From the NCBI GenBank assembly GCA_947585115.1, contig CANPWW010000008.1:1-48488 (forward strand): a stretch of 48,488 nucleotides of DNA. The letters run 5' to 3'. Positions 1-48,488 of this stretch are shown here, piece by piece (the stretch's first letter is position 1; the number at the start of each line of letters is the position of its first letter). The notes beneath the pieces were generated by a model. It worked only from the letters and a program-made list of their open reading frames with translations, did no database searches and had not been told where the DNA came from. The translations under genes were made by a program, and so were the position numbers. The DNA is from an uncultured Monoglobus sp. GTDB taxonomy: Bacteria > Bacillota > Clostridia > Monoglobales > Monoglobaceae.

Positions 1-106
1 CACCTTGACAAGGACAGCTTGAGGCGAAACTTTTTATTTTTTAAAAAAAGTGTCACCCATCATTGACAATTGTACAAAAAATCGGTTCGATCCAATCGCG
101 GAGGTG

Positions 107-136
107 TTGACAAAAGCGCTGAAATTGTTGTATAAT
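107..136 (+). promoter_or_regulatory. Sigma-A promoter of rubredoxin
   Basis: TTGACA (107-112) and TATAAT (131-136) are both consensus hexamers, separated by 18 bp. The predicted start lies about 60 bp upstream of the rubredoxin ATG. Nothing recognisable precedes it in the first 100 bases. Confidence 0.8.
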
Positions 137-205
137 TAACCCTAGCGCATGACACGCGCCGAAATGTGAAAAATAACAAATCAATACTATATCGGAGGTG
201 AAACC

Positions 206-364
206 ATGAAATACGTATGCGACCTTTGCGGATATATCTACGACGAGGCGGCCGGCGATCCCGATAACGGAATAGCTCCCGGCACCAAGTGGGAAGATCT
301 GCCCGACGACTTCGTTTGCCCCCTCTGCGGCGTGGGCAAGGACCAGTTCAGCAAAATGGATTAA
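206..364 (+). CDS. Rubredoxin
   Basis: A 52-residue rubredoxin, a cytoplasmic one-electron carrier with a single Fe(SCys)4 site. The four ligands are visible as two CxxCG-type knuckles: Cys5/Cys8 (CDLCGY) and Cys38/Cys41 (CPLCG). The aromatic and acidic core ([10 protein letters not shown]29, F36) is standard and the length is typical for the family. The ATG follows a GGAGG at a good distance. The gene is monocistronic, between its own promoter and a strong terminator. In anaerobes rubredoxin usually feeds electrons to oxygen- and peroxide-detoxifying enzymes; no partner is encoded nearby. The longer antisense frame across this gene is a shadow. Confidence 0.97.
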
Positions 365-374
365 TTTATTTATC

Positions 375-410
375 AAAAAACTCCCCGCGTGAGACCGCGG
401 GGAGTTTTTT
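375..410 (+). terminator. Rho-independent terminator after rubredoxin
   Basis: A 9-bp GC-rich stem (381-389 with 396-404), loop TGAGAC, followed by six T at 405-410. The A-run before the stem extends the pairing with the T-run, so it could also work on the other strand. Confidence 0.92.
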
Positions 411-468
411 GGCGCCGCGCTTGAAATATTACACAAAAATCACAGGCATTTTTTTACATTAAAAGCAG

Positions 469-497
469 TTGAAATCCGCGCGGTATAGTAGTATAAT
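469..497 (+). promoter_or_regulatory. Promoter of phosphoglucomutase
   Basis: TTGAAA (469-474), 17 bp spacer, TATAAT (492-497). The start would be near 504, leaving a 5' leader of about 65 nt that is AT-rich. Confidence 0.75.
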
Positions 498-569
498 GAA
501 TATGTATGGGATAATCTCAAGAATAATATATTAATTTTACTTATATTAATTAAAACGGAGGTATTTATT

Positions 570-2291
570 ATGGACTACTTAGCTGAATACGAGAGATGGC
601 TCAAGGAGGCGGACGAGGAGACCGTCAAGGAGCTTGAGGCTATCCGCGGCGACGAGGAAGAGATCAAGGACCGTTTCTATAAGCCGCTGGAGTTCGGAAC
701 CGCGGGTCTCAGAGGCGTTCTCGGCGCCGGCATCAACCGCATGAACGAGTATGTTGTGGGCCAGGCGACCCAGGGCCTTGCCAATCAGCTTATCAAGACG
801 AACGGCGCGGACGCCGATCTGAGCGTTGTTATCGCTTACGACAGCCGCCATAAATCGGACGTTTTCGCGAAGGAAGCCGCGCAGATCCTGGCCGCCAACG
901 GCATCAAGGCGTATCTGTTTGAGGAGCTCAAGCCGGTTCCCGAGCTTTCGTTCTCGGTCGGATATTTAAAGACAACCGCGGGCATCGCGGTGACCGCAAG
1001 CCACAACCCGGCGAAATACAACGGCTACAAGGCGTACGGCGCGGACGGCGCCCAGCTCAACCCCGAGCTTGCGGCCATCGTGCTTGAGGAGATCGAAAAG
1101 ACCGACATCTTCACGGGCGTTAAAAAAATGGACTTTGAGGAAGCGATAGAAAAAGGCCTCATCGTTATGATAGGCGACGAGGTCGAGGAAGTTTATCTCG
1201 ACAGAGTTCAGGAACAGTGCGTGAACCCCGAGCTGGCGAAAGAAAAGGGCGGCACTCTGAAATTTGTTTACACCCCGTTCCACGGCGCGGGCAACAAGCC
1301 GGTGAGAAAGATATTAAAGCGCGTGGGCTTTGACAACGTTGTTGTTGTTAAGGAACAGGAGCTCCCTGACGGCGACTTCCCGACGGTCGAGTTCCCCAAT
1401 CCCGAGTATAAAGAGGGCTTCCACCTTGCGATAGGCTACGCCAAGGACTGCGGCGCCGATCTGATCGTGGGCACCGATCCCGACAGCGACCGCGTGGGAA
1501 TCCTGGTTAAAAACGACGAGGGCGAGTATGTGAACTTCACCGGAAACCAGGTGGGCGCTCTGCTCTCCGAGTATATACTCTCGGCGCTCAAAGAAAAGAA
1601 CGCCGTTCCGAAGGACGGTTATATAGTAAAGACGATCGTTACCACAAACATCGTCAAGGACATCTGCGACGCCTACGGCATAGACATGAAGGAAGTCCTG
1701 ACCGGCTTTAAGTTCATCGGCGAAAAGATAAAGGAGTCCGAGGAGACCGGAGTTGGCACGTACCTGTTCGGCTTTGAAGAGAGCTACGGCTACCTAAAGG
1801 GCACATACGCCCGCGACAAGGACGCGGTCGTTGCCACAATGCTGATCGCCGAGATGGCGCTCTATTATCAGGAAAAGGGCAGTTCGATCTTCGAGCAGAT
1901 GGACAAGATATACAAGAAGTACGGCTACTACAAGGAGCAGGTCGTTTCGGTAACTCTCGAGGGAATCGAGGGCCTGGCCAAGATCAAGTCCACAATGGAC
2001 AACATCCGCTCCAATCCGCCCAAGTCGGTAGCGGGCAAGAAGGTCATCGCCATCCGCGATTACCTGACAAGCGAGCGCGTCGATATTTTGACGGGCGAGA
2101 AGTCGGAGATCCTGCTGCCTCAGTCCAACGTTATCTATCTGGAGCTTGAGGACAAGAACAACTTCGTTATCCGTCCCTCGGGCACAGAGCCCAAGATCAA
2201 GGTATACTGCCTGATGAAGGGCGAGACCGAGGAAGAGGCCAACGAGCTTCTTGAAAAGGTCAAAGCCGACGTTGACGAGATCGTTAAATAA
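570..2291 (+). CDS. pgcA: Alpha-phosphoglucomutase / phosphosugar mutase
   Basis: A 573-residue phosphohexomutase of the PgcA type, interconverting glucose-6-phosphate and glucose-1-phosphate in the cytoplasm. Visible family marks are the N-terminal FGTAGLRG motif (residues 42-49), the phosphoserine loop TASHNP (Ser144 catalytic), the metal loop DPDSDR (about 303-308) and the C-terminal phosphate-binding RPSGTEPK (about 535). The length matches the Gram-positive PgcA family (about 575-580). The ATG is preceded by GGAGG at 9 nt. It is a single-gene unit with its own promoter and terminator. Its product is the substrate of the cytidylyltransferase encoded at 9050-9826, so it probably supplies precursor to the CDP-sugar operon as well as central metabolism. 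Substrate preference (glucose versus mannose) cannot be read from sequence alone. Confidence 0.93.
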   Translation: MDYLAEYERWLKEADEETVKELEAIRGDEEEIKDRFYKPLEFGTAGLRGVLGAGINRMNEYVVGQATQGLANQLIKTNGADADLSVVIAYDSRHKSDVFAKEAAQILAANGIKAYLFEELKPVPELSFSVGYLKTTAGIAVTASHNPAKYNGYKAYGADGAQLNPELAAIVLEEIEKTDIFTGVKKMDFEEAIEKGLIVMIGDEVEEVYLDRVQEQCVNPELAKEKGGTLKFVYTPFHGAGNKPVRKILKRVGFDNVVVVKEQELPDGDFPTVEFPNPEYKEGFHLAIGYAKDCGADLIVGTDPDSDRVGILVKNDEGEYVNFTGNQVGALLSEYILSALKEKNAVPKDGYIVKTIVTTNIVKDICDAYGIDMKEVLTGFKFIGEKIKESEETGVGTYLFGFEESYGYLKGTYARDKDAVVATMLIAEMALYYQEKGSSIFEQMDKIYKKYGYYKEQVVSVTLEGIEGLAKIKSTMDNIRSNPPKSVAGKKVIAIRDYLTSERVDILTGEKSEILLPQSNVIYLELEDKNNFVIRPSGTEPKIKVYCLMKGETEEEANELLEKVKADVDEIVK

Positions 2292-2303
2292 GCATTTTTA
2301 CAC

Positions 2304-2334
2304 AAAGAACGCGCCCTCGGGGGCGCGTTCTTTT
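2304..2334 (+). terminator. Rho-independent terminator after phosphoglucomutase
   Basis: A 10-bp perfect stem (2307-2316 with 2321-2330), loop TCGG, then TTTT. Confidence 0.92.
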
Positions 2335-2358
2335 ATACTCTCTCCACGCTGATTATGG

Positions 2359-2387
2359 TTGACATTTTTTAACGTGTTTGATATAAT
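2359..2387 (+). promoter_or_regulatory. Promoter of membrane protein gene
   Basis: Fully consensus TTGACA (2359-2364), 17 bp spacer, TATAAT (2382-2387). The start would lie near 2394, about 33 nt before the ATG. Confidence 0.85.
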
Positions 2388-2426
2388 AATCTTTGTGTTT
2401 AATTTTTGAAAAAGGACGGATTACCA

Positions 2427-4019
2427 ATGAAAATAGGTTACAAAAACCTCAAAATACTGGCGGTGCTGTACGCGTTTGTACCGATCATAATTTTTTACGC
2501 CGGCTGGCTCAATATCATATCGGCGGTCATATTCATAGCGCTCTCGGCCGCCGCGATCTTCTTTTTCATAAAAAACGCCTCCCATCGAGACGGAAAATAT
2601 AAGTCAATCACTTTGACCAAAACGCAAATAATCGTCATCGCCGCCATATCCCTAATCTGGTGCTTTATGGCGGGCCAAGGCGGATTTGTGCATCAGTCTT
2701 ATGACCATCTTGCCCGCAATACGATTTTTAAGAATATCATATCTCAAAAATGGCCCGTGACTTATGAAAACGAAAATACCATGATGTGCTACTACATCGC
2801 TCATTGGATGTTCCCGGCAATATTCGGAAAACTTGCCCTGTTTATATCCGGAAGCACGCGCGCGGCATATATCGTCGGAAACGTCGCGCTGCTGTTTTGG
2901 AGCAGTTTCGGCTGTTTTATAGTTTTGCTTCTGGTAGCAATGATAACCAACACCGGTAAAAAAACGATGTTTTTCATAGCGATATTTATGTTTATATTTT
3001 TCAGCGGACTTGATATTGTCGGCGTATTGCTGACAAAAAAGGTGAACACTATCACTAAAGATTTACATCTTGAATGGTGGTGCAAACTGCGAATGCAATA
3101 CAGTTCAAACATGACCTGTCTCTATTGGGTATTTAATCAATGTATTGTACCCTGGATAATCACATTATGTATAATTAACGAAACAAAACTGAAAAATCTC
3201 GCCTTGTTAGCTATTCTGTCTTTCCCTTATGGTCCCTTTCCGTTTCTGGGTATAGTGATCATCTGTGTTTGCAAAGCGGTACATGCGTTATGCAAAGCGA
3301 TAAAGTCAAAGAATCTCGGTATGTTTTTCATAGACACATTCTCACTTCAAAACATTCTCGGATTTTTAGCCGTTGCTCCGGTATATATGCTTTATTACAC
3401 GGCTAACGCGATCGTTGCGAGTACAGGCGCGGCGGCGAATGCGGGCAAAAGCGGGGCTAAAACCGGATTCCGCATTTACGATAAATACGCCGAGGCGTTT
3501 AAAAACAAAAATGTCTCCGAGATTATATATTACGCTAAATGGTACGCCGTGTTTATGATACTGGAAATCGGGTTATATGCGGCGGTTGTTCTGAGGCGCG
3601 TCAAGCCCAATATCGTACTTATCGGAACATTGATTTCTCTTTTGATAATCCCGGTATTTCAGGTGGGAAGCGGCACGGATTTTTGTATGCGCGTTTCCAT
3701 ACCCGGCCTAGTATATTTATGCGTCAACTTTATCCGGGTCGTGATAGCGGAAATGCCGGAATGGGGTGAATACGGATCCTTCAAAAATTGCATGCGCCAT
3801 AAAAAACTTCTCGCTACGGCTCTTATCATATTTATTATCGGGGCGGTAACACCCGCGACAGAGATCAAGCGCGAACTATTGGGCACCGTCAACACGCCGT
3901 ACAGCGAAATAATGAAACACTTTGATGACGAAGGTCCTATAAAAGGCAATAACTTCACCGCTAAAAATTACAAAAACTCAAAGTTCTATAAATATTTTTG
4001 CAAAAAAGCTGTTGAATAA
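2427..4019 (+). CDS. Multi-pass membrane protein, possible GT-C-type glycosyltransferase
   Basis: A 530-residue integral membrane protein with roughly ten or more hydrophobic segments spread over its length and no signal peptide. A large outward loop after the third hydrophobic segment contains a SYDHLARN motif followed by a WPV sequence. This resembles the first-loop acidic motif of GT-C glycosyltransferases that use lipid-linked sugars, but the match is weak and from memory. I chose the ATG at 2427 because an AAAGGACGG ribosome binding site sits about 7-10 nt upstream; a TTG seven codons earlier is less likely. The gene is AT-richer than its neighbours and converges on the CDP-sugar operon, so it could be the transferase that uses the lipid-linked sugar made there (inference). 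Family assignment is uncertain. Confidence 0.8.
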   Translation: MKIGYKNLKILAVLYAFVPIIIFYAGWLNIISAVIFIALSAAAIFFFIKNASHRDGKYKSITLTKTQIIVIAAISLIWCFMAGQGGFVHQSYDHLARNTIFKNIISQKWPVTYENENTMMCYYIAHWMFPAIFGKLALFISGSTRAAYIVGNVALLFWSSFGCFIVLLLVAMITNTGKKTMFFIAIFMFIFFSGLDIVGVLLTKKVNTITKDLHLEWWCKLRMQYSSNMTCLYWVFNQCIVPWIITLCIINETKLKNLALLAILSFPYGPFPFLGIVIICVCKAVHALCKAIKSKNLGMFFIDTFSLQNILGFLAVAPVYMLYYTANAIVASTGAAANAGKSGAKTGFRIYDKYAEAFKNKNVSEIIYYAKWYAVFMILEIGLYAAVVLRRVKPNIVLIGTLISLLIIPVFQVGSGTDFCMRVSIPGLVYLCVNFIRVVIAEMPEWGEYGSFKNCMRHKKLLATALIIFIIGAVTPATEIKRELLGTVNTPYSEIMKHFDDEGPIKGNNFTAKNYKNSKFYKYFCKKAVE

Positions 4020-4027
4020 AACTTCAA

Positions 4028-4054
4028 CGGGGAACGCGCCGCGTTCCCCGTTTT
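4028..4054. terminator. Bidirectional terminator between convergent genes
   Basis: A 10-bp stem (4028-4037 with 4041-4050) and 3-nt loop, with TTTT on the plus side and an A-rich flank that gives a weaker T-tract on the minus side. It separates the membrane protein from the end of the rfb operon. Confidence 0.85.
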
Positions 4055-4055
4055 G

Positions 4056-5885
4056 TTAATCATTAGGTGTTACCATAGGTACTATCATATTCTCTTTCAG
4101 CTCCTCATCGGGCAGGAAAGGAGCCAAATCCTCAAGCGGCGCCGAAACCAGCGTTCCGTCCTCAAGACATTTTGTGGCTGATTTCGGTTCGAACCTTTGA
4201 GTTGTTGTGACAAAAATCTCACATATCAACGGACCCTTTTCCGAAAGAGTTCTTTCAATTGTTCCACCGAGCTCGCTGTTGGATCTCGCGGAGAAGTATT
4301 TAAAACCGTAGGCTGGGGCAAGCTTTGACATATCCGGAAAAGACAAATCATGGCTTTCAACGCCCACACCCACAAGCGGCTGACCGCCGAAAAAATTGCT
4401 CATAGTCTGGCGCATCGAGTGATAACCGCCGTTGTTTATGATATAAATCTTGATCGGCATATTGTGTGATATGATCGTCTGCAGTTCTTGAATATTCATC
4501 TGAATACTGCCATCGCCGGAAACGCATATTATATCGCTGTTATAATCCTCAGCGGCGCAGGCTCCGATCGCTGCCGGAAGATCGTAACCCATTGTGGCGA
4601 TCGCGGAATTTATGATAAATCTCTGATCCTTCTTTATTACATATCCATGGCTGCCGACCACACACGCAGAACCGTTGCCGACCACGGTGATCTGACCCTC
4701 GGGCAAGCGGCGGCTCAATTCCTTTATAAAAGCATACACGTTCGCGAGTTTCTCGCCTTTGTTTTCGTAGTGCTCGGGACGAACCACCGGATATTTTTCC
4801 TTCCACGCGGCGCAAGTCTTGAGCCAATCCCCGCCGTCAAAAACCTTACCGTCAATTTTCCGGTCTAAAGCCTCAAGTAAATCTTTCGCGTCCGCCCAAA
4901 CAGGAATATCAACATGCAAAGTGGGTTTTTTCAGTTCCTCGGGATCAATATCACAGACGATCACAAAAGCTTCCCGCGCCCATGTATCATAGTTATATCC
5001 CACCTGCCTGATACTCAGACGGCTGCCTATGGCCAGCACCAAATCAGAGTTCTGCACCGCAAAATTCCCGGCTCGGTCTCCCATTATTCCGCCGCGGCCG
5101 GTGTACAGCGGATCGTTATCAGCGATCTGATCAATGCTGTTCCAACAGGTCACTACCGGTATATTGAGCTTTTTATACACTTTCGTAAATATTTCATAAC
5201 CACCGGACAGGCGTATTCCGTTCCCGGCGTACAGCACCGGACGTTTTGCGTTTTTTATACGCTCGATTATATCATTGACAATATCCTCCGAAACTCTCGG
5301 CGGCAAGCGCTTATCGTCCTCCGCGGGGTCATAGCCTTCAAGATCGTCAACCTCAATATACGCTCCTTGGACATTCATGGGTATATCAAGCCAGCAAGGT
5401 CCGGGACGGCCGGTTTGGGCAATATGCAGAGCCTTCTCGAGACAATAACGTATTTTCATCGGATCGATTATCATCTCACAGTACTTTGTCATGCTGTTCA
5501 CACACTTTACAATGTCAAACTCCTGATCGCCCATTGCGCGAATATTAAGTCCGGTACTGCGTGCAGAAGTATCATACCTAACTTGCCCCGATATAACCAG
5601 CATCGGTATCGAGTCGAGGTAGGCTCCCACCACACCGGTCAAAGCGTTCGTTCCGCCGGGACCCGTTGTAACACACAAAAGCGGTAAGCGATTATGAATT
5701 CTCGCGTAGCTTTCGGCGGCAATGGCACACGCCTGCTCATGATGCTGATAAAGACAGCGCATTCCCTTCTGATGTCCGAACGCATTGTTAAGATGCATAG
5801 ATCCGCCTCCGGTGACAGTAAACACATCGCGGATTCCCCGCTTCACTAAAAATTCCGAAACATATTCGGCCAGTTTCATGATCAT
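4056..5885 (-). CDS. ThDP-dependent acetolactate-synthase-like enzyme of a sugar operon
   Basis: A 609-residue thiamine-diphosphate enzyme. The catalytic Glu50 lies in HHEQA near the N-terminus. The cofactor motif GDGS...NN begins at about residue 457 with the usual 26-residue gap. The C-terminal PLEDLAPFL ending is one I associate with homologues in polysaccharide loci rather than with biosynthetic IlvB. As last gene of a CDP-hexose operon it most resembles YerE in role: ThDP-dependent transfer of a two-carbon unit from pyruvate to a 4-keto sugar nucleotide, giving a branched sugar. That role is inferred from family and context. Plain acetolactate synthase is the alternative, but no small subunit or ilv gene is near. 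The ATG at 5885 has AGGAGG at 8 nt; an in-frame ATG at 5879 is too far from it. Confidence 0.87.
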   Translation of the reverse strand: MIMKLAEYVSEFLVKRGIRDVFTVTGGGSMHLNNAFGHQKGMRCLYQHHEQACAIAAESYARIHNRLPLLCVTTGPGGTNALTGVVGAYLDSIPMLVISGQVRYDTSARSTGLNIRAMGDQEFDIVKCVNSMTKYCEMIIDPMKIRYCLEKALHIAQTGRPGPCWLDIPMNVQGAYIEVDDLEGYDPAEDDKRLPPRVSEDIVNDIIERIKNAKRPVLYAGNGIRLSGGYEIFTKVYKKLNIPVVTCWNSIDQIADNDPLYTGRGGIMGDRAGNFAVQNSDLVLAIGSRLSIRQVGYNYDTWAREAFVIVCDIDPEELKKPTLHVDIPVWADAKDLLEALDRKIDGKVFDGGDWLKTCAAWKEKYPVVRPEHYENKGEKLANVYAFIKELSRRLPEGQITVVGNGSACVVGSHGYVIKKDQRFIINSAIATMGYDLPAAIGACAAEDYNSDIICVSGDGSIQMNIQELQTIISHNMPIKIYIINNGGYHSMRQTMSNFFGGQPLVGVGVESHDLSFPDMSKLAPAYGFKYFSARSNSELGGTIERTLSEKGPLICEIFVTTTQRFEPKSATKCLEDGTLVSAPLEDLAPFLPDEELKENMIVPMVTPND

Positions 5886-5971
5886 GTTTGTTTCCTCCTT
5901 ATCTCGAGCCGCGCGCGGCGATGCAGCTGTTTTTGTTTCATTATTGTAAGAAATTGCTCGTATTCATCTTC

Positions 5972-6901
5972 TCATATCAAATTCTCGGCTCTTATCCAGA
6001 CAGCGGTTTTTTTGATTCCGTCCTCAAAAGACACCTTCGGCTCAAATCCGGTATCGCGCTTCAGCGGTTCAATATCGGCGCACAGATACATGACCTGCTT
6101 TTCGGCATACGGCACTTCTCCGAATCCGATCTCGGTCCCAGGGCTCACGATATCGCGCATTGTCTCTATATACTCTTTAAGCGGACGCGCCGCACCGCTG
6201 CCGACGCAGTAGACCGCGCCGTTTTTGCCGTTTTCCGCAGCCAGATAAAACGCCTCTGCCGCGTCATCGCAATACAAATAATCCCACATCTGCTCACCCT
6301 TTGTGCAGGACGGACGCTCGCCCCGAAGAAGTTTTCTCATGGTCGACGAAACCATGGTTTTTTCTCCGTCTTTCGGACCATACGTGCTTATGATCCTGCA
6401 CCAGACATGCTTTATACCGAGACCTTCGCACAGCAGCCTTGACATTTGTCCGGCGCACAGCTTCGCTATCCCGTAACCGTTTTCCGGATTTGTCGGCGTA
6501 TCGGGCGCGACTTTTTCGTCATGTCGTCCGTACTCGGCCTGCGACCCGGCTCCCAAAAACACCTCACAGCCCAAGTCTTTCGCAGCATTAACAGCGTCGA
6601 GCGTGTATTTTATGTTGTCTGTCTGAGCGTTCAAATCATTTCTCGCCGCGCCAAATGTGCCGTTCCATCCGAAATGGAAAAACATATCGCACTTTTCATG
6701 GATCAAATTTTTAAGCCCGCTCAGCTCCGACAGATCGCACTCCACGCGAACAACGCCGCCTGCCGCGGGAATATTATCCAGCCTCTCTGAACCCGGGCGC
6801 GCGACCGCGTATATCCTGTATCCCTCGCGGACCAGTCTGCGCGTCAAAGCCGCGCCCAGCATTCCGGTTGCTCCTGTTATTACCGCGATTTTGGTTTTCA
6901 T
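5972..6901 (-). CDS. NAD(P)-dependent sugar epimerase/reductase (extended SDR)
   Basis: A 309-residue short-chain dehydrogenase of the extended, sugar-nucleotide type. The Rossmann motif GATGMLG is at residues 10-16, the catalytic Ser at about 120 (GAGS), and the Tyr143-xxx-Lys147 pair in YGIAK. The start overlaps the stop of the upstream glycosyltransferase in an ATGA arrangement, so the two are translationally coupled. Lying just before the ThDP enzyme gene, it is a good candidate for reducing the side-chain or ring ketone after the carbon-branching step, as YerF does in yersiniose synthesis (inference). It could equally be a 4-ketoreductase or 4-epimerase acting on the CDP-6-deoxy-4-keto sugar. 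Confidence 0.87.
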   Translation of the reverse strand: MKTKIAVITGATGMLGAALTRRLVREGYRIYAVARPGSERLDNIPAAGGVVRVECDLSELSGLKNLIHEKCDMFFHFGWNGTFGAARNDLNAQTDNIKYTLDAVNAAKDLGCEVFLGAGSQAEYGRHDEKVAPDTPTNPENGYGIAKLCAGQMSRLLCEGLGIKHVWCRIISTYGPKDGEKTMVSSTMRKLLRGERPSCTKGEQMWDYLYCDDAAEAFYLAAENGKNGAVYCVGSGAARPLKEYIETMRDIVSPGTEIGFGEVPYAEKQVMYLCADIEPLKRDTGFEPKVSFEDGIKKTAVWIRAENLI

Positions 6902-7851
6902 TGTGCAGCCTCCTCATCGTCAAAATTCAGCCTTTTTTCTTCTATAACCAACGGCCGGTGCATTATTCGCTTGTTTATATTGAGTATATACTCTCCCAAA
7001 AGGCCGATAAAGAAAAGCTGTATGCCGCCAAGCATAAACACGCCGATAAGTATCGGAGCGTTGCCCAGCGGGAAATACTGCCAATGGACAAGCTTCATTA
7101 TCAGATACGCGAACGCCACGCCTATACTCAGTATAGAAATCACAAAGCCCGACATTGTGGCGAGCCTGAGACCTATCTTGGTGTATGATGTGAAGCTTAG
7201 CATAGCCGCGTCGTACAGGCTGTAAAAACCGTTGCTGCTTTTGCCCGCGCGCCTCTGCTGCTGCTCGTACTCTATATCCTTGCGCTTAAAGCCCAGCTCC
7301 GCCACGATCCCGCGCAGAAACGGTTCTGAGTCATCCAGACTTCTGAGCACCTCAATAAATGCCTTGTCATAAAGACCCGTGCCCGTGAAATGCTCTATCT
7401 GCTCCACATCGGACAATTTCTTTATCAACTTGTAGTAGCAGGTGCGCAAAAATCGGATAAAAGGATTCTCGCGGCTTGAGCTCTTTATCGCGCTGACTAT
7501 CTTATAACCGTTCTCCCATTCCTTGACAAGTCTCGGAATGATCTCGGGCGGGTCCTGAAAGTCGGCGCACATGAGTATCGTGCAGTCGCCGGTGGTCTGG
7601 CATATGCCGTAGTAGGGCGAGTTGAACTGTCCGAAGTTTTTGGCGTTGAAGATCGCCTTGATTTTTTTGTTATCGGCGCATAAGCCCGCCAGCAGCGCCC
7701 TGGTGTTGTCCCGCGAGTCGTTGTCTATAAACACGATCTCATAGTCGTAGCCGCCCAAATGCCGCTCAAACTGCTCTATGACCGCTTTACTCATAGGAAC
7801 CACATTTTCTTCCTCGTTATAACAGGGAATGCACACTGAAATCTTTTTCAT
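6898..7851 (-). CDS. Family 2 polyprenyl-phosphate glycosyltransferase (GtrB/DPM1-like)
   Basis: A 317-residue membrane-anchored glycosyltransferase. The N-terminal GT-A domain starts with SVCIPCYNEEENV, and the DxD-region reads CADFQDPPE (residues about 93-101), typical of enzymes that load sugar onto undecaprenyl phosphate at the inner face of the membrane. Two hydrophobic segments follow at about residues 230-255 and 265-290, with the IGLLGEYI motif common in this subfamily. Its ATG follows AAGGAG at about 9 nt, and its TGA overlaps the next start by 4 bp. In this operon it would accept the CDP-sugar product (inference). No GtrA-like flippase is visible in the window. Confidence 0.9.
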   Translation of the reverse strand: MKKISVCIPCYNEEENVVPMSKAVIEQFERHLGGYDYEIVFIDNDSRDNTRALLAGLCADNKKIKAIFNAKNFGQFNSPYYGICQTTGDCTILMCADFQDPPEIIPRLVKEWENGYKIVSAIKSSSRENPFIRFLRTCYYKLIKKLSDVEQIEHFTGTGLYDKAFIEVLRSLDDSEPFLRGIVAELGFKRKDIEYEQQQRRAGKSSNGFYSLYDAAMLSFTSYTKIGLRLATMSGFVISILSIGVAFAYLIMKLVHWQYFPLGNAPILIGVFMLGGIQLFFIGLLGEYILNINKRIMHRPLVIEEKRLNFDDEEAAQ

Positions 7852-7857
7852 ATTATT

Positions 7858-7975
7858 TTATTCTCCTTTATAAGCTGCGTTGGCAATAACATGTTTATAG
7901 CTGCATCCGGTCGGCAGTCCGAAACACTTCGACGTTCTGCCGTCTTGCCTGCTTCTCATCGGTATTTTCAAACAT
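7858..7975 (-). other. Short overlapping ORFs in the only long gap of the rfb operon; possible gene remnant
   Basis: Four bases after the rfbG stop, an ATG at 7975 with a well-placed GAGAGGA opens a 26-codon frame (7975-7895) beginning MFENTDEKQARRQ. The +1 frame holds a 33-codon ORF (7959-7858) ending SYKHVIANAAYKGE just before the next gene, with the glycosyltransferase ribosome binding site inside its last codons. The layout fits either a tiny coupled peptide or the fused start and end of a gene removed by internal deletion. I do not recognise either sequence. Confidence 0.3.
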
Positions 7976-7979
7976 TGTT

Positions 7980-9041
7980 TTATCCTCTCATATATTCGAT
8001 TATCTGTTTTTGCATTAACTTGTCAATATCCTCGGCGCTTCCGCCGCCCAAGTACACCCGCGTCCACTCCACGGTTTTTTCGACCGCCTCGGACACGCGC
8101 CAGCGGGGTCTCCAGCCGAACACATTCTTTAGCTTTGAGCAGTCGAGCTTTAGGAAATTTGCCTCGTGGGGCGCGTCCTTAGGCGAGACATTCTCCCATG
8201 AGATGTCTCCCCATTTCTCACAGAACATATTGACGATCGTTTCGGTGTCAACGCAGTCGCTCTCATCGGGTCCCACGTTATAGTATCCGGAATAACCGCG
8301 GTTTTCATACTGCTTTTCGGCTATCATCAAGTATGCGAAAAGCGGCTCAAGCACATGCTGATAAGGCCGCGTGGAGGCTGGATTGCGGACGATTATATTT
8401 TCGCCCTTTTCCGCCGCGCGCACGCAGTCGGGGATTATCCTGTTTTCCGCGAAGTCTCCGCCGCCTATGACGTTTCCCGCTCTGGCGGTCGAGACGGCGG
8501 CTCCGCTCTTAAAAAAGCTGTCTTTATAGCTGTGGGTCACCAGCTCCGAACAGGACTTGCTGTTGGAGTACGGATCAAAGCCGTCCAAGAGTTCGTCCTC
8601 TCTGTAGCCCCAGCACCACTCGTTGTTCTTATAAACCTTGTCGGTTGTAACATTTAAAAACGATTTCACGCTGTCCGAGTTCCTGACGCACTCCAATATA
8701 TTCACCGTTCCCATAACATTTGTCTCGTAGGTGTATCTCGGATTTTTGTAGCTCTCAAGAACTATGGGCTGTGCCGCCAGGTGCAGCACGATCTCGGGCC
8801 GCGCCTTATCAAACGCGGCTTTAAGCCCGTCATAATCCCGTATGTCTCCGATTACCGACTTAATTCCGCTCCCGATGTCCGCCAGCTTAAACAGCGACGG
8901 CTTGGTTGGCGGATCAAGCGCGTATCCGGTCACGTCAGCTCCGGCCATTGTCAGTATTTTGCAGAGCCAGCTGCCCTTAAATCCGGTATGTCCGGTTATG
9001 AAAACCTTTTTGTCTTTGTAAAAATCAATGTCAAATTTCAT
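7980..9041 (-). CDS. rfbG: CDP-glucose 4,6-dehydratase
   Basis: A 353-residue extended SDR that converts CDP-glucose to CDP-4-keto-6-deoxyglucose. It shows GHTGFKGSW (residues 17-25), the family's NAD-binding glycine loop, TTDKVY (132-137), and the catalytic Tyr158-xxx-Lys162 (YSNSK). GHTGFKG and TTDK are characteristic of the CDP-glucose rather than the dTDP-glucose enzymes. I chose the ATG at 9041, 8 bp after the rfbF stop, because homologous N-termini begin with a short lead-in to KKVFITGHTG; an upstream ATG at 9089 would overlap rfbF by 40 bp. It forms a committed pair with rfbF. No CDP-6-deoxyhexulose 3-dehydrase (RfbH) is present, so the 3-hydroxyl is probably kept. Confidence 0.95.
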   Translation of the reverse strand: MKFDIDFYKDKKVFITGHTGFKGSWLCKILTMAGADVTGYALDPPTKPSLFKLADIGSGIKSVIGDIRDYDGLKAAFDKARPEIVLHLAAQPIVLESYKNPRYTYETNVMGTVNILECVRNSDSVKSFLNVTTDKVYKNNEWCWGYREDELLDGFDPYSNSKSCSELVTHSYKDSFFKSGAAVSTARAGNVIGGGDFAENRIIPDCVRAAEKGENIIVRNPASTRPYQHVLEPLFAYLMIAEKQYENRGYSGYYNVGPDESDCVDTETIVNMFCEKWGDISWENVSPKDAPHEANFLKLDCSKLKNVFGWRPRWRVSEAVEKTVEWTRVYLGGGSAEDIDKLMQKQIIEYMRG

Positions 9042-9049
9042 ATTATTTA

Positions 9050-9826
9050 TCAATACCAAACCTTCCATGGCGCGCTGCCTTCCTCCCACATCCGCTCAAG
9101 AACCATCTTGTCGCGCTGGGTATCCATGCAGCGCCAGAATCCGTCGTGCCTATAGGCCATCATCTCGCCCTCTCTGGCGAGCCTTTCCATCGGCTCCTTC
9201 TCAAACACCGTGCGGCTGCCCTCGATATAATCAAATACCTTTGGCTCAAGGACCATGTAGCCGCCGTTTATCACGTCTCCGTCCTCCTCGTCCTTCTCGC
9301 GGAAGGCCTTCACCAGTCCGGACCTCGCGATCTCCAGCACGCCGAAACGCTGGTTTAAGTCTATCGCGGTTATAGTGGCGATCTTTCCATGGCTCTTGTG
9401 GAAATCCACCAGCTTGTTTATATCGATATCGCACAGACCGTCGCCGTAGGTCAGCATAAAGGTCTCCTCGCCGATATAGTCGCGGACGCGCTTCACTCTG
9501 CCGCCGGTCATGGTGTGCAGACCGGTGTCGACGATCGTCACCTTCCAGGGCTCCGCCACGTTATTGTGAATTATCATCTTGTTTTCGCGGCTGAAATCAA
9601 AGGTCACGTCGCTGCGGTGCAGATAGTAGTCGGCAAAATATTCCTTTATCACATACTGCTTATATCCCGCGCAAATGATAAAGTCGTTATATCCGTAGTG
9701 CGAATACTCTTTCATTATGTGCCACATGATCGGCATGCCGCCGATCTCGATCATCGGCTTCGGACGCAGGTGGCTTTCCTCCGAAATTCGCGTGCCCAGT
9801 CCGCCGGCTAAAATTACCACTTTCAT
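9050..9826 (-). CDS. rfbF: Glucose-1-phosphate cytidylyltransferase
   Basis: A 258-residue nucleotidyltransferase making CDP-glucose from CTP and glucose-1-phosphate. The N-terminal signature LAGGLGTR (residues 6-13) followed by RPKPM is clear, as is the metal-site TYGDGLCD further in. The length is the usual one for RfbF. It opens a five-gene minus-strand operon ending at 4056 with spacings of 8 bp, about 128 bp, a 4-bp overlap and 86 bp. AAGGAG precedes the ATG by about 7 nt. Confidence 0.96.
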   Translation of the reverse strand: MKVVILAGGLGTRISEESHLRPKPMIEIGGMPIMWHIMKEYSHYGYNDFIICAGYKQYVIKEYFADYYLHRSDVTFDFSRENKMIIHNNVAEPWKVTIVDTGLHTMTGGRVKRVRDYIGEETFMLTYGDGLCDIDINKLVDFHKSHGKIATITAIDLNQRFGVLEIARSGLVKAFREKDEEDGDVINGGYMVLEPKVFDYIEGSRTVFEKEPMERLAREGEMMAYRHDGFWRCMDTQRDKMVLERMWEEGSAPWKVWY

Positions 9827-9880
9827 AACCCTTCTCCTTTGCTCTCGAAAAATGTCGAATGTAACTAGAATATCATTACT

Positions 9881-9909
9881 ATTTTACAACATAGCTTTTT
9901 GTATGTCAA
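9881..9909 (-). promoter_or_regulatory. Promoter of the rfb operon
   Basis: On the minus strand, TTGACA (9909-9904), 17 bp spacer, TAAAAT (9886-9881). The start would be near 9874, with a leader of about 48 nt to rfbF. Confidence 0.75.
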
Positions 9910-10048
9910 GCGCGAAATATACCAAAGAACAGCGTTATTATTTAAATATTTTAAAAAGTCGGGAACAAAACAAGCGTCTCAATCGTCTAATTATATGATA
10001 CAACCAAAATTTGACTTTGGAAGAATTTTTAATAGTCGGAGCGATAAT

Positions 10049-11719
10049 ATGAAAAAAGCGTTTAAATCACTGATCCTATTCACAGCGGCAGCCGCGCTGA
10101 TCACTCAATTCGGATGCTCCGCGGCAGACGTCTCATCAACATCGCCGCCCACCGCCTTAATATACGGACTCGACCCCGACGCGCCGGTGATCGGGTTTGC
10201 CGCCGAAACAAAAAGCGCGGAGGGAAAACCCGAATACTATCTGTTTGATGACAATCCCGAACATCTCAACGCCAAATATCTTGCCGACGGCGAGACACCA
10301 TCAAGCATAGTCCACTTCGAAGATCTGACGCCGGGCATATACACCGTGTTCAGCTACCACCACCGCGGTTACTCCGTGGACCTTTTGGCGGATCTTTACT
10401 ACGACGCGGTTTTTTCCACAAACGGCGGCGGCAACTTTAAAATATTGAATCTGGGCATAGACAAAAACTGGGACTGGAACCAAGCCTGGGCGGACTATAC
10501 AAACACTCCCGTTTCAATGCCCGAGTACCTGCGCACATTCGGCTGTGTGTGCGGCGCGGGCATCGCGCCCGATCACGCCGACGGCTGCCCCGCGGTTATA
10601 CGAGATCAATCAAGAACGCCCAACACCGAAAAATACGTCAGCCTCGGCGCCGAGCGCGGACTGTCCGCGGGCGAAACGGCATATCTGAGCGAGTTTGAAA
10701 GTTACATAACCGAAAACGACATCAATCATTTCAGGTACGGAGGATGGAACGAGCCTATGTGGATGATGATGAAGTTTGAGGTACTGAGCGGCACGGTGAA
10801 TTTTGACACACTGGCCTACACAGACAAAGCGGCAGCCAAAAATAATTTTAAAAATCTTATAAAAGGTCCGTACGACAACGAGCCCCAGTATAAGGGGATC
10901 GCCGAAAACGCGCCGATCGTGACCGCGGCGTTTGAGTATGAAATAAACGACAAGACACCGAGCGGTCCCGTGCCCGTGACAGTCAAAAACTCCCGCGCGC
11001 CCGATGGGATCACGATACCCGACGGGGTTTTCGCCACCAACGTGAACACCTGGCGCGAACCCCTGCCGATCGCCGCCGAAAGCGACCTTATGCGCCTTAG
11101 ATACGCCGACGACACCAAAATGGGCTTGTACGGCTCGGAGGTGCCCGACGGGTGGAAAAACAACGTCTGGCAGTTTGACGCGTTCCACACCAAGCACTAC
11201 GGGAACTATGACGCGGAGCAAAGCGAGAAAATCGCGTCATACGGCGCGCCTGTCATGACAAAATTTCAGCCCAACATCGACATCAAGGACATAAAGCACC
11301 CAAGCGGCAACGAGGTCTGCGACGACGATTTTTACAAATACAACGCCTGCAATCTGGGAAACTTCGGCGTCACCGAGCGGTACGAGATCAGACTTAAAAA
11401 CTCGGGCTCAAAGACGCGCAAATTCAATTTTTATTTAAGCTCGATCGCGGGCCAGGTATACAGATACAGCCTGACCGACGCGGAGAGCGGAGAAACAGCG
11501 CAAAGCGACGGCGGGACCTATATCATGAAAAAGTTTGACGACGATCCGCCCGAGGACCCGAACTCGACAAGCGATCCCAAAGAGCGCCTGAAGCCCGACG
11601 AATACGGCGACACTATCGAGTTTGCCTTGGAGCCGCAAAAGACATACAACGCCGTGATCGAGGTCACGACACTGACGGGCTGCGTCGCGCCGATGCGCAA
11701 CAAAATGAGCGTTGAATAA
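10049..11719 (+). CDS. Secreted protein of unknown function, probable lipoprotein
   Basis: A 556-residue exported protein of no family I recognise. The N-terminus has MKKAFKSL, a hydrophobic stretch and QFGC near residue 22, a loose lipobox, so a lipid-anchored surface protein is likely. The rest is hydrophilic and rich in Asp, Tyr and Pro, with a WNEP motif mid-protein and a C-terminal part (after about 470) that reads like a beta-rich domain (RYEIRLKNSG, FYLSSIAGQVYRY). The open frame extends 50 codons upstream, but I chose the ATG at 10049 because it directly precedes the signal peptide and follows a CGGAG. A clear promoter was not found. It converges on the SLH protein at 11774. Confidence 0.8.
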   Translation: MKKAFKSLILFTAAAALITQFGCSAADVSSTSPPTALIYGLDPDAPVIGFAAETKSAEGKPEYYLFDDNPEHLNAKYLADGETPSSIVHFEDLTPGIYTVFSYHHRGYSVDLLADLYYDAVFSTNGGGNFKILNLGIDKNWDWNQAWADYTNTPVSMPEYLRTFGCVCGAGIAPDHADGCPAVIRDQSRTPNTEKYVSLGAERGLSAGETAYLSEFESYITENDINHFRYGGWNEPMWMMMKFEVLSGTVNFDTLAYTDKAAAKNNFKNLIKGPYDNEPQYKGIAENAPIVTAAFEYEINDKTPSGPVPVTVKNSRAPDGITIPDGVFATNVNTWREPLPIAAESDLMRLRYADDTKMGLYGSEVPDGWKNNVWQFDAFHTKHYGNYDAEQSEKIASYGAPVMTKFQPNIDIKDIKHPSGNEVCDDDFYKYNACNLGNFGVTERYEIRLKNSGSKTRKFNFYLSSIAGQVYRYSLTDAESGETAQSDGGTYIMKKFDDDPPEDPNSTSDPKERLKPDEYGDTIEFALEPQKTYNAVIEVTTLTGCVAPMRNKMSVE

Positions 11720-11723
11720 AAAT

Positions 11724-11763
11724 AAGGCATGCCGGAGAGTTTTCTCCTTGACATGCCTTTTTA
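11724..11763. terminator. Bidirectional terminator
   Basis: Outer 8-bp stem (11724-11731 with 11752-11759) and an inner GGAGA/TCTCC stem, with T-runs on both strands. Shared by the convergent lipoprotein and SLH genes. Confidence 0.85.
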
Positions 11764-11773
11764 TTCTCAACTT

Positions 11774-13930
11774 TTACTTCGTCAAATAATTATAGATCAT
11801 TATCGCCGCGTCAGCTCTTGTCAGCGGGTCCTTAGGCGCGAATGTGCTGTCCGGGTTGCCTCCGATTATGCCGAAGCCCTTCGCCAAAGCTATATATCCC
11901 TCCATGCCGGGCGTTATGTCGGCGCTGTCCGAAAATCCCGCCGCGAATATGTCTGTCATTTGAGCTATATCCTCATAGCCAAGCGCCCGTATGATATACT
12001 TGGGCCCGTCCTCGCGTATGCAGGGCAGATTTTCGTCCTGCGCCTCGCCGCTCTTTATTATTCCGCGGGCCGAGGCGTATTTATACAATCTGTCCGCGTA
12101 ATACGGCGTTGTCGGATATCGCTCGCCCTCAAGCGCCGCCACAAACGCCAGCAGCTCGCCCTGGGTTATAACGTCGTTCGGGCGGAAGCTCGTCTCGCCC
12201 TCGGGCAGAGAAATAACACCGTTATCAAGCAGCGCGCTTATCGCGGTCTCGGCATAGTGTCCGCTTATATCATCCGCGGAGACGGCCGCCTCTTCATCTT
12301 TATACTCGGTTCCGTTGTAGTCCAAAAGCTTTCCGCTCTTTGCCGAAACAATGCTCGGTTCGCCGACAGGCAGAGCGTAAACGATCACGGCGGTCTTTGC
12401 GCCGCTTTCGTCGGTTTTTGTAACATACCGCGCCTCGATACCGAGCCGCTCCGAGAGCGCCGAAAACGCCTCGTCGGCGGAGATCATACCCTCGGGCGAT
12501 TCAAACTCAATATCGTCGTCCCAATCCTTGGAAAACCGCTTTATTTTTCCGCTGACCTTGTCGACCGTAATGCTGATCTTGTTGTCTTGATACTCGTACC
12601 CGTTTTCCATGCGGTAAAAATCAAACCAATAATCTCTGTAATAATCCGACTCTGGAGCCGCAGAATCCGAAGCCTCAATGTCGGAATCCGCCTTCGCGTA
12701 CTCATCTGCCGCATACTTGGCGGCAAAGGCCTTGGCGGTCTCCAGCGCCTGCGCCTCGGTGAAAGACGGCTTCTCAGGGCCGTTGTTTGTATTACTAAAC
12801 GTGCTGACATCGAGAAGCTCCCCGCTCTCGGCGTCTATCAAAACAAACGTGTCCTCCCGCACGCTCATATCGCCGCGCGCCTCGCTCAGCGAATAGGTCA
12901 GATTCGCGGTGTATGTCAATGTTCCGTCGTCCTTGCGGCTGCCTCTGAGATAATCAAAGGTGCAGCCTGAAAACTCCTTGCCATCAAGCGGAAGCTCGGA
13001 TATAGCCTCCACGGCAGCCCGAGCCTCGGCCTCGGACATCAGGCCCTCGACCTGCTCCATGTTCACCAGCTCCGACGGAGTGAAGCCGCCGTCCGCCGCG
13101 CTCTCGGCCGCGTAAATGCCGCTTGAAGCTCCGTACGTTGTATTGGCGCTTTGACTTCCTCCGATATCCTGTTTAAATTCCTCTCCTGTCTTGGCGTCTA
13201 TCATCGCGTCAGCGTTTTTCGGCTCGTACGCCAGAACAGCCGCGTCGTCCTCGTCCTCTCCGCCGTATTTGGTTATATACTTCGCGGTCATGGGCGACAG
13301 CGCCTTGAATTTCTCCGCCGCCTGCTCGGCCGTTATAATGCCGTCGGGCGAGGCGATATTATCGGCGTATGTCATAGAGGACGTCAGCTGAACGAGCTCG
13401 CCCGTGTCGGTGCCGAGAGTGATGTCCATATAGTTTCCGCAAAACGGCAGACCGTTTACATAACGCTTAAAACGGACCGTCGCGCTTGTCGAGTTCACGC
13501 CGTAGCCGTACAGGATCTCGCCGTTTTGGTCAAACTCCGGAATGAGCGCAGGATTGAGCCTCATAAGATGCGAGTATGCCGCCGCGATCAACTCGGATCC
13601 CGAAAGCTTGGGCAGAGACGCCTTGTCCGGATAACTATTTTCAAACACGCTGCAGCTGTACATCAGAATATTTCCAAGGCCGTCCACGGTCGTTTCGATC
13701 CTTTTTTGTGTCTCGGCTCCCTCGGCGGTCTCCCAATTAAGTCTGTAGGTTGTGATCCCGCCGCTTTCGGCGGAAACGCTGCTTGAGAACTCCGAAAGCT
13801 CCTCGGGAATATCGATTCGGCTCTTGGCCGCGGTGACCGCAGCCTCAAGCCCCGCGCTGTCCGCAGCGAAAACCGGCATGACCGAGACCGCGAGCAGCGC
13901 CGACAATACCAAACAAAAAATCTTTTTCAT
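11774..13930 (-). CDS. Secreted YcdB/PepSY-like protein with C-terminal SLH repeats
   Basis: A 718-residue wall-anchored protein. A signal peptide (residues 1-22, ending VFA-AD) is followed by two YcdB/YcdC-type repeat regions (about 30-210 and 290-560). These show the recurring pattern of a beta-strand pair ending in IDAKTGE or LIDAESGEL, like PepSY modules. Three SLH repeats (about 585-718) would bind secondary wall polymer. The function of YcdB proteins is unknown; PepSY modules are often linked to protease inhibition. AAGGAGGAG precedes the ATG. A shorter paralogue lies at 14379-15506 with a nearly identical signal peptide. Confidence 0.85.
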   Translation of the reverse strand: MKKIFCLVLSALLAVSVMPVFAADSAGLEAAVTAAKSRIDIPEELSEFSSSVSAESGGITTYRLNWETAEGAETQKRIETTVDGLGNILMYSCSVFENSYPDKASLPKLSGSELIAAAYSHLMRLNPALIPEFDQNGEILYGYGVNSTSATVRFKRYVNGLPFCGNYMDITLGTDTGELVQLTSSMTYADNIASPDGIITAEQAAEKFKALSPMTAKYITKYGGEDEDDAAVLAYEPKNADAMIDAKTGEEFKQDIGGSQSANTTYGASSGIYAAESAADGGFTPSELVNMEQVEGLMSEAEARAAVEAISELPLDGKEFSGCTFDYLRGSRKDDGTLTYTANLTYSLSEARGDMSVREDTFVLIDAESGELLDVSTFSNTNNGPEKPSFTEAQALETAKAFAAKYAADEYAKADSDIEASDSAAPESDYYRDYWFDFYRMENGYEYQDNKISITVDKVSGKIKRFSKDWDDDIEFESPEGMISADEAFSALSERLGIEARYVTKTDESGAKTAVIVYALPVGEPSIVSAKSGKLLDYNGTEYKDEEAAVSADDISGHYAETAISALLDNGVISLPEGETSFRPNDVITQGELLAFVAALEGERYPTTPYYADRLYKYASARGIIKSGEAQDENLPCIREDGPKYIIRALGYEDIAQMTDIFAAGFSDSADITPGMEGYIALAKGFGIIGGNPDSTFAPKDPLTRADAAIMIYNYLTK

Positions 13931-13956
13931 ATAGTCTCCTCCTTATCTTTACGGGT

Positions 13957-13985
13957 ATTATATCACATGTAAATCAAAATAGCAA
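13957..13985 (-). promoter_or_regulatory. Promoter of the SLH YcdB-like gene
   Basis: On the minus strand, TTGCTA (13985-13980), 17 bp, TATAAT (13962-13957). The sequence around it (GTCTTGCTATTTT, and ATGTG before the -10) is nearly the same as the Fic promoter at 16456-16484. Confidence 0.7.
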
Positions 13986-14024
13986 GACGCTGCGGAAAAG
14001 GACAGGCCGAGTTGCCAAAAATAC

Positions 14025-14053
14025 TTGAAAAACGCGGCAAAATGATGTATAAT
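14025..14053 (+). promoter_or_regulatory. Promoter of the type I toxin mRNA
   Basis: TTGAAA (14025-14030), 17 bp spacer, TATAAT (14048-14053). The predicted start is near 14060, leaving a leader of about 92 nt to the toxin ATG. Confidence 0.75.
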
Positions 14054-14056
14054 AAC

Positions 14057-14145
14057 AATGTCGGAGCGATCCGACAGGAAAAGGTACAGCCAAAAACAAT
14101 GTTAAACACCGGGCGGTTATGCCGACATTTCCCCGAAAGGGGGTG
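14057..14145 (+). promoter_or_regulatory. Structured 5' leader of the toxin mRNA
   Basis: Three nested signals. GTCGGA-GCGA-TCCGAC (14060-14075) is a GNRA-capped hairpin at the predicted 5' end. AATGTCGG (14057-14064) is exactly complementary to CCGACATT (14122-14129), a possible long-range lock. CCCC-GAAA-GGGG (14131-14142) folds the Shine-Dalgarno sequence AAGGGGGTG into a hairpin. Such translation-masking folds are typical of type I toxin mRNAs. Confidence 0.65.
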
Positions 14146-14151
14146 AGGCTT

Positions 14152-14220
14152 ATGGAATATGTGTATATAATGATTTTCATTATTGCATTAATCACATTGA
14201 TTTTGTCCATAAAAAAATAA
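14152..14220 (+). CDS. Small hydrophobic type I toxin (holin-like toxin family)
   Basis: A 22-residue peptide, MEYVYIMIF...LSIKK, made of a single hydrophobic helix with two C-terminal lysines. This is the form of the small membrane toxins often annotated as putative holin-like toxin in Firmicutes. The ribosome binding site AAGGGGGTG is placed correctly but is masked by a GAAA-capped hairpin. The stop codon lies inside the terminator stem. A convergent consensus promoter at 14334-14306 would make an antisense RNA over the 3' end. Size, hydrophobicity, masked start and antisense promoter together make a type I toxin-antitoxin module the best reading. Membrane depolarisation is the expected action, from family knowledge only. 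Confidence 0.75.
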   Translation: MEYVYIMIFIIALITLILSIKK

Positions 14221-14252
14221 CGCCGGCTCCGCTATAAGTTGACGTTATTTTT
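14213..14252. terminator. Bidirectional terminator of toxin mRNA and antisense RNA
   Basis: AAAAATAACG (14213-14222) pairs with CGTTATTTTT (14243-14252); T-tracts follow on both strands, so it can end both the toxin mRNA and the antisense RNA. Confidence 0.75.
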
Positions 14253-14299
14253 ATAATATTACTTATGGCATAACCGTTTAAGGCTTTGCCTTTTCCTTT
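14215..14299 (-). ncRNA. Antisense antitoxin RNA of the type I module (predicted)
   Basis: From the consensus minus-strand promoter at 14334-14306, transcription should begin near 14299 and stop in the bidirectional terminator, giving an RNA of about 85 nt. It overlaps the toxin mRNA at its 3' end, as RatA does for TxpA in Bacillus subtilis. It begins with a small AAGGC-AAA-GCCTT hairpin. Its CGGTTATGCC (minus strand of 14267-14276) also occurs in the toxin leader at 14114-14123. Ends are predictions. Confidence 0.65.
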
Positions 14300-14305
14300 A
14301 TTTAT

Positions 14306-14334
14306 ATTATACTACTGTTCTGTTGATTTGTCAA
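14306..14334 (-). promoter_or_regulatory. Consensus promoter for the antisense RNA
   Basis: On the minus strand, a perfect TTGACA (14334-14329), 17 bp, perfect TATAAT (14311-14306). No protein gene starts downstream on this strand before the toxin 3' end, so an RNA is the only likely product. Confidence 0.85.
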
Positions 14335-14378
14335 CGCTTTTTGAAAATTCATTGCCAATGATCTTCGTCTTATCTAAT

Positions 14379-15506
14379 TTAATTAAAGAACGATTTGAAA
14401 AACTCGATCAGGCGTTCGAAAAGGCCCGGGGCCTCTACCGCCGCGTAGACCGTGCCGTCGGGGTTCAGAATGTCTCCGCTCTTCGCTGCCACCGCGCACG
14501 GCTTGTCGGGGTCCAAGGCGTAAACCGCCTTGATCTTTTCGCCGTCGTCTATTTTCAGCTCCGTCGGCGGGCACGCGTTTAAGAGTATCCGGGCCGCCTT
14601 TTCGTCCGAAATTATTCCCTTCGGGGACTCAAAATCGAGCCCGTCATCCCAAGATAAATTATAATAGCACACCCTGCCGGTCGCGCTGTCAACGCTCACG
14701 TCAACGCGATTATAAAGGCTCATGATTTCATAGCCGCCGTGAGCGCGCTGAAACGAGAACATAGGATCGGTCTCGCGCGCCCCCTCCTTCACTTTATCGC
14801 CGCTTTCGCAGTAGGCGTACTCATCCGGAGCGTATTTTTGCGCGAACTCCTTCGCTGTGTCAAAAGCCTTGTCCTTTGACACAGCCGGCTGCGCGGAAGG
14901 ATCGGACATTTTGCCGCTTAAATTTATGAGCTTCCCGGTCTCGGCGTCAAACGACAAGGACACGCTCCGCTGATTATCGGCGCCGACATACGTAAGCACG
15001 GCGAAACACTCGTAACCGCTTTCGGGTATGTTCGCGTTATAAACGCAGTTTCCGAGCGCCAATCCGTTTTCGGCGGCTGAAATAATAGCCTCCGCCGCCT
15101 CCGCAAGCTCGGCCGCGGACATAACCTCGCCGCCGAACTCGGTTTGTTTTATCTCCTGCTCGGTGAACGACGTCTGCGCGTTCGGGTCGGCCGCGCGGAC
15201 CTCGGCAACAGCGTCATACCTTATGCTTATCGGCTTTTGCTTTTCAAAGCTCTCGGATTGCTTTTCGGTCAGGGTGTATTTTTCGCCTGTCTCGGCGTCG
15301 ATCACCGTGTCGGACTCCTCGGGAACATAAACCAAAATCGCGACGCCGTCCTTTGAGGACTCGGGAACCACATATTTGGCCGTCATTTTTAATATATCTT
15401 CGTAAACCTTTGCCGCCCTCTCCGCCGAAATATAATCGTCGGCGAATGCCGCGCCGCCCGAAACAGCCAACAAAAACGACAATACCAAACAAAAAATCTT
15501 TTTCAT
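14379..15506 (-). CDS. Secreted YcdB/PepSY-like protein, short paralogue without SLH repeats
   Basis: A 375-residue exported protein. Its signal peptide MKKIFCLVLSFLLAVS differs from that of the 718-residue paralogue by one residue over this stretch. The mature part (residues 24-360) aligns with the central region of that protein (about 197-570): MTAKYV, TVIDAETGEKY, the GxVMSAAEL segment and the DFESPKGIIS motif match. It lacks the paralogue's N-terminal repeat and SLH anchor. It ends in a short amphipathic helix (LFERLIEFFKSFF) that could attach it to membrane. The gene starts 33 bp after the Fic stop, with AGGAAGGG before the ATG, so the two are probably co-transcribed. Function unknown. 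Confidence 0.85.
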   Translation of the reverse strand: MKKIFCLVLSFLLAVSGGAAFADDYISAERAAKVYEDILKMTAKYVVPESSKDGVAILVYVPEESDTVIDAETGEKYTLTEKQSESFEKQKPISIRYDAVAEVRAADPNAQTSFTEQEIKQTEFGGEVMSAAELAEAAEAIISAAENGLALGNCVYNANIPESGYECFAVLTYVGADNQRSVSLSFDAETGKLINLSGKMSDPSAQPAVSKDKAFDTAKEFAQKYAPDEYAYCESGDKVKEGARETDPMFSFQRAHGGYEIMSLYNRVDVSVDSATGRVCYYNLSWDDGLDFESPKGIISDEKAARILLNACPPTELKIDDGEKIKAVYALDPDKPCAVAAKSGDILNPDGTVYAAVEAPGLFERLIEFFKSFFN

Positions 15507-15539
15507 ATGAACCCTTCCTAATTTTAATAATTTAAATAT

Positions 15540-16430
15540 TTAATACGCTATTCCGAAATAATCGAGCCATGCCTTGAAGCGATCTTGCGCGGCAAGGCAT
15601 GTGTCAATAAGATATCCGCGCTCACGGGTCCACTCGTTAAGCCCACGGTAATAATACAGCTTGAAATTCTCGTCGATTATAAACGGAACAATATTGTTTT
15701 TAAGACATTCTTTAAGCATTATCAATCTGCCGACTCTGCCGTTTCCGTCCTGAAACGGATGTATTTTTTCGAATCTTGCGTGGAAGTCAATTATATCATC
15801 AAACGCCACAGTTTTTAAATTATTATATTCCGCAAGCAATCCCGACATTTCATCGTGAACACGCCCGGGCTCGGTTGTCGCTTTTCCGCCAACCTCGTTG
15901 GGAAGTTTTTTATACCCGCCGACGCTGAACCATTCAATCCTTGAATCGCCTGTTCCGTTTTTCAGCGTGCCATGCAGAGTTTTTATAAATTTTTCGCTCA
16001 GCCTGTTTGAGGCGTTGTCTATAACCATGTCGATACATCTGAAATGATTTGCGGTCTCGACAATATCATCCACATTGAGATTCTTATTATCGGCGCCTAT
16101 GGTATTTGTCTCGAAAATATATCGTGTCTGGTCAAACGTCAGACGGCTGCCCTCGATATGATTCGAGTTATAGGTAAGCTCGATCTGGAGCTTGTGATAT
16201 ATGCCACCGGACAGCCTTGCCGCTTTTTCGGCCTTCAAAATACCAAGCAAAGTCTTGGGCCTCGCCCCGCGCGCGTTTTTTCGAGACGGCTTTGTCGCAT
16301 TTTCGGGTATGCTCCACGCGTTTCCGCCCATAAACGCGCCGGGCACGCGGCCTTCATTGCAATAGCCGCGCACGCTGCGCTCGGAAACGCCCCATTTTTT
16401 TGCCGCTTGAGATACGGAAATATATTTCAC
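15540..16430 (-). CDS. Fic family protein with N-terminal helix-turn-helix
   Basis: A 296-residue Fic-domain enzyme. The active-site loop HPFQDGNGRVGR (residues 224-235) has the catalytic His and all phosphate-binding residues, so AMP transfer is expected. SNHIEG (89-94) matches the inhibitory motif of class II Fic proteins, [S/T]xxxE[G/N]. Residues 1-45 (VSQAAKKWGVSERSVRGYC) look like a MerR/excisionase-type helix-turn-helix. I chose a GTG start at 16430 because GGAGGT lies 7 nt upstream; the ATG at 16445 lies inside that site. No FicA-type antitoxin is adjacent. The target is unknown. It shares an operon with the secreted protein at 14379. Confidence 0.9.
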   Translation of the reverse strand: MKYISVSQAAKKWGVSERSVRGYCNEGRVPGAFMGGNAWSIPENATKPSRKNARGARPKTLLGILKAEKAARLSGGIYHKLQIELTYNSNHIEGSRLTFDQTRYIFETNTIGADNKNLNVDDIVETANHFRCIDMVIDNASNRLSEKFIKTLHGTLKNGTGDSRIEWFSVGGYKKLPNEVGGKATTEPGRVHDEMSGLLAEYNNLKTVAFDDIIDFHARFEKIHPFQDGNGRVGRLIMLKECLKNNIVPFIIDENFKLYYYRGLNEWTRERGYLIDTCLAAQDRFKAWLDYFGIAY

Positions 16431-16455
16431 AAAACCCACCTCCATTATAATAATT

Positions 16456-16484
16456 ATTATACCACATATAGGCAAAAATAGCAA
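16456..16484 (-). promoter_or_regulatory. Promoter of the Fic operon
   Basis: On the minus strand, TTGCTA (16484-16479), 17 bp, TATAAT (16461-16456). Very similar to the promoter at 13957-13985. Confidence 0.7.
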
Positions 16485-16579
16485 GACAACACGCTCATAA
16501 TACGGTTTTTTACTAATTTAAATTTCTGCAAATAAACTATTCCCACAATTTCAGAAAAATATAAAATATTAAATTTCAG

Positions 16580-16608
16580 TTGACTAAATTATTCTATCGT
16601 GATATACT
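16580..16608 (+). promoter_or_regulatory. Promoter of structured leader 1
   Basis: TTGACT (16580-16585), 17 bp spacer, TATACT (16603-16608). The predicted start, 16615, is exactly the first base of helix P1 of the leader. Confidence 0.75.
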
Positions 16609-16614
16609 TAATAC

Positions 16615-16799
16615 TGCGGCATAAATTCAATATTTTACTTTGAGGTTTGTGCGAAGTATGTGTTTTTGCTTTGGCAAAAATGCATGCTCTATTTTCACAT
16701 ACTTTGCATAAAATTTCAAAGTGAAAAAGGATTTGTGTCGCAACAATCGGAGCTTAGCATTTTTCGTGTGCGGAACTCTGATTGTTCTGCACACTTTTT
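16615..16799 (+). promoter_or_regulatory. Structured 5' leader RNA, copy 1 (candidate riboswitch/attenuator)
   Basis: Helices that can be drawn by eye: P1 16615-16626 with 16731-16742 (12 bp, two G-U); P1b 16633-16643 with 16716-16726 (11 bp); P2 16651-16662 with 16696-16707 (12 bp, one G-U); P3 16663-16669 with 16674-16680 (7 bp). Together they form one long interrupted hairpin. Downstream, 16742-16752 can pair with 16776-16786 (11 bp), competing with the terminator. AAAAATGC (16676-16683) is complementary to GCATTTTT (16757-16764). The same plan recurs at 43097-43285. I do not recognise a known riboswitch class. Confidence 0.75.
16766..16799 (+). terminator. Intrinsic terminator at the end of leader 1
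   Basis: An 11-bp stem (16766-16776 with 16784-16794, one G-U) with loop TCTGATT, then TTTTT. It lies between the promoter and the AbrB-like gene, so it must act as an attenuator rather than an end-of-gene signal. Confidence 0.85.
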
Positions 16800-16828
16800 A
16801 TTTTATTTAAACTTTCGGAGGTATTGAT

Positions 16829-17068
16829 ATGATAGTTAAGATCGATTCGATAGGAAGAATATTAATTCCTAAAAAATATAGGGAAGAATTTAATCTAAAA
16901 CCAAATTCCGAAGCGAATATGCTGCCTCTGCCCGACGGCATAGGCGTCTCGCTTTTCAGGCTTGTACCGCGCTGCGCTAACTGCGGAGAAGAAAAAGACC
17001 TTGAAAAATTTGAAAATATTTCGCTCTGTCCTACCTGTCGGCGCGTCTTGAAATACGCGCTAAAATAA
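16829..17068 (+). CDS. AbrB/SpoVT-like DNA-binding domain fused to a zinc ribbon
   Basis: A 79-residue protein with two parts. Residues 1-46 are a swapped-hairpin AbrB-type domain (VKIDSIGRILIPKKYREEF), as in transition-state regulators that bind DNA as dimers or tetramers. Residues 49-70 hold two CxxC knuckles (Cys49/Cys52, Cys67/Cys70), a small zinc ribbon. GGAGG lies 7 nt before the ATG. The gene is alone behind a 185-nt structured leader ending in a terminator. Its target is unknown; a redox- or metal-responsive regulator is one possibility (inference). Confidence 0.87.
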   Translation: MIVKIDSIGRILIPKKYREEFNLKPNSEANMLPLPDGIGVSLFRLVPRCANCGEEKDLEKFENISLCPTCRRVLKYALK

Positions 17069-17090
17069 AAAACCGCCGTAGGGCGGTTTT
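17069..17090. terminator. Bidirectional terminator
   Basis: Stem AACCGCC (17071-17077) with GGCGGTT (17082-17088), A-run before and T-run after. Shared by the AbrB-like gene and the convergent activase operon. Confidence 0.88.
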
Positions 17091-17094
17091 GGTT

Positions 17095-17340
17095 TTACGA
17101 TATTGCTTCCTGCAGGGCGGACGCGAGCTGATCGGGACACGATGTGCCTCGGCCGTTGCAGTTTATGCCCTTGAGCAGGCTTATCACCTTTTTGGCGTCC
17201 ATACCCTCGACCAGCGCCGAGACTCCCTGGGTATTGCCGTTGCAGCCGCCCAAAAATCTCACGTTGCTGACCTTGCCGTCGTTTACCTCAAAGGTTATCA
17301 TCTGCGAGCAGGTGCCTCTTGTCTTGTAGGTATATTCCAT
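17095..17340 (-). CDS. TSCPD domain protein
   Basis: An 81-residue protein carrying the eponymous TSCPDQL motif near its C-terminus, plus further cysteines (GTC, GGC, INC) that could bind metal. It matches the short stand-alone TSCPD family (TIGR03905-type); the same fold is found at the end of some adenosylcobalamin-dependent ribonucleotide reductases. The function of the stand-alone form is unknown. It is last in the CoA-activase operon, 29 bp after the activase stop, with AGGAGG before the ATG, which suggests a link to that system (inference). Confidence 0.9.
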   Translation of the reverse strand: MEYTYKTRGTCSQMITFEVNDGKVSNVRFLGGCNGNTQGVSALVEGMDAKKVISLLKGINCNGRGTSCPDQLASALQEAIS

Positions 17341-17369
17341 GATTTTTCCTCCTTATCGTTTGTGATATT

Positions 17370-18362
17370 TTATCTTCCCGCGGCGCGCGAGGCTTTGCTC
17401 GTGCCGGCGTATTTGCCGCACTTGTCGCCCCAAACCGCCAGAACCTCATTGTCCGATGAGATAACGCGGATGACCTCGCACATATTCGAGCAGCCGCGGC
17501 ACTCAAAGCTTGTGGGCTTGAACTCAAGCTCCAGCTGGCCGAAGCCCTTGAACGAGGGCTTTTCGATTTGGTTATCCTCTATATATTCCTTCGCGAGTAT
17601 CGCGCTTCCGATGGCGCCCATAACGTTGTAATACTTGGGAATCACCACTTTTTCGCCGACCTCGTCCTCAAAGGCCTTGCGGATGCCCACGTTGGCGGCG
17701 ACTCCGCCCTGGAAAATGAACGGCGGCTTGAGGGTCTTGGCTCTGCCCAGATTGTTTATATAGTTGCGAACCAGCGCGGTGCACAGGCCCTTTATTATCT
17801 CCGCCTTGGAAAATCCGTACTGCTGCTTCGCTATCATGTCCGACTCGGCGAAAACCGTGCAGCGGCCCGCGATGCGCACATCCTTCTCGGCCGTGAGCGC
17901 CAGCTCGCCGAACTGCTCGATCGGCACGCCCAGACGCTCCGCCTGATGGTCGAGGAATGAGCCCGTTCCGGCGGCGCACACCGTGTTCATCGCGAAATCG
18001 GTCACCATTCCGTCCTGCAAAATTATTATCTTTGAATCCTGTCCGCCGATCTCAAAAATCGTTCTCGCGTCGGGATGGTAGTGCAGCGTGGCGGTGGCGT
18101 GGGCGGTTATCTCGTTTTTGATAACGTCGGCCCCCACCAGAACTCCGGCGAGCTCTCTGCCGCTTCCGGTGGTGCCTATTCCCAATATATCGTCGTCCTC
18201 GCAGCCGATCGCGTCCTTGAGCATCTTCATGCCCTTTTTGACGCTTTCGAGCGGCTGGCCGTTGGCTCTGATATACTGACTGAAGCAAACGTTGTAGTTT
18301 TCGTCCATCGCGATCACGTTGGTGCTGACCGAGCCTATATCAATTCCTAAATAATATTTCAT
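17370..18362 (-). CDS. 2-Hydroxyacyl-CoA dehydratase-type activase (BadF/HgdC family ATPase)
   Basis: A 330-residue ASKHA-fold ATPase. Visible motifs are GIDIGSVSTN at the N-terminus, FEIGGQDSK (about 104-112), the CAAGTGSF loop with the cysteine expected to ligate the inter-subunit [4Fe-4S] cluster (about 129), and AGRCTVFAESD with the second cluster cysteine. The family uses ATP hydrolysis to drive low-potential electron transfer to a dehydratase or reductase partner. The extra C-terminal ECRGCSNMC segment is absent from classic HgdC and may bind another cluster. It is the third gene of a four-gene operon whose first two genes encode the likely partner. Confidence 0.92.
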   Translation of the reverse strand: MKYYLGIDIGSVSTNVIAMDENYNVCFSQYIRANGQPLESVKKGMKMLKDAIGCEDDDILGIGTTGSGRELAGVLVGADVIKNEITAHATATLHYHPDARTIFEIGGQDSKIIILQDGMVTDFAMNTVCAAGTGSFLDHQAERLGVPIEQFGELALTAEKDVRIAGRCTVFAESDMIAKQQYGFSKAEIIKGLCTALVRNYINNLGRAKTLKPPFIFQGGVAANVGIRKAFEDEVGEKVVIPKYYNVMGAIGSAILAKEYIEDNQIEKPSFKGFGQLELEFKPTSFECRGCSNMCEVIRVISSDNEVLAVWGDKCGKYAGTSKASRAAGR

Positions 18363-18377
18363 GATTTATTTCTTCTC

Positions 18378-19595
18378 CTATTTCGCGTGCTGTTTTATCG
18401 GCGCGTGCGACGAGGCCGCCAGATTATCCTTGACCTCCTGCGCCTTTGACTGAGCTTTTCTCGCGGCCGACTGCGCCGCCGAGCCGATCGCGTCGCCGAT
18501 GCCCTGTTTCTGCTTGGCGTAGTGCTTGCTTTTTATCAGATCGGTGAAGGCCTCAAGCCTTGTCTTGACGTGGGCCTCGCCCATTTGCTCGTCAAGCGAC
18601 AGAGACATGATCGGCATGTTGAGCTCCTTTGATATCGCCGGGAACTTGCCCAAATTAACCAGCTCGGGCAGGCAGGCGAAGGGCATAAGATGAACCACGC
18701 CGTCGAAGCCGCGTCTCGCGAAGTCGTGTACCCAGCCCATGTTCTCTTTGTCGTGCCCGCCGCAGTTGAGCGGCGCGACCTTGTCCGACATTCTGAACAC
18801 TCTGTGAGACTTGGGGAACGGCAGCCACTGCGGCACGATGTTGTGCTCGACCCAATCCGATATGTACTGAACGTTCTCGACCTCGACGCCAAGGTTGTTC
18901 AAAATTTCCTCAACGTTTTTGTTGACCGTGGGCTCCATTATAACATATATCTCGCCCACGATGCCGACTCTGATGCGCTGACTTTCCTCTACCTTGCGGC
19001 GGGGGATCGCCTCAAAGATCTCAAGCGCCTGCTTGTATGTACGATTGACGTCGCGTATGGTGTCGCATTTCTCGAACATCTTTACTATATCTTTCCACGC
19101 CTTTGAGTAATCGCCCTGATTGATCTCATAGGCGCGCAGTATCTTCATCTGCTTTTCGAGCTTATCCATTTTCTTTATCAGCTTGTAGCAGAACAGCGCC
19201 AGTCCGGGCAGCTTGCGGTTGGGCGTGCCGTTTTTGACCGCCTTGACTTTTTCGTAAAACGCGTTAAAGTCCTGGAACATGCTGTCGAAAACAACGACCT
19301 TTGTGTTGTAGCCCAGCTCCTGAAGCACCTTCTGGTGCACGTCGGGATACATTCCCGCGCGGCACGGTCCGGCGCCGCCCGAGGATACGATAAGCTCCGC
19401 GCCCTTTTCGGCACATTCTATGTAGGTTCCCATCATGACCTTAAACGGGAAACAAATAAACTCGGGGCTGTATTTCACGCCCAGCTCCATTGTTCGCTGC
19501 GAGGGCGCGTCGGGCATTATTACCTCGTGGCCCAGTTTTTCAAGCAGCACCTTGTATCCCGTCACGCATCCCATATGGGGAAAAGATGTTTTCAT
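18378..19595 (-). CDS. CoA-enzyme activase-associated / 2-hydroxyacyl-CoA dehydratase-like subunit (DUF2229 type)
   Basis: A 405-residue protein related to the large subunits of 2-hydroxyacyl-CoA dehydratases and the domain next to the activase in large fused CoA-enzyme activases. Conserved cysteines and glycines expected for cluster binding are visible: MGCVTGY near the N-terminus, FICFPFKVMMG, GGAGPCRAGMY, LNCGGHDKEN and MPFACLPE. The C-terminal region has a low-complexity Ala/Lys/Gln helix. I chose the ATG at 19595 (GAGAGG about 11 nt upstream); a GTG at 19607 overlapping the previous stop as GTGA is also possible. The substrate is unknown. Confidence 0.82.
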   Translation of the reverse strand: MKTSFPHMGCVTGYKVLLEKLGHEVIMPDAPSQRTMELGVKYSPEFICFPFKVMMGTYIECAEKGAELIVSSGGAGPCRAGMYPDVHQKVLQELGYNTKVVVFDSMFQDFNAFYEKVKAVKNGTPNRKLPGLALFCYKLIKKMDKLEKQMKILRAYEINQGDYSKAWKDIVKMFEKCDTIRDVNRTYKQALEIFEAIPRRKVEESQRIRVGIVGEIYVIMEPTVNKNVEEILNNLGVEVENVQYISDWVEHNIVPQWLPFPKSHRVFRMSDKVAPLNCGGHDKENMGWVHDFARRGFDGVVHLMPFACLPELVNLGKFPAISKELNMPIMSLSLDEQMGEAHVKTRLEAFTDLIKSKHYAKQKQGIGDAIGSAAQSAARKAQSKAQEVKDNLAASSHAPIKQHAK

Positions 19596-19603
19596 TTGGC
19601 AAA

Positions 19604-20620
19604 TCACCTCTCGTTTACCTTGCGGATTTTTCTTTTTATCATATCTGTAAACGCCTCGATTCGCGTTTGCAGGTGGCTCTCTCCCGTGTGCTCGTCGATC
19701 CTAAGCGTCATGAACGGCACTCCCGAATCGGCGTAATCGTGCTCGATCTCCTTGCCGACTATCGAGTCGGGGCCGCAGCCGAAGGCTGTTATATGAATAA
19801 GGCCCTGAACGTTCATGTCCTTTATCATAACGGTCGCCGCCTGATAAAGCTTATCCGGAAAAGTCCAGAATATGCGGCGGGTCTCCTCACTGCGGTGCTT
19901 GAGCAGATCCTTCGGGTCAAGCATATCGAACGTTATCACGTTGACTTCAAGCTCGCGCAGCTTTTTGATTATGTTCATGCTTATAAACGGGTCATACACG
20001 TTGTATATATATCCCAGAAGCCCTATCGTCGTCTCATATTTCGGGATTTTGAAGTCCTCGAATTTCTTGCCCTCAAACATAACCTCGGCCGCCTCGTCGA
20101 GGGTCAATCCGCGGATACAGAGGCCGCGGAATTTCTCAAAATCGGTGATCGCTTCCTTGAGCGCCTGCTTGAATTTATGAGACGAAACGCCCAGCTTTTT
20201 GGCAATCGGCATGTAGCATTTTAAATCGGCCGTGTCCTCTCTGCGGCAATCTATGTCGATAACCAGCAGTTTGGCCTCGGGTATGGTTTTCCAAACCAGC
20301 TCCGGCAGCCCGATATACTTGGGGCAGAACCAGTAACCTTTTTCGATATGCACGAACCGCGGGCAGAAAATATAGTCAACATCCTTCTCAATAAGGTTGA
20401 TAACATGTCCGTTATATATTTTTATCGGAAAGCAAATTTCCGGAACCGTGACCGCAATGCCTTTCTGGACCAGGTTTTTGGTCGAGGTGTCCGACACGAC
20501 GACCTCGCAGCCGAGCCGCTCAAACAGCGAGCGCCACAGCGGGTAGTAGAACTGAAAAAGCAAGGCGCGCGGTATTCCGATCTTCAAAAAATCACATCCC
20601 ATCTCCGTTACAATTACCAT
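19604..20620 (-). CDS. 2-Hydroxyacyl-CoA dehydratase D-component-like protein
   Basis: A protein of up to 338 residues that starts, in effect, at KIGIPRALLFQFYYPLW, the usual N-terminus of this activase-associated family. Cysteines at PEICFPIKI, YIFCPRFV, YWFCPKY and AFGCGPDS are candidate [4Fe-4S] ligands. The C-terminus (RIDEHTGESHLQTRIEAF) resembles that of the next gene, so the two are probably paralogous halves of a complex. The start is uncertain: the ATGs at 20620 and 20602 lack a proper ribosome binding site, and a TTG at 20587 would give the best family match. It is first in the operon 20620-17095. Confidence 0.8.
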   Translation of the reverse strand: MVIVTEMGCDFLKIGIPRALLFQFYYPLWRSLFERLGCEVVVSDTSTKNLVQKGIAVTVPEICFPIKIYNGHVINLIEKDVDYIFCPRFVHIEKGYWFCPKYIGLPELVWKTIPEAKLLVIDIDCRREDTADLKCYMPIAKKLGVSSHKFKQALKEAITDFEKFRGLCIRGLTLDEAAEVMFEGKKFEDFKIPKYETTIGLLGYIYNVYDPFISMNIIKKLRELEVNVITFDMLDPKDLLKHRSEETRRIFWTFPDKLYQAATVMIKDMNVQGLIHITAFGCGPDSIVGKEIEHDYADSGVPFMTLRIDEHTGESHLQTRIEAFTDMIKRKIRKVNER

Positions 20621-20663
20621 ATAAATTATATGCCGTGTGAATCGTATAAAAACCCACTATTTG

Positions 20664-20692
20664 ATTTTACTCTTTTTTTTGACTTTTGTCAA
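20664..20692 (-). promoter_or_regulatory. Promoter of the CoA-activase operon
   Basis: On the minus strand, TTGACA (20692-20687), 17 bp, TAAAAT (20669-20664). The predicted start is near 20657. Confidence 0.7.
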
Positions 20693-20779
20693 TAGAATCA
20701 AAATACACAGTGTGACAAAATAAAATAAAATATGCGGATCAATTTTATACATTCTTGCGAATTGTATTTTTAACCGCGT

Positions 20780-20807
20780 AAAAAAGCGGCAGGCTTTCGC
20801 CTGCCGC
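20780..20807 (-). terminator. Terminator of the S-layer/pectate lyase operon
   Basis: On the minus strand, GCGGCAGGC (20807-20799) with GCCTGCCGC (20794-20786), loop GAAA, then TTTTTT (20785-20780). Confidence 0.93.
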
Positions 20808-20821
20808 CTTGAATTTAGATC

Positions 20822-23710
20822 TTACTGATATACAACGATCTCGTAGTTCTCGTCGCCGTTGTTTACCTTAACGAATACCTTGTCGCCGATCTGGATGTCG
20901 AAGGCCTCGCCCTTTCTGATCTCATCCTTAACCTGATCATAAACGTAGATCTCTGTGTCGGCTGTCGGATAAGCTCTGTACCACTTCATATCCTCGAAGT
21001 TAGATGTCGCGATCATGAAGTAATCATAAGCGCTTGTAACCTCTCCGTAGATAGCGCGGATATCCTCGCCGGATGTGATCCTGTAGCTTGTGGCCGCGCC
21101 GTCCTCGTTCCACTCGCCGTAAGGCTCGCCGTTCTTGATTCTGTTGGTGTAGTTGAACAGAAGTCTGAACGAATTGAGGAAACCGTTCGCGGTGGTGTTG
21201 TACTGAATAACGTCGCCGCGCTTCAGGTCGTTAACCGAGCTGATTTCGTCGCTGGGAATGTTAACGCCAATATCGCTGATCGTAGTTCTGGGTACAACCG
21301 GATCGTCGATCTTGATAGTCGCCTGCGCGCCCTTGGACCAGCCCATGATCTCCGTGATCTCCTTCTGGTTATCGGGATCCCACGACTTGATGATCTGGTC
21401 TATCAGCATAACGCCCGCTGTGTTCGCAAGGCTGCTGGGGTTAACGTCCTTGATAACTATAGCGTTCGCAATGCCGTTGTAGATATCATAGATGTCAACC
21501 GTGTATGAGCTCTCTGTCAGATCGTCAAGCGTCAGCAGCGAGTAATCCTCGTCGCGGTCGCGGTCCTCGTAAGGAACGTTGAATATAACGGTGTCGTTTG
21601 TGATAGCGCAGGTCTGCATCAGGTGGTTAGCATAGGGCGATGTGCCGCTGAAATACTTGCCGAACAGGTCTTCCGAAGGTACCGCCGCTGTGTAATCGGG
21701 AGCATAATAGAGTGTCTTGACCTCGTCATTGCCGTTCAGCTCGAACGTGATCAGCTGAGGATTGGCAAATACCTGAGCGAACATCGAATCATCAGCGGAT
21801 ACGCGCTCAGCTGCGCCCGCGTTCTTGATGTTTGTCAGAACTCTGCTGGCCGATCTGTACTCTTTGAGTGTGCCGTTCATATCGAGGATCTTAACGAAGA
21901 AGCGTGAATCGAACGAAGCCTCGGATGCTCCGAAGTCTATCAGGTAACCGTAGTTGCCCTTGCCGGATCCCGCGGCGTTTGTGCCCGCGATCCTGCCGTC
22001 ATATGTCAGCTGGAAGTCGCTTGCGAATCCGGGATTGATCGTCTTGTCAAGATACTTCGACTTGAAGTAAGGCTGACCGCCTATAACGAGTACTTCGTAT
22101 GTTCCGTTCGAATATTCCTCGGTGTACTTCGACTCAACCGTAGCGTCCTCAATAACGTCTCTTGAAACGTAAGCTGTGATGTACATTCCGTCGTCACTTA
22201 CGGAATATGTGAGAACATCATTCTTCTTGAGGTCCTCGGGCTCGATGTTCTGACCGTTCAGAGTAAGTCTGGTGTGATAAGAATCATCGAAGAATACGGA
22301 AGCCATCTTGTTTGTCATGTTGTTCTGGAATATAACCTGATATGTTGAGGAGTTATATCTCTCGAACAGACCGTCGAACTGTTCCTCAATGATAACCGTG
22401 TCAGCAACCGTTGATGAGTTGTGGCTGATTACCTTAACATGGCCCTGCTTGATAACCAGAGGCGTGTCGCTGAGCTTGGTCGTTGTGGCAACGCCGTTGT
22501 AGGAAACAGCCGCCTGCGTGAGATCAAACTTTCTTACTCTGCCGTTGCCGTCGTCATAAGACAGCTCGCTGCTTGTCAGGCTTGTGATGTTCTTGGCGTC
22601 AATATCGTATACCAGATTGTAGCTGTCTCTGGGCTCGAAGTAAGCGATGTAATTTCTTCTGTAACCCGATACGTCTTCCATGTAATAGAAGTTTATGGCG
22701 TATCCAACATAAGACTCAAGGTCCATGTTGTCGGCAAACTGATATGTTACTGTGCCAAGGTTAACGTTCTTTACGCCGTTAACGTCCGCGATAACGTCGG
22801 ATACAACAACCTCATTCTCCAGCTCGACCTGAGCGTTGCCGAGATATGAGTAGTATGTGCCCTGGATAATACCTCTCGCGCTGATCATCTTGTAAGTCTC
22901 GGAGAGAAGAGTCTTTGAACTCTGGATAACCTTGATCTGGCCGCCGGTCGAATCATATGTCAGCGTTTCCATGATGTAGGCTTCCATAGCGTTTCTAACC
23001 ATCTTGGACATCTCCATGGCTGTCATAGAGCTTGTATAGCTGAGGCCCAGACCGTTATATATGCCCTCTCTGAGAGCGAATGATGTATAGCCGTTGGGAT
23101 AACCGCCGGCTGTGGCGTCGCAGGCTTCCTTGTAGCCCAGAGCGCACATGATCATCTTTGAGGCTTCCTCAACGAGGATCGGGTCGTTGGGTCTGAACAT
23201 TGTGTTGCCGTCACCCTGCAGAATACCAACTTCTGTCAGATAGCAGATAGCAGGGTATGTGCTGCTTGTCTCGTCAACGTCGTTGTAAGGCTTCTGGCCG
23301 TATCTGGGATAACCCGCTGTGTTGGCCTTGAGCATCTTGGCGACAACCGTTGCGAAGTCCGCTCTTGTTACCTGCTGGGTCTGCCAATATCCGTCGGGAA
23401 GCAGCTCGAACAGGCCGAGGCCGTAGTCGAAGTTATAATCCTGAGAATAGGTAACGTCGTCGTTGGGCAGGTTGGCTATTGTTGTTCCTGCTGCCGAGCC
23501 GACAACGGCGTCGGCAGCTTCTTGATCTGTTGTTGATGTTTGTACTTCTGTGGTGGCGGCTGTTGCCTCGGGTGCGGGTGCCGCTGATTCAACTGCTTCC
23601 GCGGGAGCAGCTGATGGATCGGTTTCGTCGGCGAATGCTACCATGCTTACCATACTCAGGATCATGGCGACCGCCAACAGCATTGATACTGCTTTTCTAA
23701 AATTACTCAT
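20822..23710 (-). CDS. S-layer-type protein with N-terminal SLH repeats
   Basis: A 962-residue exported protein. It has a signal peptide (residues 1-27, ending VAFA-DE), an acidic Ala/Glu/Thr-rich spacer to about 95, then about three SLH repeats (105-270) with the FRPNDPILVEEASKMI signature. About 690 residues follow without recognisable domains, rich in Tyr, Asp and Asn as in S-layer array proteins. It resembles the 959-residue protein at 34812 in layout and in its C-terminal sequence style. Its start overlaps the stop of the pectate lyase gene by 8 bp, with GGAGGG 8 nt upstream, so translation is coupled. Confidence 0.88.
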   Translation of the reverse strand: MSNFRKAVSMLLAVAMILSMVSMVAFADETDPSAAPAEAVESAAPAPEATAATTEVQTSTTDQEAADAVVGSAAGTTIANLPNDDVTYSQDYNFDYGLGLFELLPDGYWQTQQVTRADFATVVAKMLKANTAGYPRYGQKPYNDVDETSSTYPAICYLTEVGILQGDGNTMFRPNDPILVEEASKMIMCALGYKEACDATAGGYPNGYTSFALREGIYNGLGLSYTSSMTAMEMSKMVRNAMEAYIMETLTYDSTGGQIKVIQSSKTLLSETYKMISARGIIQGTYYSYLGNAQVELENEVVVSDVIADVNGVKNVNLGTVTYQFADNMDLESYVGYAINFYYMEDVSGYRRNYIAYFEPRDSYNLVYDIDAKNITSLTSSELSYDDGNGRVRKFDLTQAAVSYNGVATTTKLSDTPLVIKQGHVKVISHNSSTVADTVIIEEQFDGLFERYNSSTYQVIFQNNMTNKMASVFFDDSYHTRLTLNGQNIEPEDLKKNDVLTYSVSDDGMYITAYVSRDVIEDATVESKYTEEYSNGTYEVLVIGGQPYFKSKYLDKTINPGFASDFQLTYDGRIAGTNAAGSGKGNYGYLIDFGASEASFDSRFFVKILDMNGTLKEYRSASRVLTNIKNAGAAERVSADDSMFAQVFANPQLITFELNGNDEVKTLYYAPDYTAAVPSEDLFGKYFSGTSPYANHLMQTCAITNDTVIFNVPYEDRDRDEDYSLLTLDDLTESSYTVDIYDIYNGIANAIVIKDVNPSSLANTAGVMLIDQIIKSWDPDNQKEITEIMGWSKGAQATIKIDDPVVPRTTISDIGVNIPSDEISSVNDLKRGDVIQYNTTANGFLNSFRLLFNYTNRIKNGEPYGEWNEDGAATSYRITSGEDIRAIYGEVTSAYDYFMIATSNFEDMKWYRAYPTADTEIYVYDQVKDEIRKGEAFDIQIGDKVFVKVNNGDENYEIVVYQ

Positions 23711-26700
23711 TAACAGGTCCCTCCATATTTATTAATCCGTATATTATTTTAGCTGACTGAGCGCGGTCCGCATAGCCCTTGGGATCAAGCATTCCGCCGC
23801 CTACGCCATTAATTATTTCTGCGCAATACATCTTTTCGATCGCTTCAACAGCGTAATCGCTGATGTCTGCCTGATCCGCGAAGCTCGCGTACGCGATCTT
23901 TTCGGGGATCGCGATTCCGAGCGCGGTTGTGGTTCTGTATGCCATAACCATCATATCCTCGCGGGTGATGTTGTCGTTTAAGCCGAAGCTTCCGTCTTCG
24001 TAACCGTTTGCCACGCCGAGGGCTACAGCCTTTCCGATAGGAACGGTGTACCACTCGCCTTCAGCGACGTCGCTGAAGCTCGTGGCCGCGGCCGTTGTAT
24101 CCTCGCCGAACGCGCGCATGAGCATTGTTGTGTACTCTGCTCTTGTCACGTTCTGCGCGGGTGAGAACTTGCCGTCGCCGGTTCCGTTCACGATACCCAT
24201 AGCCGACAGAGTGTTGATGGACTCAGCCGCCCACTCGTATCCCGCCAGGTCTGTGTAAGCGCCTGCAATGGGAGCCTGTGTCGGAACGATGGGAGCCGCC
24301 GATGTTTCGGGCGCCGCCGTGGCGTTCGGATCGGGTGTCGCTGTCGCGGACGGGCTTGTGGTGATACTACCGCCGCCGGAACCGCCGGAACCGCCTCCCT
24401 GAGGTTTGGTTGCTCCGGGCTGTACGGGCGCGGGATCAACCGTAGCTGTTCCGTCGCCTGTTGAGACCTTGATCCTCTCAACATTTACCCATGAATATCC
24501 GTCATTACGTGACTTAAGCTCTATTTTACCGATGTTGTAAGGCGGGTCGATGTTAAGGCTGAACTCGCCGAGCTTATAGTCGGTCATCACGGTGCCGTTA
24601 TCATCCGTAACGGTTACCGCTACTTTGTTGTCGAGAGCGTTGACAACAACCTTGATGTTTATGTACTGGGCCGAACCCTTCTCGTAGTACCAAAGTCCGT
24701 GCAGGGTCTTGTGGTCGGGATATACATACATCGCGTCGCCCAAAGGCGTGGAATACGCGTAAGTGCTCAAATCGAAGCCTGTTGACATCAAGCTGTTATA
24801 TTTGGGATCAAGCTCGGAGGTATACGCTTCTCCGGCTTTCATTGCGGGCAGAGCGTACTCTTTTCCGTCCGGACCGGTGAGTAATGTCTCATCATAGGTC
24901 TTGGGGGCTCTGGGAACAGCGTGCGTCTTGGGATCCTCGTTGCCGGGAACCGGAGCGCCGGTTCTTCCTATAGAATAGGTGCCGACCTCGGTCGTGCCGA
25001 ACTTGAATACCGGCGTCTCGATCGTTCCGTCCGCTCTGTCGCCCTCAAAGTGAACATTGTTTCCTTCCTCGTCCTTAAGATCCACGTTAAGAGGCGTTAC
25101 ATTAACGGGTCTTGACGAGGGATCCATATAGAGCGAGAATGCGGAATCCCAAAGCTCTGTCTTGGTCGAATCCTTATCCGCGTTCACATCCGGGTCTTTG
25201 GAGAAGTTGATCTGCCATGTGTTGTGCTCGTCGGTACCGGTCTTTGCGATAGGAGTACCGCCGCCGTAGGTGTAAATCATACCGTTCAAAGCGTCCGTCT
25301 GCTTCTGATACAGAACCTTAAGCTTAACTTCATAAGTCATCTTGTCGTCCTGCGTTACGGGAAGAGTCAGGTTGGTGTTAACGCCGTGGGAGTTGGTCTC
25401 ATCGAGCATCTGCAGAACATACTTGCCGGTGTCGGGGTCCTTCTGGATCGAAACCTGGCCGCCCAGGATGTACATGAAGCGCTTGGTCAGGAAGTCGTAT
25501 CTCTCCTCCTCGTTCATTTCGGGGAAGTTGAAGTCATACAGAACTCCCGAAGGCGTTGTCTCGATAACTCTTGACGGCGTCTTGCCGTTCGAGTTCGTCG
25601 CAACAACCAGTATATAGTACTTGATGTTGTTTTCAAGACCGGTTATTACCTGCTTGTTGGCCGTCATGCTGAGACCTGTCAGCTTGTGAGCATAAGAGTT
25701 GTAGTCCTGACCGTGGTTAACTGTGTCGTAGTAGATCTCATAGCCCTCGTCGGTCGTGGGGTTGCCGGACCAGTTGATCCTCACCTGATTCAGATAGGGA
25801 ACAACTCCGCTGGCGCTGATCTGAGGTTCGGACGGCATTATGGCCGAACCCTCGGGCTTGGGTATCGTTGTGAACTGCAAGTCATTGCTCTCAGCCACGG
25901 TAGTCCTGCCGAACTCGTCGGTGGTCGTTACCTTATAATAATATGTGGTTGCGGGCTGCAGATCCTCAAGCGTTACGGAGTGGTAGGTGTGGAAGCCGTC
26001 GGGCGCGTTGGTGTAGTCAAGAGGCTGGCTCTTGGTGTACTTGCCGGGCTCCGTGCCGTACTCGATAACGCAGGTTGCTCTGTATGTGGTGTTCCAAGAA
26101 AGCTCAGCCGATGAATAACCGAGTCTGTCGGGAGCTATATCCTGTCTTCTGCTGTCGCCGCGGATTATCTTGAAGTTCTCGGCAACCGCGGGAGTCATAT
26201 CAACATTAACAGGCTCATCGTCGGCCATGAAGTTGATGTACTCCTCAAGATATGTGTAGCCCGTATCGGGATCGGTCTTTGTCGCCAGATAATCGGTCGT
26301 ATCCCAGCCTCTGTACTCCTTGTACCAGTTGGGGATACCGTCGCCCATGCCGTCCCAGGGGATCTGTCTTACCGTGTACTCGGGAACAAACTCAAAATCT
26401 TTGAGCGTGCCCTCGGCCTTTGCCGCCTGGAACTCGCTATAGTTGCTGTAGCTTGTGAGATAGGGATACTTTGTCAGCATATAGTCGAGCATGAAGGGAG
26501 CAACCGGCTTGTAGCCTTCCTCGTCCGCGTGTCTCGCGTCTCTGTCATATACCCACTGAGCGGGGATCAGATCCGCGATGGTTCTCTTTACTTCCTGATA
26601 TACGGGCTCAACACCCTTTATCTCATATTTTGTCTCGTCTATCGTGTCGGGATTTGTTGTCTTGTACATATTTCCCGAAGCGGGATCATATACCGAATAC

Positions 26701-29678
26701 TCAAGCACCTTACCGGGAGCTCCGCAGTACTCGCCCCACCAGTCGCCGATCTCAAAGTCCGTCAGATAGGAGTTCTCATATACGCCCGTCGCGTACGGAT
26801 TGGTCTCTTTGTTGACGTCTGTGTGGGTATCCCAGTTGATAGGTCTGTTCGAGCTGTCGGTCGAACCCTTGAGAGCTGGGCCGGCGCCCTGGATCATTGT
26901 CCAGCCGCGGCTTACCTTATAGTTGTGGGGCTCGCCGTACGAGAAGCCCGATGCAGAGTACTCGTCAGCCTCAACGGCGCGGTGCGCTGTGTAATCGATC
27001 GGAACCGTAACGCTGTTGCCGTTCTCGTCGAGCTTGGTCTCGGTAAGTCTTGCCTCAAGCTGATTAAAGAAGGGAGATACCTGGCTCTTCGTCATGCTGA
27101 TATTCTTGTTGACGCCGGCCTTCATCTCTGTCATGATCATCGTATCGTAAAGATCGCGAGCAGGCTGTGTGCAACCCATGCCCTGTCCGAGGCCTTCCTC
27201 ATTGAGAGCGTATCTAACGAGCGTGTTGTCAAGGCCGGAACCCGAAACGGGAATAACGTCGCCGCGGGGCGCGGGGAGCATATAATCCAAATAGGTTATG
27301 GTCGCCGCCGACTGACTCTTGTTGTTATTATCGTAGGATCTGGGATCGTTATCCCACTCCTCGAATGTCATGCTGCTGAGGTCGGCGTCCTTTTTCTCGC
27401 CGCCGTCAGTTCCGAAATACAGTACGCCGTGTTCAGGAACGCTGTTGCTGTCGATCGTCGCCGCGGCAACGACTGTGAAATCAGCGTCACTCTTGGTGCC
27501 TCCGCTGGTGTTTGATGTAAAGTTATTATTGAAATAATTTATTATACCGCCGGAATAATCGCGGCCTCTGCCTATTCTGTAGGGTCTTGTGTTGCTCTGA
27601 ACAGCTCCCGAACGCGAGAAGTTATCGTGAACGTTGTATTTAGAGTTTCTGTTCTGAGCCTCGTAGTTATAAATATCAAATCCGTTGCCGCAGTCAAACA
27701 GCAGAACGTTGTACGAGTCTACCCAGTTGGCGTCAACCAGACGGGGCGTACGCTGCGTGCTGTCCGTCAGCATTGTCTTGATAAACGAAACTCTTGATGA
27801 ACCCTCGTTAACGGCGCCGCCGTATGAGTGGCCGCCCTTCTCATGCGTGGAGTTGATCGTGAGACCCTTACCCATCAGCATGTTCTGGAAGGTTACGTTT
27901 CTGCCCGCTACGCGGAACTCCATGTCGATCGCCCACTGATATGTGCAGTGGTCAACAATAAGATTTGTGGTAGAGCCCACGCTCATCGGATCTGTCTGAT
28001 TATAAAGACCGTCTTCCTGAACGTCACCTATCCTGATTCTTAAGTTTCTGATTATAACGTCGTGGGTCGAGCTTACGTCGAGTCCGTAGCCCTTCAGCGT
28101 GATGCCGGGATACGGAGCCGTCTGACCCGCGATCGTAACGTTCGCGCCCTTAACGCCCTTGAGCGACAGGTTTGCGCCGTAGTTTGTCAGATCGATAACG
28201 CCGCCGACATCGAACACGATGGTTCTGGCGCCCGTCATCTCCTCAACGCCGTACTGAAGCGATCCGGGACCGGATGCGTCAAGATTCGTAACGTGATAAA
28301 CCTGACCGCCGCGGCCGCCGACCGAATACTGGCCGTATCCCTCGGCTGCCGGAAACGCCTTAAGCCCGTCGTTCGCAAGTATCGTGAGAGGGATATTGCG
28401 GCTCGCCGTCTGACCGTTTACAGTAGATGTAACAGTCAGGGTCACATATGCGTTAAATCCGTTTGTAGGTCTGGTGACCGTCGCGGTATAACCGCCCAGG
28501 TTCTCGGGAGGAAGCTGATCCTCGTTGCCCTCGTCGTCGCCCGAGCCGTCGGTGTTGTTAACATAGTCGCCGGGCTTTACGCTGAGGATGCTGCTGTCGG
28601 AAGTTTCCCATTCGAGCGTGCCGAAGGTGCCCTTGTCCTCGAGATAGAACGAGCTCTGTCTTACCGTGTCGGGGTCGATGCCGCCGATATTCGCGTTGCT
28701 TACATCATAGAGAGCCTTCTCGTAATCCGAAACGGGCTCTTCCTCAACCAGGCTGAGGTCAAATGTCTTTTCCGCGGTTTTGCCGTTATACTCGGCCTTT
28801 ACCGTCAGTACGTACTCGGTGATGCCCGTTCCCATGAACGGAGGCTTCTTGACCGTAACAACTCCCGTATTGTTGTCAATGCTCAGGTATGTAGGGTCTT
28901 CCGAAGTGTAGGTGATAACCGAGCCGTAATAGCCCTTTACCGGCATGGTAAATCCGGCAGACACATTCGAGGCGTCAAACTTGTTGCCGTCCGCGTCAAC
29001 CGCGGGAAGATCAATCATATCAATGTCGGCCTGCGCGATCTTCTGATCGCTGTCGGGGTCAAGCGCCGCAACCTTGGCGGTCAGAGCCTTTGTGGCGATC
29101 GCCGCGCCCTTTGTTACCGTAGCCGTGAGAGTTACCTGAACCGAGGTCTCTCCCGAAAACGCCGGACGCTTTACCGTAACGCGGCCCGTCTCGTTATTAA
29201 CCGACAAAACACCTTCGTTAGATGATTCCCAGGTTATCGTTGAGCCGAACGAGCCCTTAACCGGCAGATCAAAGTCCGCTGTCAGATCGGAATCTCCTCC
29301 GGGAATGGCCAAAGCCGCGGCGTCCGCCGCTGCGGCGTCCTCATCCTCCGGCGTGGCTTCCTCGCCCTCCGCCGACGTTACCTCTCCGTCCTCATGTTCA
29401 AAGAACGCTTCGGTATCAGCGGAGTAGAGGCCTGACGCGTCGGTATCGCCCGCGTAGATTTCCTCTCTCATTTCGTCTGTCAGCTCTTGCTTGTTGCCTT
29501 CGGCATCAATCATAAAGCTGACGTCTTCCTCATCAACATTGCTGTCTTCCTGCGCTTCGGTCTGCGCGGGAGCCTGCTCATCCGATTCCGCAGCAAAGGA
29601 ATAGATGGGCCCCGCCTGCAGAGCGAGCATCAACGATACAAGAAGAGCGAGCACTGCTGACAGCTTTTTTCTAAGCAT
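23703..29678 (-). CDS. Giant SLH-anchored pectate lyase with Ig-like and FN3 domains
   Basis: A 1991-residue secreted modular protein. Order: signal peptide (1-30); acidic segment; three Ig-like repeats (about 125-435) with VKGSFGSTITW/VKGYYGSVITY repeats; a pectate lyase-like beta-helix (about 440-760) opening with AFPAAEGYGQYSVGGRGG and containing IVDHCTYQWAID; an uncharacterised stretch; two fibronectin III domains (about 1185-1370); a carbohydrate-binding-like region (about 1390-1730); a Gly/Ser then Thr/Pro/Ala linker; and three SLH repeats (about 1806-1991). It would cleave pectin-like polymers at the cell surface. AGGGGG precedes the ATG. Whether the lyase is active cannot be judged from motifs alone. 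Confidence 0.9.
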   Translation of the reverse strand: MLRKKLSAVLALLVSLMLALQAGPIYSFAAESDEQAPAQTEAQEDSNVDEEDVSFMIDAEGNKQELTDEMREEIYAGDTDASGLYSADTEAFFEHEDGEVTSAEGEEATPEDEDAAAADAAALAIPGGDSDLTADFDLPVKGSFGSTITWESSNEGVLSVNNETGRVTVKRPAFSGETSVQVTLTATVTKGAAIATKALTAKVAALDPDSDQKIAQADIDMIDLPAVDADGNKFDASNVSAGFTMPVKGYYGSVITYTSEDPTYLSIDNNTGVVTVKKPPFMGTGITEYVLTVKAEYNGKTAEKTFDLSLVEEEPVSDYEKALYDVSNANIGGIDPDTVRQSSFYLEDKGTFGTLEWETSDSSILSVKPGDYVNNTDGSGDDEGNEDQLPPENLGGYTATVTRPTNGFNAYVTLTVTSTVNGQTASRNIPLTILANDGLKAFPAAEGYGQYSVGGRGGQVYHVTNLDASGPGSLQYGVEEMTGARTIVFDVGGVIDLTNYGANLSLKGVKGANVTIAGQTAPYPGITLKGYGLDVSSTHDVIIRNLRIRIGDVQEDGLYNQTDPMSVGSTTNLIVDHCTYQWAIDMEFRVAGRNVTFQNMLMGKGLTINSTHEKGGHSYGGAVNEGSSRVSFIKTMLTDSTQRTPRLVDANWVDSYNVLLFDCGNGFDIYNYEAQNRNSKYNVHDNFSRSGAVQSNTRPYRIGRGRDYSGGIINYFNNNFTSNTSGGTKSDADFTVVAAATIDSNSVPEHGVLYFGTDGGEKKDADLSSMTFEEWDNDPRSYDNNNKSQSAATITYLDYMLPAPRGDVIPVSGSGLDNTLVRYALNEEGLGQGMGCTQPARDLYDTMIMTEMKAGVNKNISMTKSQVSPFFNQLEARLTETKLDENGNSVTVPIDYTAHRAVEADEYSASGFSYGEPHNYKVSRGWTMIQGAGPALKGSTDSSNRPINWDTHTDVNKETNPYATGVYENSYLTDFEIGDWWGEYCGAPGKVLEYSVYDPASGNMYKTTNPDTIDETKYEIKGVEPVYQEVKRTIADLIPAQWVYDRDARHADEEGYKPVAPFMLDYMLTKYPYLTSYSNYSEFQAAKAEGTLKDFEFVPEYTVRQIPWDGMGDGIPNWYKEYRGWDTTDYLATKTDPDTGYTYLEEYINFMADDEPVNVDMTPAVAENFKIIRGDSRRQDIAPDRLGYSSAELSWNTTYRATCVIEYGTEPGKYTKSQPLDYTNAPDGFHTYHSVTLEDLQPATTYYYKVTTTDEFGRTTVAESNDLQFTTIPKPEGSAIMPSEPQISASGVVPYLNQVRINWSGNPTTDEGYEIYYDTVNHGQDYNSYAHKLTGLSMTANKQVITGLENNIKYYILVVATNSNGKTPSRVIETTPSGVLYDFNFPEMNEEERYDFLTKRFMYILGGQVSIQKDPDTGKYVLQMLDETNSHGVNTNLTLPVTQDDKMTYEVKLKVLYQKQTDALNGMIYTYGGGTPIAKTGTDEHNTWQINFSKDPDVNADKDSTKTELWDSAFSLYMDPSSRPVNVTPLNVDLKDEEGNNVHFEGDRADGTIETPVFKFGTTEVGTYSIGRTGAPVPGNEDPKTHAVPRAPKTYDETLLTGPDGKEYALPAMKAGEAYTSELDPKYNSLMSTGFDLSTYAYSTPLGDAMYVYPDHKTLHGLWYYEKGSAQYINIKVVVNALDNKVAVTVTDDNGTVMTDYKLGEFSLNIDPPYNIGKIELKSRNDGYSWVNVERIKVSTGDGTATVDPAPVQPGATKPQGGGSGGSGGGSITTSPSATATPDPNATAAPETSAAPIVPTQAPIAGAYTDLAGYEWAAESINTLSAMGIVNGTGDGKFSPAQNVTRAEYTTMLMRAFGEDTTAAATSFSDVAEGEWYTVPIGKAVALGVANGYEDGSFGLNDNITREDMMVMAYRTTTALGIAIPEKIAYASFADQADISDYAVEAIEKMYCAEIINGVGGGMLDPKGYADRAQSAKIIYGLINMEGPVNE

Positions 29679-29764
29679 GTTAATTCCCCCTATTTTATAA
29701 TGTTTTAATATTTATCGGTTGTCATTGCCGTATTCGAAAATACCGACACAGCTACTTACTATAC

Positions 29765-29793
29765 ATTATAAGACCTTTTTTCTAAAAAGTCAA
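29765..29793 (-). promoter_or_regulatory. Promoter of the pectate lyase/S-layer operon
   Basis: On the minus strand, TTGACT (29793-29788), 17 bp, TATAAT (29770-29765). The leader is about 80 nt. Confidence 0.8.
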
Positions 29794-29920
29794 TGCAAAC
29801 AGCAATTAAACACAATATTATGAGTAAAGTTACTGTTATTTTGCTTATCAATTCCGGTTTTTTATCTAAAAAATCGGTGTGTTACGTTTTTGTTACAATT
29901 TTTTTCAATATAAAAACAGG

Positions 29921-29952
29921 ATCCGGAAAATCCGGACCCTGTTATTATTTTA
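29921..29952 (-). terminator. Terminator of the SLH/InlB-repeat protein gene
   Basis: A 12-position stem with one mismatch (29952-29941 with 29937-29926) and a T-run on the minus strand, directly after the stop codon. Confidence 0.88.
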
Positions 29953-29954
29953 AG

Positions 29955-32900
29955 TTATTCGGTCTGAGCCTCATCGGCCGCCTCGTCTTCGATAGCTTCA
30001 ACAGCCTCGGATTCCTCGGCAGTTTCTTCCGCTGCTTCCTCGATAGCCGCTTCCGCAGCGGTCTCCTCGGGAGCGGCGGCGTCAACCGTTACTTCCTCAT
30101 CGGGCTCAGCCGCGGCTTCAGCCGCCGAACCCGCGTGCTTTACGGTAAAGCCGGCCGTGTAAACATCGCTGCCGGCGCCCGTGGGCAATACGCCTGTGAT
30201 GAATACGCATGTTCCCGCCTTTACGGTGATCGTGTGAACCGTCTGCATCGGCTCGCCGATATACAGACCGCATGAACCGGGTCTCTGGCCCATACCTATC
30301 GACTTACCGGCAGCTCCCTCGGAGTAAACCGTGATCTCGGCATCATACGCGGGCATTACAGCCATGTACGCCGTTGAGCCTGTCAGACGGAGGCAATTCC
30401 TCTTGGAGCCGAGACTTCCGACGGTGCTGTTGCCCTTTTCGGAACTGTAGTAGTGCGCTCCGGAGAGATATACGTTGTTGTCCATCAGATATATTGGATC
30501 CCCCTGCTCGCCGGAAATATAATCGGCTACGGCAAACTCCAGATCGGTCGTGAGAGCTTTAAGCTCCGCGGGAGGATCAGCCGGCGCCTCGGGCATGAAT
30601 TCCGCGGATATTACCGCGTCGCTCGAGGGAACCTTCGCGATATACTCGCCCGTGGGTCTTCCGCTGCTGTTCAGAACAGCTTCCGCCTCGGTGACATTGC
30701 CCGCCGCGTCGGTAACGGTCACGCGATTTAACTCATAGCCCAGATTTGCCGAAGGCTTAACAGTGAACTCCTCGCCCTCGTAGGCTGTGTATTGAGTATC
30801 GTTATACTTCACAAGCTTGATATTGTCGTAATATACCGTGCCGGATGTGGCTCTCGCAAGTCTGAGCTGCTTGAGCGAACGGTCTCTGCCGCTTACGAAA
30901 GGCGCGGCGTTTGACGAGATCTCGGCGTTTGCCGTCACATTGTCTCCGGAATACTCGCCGTTGTTGAGATGTCTGTGATACTCAATTGTCACATTGTCGT
31001 CGTTCGTGTTGCCCTTTATGTATACTCTGAACCATCTGCCGTCCTCAAACTCGCTCTTGCTGAGCATTGTGGCGGTCTTGGACGCCTTGGGATCCGTAAT
31101 TGTCAGATCGTCCGCGTCGCTCGTTACATATATTCTGTCATTAAGGTTCGTCATATGGAAGAAAGCGTTATCGTTTCCGTCTGTCACGGCCTGACCGCTC
31201 GCCTCGTCTACCTGATACGCGGCGTTGTCAAAATAGGTTCTGAAGCCCTGCTTGATCTCGCCCTTTGTGTAAATATCATAGGACAGTGTGAAGGGACCGC
31301 TAACCGCGCTGTCGAGCTGATAGAAAACGTCGCTGTCGGCAACGGCCATCTTGTTTGTCTCGTTGCCTCTGGTTGCCTCGGTGGTTTCGTATGCCGAAGG
31401 CGTAAAGCCGTCCGCGGCAACAGTCGAGCCGTCGCGGGATACGAACCAATCGCCGTCGCCCTGATATGCCAGGAACGACTCGGACGTGTCTATAACCGGC
31501 TTTGTGATAAATCCGGTCCTGGGCGTCAGCGTAATGCTGCCGTTTTCGGGCTGCGCTGCCATAACCGCGTGCTCCTCCGCGTTTTGAGGAACGCAGCGGG
31601 CCGTGATCGTGATATCACTGTACGGCATCGCGAACGAGAACGTTGTGTCGCTCTCCTGCGTTATCGGAACATAAGGCTCGGTATATACGCCCAATATTCT
31701 GCATCCCTCATTCGGAGTTACCGTGATGCCGATCTTGGATCCGACGGTTCCCTGATAGTTGAGGAACTTTCCGTCCTTGTCAACAGCCCGGTCGGCGTCG
31801 ATTGTCATGGTGCTGTATGTTACCTCTCCCATGTTTATCTTATGGTTAACATTAGGATCGGGTGTGGCAGTGGGCGCGGCGGTGGGCGGAACAAAGTCCT
31901 CGCCGTAGAACAGAATAATTCCGTACAGGTTGATGCCGTCTCCGCTCTTGATCGACAGCGTTGTGGGTCCGCCTTCATATCTGAACTGGCACGAGGGGGC
32001 CTGACCGCCGATAACCTCAAAATCATCGACCCAAACCTTGCCGCTGCTGTCTGTTACGTCATACGCTCTGACGGCGTCGTTGTTCGACGAAACCGCGTCG
32101 ATGGTAACGTCACATGATCCGAGGACCTCGACCTTGGCTGTGTTTTTGCCTATCTTCGCACAGTATGAGTAGGATCTGTTGTCATCAAACGTCTTGCTGC
32201 TTGAAGAGAGGTCAGAATCGGCCGAAATCGAAAATCCGTCAAAATCTTTATCCTTCGGAATCTTATTGTTTCTGTAATCTTCAAACTCACTGTAGTGGAA
32301 CTTATAAGCCTTATATCCAGCAGCCATATCCGGATCGTCGAGCGTGATGGCCGGCGTCGCGGGAGGCTCCTCGCTCTCAACGCCCGCGGTGAAGTATACC
32401 TCGAGCAGCATCGTTCCATCCTCGGCGCCTGACGGCATTACAAACGTAATAACACCGTTTACCATTGTCATGTCTGTGATCTCTGTTTTCTCGCCCGTAA
32501 CGCTTGAAACATAGCTGAGAGATTTCACGGCTCTTACCTTATAGCCGTCGGGTGAGATAACCTTAAGAGTTACCTTCTCGCCGGGGATCGCCTTTGCGGG
32601 TGTGGCTATAACCGTTCCGTTCAGCGTTGAGCCGACCGTGACATCGGGCATCGTTACCTCAACGTCCGCATAGTCAAGGTCAACCTGCCAGCCCGCGTAT
32701 ATAACCGTGTTTGTCTTTATGGGCGTGGCCTCGAAATCAAATTCGGAAGAAGCCGCGGGGCTTGTGTACCAACCCGTGAATGTGTAGTGATCGCGCATGG
32801 GAACCTCAGCGGGTTTTGAGGCATAGCCGCCCGACATAAACATCTGAGAATTGATTTCGGTCACGCGCTGCTCTGTGCCGATGCCGGCGGCCTTAACATA

Positions 32901-33992
32901 TCCGCCGTTTAAGTTAAACGAAACGATAACGTCGCCGTCCTTGTACCAGCCGGCATAAAGCGTCATGCTTCCCGTAACTCTGTCGTAATTGATATCCCAC
33001 TTCTGCGTATCATCGAGGGCATCGGCCGCCTTTTTCGACTTGTACCAGCCCGCGAATGAATATGTGGTGATCTCGGGCTCAGCCGAGGCCTCGGGCGCGG
33101 GCTCGGACGAAACTTCCGCGCGGGTGGGAACGGGTTCCGCTCCGCCGATCACGCTGTTTCTCGAAATCGTGACCGAAGTTGTCGCTTTTCCGCCATCAAA
33201 GGTTCCGCCGTTGGCGTTGAACGTTATGGAATATCCGGTGCTGCCGTTGCCGGTGCTGCCGCCTCCGCCGCCGCCAAAGCCGCTGTTTGTAAATCCGCCG
33301 CCGGTGCCGCTGCCGCCGAGGCCGCCGCTTACAACCGTGCCGGAGCTTACATTATTCTGACCGGGAGCCGCTGTGGCGCCGGGATCTGTGCCTACCGCGC
33401 TGATGCCGTCAAGGATCTTAACAACCTCGGCGCGGGTAATGCTCGCCGCGGGACGGAACGTGTTGTCCTCATAACCGTTGATGATGCCTGTGCCTACCAT
33501 GGCGGAGATCGCCGTTGTGGCCCAAGCGGAGATCTGATCGCTGTCCGCGAATGTGATCAGACCGTGCGAGTTGATCTGATACGCTCTCTGGAACATTGCC
33601 GCGGCTTCCTCGCGGGTAACCTCGTTGTCGGGTCTGAAGGTGTTGTCCTCATAACCGCCTATAACGCCCTGAGCCACGCACTTTTTAAGGTCCGAAACAT
33701 ACCAGTCGCCGTCCGCCACATCGCTGAAATTGATTTCAGCCTCGGATGTGTACTTTCTTGCTGTCGAAATGACTTTGGCAAGTTCCGCTCTTGTGATGTT
33801 GCTGTCCGGATGGAAAGTGCCGTCCGAATAGCCGTTCACAACTCCGGCACCGCTCCACTTGTCAATAACGCTCTCGGCCCAATGACCCTGCGTATCGCTG
33901 AACGAGGCGGCAGAGACCGTTACGGCTCCGAAGGCAGTCAAAACCATCGCGAGCGCGAGCATCAATGCCATAGTCTTTCTAAACTTTCTCAT
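29955..33992 (-). CDS. SLH protein with InlB-type repeats and an acidic tail
   Basis: A 1345-residue surface protein. The signal peptide (1-28, ending VSA-AS) is followed at once by three clear SLH repeats (30-200; NGYSDGTFHPDSNITRAE, GGYEDNTFRPDNEVTREE, NGYEDNTFRPAASITRAE). Then come a Gly-rich linker (about 205-250), two InlB/Listeria-Bacteroides repeats ending in TLYAGW and VIYAGW (255-450), a beta-rich module, a carbohydrate-binding-like region, a LamG-like stretch (about 880-1060) and a final Glu/Ala-rich tail of about 45 residues. No catalytic domain is obvious. AGGGGG precedes the ATG, and the promoter is at 34079-34107. Confidence 0.88.
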   Translation of the reverse strand: MRKFRKTMALMLALAMVLTAFGAVTVSAASFSDTQGHWAESVIDKWSGAGVVNGYSDGTFHPDSNITRAELAKVISTARKYTSEAEINFSDVADGDWYVSDLKKCVAQGVIGGYEDNTFRPDNEVTREEAAAMFQRAYQINSHGLITFADSDQISAWATTAISAMVGTGIINGYEDNTFRPAASITRAEVVKILDGISAVGTDPGATAAPGQNNVSSGTVVSGGLGGSGTGGGFTNSGFGGGGGGSTGNGSTGYSITFNANGGTFDGGKATTSVTISRNSVIGGAEPVPTRAEVSSEPAPEASAEPEITTYSFAGWYKSKKAADALDDTQKWDINYDRVTGSMTLYAGWYKDGDVIVSFNLNGGYVKAAGIGTEQRVTEINSQMFMSGGYASKPAEVPMRDHYTFTGWYTSPAASSEFDFEATPIKTNTVIYAGWQVDLDYADVEVTMPDVTVGSTLNGTVIATPAKAIPGEKVTLKVISPDGYKVRAVKSLSYVSSVTGEKTEITDMTMVNGVITFVMPSGAEDGTMLLEVYFTAGVESEEPPATPAITLDDPDMAAGYKAYKFHYSEFEDYRNNKIPKDKDFDGFSISADSDLSSSSKTFDDNRSYSYCAKIGKNTAKVEVLGSCDVTIDAVSSNNDAVRAYDVTDSSGKVWVDDFEVIGGQAPSCQFRYEGGPTTLSIKSGDGINLYGIILFYGEDFVPPTAAPTATPDPNVNHKINMGEVTYSTMTIDADRAVDKDGKFLNYQGTVGSKIGITVTPNEGCRILGVYTEPYVPITQESDTTFSFAMPYSDITITARCVPQNAEEHAVMAAQPENGSITLTPRTGFITKPVIDTSESFLAYQGDGDWFVSRDGSTVAADGFTPSAYETTEATRGNETNKMAVADSDVFYQLDSAVSGPFTLSYDIYTKGEIKQGFRTYFDNAAYQVDEASGQAVTDGNDNAFFHMTNLNDRIYVTSDADDLTITDPKASKTATMLSKSEFEDGRWFRVYIKGNTNDDNVTIEYHRHLNNGEYSGDNVTANAEISSNAAPFVSGRDRSLKQLRLARATSGTVYYDNIKLVKYNDTQYTAYEGEEFTVKPSANLGYELNRVTVTDAAGNVTEAEAVLNSSGRPTGEYIAKVPSSDAVISAEFMPEAPADPPAELKALTTDLEFAVADYISGEQGDPIYLMDNNVYLSGAHYYSSEKGNSTVGSLGSKRNCLRLTGSTAYMAVMPAYDAEITVYSEGAAGKSIGMGQRPGSCGLYIGEPMQTVHTITVKAGTCVFITGVLPTGAGSDVYTAGFTVKHAGSAAEAAAEPDEEVTVDAAAPEETAAEAAIEEAAEETAEESEAVEAIEDEAADEAQTE

Positions 33993-34035
33993 TACTATTC
34001 CCCCTATTTATAAAATCAAATTTTTAACTAATTTT

Positions 34036-34066
34036 ACGGGAGTAAAAAAGGACACAGTTCTCCCGT
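34036..34066 (-). promoter_or_regulatory. 5'-leader hairpin of the SLH/InlB-repeat gene
   Basis: ACGGGAG (34066-34060 on the minus strand) and CTCCCGT (34042-34036) form a 7-bp stem within the first 40 nt of the mRNA. There is no T-tract, so it is a candidate mRNA-stabilising stem rather than a terminator. Confidence 0.5.
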
Positions 34067-34078
34067 GCAGTTAAATCA

Positions 34079-34107
34079 ATTATACAACAAATTCGGCGAT
34101 TAGTCAA
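34079..34107 (-). promoter_or_regulatory. Promoter of the SLH/InlB-repeat gene
   Basis: On the minus strand, TTGACT (34107-34102), 17 bp, TATAAT (34084-34079). The leader is about 80 nt. Confidence 0.8.
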
Positions 34108-34208
34108 TCCGACCCAAACAAAGAGGCAATTATTCATTAGTTTTTAATAATTATTTGCTATTTTGCGCCCCAAAACCAAAATATTCCGCGGATTTTATGC
34201 GGATAACA

Positions 34209-34248
34209 CAAAAAAACAAATCCGGAGCCGCGTGCGCCGCGCCCCGGA
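34209..34248 (-). terminator. Terminator of the XRE regulator gene
   Basis: TCCGG/CCGGA outer stem (34248-34244 with 34225-34221) and an inner CGCG stem, followed on the minus strand by a T-rich run (34220-34209). Confidence 0.75.
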
Positions 34249-34270
34249 AAATGCTAATAAATAAATATCG

Positions 34271-34654
34271 TTAATCCCAATCCTTTATGTATTTGTCAAA
34301 AAACTGCTTTTTGTATCTTTCGACGTACACATCCTCGACCACAACGTTGATATCGGGGACGCTGTTCTCCTCCTTCTGCTGGATAAACTGCATGAAAGCG
34401 GGCCCGAGCAGATTGTTCACAAGAAAATACTCCTTCGTTTTCTGATTTGAGAAAACAACAAACATAATTGATGTGAGCTGCGACCAAGTCATTACAAAAT
34501 GCTTGTTTTCGATAACCGACATTCGGGGCGTCGATATGCCGCACCTTTCTCCGAACGCCTTTTGCGACAGTCTGAGCAGCTCCCGTATTTTGGGCAGATG
34601 CTCCGCAAGCTCGATGCACATTTCACGCTTTTGACCTTCTGTTAATTCTACCAT
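34271..34654 (-). CDS. Small XRE-type helix-turn-helix protein
   Basis: A 127-residue protein. Residues about 15-65 read as an XRE/Cro-type helix-turn-helix (LPKIRELLRLSQKAFGERCGISTPRMSVIE, given here only as its family pattern). The remaining 60 residues (DINVVVEDVYVERYKKQFF) match nothing I know. GGGAGG lies about 10 nt before the ATG. It has its own promoter and a GC-rich palindrome in its leader that could be an autoregulatory operator. It sits between two S-layer-type genes and may regulate them (inference). Confidence 0.8.
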   Translation of the reverse strand: MVELTEGQKREMCIELAEHLPKIRELLRLSQKAFGERCGISTPRMSVIENKHFVMTWSQLTSIMFVVFSNQKTKEYFLVNNLLGPAFMQFIQQKEENSVPDINVVVEDVYVERYKKQFFDKYIKDWD

Positions 34655-34693
34655 TAGATGTTAACCTCCCTTATAGCCTTCCTTTGTATGTCG

Positions 34694-34713
34694 GGAGACA
34701 CAGCGGTGTCTCC
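34694..34713. promoter_or_regulatory. Perfect palindrome in the XRE gene leader
   Basis: GGAGACAC and GTGTCTCC, 8-bp arms around AGCG, between the XRE promoter and its ribosome binding site. There is no T-tract. Either a self-operator for the XRE protein or an mRNA hairpin. Confidence 0.5.
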
Positions 34714-34732
34714 TTTATATGAGATTACCATA

Positions 34733-34761
34733 ATTTTATCACACAGAATTTGACTTGTCAA
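34733..34761 (-). promoter_or_regulatory. Promoter of the XRE regulator gene
   Basis: On the minus strand, TTGACA (34761-34756), 17 bp, TAAAAT (34738-34733). Confidence 0.75.
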
Positions 34762-34772
34762 TATTCATATAC

Positions 34773-34799
34773 AAAAAAACAGGCCGCCAAACGGCGGCC
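34773..34799 (-). terminator. Terminator of the 959-residue S-layer gene
   Basis: On the minus strand, GGCCGCC (34799-34793) pairs with GGCGGCC (34788-34782), loop GTTT, followed by a run of T (34779-34773). Confidence 0.92.
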
Positions 34800-34811
34800 C
34801 GTTAAAGTTTT

Positions 34812-37691
34812 TTACTCGTGAATGATAGCCATCATCTTTACCTCGCCCTGATACATGTATACCAGAACGTCCGCGGGATCCTGTCCGTTGGTGAAGGTAG
34901 AGAGCGTGTCAAGGTTGATAAGACCGTCAGCCGAAACGTCAACTATCGAAGTGTTGTTCCTGGTGTAGTCGTATCTCAGGATCGTGGCGTCTCTGAAGTT
35001 GAGCGCGGGAATGGTATACTGGTCCACGGTCTCAAGATCGTCGTCGTAGCCCGCGACTCTTGTGGTGAGAACCATACCCTCATTTGAGTTCGAAGCGTAA
35101 ACGCTGCCGTAGATCACGCAGTAGTCAGCGGAATCCCAGCTGCCTTTCGAGTCGAGTCCGGTGTCGATATAACCGTTGGTCGCCGGATACAGGCGGTTCT
35201 TGCTCTCAAATGTAAGGTAACCGTATGAATCCTCGCCGACTCTGTAGATATCGCCGATGCTCATTGAGTTGATAATGTTGCTTGAAGAGCTGGAGGCTCT
35301 CACGTTCTGCTTGAGGCTTCCCGAATTTCTTGTAACCTGATATCCGGTAACGTCGTTCACGTAATCGCCTGTCGAACTGTCAACTGTCTGACCCGGCAGC
35401 TGGCTGATAACCATGAGCGGAGAGTTGTCGTCAACCTCCTGAGCGGACGCGCCGCTGTATACGACAATGACTCTTGCCGCGTTGGTCGTCGAAACGTCGA
35501 ACGCCTCGACCTTGGCGTAGGTCCTGTTGTTGCTGAAGTAGCCGCGGTCCCTCTTGAAGAAGTTATCCTGGTTGTTTCTCTCGGAATCCTCGGGAACAAC
35601 GAATACCACCGTGCCCGACTCAACCATCAGGTTAACATTGCCGTTGCTGAGTCTGTTGTTTGAGTACTTCAGGTTAACGTCGCCTCTTGCGGGGTTGAGA
35701 TTCGAATACCTGTACAGCTTGTTTGTAACGATCTCGCTGCCGGTGCTCACATTGGTGTCGGCTGTTACCGTGTACATATCGGTAATATAGTTGCCCGATA
35801 CGGCAAACTTGATAACCTGCTGCAAGTCGGTGTAAGAATCGGTGCCGGTGTACTGATATCCGGAGCCCTCGTACAGCGCGTTAATGAAATCATTGCTGTT
35901 GCTGTAGGACTGTCCGTTAACTTTTGTCGAGCGTCTTACATAGTAATCGCTGCGGGTTCCGTTCTGAGACAGGATTCTCAGACGCAGGTCCTCAATGCTG
36001 GAGCCGAAAATATTGTTGCCGGCGTCATAAGCTATGAGATAGCCGTATGTCATATTGGCGGTGGTGTCTCCGGTATTGCTGTACGCGAAAACATTGCCGT
36101 TTATGTCTAGAACATATGTGCCGCTCTCGGATGCCTTAGGCGACTCAAGGTTCTTGGTGTTGCCCAGGGCGTACGCGGTGCTCATCCAGGGAGCCGCCGC
36201 CGAGAAGGGATAAGCCTGGTTGTTGACAACCATATCCTCACCGGGGATCAGAGAAGTGATCGTGCCGGTCACCTTGTCGGATACCACAACGGCCGTGGCG
36301 TAAAGCTCGCCGCCGTTATCGGGGTTACTGGCGCCGTAGCAAACGACGTCGCCCGTCGCAATCGAGCCGAAGTCCAGCTTCTCGCCGCTCTTTCTGATGA
36401 TGTTTATCTTGTCTCTGTCGGTGTCAAGATAGAGCTTCGCGTTCTGGCCCTCTCTGGTAACATTGTCGGTGATCGAGCGCTCGGTGCTTGTCTTGCTGCT
36501 TACATAATACACGTCGTAATCCCAGATATTAATTATATCAAACGCGCCGTTGTTGTCGGAATCCAGCATCGAAACGTTTCCGACCGCGGGGAGCATGTCA
36601 ACCGAGAATCTGCTCGCGTCGGCGTTGGGGCCGTAGAGCTTGCCGTTATAGATAACGATGTTGTCCTGAGCAAGGTTGGCGCCTGTCGTGCGCGAGTTCT
36701 GATCGGGATAATATCTGATTATCGAATTTGTCGACTCGTCGGGCTCTATCATGTTGGCGGCTATGTCAAGAGTTGTGTTGTTTGTCTTGATCTCATAGCT
36801 GAACAGCGAGCGAACCGCGCTGTTTGCCGTCGCGGCCGAATAGAAGAAGTCGATCTGATAACCCAGCTTGTTCTGGAACTCGGCTATATTCTCAACAGCG
36901 TATGTGTGTACCTCATACACGTTTGAGCCCGGCTCGCGGGCACGGATCTGTATCTGGTTCTCGTGCATCGTTACATCGGGATTGTCAAGGCTTGTCACGT
37001 CATTGGCCGAAATATAGCCCGTGTTCTTGATATATCCCAGATAGTCCGAAAGCAGGTTCTTGTTGGTGAGCATTCCGCCCTCAACCAGATTTACCTCCAG
37101 TGAGTCATACAGCATCTGAGCGATGCAGGCGCGGCTGGCGGGGCTGCCGACGTTGCCCATGTTCTGAGCGTTTTTGATTATCGTCAGCGATCTGGCCTGA
37201 TTGATATAATCGGAATACCAGGGGTCGGCGTTTGTGTTGACATAGCTGCCGTAGCCCAGAGCGCAGACAACCATCTTTACCGCTTCCTCATAGAGAACGT
37301 TGTTGTTGGGTCTGAACGTGTTGTCCTCGGGGTATCCGTTGATGATGCCTTTGCCGTATGCTATGTTAATGTTCGGGATAGCCCAGGAGATCGACGAATC
37401 CGTGTCGGAAAGATCCGTGAACGGAAGAGACTCCGCCGAAGTCGAGCCCAAGTTTCCGGCGCCCATTACTCTCATGAGCATAGCCGTGAACTCGGCGCGC
37501 GTAACGTCGTTGTCGGGTTTGAACGTGCCGTCCTCATAACCGTTGATTACACCCAGCTGGCTGAGCGCCGAGACCGCCTGCGAATACGAAGCCGTTGCGG
37601 GAACATCGCTGAAATCCGCGAATACCGCGCCGCAGGACACGATCATCAGAAACGCGACAACCAGACAGGTAAGTCTTTTAATGTTTCTCAT
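34812..37691 (-). CDS. S-layer-type protein with three N-terminal SLH repeats
   Basis: A 959-residue exported protein. Signal peptide (1-25, ending AVFA-DF), then three SLH repeats (26-215; NGYEDGTFKPDNDVTRAEF, NGYPEDNTFRPNNNVLYEE), then about 740 residues rich in Asn, Ser, Tyr and Asp with no known domain, as expected for a self-assembling array protein. It is similar in size and layout to the 962-residue protein at 20822; the pair look like ancient paralogues. GGAGGG lies 6 nt before the ATG. It is monocistronic with a strong promoter and a hairpin at the mRNA 5' end, which fits high expression. Confidence 0.88.
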   Translation of the reverse strand: MRNIKRLTCLVVAFLMIVSCGAVFADFSDVPATASYSQAVSALSQLGVINGYEDGTFKPDNDVTRAEFTAMLMRVMGAGNLGSTSAESLPFTDLSDTDSSISWAIPNINIAYGKGIINGYPEDNTFRPNNNVLYEEAVKMVVCALGYGSYVNTNADPWYSDYINQARSLTIIKNAQNMGNVGSPASRACIAQMLYDSLEVNLVEGGMLTNKNLLSDYLGYIKNTGYISANDVTSLDNPDVTMHENQIQIRAREPGSNVYEVHTYAVENIAEFQNKLGYQIDFFYSAATANSAVRSLFSYEIKTNNTTLDIAANMIEPDESTNSIIRYYPDQNSRTTGANLAQDNIVIYNGKLYGPNADASRFSVDMLPAVGNVSMLDSDNNGAFDIINIWDYDVYYVSSKTSTERSITDNVTREGQNAKLYLDTDRDKINIIRKSGEKLDFGSIATGDVVCYGASNPDNGGELYATAVVVSDKVTGTITSLIPGEDMVVNNQAYPFSAAAPWMSTAYALGNTKNLESPKASESGTYVLDINGNVFAYSNTGDTTANMTYGYLIAYDAGNNIFGSSIEDLRLRILSQNGTRSDYYVRRSTKVNGQSYSNSNDFINALYEGSGYQYTGTDSYTDLQQVIKFAVSGNYITDMYTVTADTNVSTGSEIVTNKLYRYSNLNPARGDVNLKYSNNRLSNGNVNLMVESGTVVFVVPEDSERNNQDNFFKRDRGYFSNNRTYAKVEAFDVSTTNAARVIVVYSGASAQEVDDNSPLMVISQLPGQTVDSSTGDYVNDVTGYQVTRNSGSLKQNVRASSSSSNIINSMSIGDIYRVGEDSYGYLTFESKNRLYPATNGYIDTGLDSKGSWDSADYCVIYGSVYASNSNEGMVLTTRVAGYDDDLETVDQYTIPALNFRDATILRYDYTRNNTSIVDVSADGLINLDTLSTFTNGQDPADVLVYMYQGEVKMMAIIHE

Positions 37692-37744
37692 ATTTTACCC
37701 TCCAAAGATAAAAAATTTTAATTATTTTACCGAATTGCTTTTTC

Positions 37745-37780
37745 GCGGCCGTCCGAAAATTTAGACGGACAAACTGCCGC
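37745..37780 (-). promoter_or_regulatory. 5'-end hairpin of the S-layer mRNA
   Basis: On the minus strand GCGGC (37780-37776) pairs with GCCGC (37749-37745), and inside it GTCCG with CGGAC (37770-37766, 37755-37751). The predicted start is 37781, so the stem would cap the mRNA. Confidence 0.55.
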
Positions 37781-37787
37781 AATGTTA

Positions 37788-37816
37788 ATTTTAACACACT
37801 AATCGAAAAAAGTCAA
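37788..37816 (-). promoter_or_regulatory. Promoter of the 959-residue S-layer gene
   Basis: On the minus strand, TTGACT (37816-37811), 17 bp, TAAAAT (37793-37788). The 5' leader is about 90 nt. Confidence 0.78.
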
Positions 37817-37925
37817 TAGATAATCAAACATTGCGCCTTTATAATTTGCGGTAATTTATTATCGCGATAAAAATGTTTTCCTGCATTAGAATAAATAAGG
37901 GCGCCCGCCGCGGAAAAACCGCGGT

Positions 37926-39161
37926 TTATTTCTTCTTTCTGATAAATGTGTCGGGTTCGAGCTCAAGCTCGGTTTTTATATAAACCACGCTCTGCGGGTG
38001 GTTGGCGACCTCGATCTCGTTTCCTTCAGCGTCGGTCATATACTCTATGGTCTGCTTGGAAAAATCGCCGTACGGCCGCAGGAACTCGACCTCGTCGCCT
38101 TTAAAGAAACGATTTTTCTGGATCACCTTCGCCATTCCGGTTTTATTGTCATAGCTCTCGACCACGCCTACCATGTCGTAATCCCTGATATACGAGCTGC
38201 TCTCATAGTGCTGCTCGGTGCCGCCCGGCTTTCCGAAAAAGAAACCGGTGGTGTAGTCGCGGTGGCTGACTTTTTTTACCTCGTCCATCAGGCGCCCGTC
38301 GAACTTGTACTCTCCGGGCGCGGCGGCGAAATAATCGTCGATCGCCTTGCGGTAAGCTTTGACCACGGTCGCCACATAGAACTCCGACTTGACGCGGCCC
38401 TCTATCTTAAAGCTGTCAACGCCCGCCTCGACGAGCTTGTCCACGTGGGGCAGCATGCACAGGTCCTTTGAGTTGTATATAAAAGTACCGCGCTCGTTCT
38501 CAAACACGGGCATATACTCGCCCGGCCTCTGCTGTTCCATCAAAAAATACTTCCAGCGGCAGGGATGGGCGCACTCGCCCCTGTTCCCGTCGCGGCCCGC
38601 CATGTAGTTGCTGAGCAGGCAGCGCCCGGAGTATGAAATGCACATCGCGCCGTGGACAAACACTTCGATCTCAATGCCGGGCACCCGGTCGCGGATCTCG
38701 CGGATCTCGGCAAGAGACATCTCCCGCGCCAGAATAACGCGCTTTGCGCCCATATCGCGCCACATCTCGGCGCTTTTCCAATTGACGTTGTTGGCCTGGG
38801 TGCTTATATGGATATCGGTGTCCGGCATAAGCTCGCGGGTCATGGCGAACATTCCCAGATCCGAAAGTATCACCGCGTCGATATCTATGCCCTCAAGCTC
38901 CTTTAAAAAATTTCCGTACCCGGCTATGTCGCTGTTGTGCGGTATTATATTGGCGGTCAGGTACACCTTTTTGCCGCGCTCATGGGCGTACTTCACGCCC
39001 TCGGCGATCTCGGCGGCCGTGAAATTGTCCGCCGCGGTGCGCAGCGAGAACTCCTCGCCGCCGATATACACCGCGTCGGCGCCGTATGTTATCGCGGTTT
39101 TCAGCTTCGCGAGATTCCCCGCCGGCGCCAGCAGCTCCGGCTTTTTTGTAATTTTAACCAT
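37926..39161 (-). CDS. Peptidase U32 family protein (TrhP/RlhA-like RNA hydroxylation factor)
   Basis: A 411-residue U32-family protein. The signature EVFVHGAMCISYSGRCLLSN and the following cysteines (GECAHPCRW) are present; these ligate an iron-sulfur cluster in RNA-hydroxylation members of the family. Despite the peptidase name, studied bacterial members hydroxylate tRNA U34 (TrhP) or 23S rRNA (RlhA). The size and C-terminal beta domain (about 320-411) are closest to TrhP, but I am not certain which. I chose the ATG at 39161 because AAAGGA is well placed; an ATG ten codons upstream has no ribosome binding site. Only weak hairpins (37898-37925) follow the stop. Confidence 0.88.
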   Translation of the reverse strand: MVKITKKPELLAPAGNLAKLKTAITYGADAVYIGGEEFSLRTAADNFTAAEIAEGVKYAHERGKKVYLTANIIPHNSDIAGYGNFLKELEGIDIDAVILSDLGMFAMTRELMPDTDIHISTQANNVNWKSAEMWRDMGAKRVILAREMSLAEIREIRDRVPGIEIEVFVHGAMCISYSGRCLLSNYMAGRDGNRGECAHPCRWKYFLMEQQRPGEYMPVFENERGTFIYNSKDLCMLPHVDKLVEAGVDSFKIEGRVKSEFYVATVVKAYRKAIDDYFAAAPGEYKFDGRLMDEVKKVSHRDYTTGFFFGKPGGTEQHYESSSYIRDYDMVGVVESYDNKTGMAKVIQKNRFFKGDEVEFLRPYGDFSKQTIEYMTDAEGNEIEVANHPQSVVYIKTELELEPDTFIRKKK

Positions 39162-39199
39162 GATCCGTTTCCTTTCAATGTAAAACTTCATAAAACTTC

Positions 39200-39330
39200 G
39201 GGCGGATAATATCCGCCCCTACGAACGTAGTGATTAGCGATTAGTAAATAGTGACTACGCGGAGATGATTAGGCGAAAATTACCGGCATTTCCCCGCGGT
39301 CGTAGGGGACGGCGCCCTCGACGTCCCGGC
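39200..39330. repeat. Dispersed intergenic palindromic repeats
   Basis: Two units. Positions 39200-39223 (GGGCGGATAATATCCGCCCC, then TACG) recur at 45610-45633 with one change. Positions 39301-39330 carry a GGGACG/CGTCCC hairpin. Between them is GATTAG-rich sequence similar to the reverse complement of 45507-45545. These look like short non-coding dispersed elements between the amidase and U32 genes. Confidence 0.65.
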
Positions 39331-39347
39331 CTCAAATCCCGTGTTAT

Positions 39348-39374
39348 AAAAAGGGCACATTATTATGTGCCCTT
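39348..39374 (-). terminator. Terminator of the SLH amidase gene
   Basis: A perfect 10-bp stem (39374-39365 with 39360-39351), loop AATA, with a T-run on the minus strand. Confidence 0.92.
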
Positions 39375-39385
39375 CACTTCACTAA

Positions 39386-40927
39386 TTAATACGCCACGCC
39401 CATGTAATCGCATATACCATGGACTATGCTCTCGGCATATTTCTGCTGATACGCGCTATCGCCAAGCTTTGCCGCGTCGTCCGCGGTATCTATAAACGCC
39501 GTCTCGACCAGCACCGCGGGCATAACGGTATGTCTGATCACCGCGAATCCCGCTTCCTTGACGCCCCTGTTCATAGTGCCCACGGAGCTGATTATGTAGC
39601 TCTGTATTTTCTGGGCAAGCTTGCGTCCCTCCGAACTGTTGTAGTAGCAGTAGGTCTCGGTTCCGTTTGAGCCGCCCGCGTTGCAGTGTATCGAAACAAA
39701 CAGCGCCGCGTTTAGGTTGTTGGCCAGATTGTATCTGTATGCCAGGCTGTCCGAGGTCGACGTGGTCGAGCAGTTGTCGGTGATCGAATTCCTCGTCATA
39801 ACAACATTGAATCCGTGAGCCTCAAGCAGCGGTTTTACTTTTTCGGCTATGTACCAGGTTATATCCTGCTCTCTGAGACCGTTTCCGGTCGCTCCGGTGT
39901 CAACTCCGCTGTAGTTGTGGCCGGGATCGATGACGATCGTCTTGTTGGGCTGATATGCCGAATTCCAAACCGGAACGTTCTGCGGAACGCTCTGCTGCGG
40001 AACCGCCGTAGGCGCGACCGTAGGTATCGGCGTGGGAACCGCCGTGGGTCTCGGCGTAGGAACCATAGTCGGCAGCGGCGTCGCCTTTGCCGCGGCAGGC
40101 GCGGGCGTCACAGCCGGCTTTGCCGTCGGCGTCAATGTAGGCGCAAGCGTCGGCGCCAATGTGGGCGCAGATGTGGGAGCCGCTGTCGGAACAGCCGTTG
40201 GCACAGGAGTCGCCGCAAAAATTTCTTCCTTTGGCGCCTCGGCGCTCTGCGGAACGGGCGTGCTGTGCGCCGCGTTGTTCGAAAGATCCGCCACGTCCGT
40301 CACAATAACGCTGTCGTCGATCTCGCCGCCGTTTATAAAGCTGAGCGAGTTGTATATCATCTGAGCCACAAAGGCTCTGTTCGCGTCTTTTCCGACCGCC
40401 TTGGTCGTGTCATGAAGAAGTCCGTACTTATCGGCCACCGCCAGGTATCCGGAATACCAATAGGGTCCCACGCTTCTCAGGCTGTCGTCGCCCGCTCCCG
40501 AGGAGCAGACAACCATTTTCACGACCTGCTCGTATGTGACCGGGTCTGCCGGAGCGAAGGTGTTGTCCAGATTTCCGTTTATATAGCCTCTGTCGTAGCA
40601 GTAAGATATGTAGCTGTTCGCCCAGTAATCGGCCGAAACGTCAGTGAACGGCGTGGTCGACGCCTGGTAATAATTCTCGTTATAGCCCGTCGCTCTTGAG
40701 AGGAACGCGCAGAACTCGGCGCGCGTCGTCTGAGCGTTCGGAGCAAAGTTTCCGTCCTCGCGTCCCTGGATAACGCCGATGTTGCTCAGCTTATCGACCG
40801 CCGTGTAATACGAGGCGGTTATCGGAACGTCCGAAAACTCTCTCGCCGAAACGCCCGCCGCGGGAAACGCGGCGACCAGCAAAGACAGTATAAGCACCGT
40901 CAGAGCGAGCGCCTTAAACTTTCTCAT
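39386..40927 (-). CDS. SLH-anchored N-acetylmuramoyl-L-alanine amidase (Amidase_3)
   Basis: A 513-residue wall hydrolase. Signal peptide (1-28, ending VSA-RE), SLH repeats (about 30-200), a Pro/Thr/Ala linker (about 240-315) of PTAAPT- and PTLAPT-type units, and a C-terminal Amidase_3 domain (328-513) that cuts the bond between MurNAc and L-Ala. The zinc ligands are visible as His337 (DPGH), Glu353 (REQD) and His414 (SIHCNAG), with catalytic Glu475 (LVETAF), so it should be active. GAGGTGA precedes the ATG. The leader is about 260 nt long because a MITE-like element separates the gene from its best promoter. Confidence 0.95.
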   Translation of the reverse strand: MRKFKALALTVLILSLLVAAFPAAGVSAREFSDVPITASYYTAVDKLSNIGVIQGREDGNFAPNAQTTRAEFCAFLSRATGYNENYYQASTTPFTDVSADYWANSYISYCYDRGYINGNLDNTFAPADPVTYEQVVKMVVCSSGAGDDSLRSVGPYWYSGYLAVADKYGLLHDTTKAVGKDANRAFVAQMIYNSLSFINGGEIDDSVIVTDVADLSNNAAHSTPVPQSAEAPKEEIFAATPVPTAVPTAAPTSAPTLAPTLAPTLTPTAKPAVTPAPAAAKATPLPTMVPTPRPTAVPTPIPTVAPTAVPQQSVPQNVPVWNSAYQPNKTIVIDPGHNYSGVDTGATGNGLREQDITWYIAEKVKPLLEAHGFNVVMTRNSITDNCSTTSTSDSLAYRYNLANNLNAALFVSIHCNAGGSNGTETYCYYNSSEGRKLAQKIQSYIISSVGTMNRGVKEAGFAVIRHTVMPAVLVETAFIDTADDAAKLGDSAYQQKYAESIVHGICDYMGVAY

Positions 40928-40962
40928 AAAAATATCACCTCAAAATATTTTCGCGCCATCCC

Positions 40963-40978
40963 TGCCGCCCGGGCGGCA
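40963..40978. repeat. 16-bp perfect palindrome in the amidase leader
   Basis: TGCCGCCC followed directly by GGGCGGCA, about 35 bp upstream of the amidase ATG. Without a T-tract; could be an operator or a leader hairpin close to the ribosome binding site. Confidence 0.5.
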
Positions 40979-41004
40979 AACGCGCGATTTATCTCAACTT
41001 CCCC

Positions 41005-41177
41005 GGTAAGCACTGATTAAATATGGTGCGTCGATTGCGCCGGCAGGAATTTCGTCAGATTGTTCAAAAGTGACGCGGCATACTTTGTGTATGGCAAGGA
41101 GCTTTTGGGCGATATGACGGAATTATCGCTAGCAAGCGATGTGCCAAGCCGCAGGCGTTATTTAATCAGTGATTACC
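41005..41177. mobile_element. MITE-like element, 173 bp, with 19-bp terminal inverted repeats
   Basis: GGTAAGCACTGATTAAATA at 41005-41023 and its inverted copy at 41159-41177 differ at one position. The interior has no gene; the short frame across it (41060-41251) lacks a ribosome binding site and runs out past the element. It contains an ATCGCT/AGCGAT hairpin (around 41124-41139). No target-site duplication is evident. It lies in the amidase leader between promoter and gene. No transposase with matching ends is in the window. Confidence 0.7.
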
Positions 41178-41191
41178 CTAAACTATCTTGT

Positions 41192-41220
41192 ATTATAGCA
41201 TCTTTCGCCCCGAAAATCAA
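41192..41220 (-). promoter_or_regulatory. Promoter of the SLH amidase gene
   Basis: On the minus strand, TTGATT (41220-41215), 17 bp, TATAAT (41197-41192). The predicted start (about 41185) lies just outside the MITE, so the element would be transcribed as leader. Confidence 0.65.
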
Positions 41221-41525
41221 GGGAAAACGGGATTTTTTCACAATTTGTTAAATCATCATTTACAAAAAGTACATAAAATTATTTCGGCATTTCCCGCTTT
41301 TTTGCCACTCTCCGAAAATCGCCATACAAGATATTGATTTTGTTTTTTGCTCAAATCAACATGTTGTAGGTTTTTGTTTGTAACACAAATCAAATATTTC
41401 TGTAACATTTCTGTAACATTTCTTTTCCGCGATTTTTGCCGTTTTGTGCAGTTTGCACAAGCAAATTCAATATATCCCTTCGCAAAACTTTTGATATATT
41501 TGACATAAAAATATCAAAAAAGTAC
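41221..41525. other. AT-rich intergenic region upstream of gap, no gene
   Basis: It contains a tandem 11-bp repeat (TTTCTGTAACA twice, 41397-41418) and a 9-bp inverted repeat TTTTGATAT/ATATCAAAA (41489-41497 and 41511-41519) ending 6 bp before the gap -35. A TTGACA at 41500-41505 has no matching -10. I see no ORF or RNA gene. Confidence 0.5.
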
Positions 41526-41554
41526 TTGAATATTTTTCCGCTATAAGGTACAAT
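41526..41554 (+). promoter_or_regulatory. Promoter of gap
   Basis: TTGAAT (41526-41531), 17 bp spacer, TACAAT (41549-41554). Predicted start near 41561. Confidence 0.65.
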
Positions 41555-41566
41555 AATATTAACTTG

Positions 41567-41591
41567 AGAAACGCGCGCGAAACGCGTTTCT
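41567..41591 (+). promoter_or_regulatory. 5'-end hairpin of the gap mRNA
   Basis: AGAAACGCG (41567-41575) with CGCGTTTCT (41583-41591), a 9-bp stem within a few nucleotides of the predicted start, with no T-tract; probably protects the mRNA 5' end. Confidence 0.55.
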
Positions 41592-41645
41592 GATCTTTGA
41601 AAAATAATAAACAAATTTAATTTATATTTAGGAGGTACTTTTATT

Positions 41646-42680
41646 ATGGTAAAAGTTGCTATTAACGGTTTTGGACGTATCGGCCGTCTGGCTTTCAGAC
41701 AGATGTTTGAGGCTGACGGATATGAGGTTGTTGCCATCAACGACCTGACGGCTCCCTCGATGCTGGCAAATCTTCTGAAGTACGACACGGCTCAGAAGGG
41801 ATTCTGCGGCGCGATAGGCGAGGGCCTGCACACGGTTGAGTGCGACGACGAGGCGAGAACCCTCACGGTGGACGGCAAGACCCTCAAGATCTATGAGGAA
41901 GCCGACGCGTCAAAGCTCCCCTGGGGCGAGATCGGCGTTGACGTTGTTCTGGAGTGCACGGGCTTCTATACCTCAAAGGCTAAGGCTCAGGCCCACATTG
42001 ACGCGGGCGCGAAGAAGGTAGTTATTTCGGCTCCCGCCGGCAACGATCTGCCCACGGTTGTTTTCTCGGTTAACGAGAACGTGCTGACAGCGGACGACAA
42101 GATCATCTCCGCCGCTTCCTGCACAACGAACTGCCTGGCTCCCATGGCCAAGGCTCTCAACGACTACGCTCCGATCCAGAGCGGTATCATGTCAACGATC
42201 CACGCCTACACAGGCGACCAGATGATTTTGGACGGCCCCCACAGAAAGGGCGACATGAGACGCGCGAGAGCGGGCGCGGCCAACATCGTTCCCAACTCGA
42301 CGGGCGCGGCCAAGGCTATCGGCCTGGTTATCCCCGAGCTCAACGGCAAGCTGATCGGCTCGGCGCAGCGCGTTCCGGTTGTTACCGGCTCGACCACGAT
42401 CCTGACAGCGGTCGTTAAGGGCGAGAACGTTACGGTTGACGGCATCAACGCCGCTATGAAGGCCGCCGCGAGCGAGTCCTTCGGCTACAACACCGACCCG
42501 ATCGTATCTTCCGACGTTATCGGAATGAAGTACGGCTCGCTGTTCGACGCGACCCAGACAATGGTTGCGGAAGTAGGCGACGGCATCTATGAAGTTCAGG
42601 TTGTTTCCTGGTACGACAACGAGAACTCCTACACCAGCCAGATGGTTAGAACCATCAAATACTTCGCCGAACTCGGCTAA
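41646..42680 (+). CDS. gap: Glyceraldehyde-3-phosphate dehydrogenase
   Basis: A 344-residue type I GAPDH, which oxidatively phosphorylates glyceraldehyde-3-phosphate in glycolysis. The N-terminal INGFGRIGR binds NAD, and the acidic residue of INDL (Asp33) points to NAD rather than NADP. The active-site Cys159 sits in [12 protein letters not shown] and the base is His186 ([10 protein letters not shown]). The C-terminal WYDNENSY motif is intact. GGAGG lies 10 nt before the ATG. No other glycolytic genes follow; a strong terminator ends the unit. Confidence 0.98.
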
Positions 42681-42700
42681 AAAAACAAAACTCAAACAAA

Positions 42701-42741
42701 AAACCGCCGCGGCGCAGCAAAAACTGCGCCGCGGCATTTTT
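42701..42741. terminator. Bidirectional terminator of gap and the small orphan gene
   Basis: A perfect 12-bp stem (42706-42717 with 42724-42735), with T-runs on both strands. Confidence 0.92.
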
Positions 42742-42774
42742 AAACTTATATAAATCTTAATAACTGTATGTATT

Positions 42775-42948
42775 TTACATTTTAGAAAACAATGCTTTTA
42801 TTTCCTCTTTGTCTTTAAGCGGCGGATTAATGGATGAAACCGGCTTTCTTTTAGGGTCCGCGCTCACTGTCTCAAGCGCGTTGACAAAATTCTCGGCGTT
42901 CTGCGCGCCGGAAATCTTGACATTTGTCAAAATACTTGATGTTGCCAT
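42775..42948 (-). CDS. 57-residue protein of unknown function
   Basis: A small, hydrophilic protein (MATSSILTNVKISGAQNAEN at the start, lysine-rich end KDKEEIKALFSKM) with no membrane segment or cysteine. I do not recognise it. It is probably real: AAGGAGG lies about 10 nt before the ATG, a perfect TTGACA-17-TATAAT promoter lies at 43017-42989, and it shares a bidirectional terminator with gap. It is divergent from structured leader 2, whose promoter lies only about 45 bp away. The NVKISGAQNAENFVNALE segment may form a short beta-strand and helix. Confidence 0.75.
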   Translation of the reverse strand: MATSSILTNVKISGAQNAENFVNALETVSADPKRKPVSSINPPLKDKEEIKALFSKM

Positions 42949-42988
42949 ATGTGTCCGCCTCCTTTCAAATATATTATGCCTTATTTGT

Positions 42989-43017
42989 ATTATACTATAT
43001 TACTTTAATAATGTCAA
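42989..43017 (-). promoter_or_regulatory. Perfect consensus promoter of the 57-residue protein gene
   Basis: On the minus strand, TTGACA (43017-43012), 17 bp, TATAAT (42994-42989). Confidence 0.88.
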
Positions 43018-43061
43018 TATTCTTATAATAAACAGCCCGTTTCAAATTCCCAAAATTTTGA

Positions 43062-43090
43062 TTGACAATATTTCCGGCATGTGATAAACT
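43062..43090 (+). promoter_or_regulatory. Promoter of structured leader 2
   Basis: TTGACA (43062-43067), 17 bp, TAAACT (43085-43090). Predicted start 43097, the first base of helix P1. Confidence 0.75.
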
Positions 43091-43096
43091 GTACTC

Positions 43097-43285
43097 ACCA
43101 CATAATTTTAAACTTAATATGCCAACAAGTGTGAGTTATTTTTGTGTTTCGGCAAAAATGTACGCTCACTCTATTGGCTCATTCTTGTTGAGTATTTATA
43201 TAGTAGGTTTAAAATTGTGTGGTAACAATCCGAGCCGTGCATTTTTCGTGTGTGGTTCCGATTGAGACCACACACTTTTTATTTT
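43097..43285 (+). promoter_or_regulatory. Structured 5' leader RNA, copy 2 (candidate riboswitch/attenuator)
   Basis: P1 is a 20-bp helix (43097-43116 with 43204-43223, two G-U). P2 is 43123-43136 with 43177-43190 (one mismatch). P3 is TTTTTG with CAAAAA (43139-43144, 43153-43158). Downstream, CAATC (43226-43230) and GAGCC (43232-43236) can pair with 43254-43258 and 43260-43264. AAAAATGTAC (43154-43163) is complementary to GTGCATTTTT (43237-43246, one G-U). The terminator is GTGTGTGGT/ACCACACAC (43248-43256, 43267-43275) with TTTTT. Helix positions match copy 1 at 16615 while the base pairs differ. Confidence 0.78.
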
Positions 43286-43300
43286 AGGAGGTACATTTTT

Positions 43301-45367
43301 ATGAAAAGAGTTTTATGTTTAAGTTTGGTATTTACAATTCTTTGCGCCCTGCTGACCTTCACGCCCGCAGCCGCCGCGACAATAATAGACAGCGGCACCT
43401 GCGGCGACAGTTTAACTTGGACATTGGATTCTGACGGAACACTAACCATAAGCGGCACCGGAAAAATGAGTTCATGGATATCTTATGACAGAATTCCTTG
43501 GTATAACTCTCGCAGCAGTATAAAAAAAGCAGTTATAGAATACGGTGTAAATAATATAGGTTACTCAGCTTTTTTAAACTGCTCAAATCTTGAGAGTATA
43601 ACTATACCCGAGAGTGTGACAAGTGTTGAAACATGGGCATTTTCAAATTGCACAAGCCTATCAAGTATTGATATACCCAATATGGTAACCTCTATTAAAA
43701 CAAATACTTTTAGCGGCTGTTCATCATTGTCAAATATAAAGCTGCCAAATAATTTAACAAGCATCGACAGTAATGCGTTTGACGGCTGTGAAAGTCTTTC
43801 GAGCATAAATATACCCGATAACTTAACAAGTATTGGTAATAGCGCGTTTAATGGTTGCAAAAGTCTCCGAGACATAACTATACCCGATAATGTAACAAGT
43901 ATAGGCGAGAGCGCATTTAAAGGCTGCTCAAGTCTTGCAAATATTAATATATCCAATGGCATAACAAGCATAGAGAATAACTCTTTTACAAACTGTTTAA
44001 ATCTTAAAAGCATTAATATTCCCAAAAATGTGACAAGTATAGGAAATAACGCATTTTATGGCTGCGAATACCTCGCGAGCATAACAATGTCAAATAAACT
44101 GACTTTTGTTGAAAAAGATGCTTTTGGTGATTGCTACACTCCGATCGATGTATATTACAACGGTAGCAGAAACGACTGGCGCGGAATAACTTTTGGTTCA
44201 AACAACGATTCATTGATAAAAGCCGAAAAACATTTTAACGATTCCGAAAGTTCCCCGACGCCGGTTCCTCTTAAAACGGTTAATGTATCCACAGCCGAAG
44301 AACTGCTCAACGCCATTGATTCAAACACAAAAATTATAATGGCTCCGGGCGAATACCTGATCACAGATGAAGTAGATATAAGGAATATCAAAAATTTGGA
44401 AGTCTACGGAAACGGAAAAGCCGAAATAAAGGTTGATAAGGGTTATTTGGCAGTTATAAATATATACAACTCGCGGAACATTTTGATTGACGGTATTATA
44501 TTGGGACACGATGTTCCGCAATTCGGCTGTGAAGGCAACGGAGTAATCAATATTTTTTCAAGCGCGAGCGTCAAAATAAATAATTGTGATATATACGGCT
44601 GCGGCGTGTTCGGATTATGGACGGATCATAGTAAAAACACTTTAATCAGCAATACCGTTATACGAGATTGCATGGCATGTATCGCTTTGATTTATGACGG
44701 AGCAACATTTGAAAATTGCACCTTTCTCAGAAACGCATATGATAAAGGATGCGCCTCTGAATACAATGCTTTTTCAAGCGGTTGGCTAAATAATATTGAA
44801 ATAACCTTAAACAATTGTACATTTCAAGATAATTTAAACACTGTTTTCGGAAGCGACACTATTAAGTTTAACATTAACAACTGTCGTTTTTACAATAACG
44901 CGTGGGGATGGCCGGAAAACAATTTTACTCCGTCTCCCAATTCGACACCGACGCCTGCGCCTACGCCAACAGTAATGCCTGCTCCGACGCCAAAACCGAC
45001 GCCGACGCCTACACAAAAGCCAACGCCAAATCCCACAGCAGCGCCTACACAAAGACCGACGGCAAAACCGACAGCCGCACCCACGATAAAGCCGACAGCC
45101 GACCCGAGCGCGCCTTCGGTTGAAATAACCGAGGTTTGGGGCAGGTTTGTTACGGTGAAAGTAAACAACTGCGATGATCCATTCGCTCAAGTGATCCTTG
45201 CGGTGTATAACAAAAACGGCGCGCTGATAGATATGCAGGAATACTATAACTTTGGTGAAATGACTTTCTACAGCGAAAACTTGCAAAACGCGGACATAAA
45301 AGTAATGCTTTGGAGCGATACGGACAGCATAAAACCCCTGGCCGAGCCCGCCGAAATGAGTTTGTAA
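43301..45367 (+). CDS. Surface protein: BspA-type leucine-rich repeats plus beta-helix domain
   Basis: A 688-residue exported protein. Signal peptide (1-25, ending AAA-ATI); about ten BspA/LRR_5 repeats (about 60-320) of the form SLSSINIPDNLTSIGNSAF; a right-handed beta-helix of pectin-lyase fold (about 345-560; NNCDIYGCGVFGLW, FENCTFLRNA); a Pro/Thr linker of PTPKPTPTPT type (about 560-625); and a small C-terminal domain. There is no SLH or sortase motif, so attachment is unclear. The frame is open from 43250, but the ATG at 43301 has AGGAGG and the signal peptide. Codons are distinctly AT-rich compared with neighbours, suggesting transfer. Expression should pass through the attenuator leader. 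Confidence 0.88.
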   Translation: MKRVLCLSLVFTILCALLTFTPAAAATIIDSGTCGDSLTWTLDSDGTLTISGTGKMSSWISYDRIPWYNSRSSIKKAVIEYGVNNIGYSAFLNCSNLESITIPESVTSVETWAFSNCTSLSSIDIPNMVTSIKTNTFSGCSSLSNIKLPNNLTSIDSNAFDGCESLSSINIPDNLTSIGNSAFNGCKSLRDITIPDNVTSIGESAFKGCSSLANINISNGITSIENNSFTNCLNLKSINIPKNVTSIGNNAFYGCEYLASITMSNKLTFVEKDAFGDCYTPIDVYYNGSRNDWRGITFGSNNDSLIKAEKHFNDSESSPTPVPLKTVNVSTAEELLNAIDSNTKIIMAPGEYLITDEVDIRNIKNLEVYGNGKAEIKVDKGYLAVINIYNSRNILIDGIILGHDVPQFGCEGNGVINIFSSASVKINNCDIYGCGVFGLWTDHSKNTLISNTVIRDCMACIALIYDGATFENCTFLRNAYDKGCASEYNAFSSGWLNNIEITLNNCTFQDNLNTVFGSDTIKFNINNCRFYNNAWGWPENNFTPSPNSTPTPAPTPTVMPAPTPKPTPTPTQKPTPNPTAAPTQRPTAKPTAAPTIKPTADPSAPSVEITEVWGRFVTVKVNNCDDPFAQVILAVYNKNGALIDMQEYYNFGEMTFYSENLQNADIKVMLWSDTDSIKPLAEPAEMSL

Positions 45368-45399
45368 AAAAATAATTAATTCTTCCCAATTAAATCCAA

Positions 45400-45633
45400 A
45401 GGGCGGACGGCTGCGGACGTCCGCCCCGTCAGCCTCGCCCCTTGGGGAGAGGCGTTAATTAGGCGCCCCCTCGGGGGAGCTGTCGGGCGAAGCCCGACTG
45501 AGGGGGGATCCTAGTCCCTAGTTACTAATCACTAGTGCCTACGTTAACCCCCTCTCCGTCTTTCCGCCTGCGGCGGAAATCCACCTCGCCCCAAGGGGCG
45601 AGGCAAAGCGGGCGGATAATATCTGCCCCTACG
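45400..45633. repeat. Cluster of dispersed palindromic intergenic repeats
   Basis: Several units side by side: GGGCGGACG/CGTCCGCCC (45400-45426); a CCTCGCCCC/GGGGAGAGG-type hairpin (about 45433-45452); a CCCCTCGGGGG and TGTCGGGCGAAGCCCGACTG block (45466-45507); TAGT/ACTA-rich sequence (45511-45540); a perfect palindrome CCTCGCCCCAAGGGGCGAGG (45584-45603); and a second copy of the 24-bp unit of 39200 (45610-45633). This fills most of the gap between the LRR gene and brnT; I see no gene in it. Confidence 0.7.
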
Positions 45634-45681
45634 GCGTTTGGTGCGCTACAGCTACATACGACAACAACCAAGCATCCCGCA

Positions 45682-45710
45682 GCGGCATATTATTATGCCG
45701 CTTTATTTTC
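45682..45710 (+). terminator. Terminator upstream of brnT
   Basis: GCGGCATA (45682-45689) with TATGCCGC (45694-45701), then TTTATTTT. It probably ends the LRR protein transcript after the repeat cluster. Confidence 0.8.
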
Positions 45711-45731
45711 ATAAATTTTATATAAAACATA

Positions 45732-45760
45732 TTGACAAATCAATATAAAATAATTATAAT
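45732..45760 (+). promoter_or_regulatory. Promoter of brnTA
   Basis: Perfect TTGACA (45732-45737), 17 bp, perfect TATAAT (45755-45760). The predicted start coincides with the brnT ATG at 45767. Confidence 0.85.
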
Positions 45761-45766
45761 ATAATT

Positions 45767-46060
45767 ATGGACACACTAAGATTTGAATGGGACAATAACA
45801 AAAATGAAATAAACAAAAGGAAACATAAAATATCCTTTGAGGAAGCGCGGACAGTATTTTATGATCATGACGCGCTTTTAATTGACGATCCCGAACACTC
45901 CCGAGATGAAGAGAGATTTATCATTTTGGGACTCAGCAAAAGAGCTAATTTGCTTGTTGTCTGTCACTGTCTCAGAGAATCCGAAACGATTATACGAATT
46001 ATCTCCGCCAGAAAAGCGACCAAGACCGAGGCCAAACAATATCATGAATGGGGTGAATAA
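45767..46060 (+). CDS. brnT: BrnT family toxin
   Basis: A 97-residue RNase-like toxin of the BrnT family (RelE-like fold). FEWDNNKNEINKRKHKISFEEA is the usual N-terminus, and RIISARKAT with the following Glu and Tyr/His (KQYHEW) is the conserved C-terminal part. It would cleave RNA when BrnA is lost, from family knowledge. The antitoxin gene follows after 2 bp. There is no Shine-Dalgarno sequence, and the ATG lies only 7 nt after the -10 box, so the mRNA is probably leaderless. The gene is AT-rich. Confidence 0.92.
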   Translation: MDTLRFEWDNNKNEINKRKHKISFEEARTVFYDHDALLIDDPEHSRDEERFIILGLSKRANLLVVCHCLRESETIIRIISARKATKTEAKQYHEWGE

Positions 46061-46062
46061 AA

Positions 46063-46272
46063 ATGAGAGATGAATATGATTTTAAAAACGCGCGGAAAAA
46101 TCCGTACGCCAAAAGGCTCAAGAAGCAAATTACCATTAATATTGACGTTGACACTATAGAATATTTTAAATCCCAAGCGGACAGCTCGGGTATTCCCTAT
46201 CAAACACTTATCAATCTGTACCTTGCGGACTGCGCCGCGTCCGGAAAACGCCCGCGCGTGTCTTGGAACTGA
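46063..46272 (+). CDS. brnA: BrnA family antitoxin
   Basis: A 69-residue antitoxin. KKQITINIDVDTIEYFKSQA followed by PYQTLINLYLADC is the BrnA ribbon-helix-helix DNA-binding unit; the basic N-terminal part (residues 1-20) should wrap BrnT. It has a proper ribosome binding site, GGGGTGA, 6 nt before its ATG and inside the end of brnT. BrnA normally represses the operon as part of a BrnT-BrnA complex; the AT-rich near-palindrome over the -10 region is a possible site. Confidence 0.9.
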   Translation: MRDEYDFKNARKNPYAKRLKKQITINIDVDTIEYFKSQADSSGIPYQTLINLYLADCAASGKRPRVSWN

Positions 46273-46274
46273 AA

Positions 46275-46308
46275 ACAGGCGCCCCCGGATTCGGGGCGCC
46301 TGTTTTTT
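46275..46308. terminator. Bidirectional terminator of brnTA and the clostripain-family gene
   Basis: An 11-bp stem (46275-46285 with 46293-46303), T-run on the plus side and A-run before the stem. The minus-strand stop codon lies within the T-run. Confidence 0.92.
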
Positions 46309-48488
46309 AATATTCCGGTGTCCAGTAGTGCTGATTGTATATATCGGTCAGGCGGTAGGTGCGCTTGGTCTCGCCGCCCGCGTCCACGTTGCTTATCTGC
46401 ATGTTTTCGGTGACGGTCATGGGCTCGCCGAGATAATAGCTGTCGGTGTACGTTCCGTCGTAGCTGTAATAGTCGCAGAGGAATTCAAGCGTGTCGCCGG
46501 AATTCAGCGCGGTCAGGCCCTTTGCCTCGGTACCCGTCTCACTCTCGTCATAAGCGGTCCTGGCGCCGAGTATATAACCGTAGGGGTTCTCATTGTCGAA
46601 CACCAGCATAAGGTCGACCCGCTCGCCGTTCAGCATGGCGGGCACGCATCCTCTTATCGTGTAGCTGTCGCCGTCCTCGGTCTCGTCGAGGAAATAGTAC
46701 GCCACGGGCTGACCGTTTATCGCGAGCCACGTGTTGTCGTCCGACGCTACAAGATTTCCGTCGTCGTCAAAATCATATATGTTGTCAAGACCCAGATCAA
46801 TATATCCCTCGCCGTCGTCGTAAAACATATTGAGCTCGACGCTGCCGATCATGTCCCACTGGTTCTCGCTGAGCTTGAGCACTGTTTGGCCGTCTCTGTT
46901 CCGCTTCCACTCGAGGTCCTCGGGGTCGAATCTGTTGTCCTCGAGGAATTTTTTGTTTTCCTCGATCACCCTCGCGCTCTCGGTCAAAAAGCCCGAGTTC
47001 GAGGCGTCAAGCCCCGAGATGCCGCTTGCGCTGCCGCCCATAAGGCTGCCGAGTATCTCGGATATCATGTCGGAGCCCGCGGCTCCGCCTCCGCCGCCGA
47101 GACCCAGAAGCGAGCCCAGCGGGTTTCCGGTGCCGCCAGCCAGCGACTGGCCGCCGACCTCAAGGCCAGCGAATTCCTGGATACAGCGGGTGTAATCCTC
47201 GTCCATGCCTATCTGCTTATAGGTCCTTACCATCGAGTCAACGTTTCTGACGTTGTCATACGGGAAGTATATCGAAATTCCGTAGGAATTCGCCATCGTC
47301 CTTGAGGTGCGGTTGTACTTCACCGCTCCGTTCAGCGCCTTGACGAGCGCGCCCGCCTCGGGCGTGTTCAGGTTCTTCGCCAGATGTATCAGATCGACCT
47401 GATCTATGCCGCTCGAGCGGGCGAACTCTTTCGCGCCGGCTCTTGCGTTTGAGACTATGTTATATTTTTTGTCCTGTATCAGCTTGCCTATCGACTGGGC
47501 GAACATCGAGAAATCGTCCTCGGTCGTCTCTATCTCGGCAAGATCCACCACAGACAATGTCGTTGACTGTCCGCCCGCGCTCTGCGCCGAGGCGAAAACA
47601 AAGTCGTCGCATATGATCTTGCCTATCTCGGTCGTCGGTACCGAGGTGTTTTGAGACACCGCGTTCAGCCAGTTTGTGTAGTACCAGCCGGTGCCCGGTT
47701 CGGTCTCCTCGGAGGCTATCAGATAGTCTCCGCAGCGGCTGAGCATCAGCGCGTTTTCCATTGTCGCCATCAGGCAGGCGTCGAAACCTATAAAGTCAAA
47801 GGTCACGCCGCTGTTTTTGAGCGCCTGATCTATACCCGCCAGCGTCATGGAACCGCTTGACGCGTGCTTCTGGTCGTAGCCGTAGCCGCTGATCGATCCG
47901 CCTCCGTGGTCCCACAGGATCAGCTCGTTGCGGTTGGCCGGGAAGTTTTTGGCGCACCATTGAATATATCCGGTCAGCGTGTTCGGGCTCGTCATCGCGT
48001 CGTCGCCCGCGTCCCGGACAAGCGGGATAAGATTCCCGTTTTTGATCTGATATATCTGGTTGACGCGGCTGCTTACCACGTTATTGCGCCAGCCCTGACA
48101 GCCTCCGGTATACACGATCAGGTTGACGTTGTCGGCGATATCCGCACGCGCCATCTCCTGGAGGTCCGAGGTCGCCATGCCGCCTTTTTGCTCAAGGTCG
48201 GTGCCGCACATATAGACCATGATCGTCATGGTGTCTTGGCCGTTTCCGATTATGTTAGTTCGCTTGGCTCTGGCTCCGCCCGCCACCGAGGTGTTGAGGT
48301 AGCCCGTGTTGCCTCCGCTGTATGTGCCGCTGTTGTTCGCGCCGTAGTTCACGCTCTCCTCGTTCATAGCCGAGCCGCTGTACCAGCCGCCCGTCTGCGC
48401 GCCGCTGTTTTCGTAGTTGGTATAGAGCGTGTGATCATCCGAAATTCCGTTGTCGTAGCCCATAAGATTGCCGCCGATCAGGCCTCCG
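46307..48488 (-). CDS. Clostripain-family (C11) cysteine peptidase, N-terminus beyond the window
   Basis: At least 718 residues from an internal Met at 48463; the frame stays open to the window edge through Gly-rich codons (GGLIGGNL), so the true start probably lies outside. Counting from that Met, the C11 domain begins at about 78 (TIMVYMCGTDLE), with the catalytic pair His186 (LWDHGGG) and Cys230 (FDACLM). A Gly-rich segment at about 435-480 precedes a C-terminal beta-rich domain (about 510-718). C11 peptidases usually cleave after Arg or Lys, often extracellularly or after self-processing. A bidirectional terminator is shared with brnTA. Confidence 0.9.
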   Translation of the reverse strand, partial: GGLIGGNLMGYDNGISDDHTLYTNYENSGAQTGGWYSGSAMNEESVNYGANNSGTYSGGNTGYLNTSVAGGARAKRTNIIGNGQDTMTIMVYMCGTDLEQKGGMATSDLQEMARADIADNVNLIVYTGGCQGWRNNVVSSRVNQIYQIKNGNLIPLVRDAGDDAMTSPNTLTGYIQWCAKNFPANRNELILWDHGGGSISGYGYDQKHASSGSMTLAGIDQALKNSGVTFDFIGFDACLMATMENALMLSRCGDYLIASEETEPGTGWYYTNWLNAVSQNTSVPTTEIGKIICDDFVFASAQSAGGQSTTLSVVDLAEIETTEDDFSMFAQSIGKLIQDKKYNIVSNARAGAKEFARSSGIDQVDLIHLAKNLNTPEAGALVKALNGAVKYNRTSRTMANSYGISIYFPYDNVRNVDSMVRTYKQIGMDEDYTRCIQEFAGLEVGGQSLAGGTGNPLGSLLGLGGGGGAAGSDMISEILGSLMGGSASGISGLDASNSGFLTESARVIEENKKFLEDNRFDPEDLEWKRNRDGQTVLKLSENQWDMIGSVELNMFYDDGEGYIDLGLDNIYDFDDDGNLVASDDNTWLAINGQPVAYYFLDETEDGDSYTIRGCVPAMLNGERVDLMLVFDNENPYGYILGARTAYDESETGTEAKGLTALNSGDTLEFLCDYYSYDGTYTDSYYLGEPMTVTENMQISNVDAGGETKRTYRLTDIYNQHYWTPEY

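Follow-up and report, generated by a model that had tools for sequence, protein, structure and literature searches.

A putative riboswitch-type transcription attenuator with a long-range pseudoknot in leaders of Monoglobus and other Clostridia

The preQ1-I, fluoride, and c-di-GMP-II riboswitches are pseudoknot aptamers that act by terminating transcription. Riboswitches for c-di-GMP control surface and adhesion genes in Clostridia, and few riboswitch-like classes reach ~20 copies in a single genome. The element described here resembles preQ1-I, fluoride, and c-di-GMP-II riboswitches in lying in the leader before a gene, in its aptamer-like fold with a long-range pseudoknot, and in the competition between terminator and antiterminator; it differs from them in having no Rfam match, a larger, two-part stem (P1-P2), a promoter locked to P1, and a very long pseudoknot of up to 14 pairs. 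With GEMM-I and GEMM-II it shares the predicted control of surface genes and the occurrence of tandem copies, but it matches none of the Rfam c-di-GMP models. Similarly, T-box and leader-peptide attenuators operate a terminator/antiterminator switch in Firmicutes leaders, whereas the element has no Rfam T-box match and its regulated genes are not amino-acid genes. A leader-peptide attenuator was also considered and rejected, given the rarity of leader ORFs (only 7 of 121 leaders carry one of ≥8 codons preceded by a Shine-Dalgarno sequence).

The window, i.e., the whole 48,488-nucleotide stretch analyzed (contig CANPWW010000008.1 of an uncultured Monoglobus sp.), carries two copies of the element (Table 1). 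An initial sequence-only reading had described two leaders with a long hairpin, a core, and an intrinsic terminator; both were found where it had placed them, along with all of the primary sequence it listed as common to the pair (GGCAAAAATG, GCTC, AACAATC, GCATTTTTCGTGTG, and CACACTTTTTATTTTA). Each opens with a sigma-70-type promoter and closes with an intrinsic terminator a short way ahead of the gene, and between these lie the long stem and the conserved loop and core. It had recognized no known riboswitch consensus, which agrees with our search of Rfam 15 at gathering thresholds, where no family matched in the window and none matched over the element in the loci of 20 relatives. Lax searches returned sub-threshold, chance-level, and incoherent matches only, mostly to microRNA precursors, as is the case for any long hairpin. 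That the copies form a true family, rather than a chance resemblance, was borne out by a full-length model (R2) built from 51 diverse leaders with both window copies left out, which recovered the two at the E-values given in Table 1. A Fic/DOC-family protein with a helix-turn-helix (HTH) domain (15540–16451, − strand) is encoded divergently from copy 1. Between them, at 16470–16500, we noted a lookalike of the pseudoknot loop (GGCAAAAATAGCAAG...ACGCTC), which has no model match and may be due to chance.

Table 1. Coordinates of the predicted features of the two element copies in the window.
Feature	Positions	Strand	Detail	Basis
Copy 1 promoter	16580..16608	+	-35 TTGACT (16580-16585), spacer 17 nt, -10 TATACT (16603-16608)	sequence; -10-to-P1 spacing family-wide
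Copy 1 RNA element	16614..16804	+	whole match to model R2, E=7e-21	
Copy 1 P1 5' strand	16616..16628	+	GCGGCATAAATTC; starts predicted transcript	covariation
Copy 1 P2 5' strand	16653..16662	+		
Copy 1 P3 hairpin	16663..16680	+	TTTTTGC/GCAAAAA (16663-16669/16674-16680); rival of pseudoknot for A-tract	
Copy 1 pseudoknot loop	16676..16689	+	AAAAATGCATGCTC	
Copy 1 P2 3' strand	16696..16705	+		
Copy 1 P1 3' strand	16729..16741	+	GGATTTGTGTCGC	
Copy 1 antiterminator 5' strand	16742..16752	+	AACAATCGGAG	
Copy 1 pseudoknot core	16750..16764	+	GAGCTTAGCATTTTT; overlaps antiterminator 5' strand	
Copy 1 intrinsic terminator hairpin	16766..16794	+	11 bp (16766-16776/16784-16794)	
Copy 1 antiterminator 3' strand	16776-16786	+	within terminator hairpin	
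Copy 1 terminator U-tract	16795..16805	+		
Copy 1 regulated gene	16829..17068	+	ATG 16829; 79 aa, AbrB/MazE-like N-terminus and zinc ribbon	weak, sub-cutoff Pfam matches
Copy 2 promoter	43062..43090	+	TTGACA, spacer 17 nt, TAAACT	
Copy 2 RNA element	43095..43285	+	model R2 match, E=2e-16	
Copy 2 pseudoknot loop	43154..43167	+	AAAAATGTACGCTC; partner 43232-43246	
Copy 2 antiterminator	43226..43264	+	CAATCCGAGCC (43226-43236) with GGTTCCGATTG (43254-43264)	
Copy 2 terminator	43248..43285	+	hairpin 43248-43275, then U-tract 43276-43285	
Copy 2 regulated gene	43301..45367	+	688 aa, signal peptide and BspA-type leucine-rich repeats (LRR_5)	

Across the family, 129 elements were extracted, of which 121 could be block-aligned. 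In 91 of these 121, the best −10 hexamer stops precisely 6 nt ahead of P1; in shuffled sequence, it is scattered without a preferred distance. This fixed spacing means that the predicted transcript begins with P1, where the sequence-only reading had also put the start of transcription. In 105 of 124 cases, element and next gene share a strand, indicating a cis position in a 5′ leader, with the downstream ATG mostly 13–24 nt past the U-tract. The orientation of the upstream gene is divided about evenly between the strands, and a minority of copies lack a nearby gene downstream. Both the fixed promoter position and the location before genes are thus demonstrated.

The genes behind the element are unrelated to each other, and their products are largely exported. 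A signal-peptide-like start was seen in 60 of 78 close downstream proteins versus 3 of 19 opposite-strand neighbours, as scored by a crude rule against this small control. BspA-type leucine-rich repeats (LRR_5) occur in 25 of the 78 and dockerins in nine, with CHAP, ricin-type lectin, RCC1, collagen-repeat, amidase, M23, and HTH domains among the further products. In the genome of origin, six of the 21 copies, copy 1 among them, sit ahead of genes for small AbrB-like proteins that carry a zinc ribbon at the C-terminus (loci L194, L196, L199, L202, L204, and L208), possibly a family of regulators wired to the RNA. In one sub-clade, small DUF6809-like or similar proteins (MSDVEYRNAV..., MVDYQKLY...) lie behind the element (L070, L071, L072, L061, and L147) and may represent another type of target. 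The window also encodes two large proteins with S-layer homology (962 and 1991 aa; 20822–29678, − strand) with no RNA element in front, so not all surface genes are under its control.

The stems are upheld by covariation. In P1, taken as a 13-bp window, all 13 positions pair in 71 of 129 elements and 12 of 13 in a further 36. As our scripts placed P1 and P2 partly by complementarity, counts from a MAFFT alignment of 51 distinct leaders, which are free of such bias, provide the fairer test. Here, the OFF fold (P1, P2, pseudoknot, and terminator) had 92.0% of cells paired compared to 81.3% when shuffled, with both-sided changes in 34 of 49 pairs (a count reached in 0 of 500 shuffles). Pairing fell to 34–57% when partners were slid by 1–3 columns. 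The ON fold (P1, P2, P3, and antiterminator) reached 90.7%. In P1 and P2, the true partners outpaired all 200 partner swaps, and against a tree-based null (our own script, in the manner of R-scape) the pairs exceeding 99.9% of the null numbered 8/13 in P1, 8/8 in P2, and 9/9 in the terminator. P1, P2, and the terminator are therefore demonstrated by sequence and covariation, and the covariation anticipated by the sequence-only reading proved strong against shuffling, sliding, swapped partners, and the tree-based null alike. The stems are also rich in G-U pairs, pointing to RNA rather than a DNA palindrome.

Several unpaired parts are conserved as well, namely an [A/T]ATA bulge after P1 (93 of 121 copies versus a 41% background), a U-rich stretch after GCUC, and an RCAA linker, which could be parts of a binding site. 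The P3 hairpin, with the family form UUUUUA/UAAAAA, is weak (mean −0.9 kcal/mol), and its U-tract is ~90–97% kept, a conservation that no other pairing explains. A U-A-U triple helix between this U-tract and the pseudoknot was considered and, by reasoning only, is not favoured, given that the A-tract in the 5′ strand would leave the U-rich loop antiparallel.

Two further pairings were absent from the sequence-only reading. The conserved loop AAAAAUGCAUGCUC, lying ~40–50 nt before the P1 3′ strand in most members, is complementary to the core GAGC-U-AUGCAUUUUU downstream of P1, forming a pseudoknot in which 94.7% of cells are paired (MAFFT, 51 leaders). Core changes are often matched by loop changes (GCGUUUUU with AAAAACGC, GUGUUUUU with AAAAACAC, and GUAUUUUU with AAAAAUAC), the true partners outpair all 200 partner swaps, and the duplex averages −11.9 kcal/mol, a gain of 2.3 kcal/mol over swapped partners (−9.6 kcal/mol). 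Most pseudoknot pairs are near-invariant, with one of 14 passing the strict tree-null cut, and the A-tract pairs vary so seldom that they give no evidence either way. The core, extended upstream (CGGAGCUAUGC), also pairs with GCGURGCUUCG, a stretch of the terminator that covers its 5′ arm and loop, to form an antiterminator (94.6% of cells paired; true partners above all 200 swaps; no pair passing the tree-null cut alone). In copy 1, it takes an 11-bp form (AACAAUCGGAG/CUCUGAUUGUU). In members with a long terminator loop, found in the same genus and others, the upstream CAAUCGG, CAAACGG, and CAAAUGG pair with terminator-loop CCGAUUG, UCGUUUG, and UCCAUUUG, respectively, and the antiterminator helix averages 7.7 bp compared to 6.6 bp with swapped partners (maximum 7.3).

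Both pairings are well supported. As they share nucleotides, the pseudoknot and antiterminator are mutually exclusive, and with a terminator arm common to antiterminator and terminator, the three structures compete by construction. The mean predicted energies of antiterminator (−15.2 kcal/mol) and terminator (−16.4 kcal/mol) differ little, as a switch needs. The sequence-only interpretation of a functional cis-regulatory RNA is supported, although the linker and core, taken there as passive conserved parts, are instead parts of the putative switch itself, contributing to pseudoknot, antiterminator, and terminator. Overlapping ORFs starting at a core AUG (GGAGCUAUG) were rejected, with most copies in the same genus having no AUG there.

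We read the element as a probable attenuator of transcription that acts in cis and, most likely, as an orphan class of riboswitch whose pseudoknot would favour termination; switching in the cell, the OFF and ON assignments, and a small-molecule signal are inferred. Transcription would begin at P1, with P1 and P2 forming a long stem that presents loop AAAAAUGCAUGCUC. In the OFF state, this loop would pair with the core, the antiterminator would not form, and the terminator would halt the polymerase before the gene. In the ON state, the P3 hairpin would hold the loop A-tract, leaving the core to pair with the terminator 5′ arm and the gene to be transcribed. This balance would be shifted by a signal, probably a small molecule that the P1-P2-pseudoknot fold binds, bringing under control a set of surface and secreted proteins along with a few regulators. 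The regulated genes themselves point to no metabolite. We put at even chances the fuller proposal that this is an undescribed riboswitch class sensing a small molecule, possibly an unrecognized signal of gut life, and co-ordinating the secreted and surface proteome with ~20 copies per genome in many Clostridia families.

A copy number of ~20 implies a global signal, and the products behind the element (BspA-type leucine-rich repeat proteins, dockerins, lectins, CHAP and M23 cell-wall enzymes, and lipoproteins) face the host and plant fibre in the gut and rumen. Under the switch model, mutating specific nucleotides should fix the gene in either the on or the off state, and a search for the ligand could uncover a signal that uncultured gut bacteria use.

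Candidate effectors were assessed by co-occurrence. A third of the hosts (33 of 99 element-bearing genomes, counted by reading two genome lists against each other) have no GGDEF match, and 22 of these are ≥90% complete, making c-di-GMP an unlikely ligand. None of 30 element-bearing genomes held LoaP above the cut-off, and a LoaP-dependent leader was rejected for these hosts; ANTAR proteins were present in 13 of the 30, including the genome of origin, and absent from 17. Co-occurrence therefore argues against c-di-GMP, LoaP, and, less clearly, ANTAR as the common effector. These absences also count against an RNA-binding protein that would recognize either the conserved loop or the P1-P2 stem and tip the terminator/antiterminator switch, given that neither of the two proteins is common to the hosts. 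A broad regulon of surface proteins that names no metabolite would suit such a protein, and the copies before AbrB/zinc-ribbon genes could form a feedback circuit; however, AbrB-type genes behind the element were seen only in the genome of origin, and we hold a protein-binding leader to be rather unlikely. Less likely still is a ligand-free device, in which temperature, magnesium, or polymerase speed would set the balance between P3, pseudoknot, and antiterminator. The A-U-rich core of the pseudoknot and the weak P3 would fit an RNA thermometer, ion sensor, or transcription-speed sensor, but the sampled hosts are mostly gut and rumen bacteria living at steady temperature, and the loop and linker are conserved beyond the need of pure strand competition.

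Two other readings deny a cis role to the leader. A stand-alone small RNA, acting in trans from its own promoter and terminator and lying before genes by chance, would account for a promoter fixed at P1 in most copies, a terminator in all, several tandem copies spaced to allow each its own promoter, and copies without a close gene, yet it leaves the strand bias, the tight ATG spacing, and the conserved antiterminator without reason, and we consider it very improbable. The dispersed copies, numerous in each genome, recall DNA-level inverted repeats or mobile elements (REP/MITE-like, or a recombination site) with no RNA function. This reading is already contradicted, and almost certainly wrong: stem bases differ between copies while pairing is kept with numerous G-U pairs, the position is fixed between promoter and ATG, the exact core pattern has no match in IMG/VR, and there is no plasmid match. 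The riboswitch-type attenuator remains our preferred reading.

With regard to novelty, a search of open-access text found no description of the element with such genes. Lists of candidate structured RNAs from comparative genomics (e.g., PMC2864571 and PMC8040213) resemble the element in comprising covarying intergenic RNAs of gut bacteria with no assigned function, and the 3161 unlabelled human-microbiome candidates of the latter may include it. We rate the element as a new family of attenuating leader of riboswitch type.

The genome of origin (2.34 Mb) contains 21 copies at E<1e-4 by model R2, i.e., 19 beyond those in the window and unreported by the sequence-only reading, after which E-values jump from 9e-5 to 0.3, where chance matches start; a pattern search with the core GCATTTTTCGTGTG at ≤2 mismatches by itself revealed four copies besides the two in the window. 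With a model restricted to the 3′ part (R1), almost every genome searched in the same genus and family yielded copies, and genomes further afield gave fewer or weaker ones. With R2, the element was found in 99 of 391 genomes of a class-wide Clostridia sample, spread over many families, confirming the expectation of numerous homologues before unrelated genes; in a phylum-wide sample (299 genomes), it was found in the genome of origin only, and both counts are lower bounds, as few candidates were scored per genome. The exact core pattern occurs in at least 118 stretches of GTDB contigs, and among the 80 stretches listed nearly all are metagenome-assembled Clostridia, mostly from gut or rumen.

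A phage or plasmid origin was rejected: the exact core pattern had no match in IMG/VR, a plasmid search placed the element on no plasmid, and at least one of two phage-labelled records bears plainly chromosomal genes. These two records, annotated as 'Bacteriophage sp.' from human faeces, are L214 (MT837627.1), which was read less closely, and L215 (MT835845.1), whose ClpB-, YicC-, Rex-, and hydrogenase-like ORFs make it look like a mislabelled bacterial chromosome. Their source indicates that the element is also present in human gut bacteria.

Degenerate or partial elements comprising only the 3′ half or an altered loop (L033, at C25:28074-28288, L066, L053, and L096) are possibly decaying copies. 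Tandem copies, which the sequence-only reading had missed, are common and lie ~200–340 nt apart at L058, L059, L047, L106, L110, L125, L146, L152, L118, and L115, with three in a row at L146 (6501, 6835, and 7175). Unlike classic tandem riboswitches, which share one leader, several of these have room for a promoter of their own.
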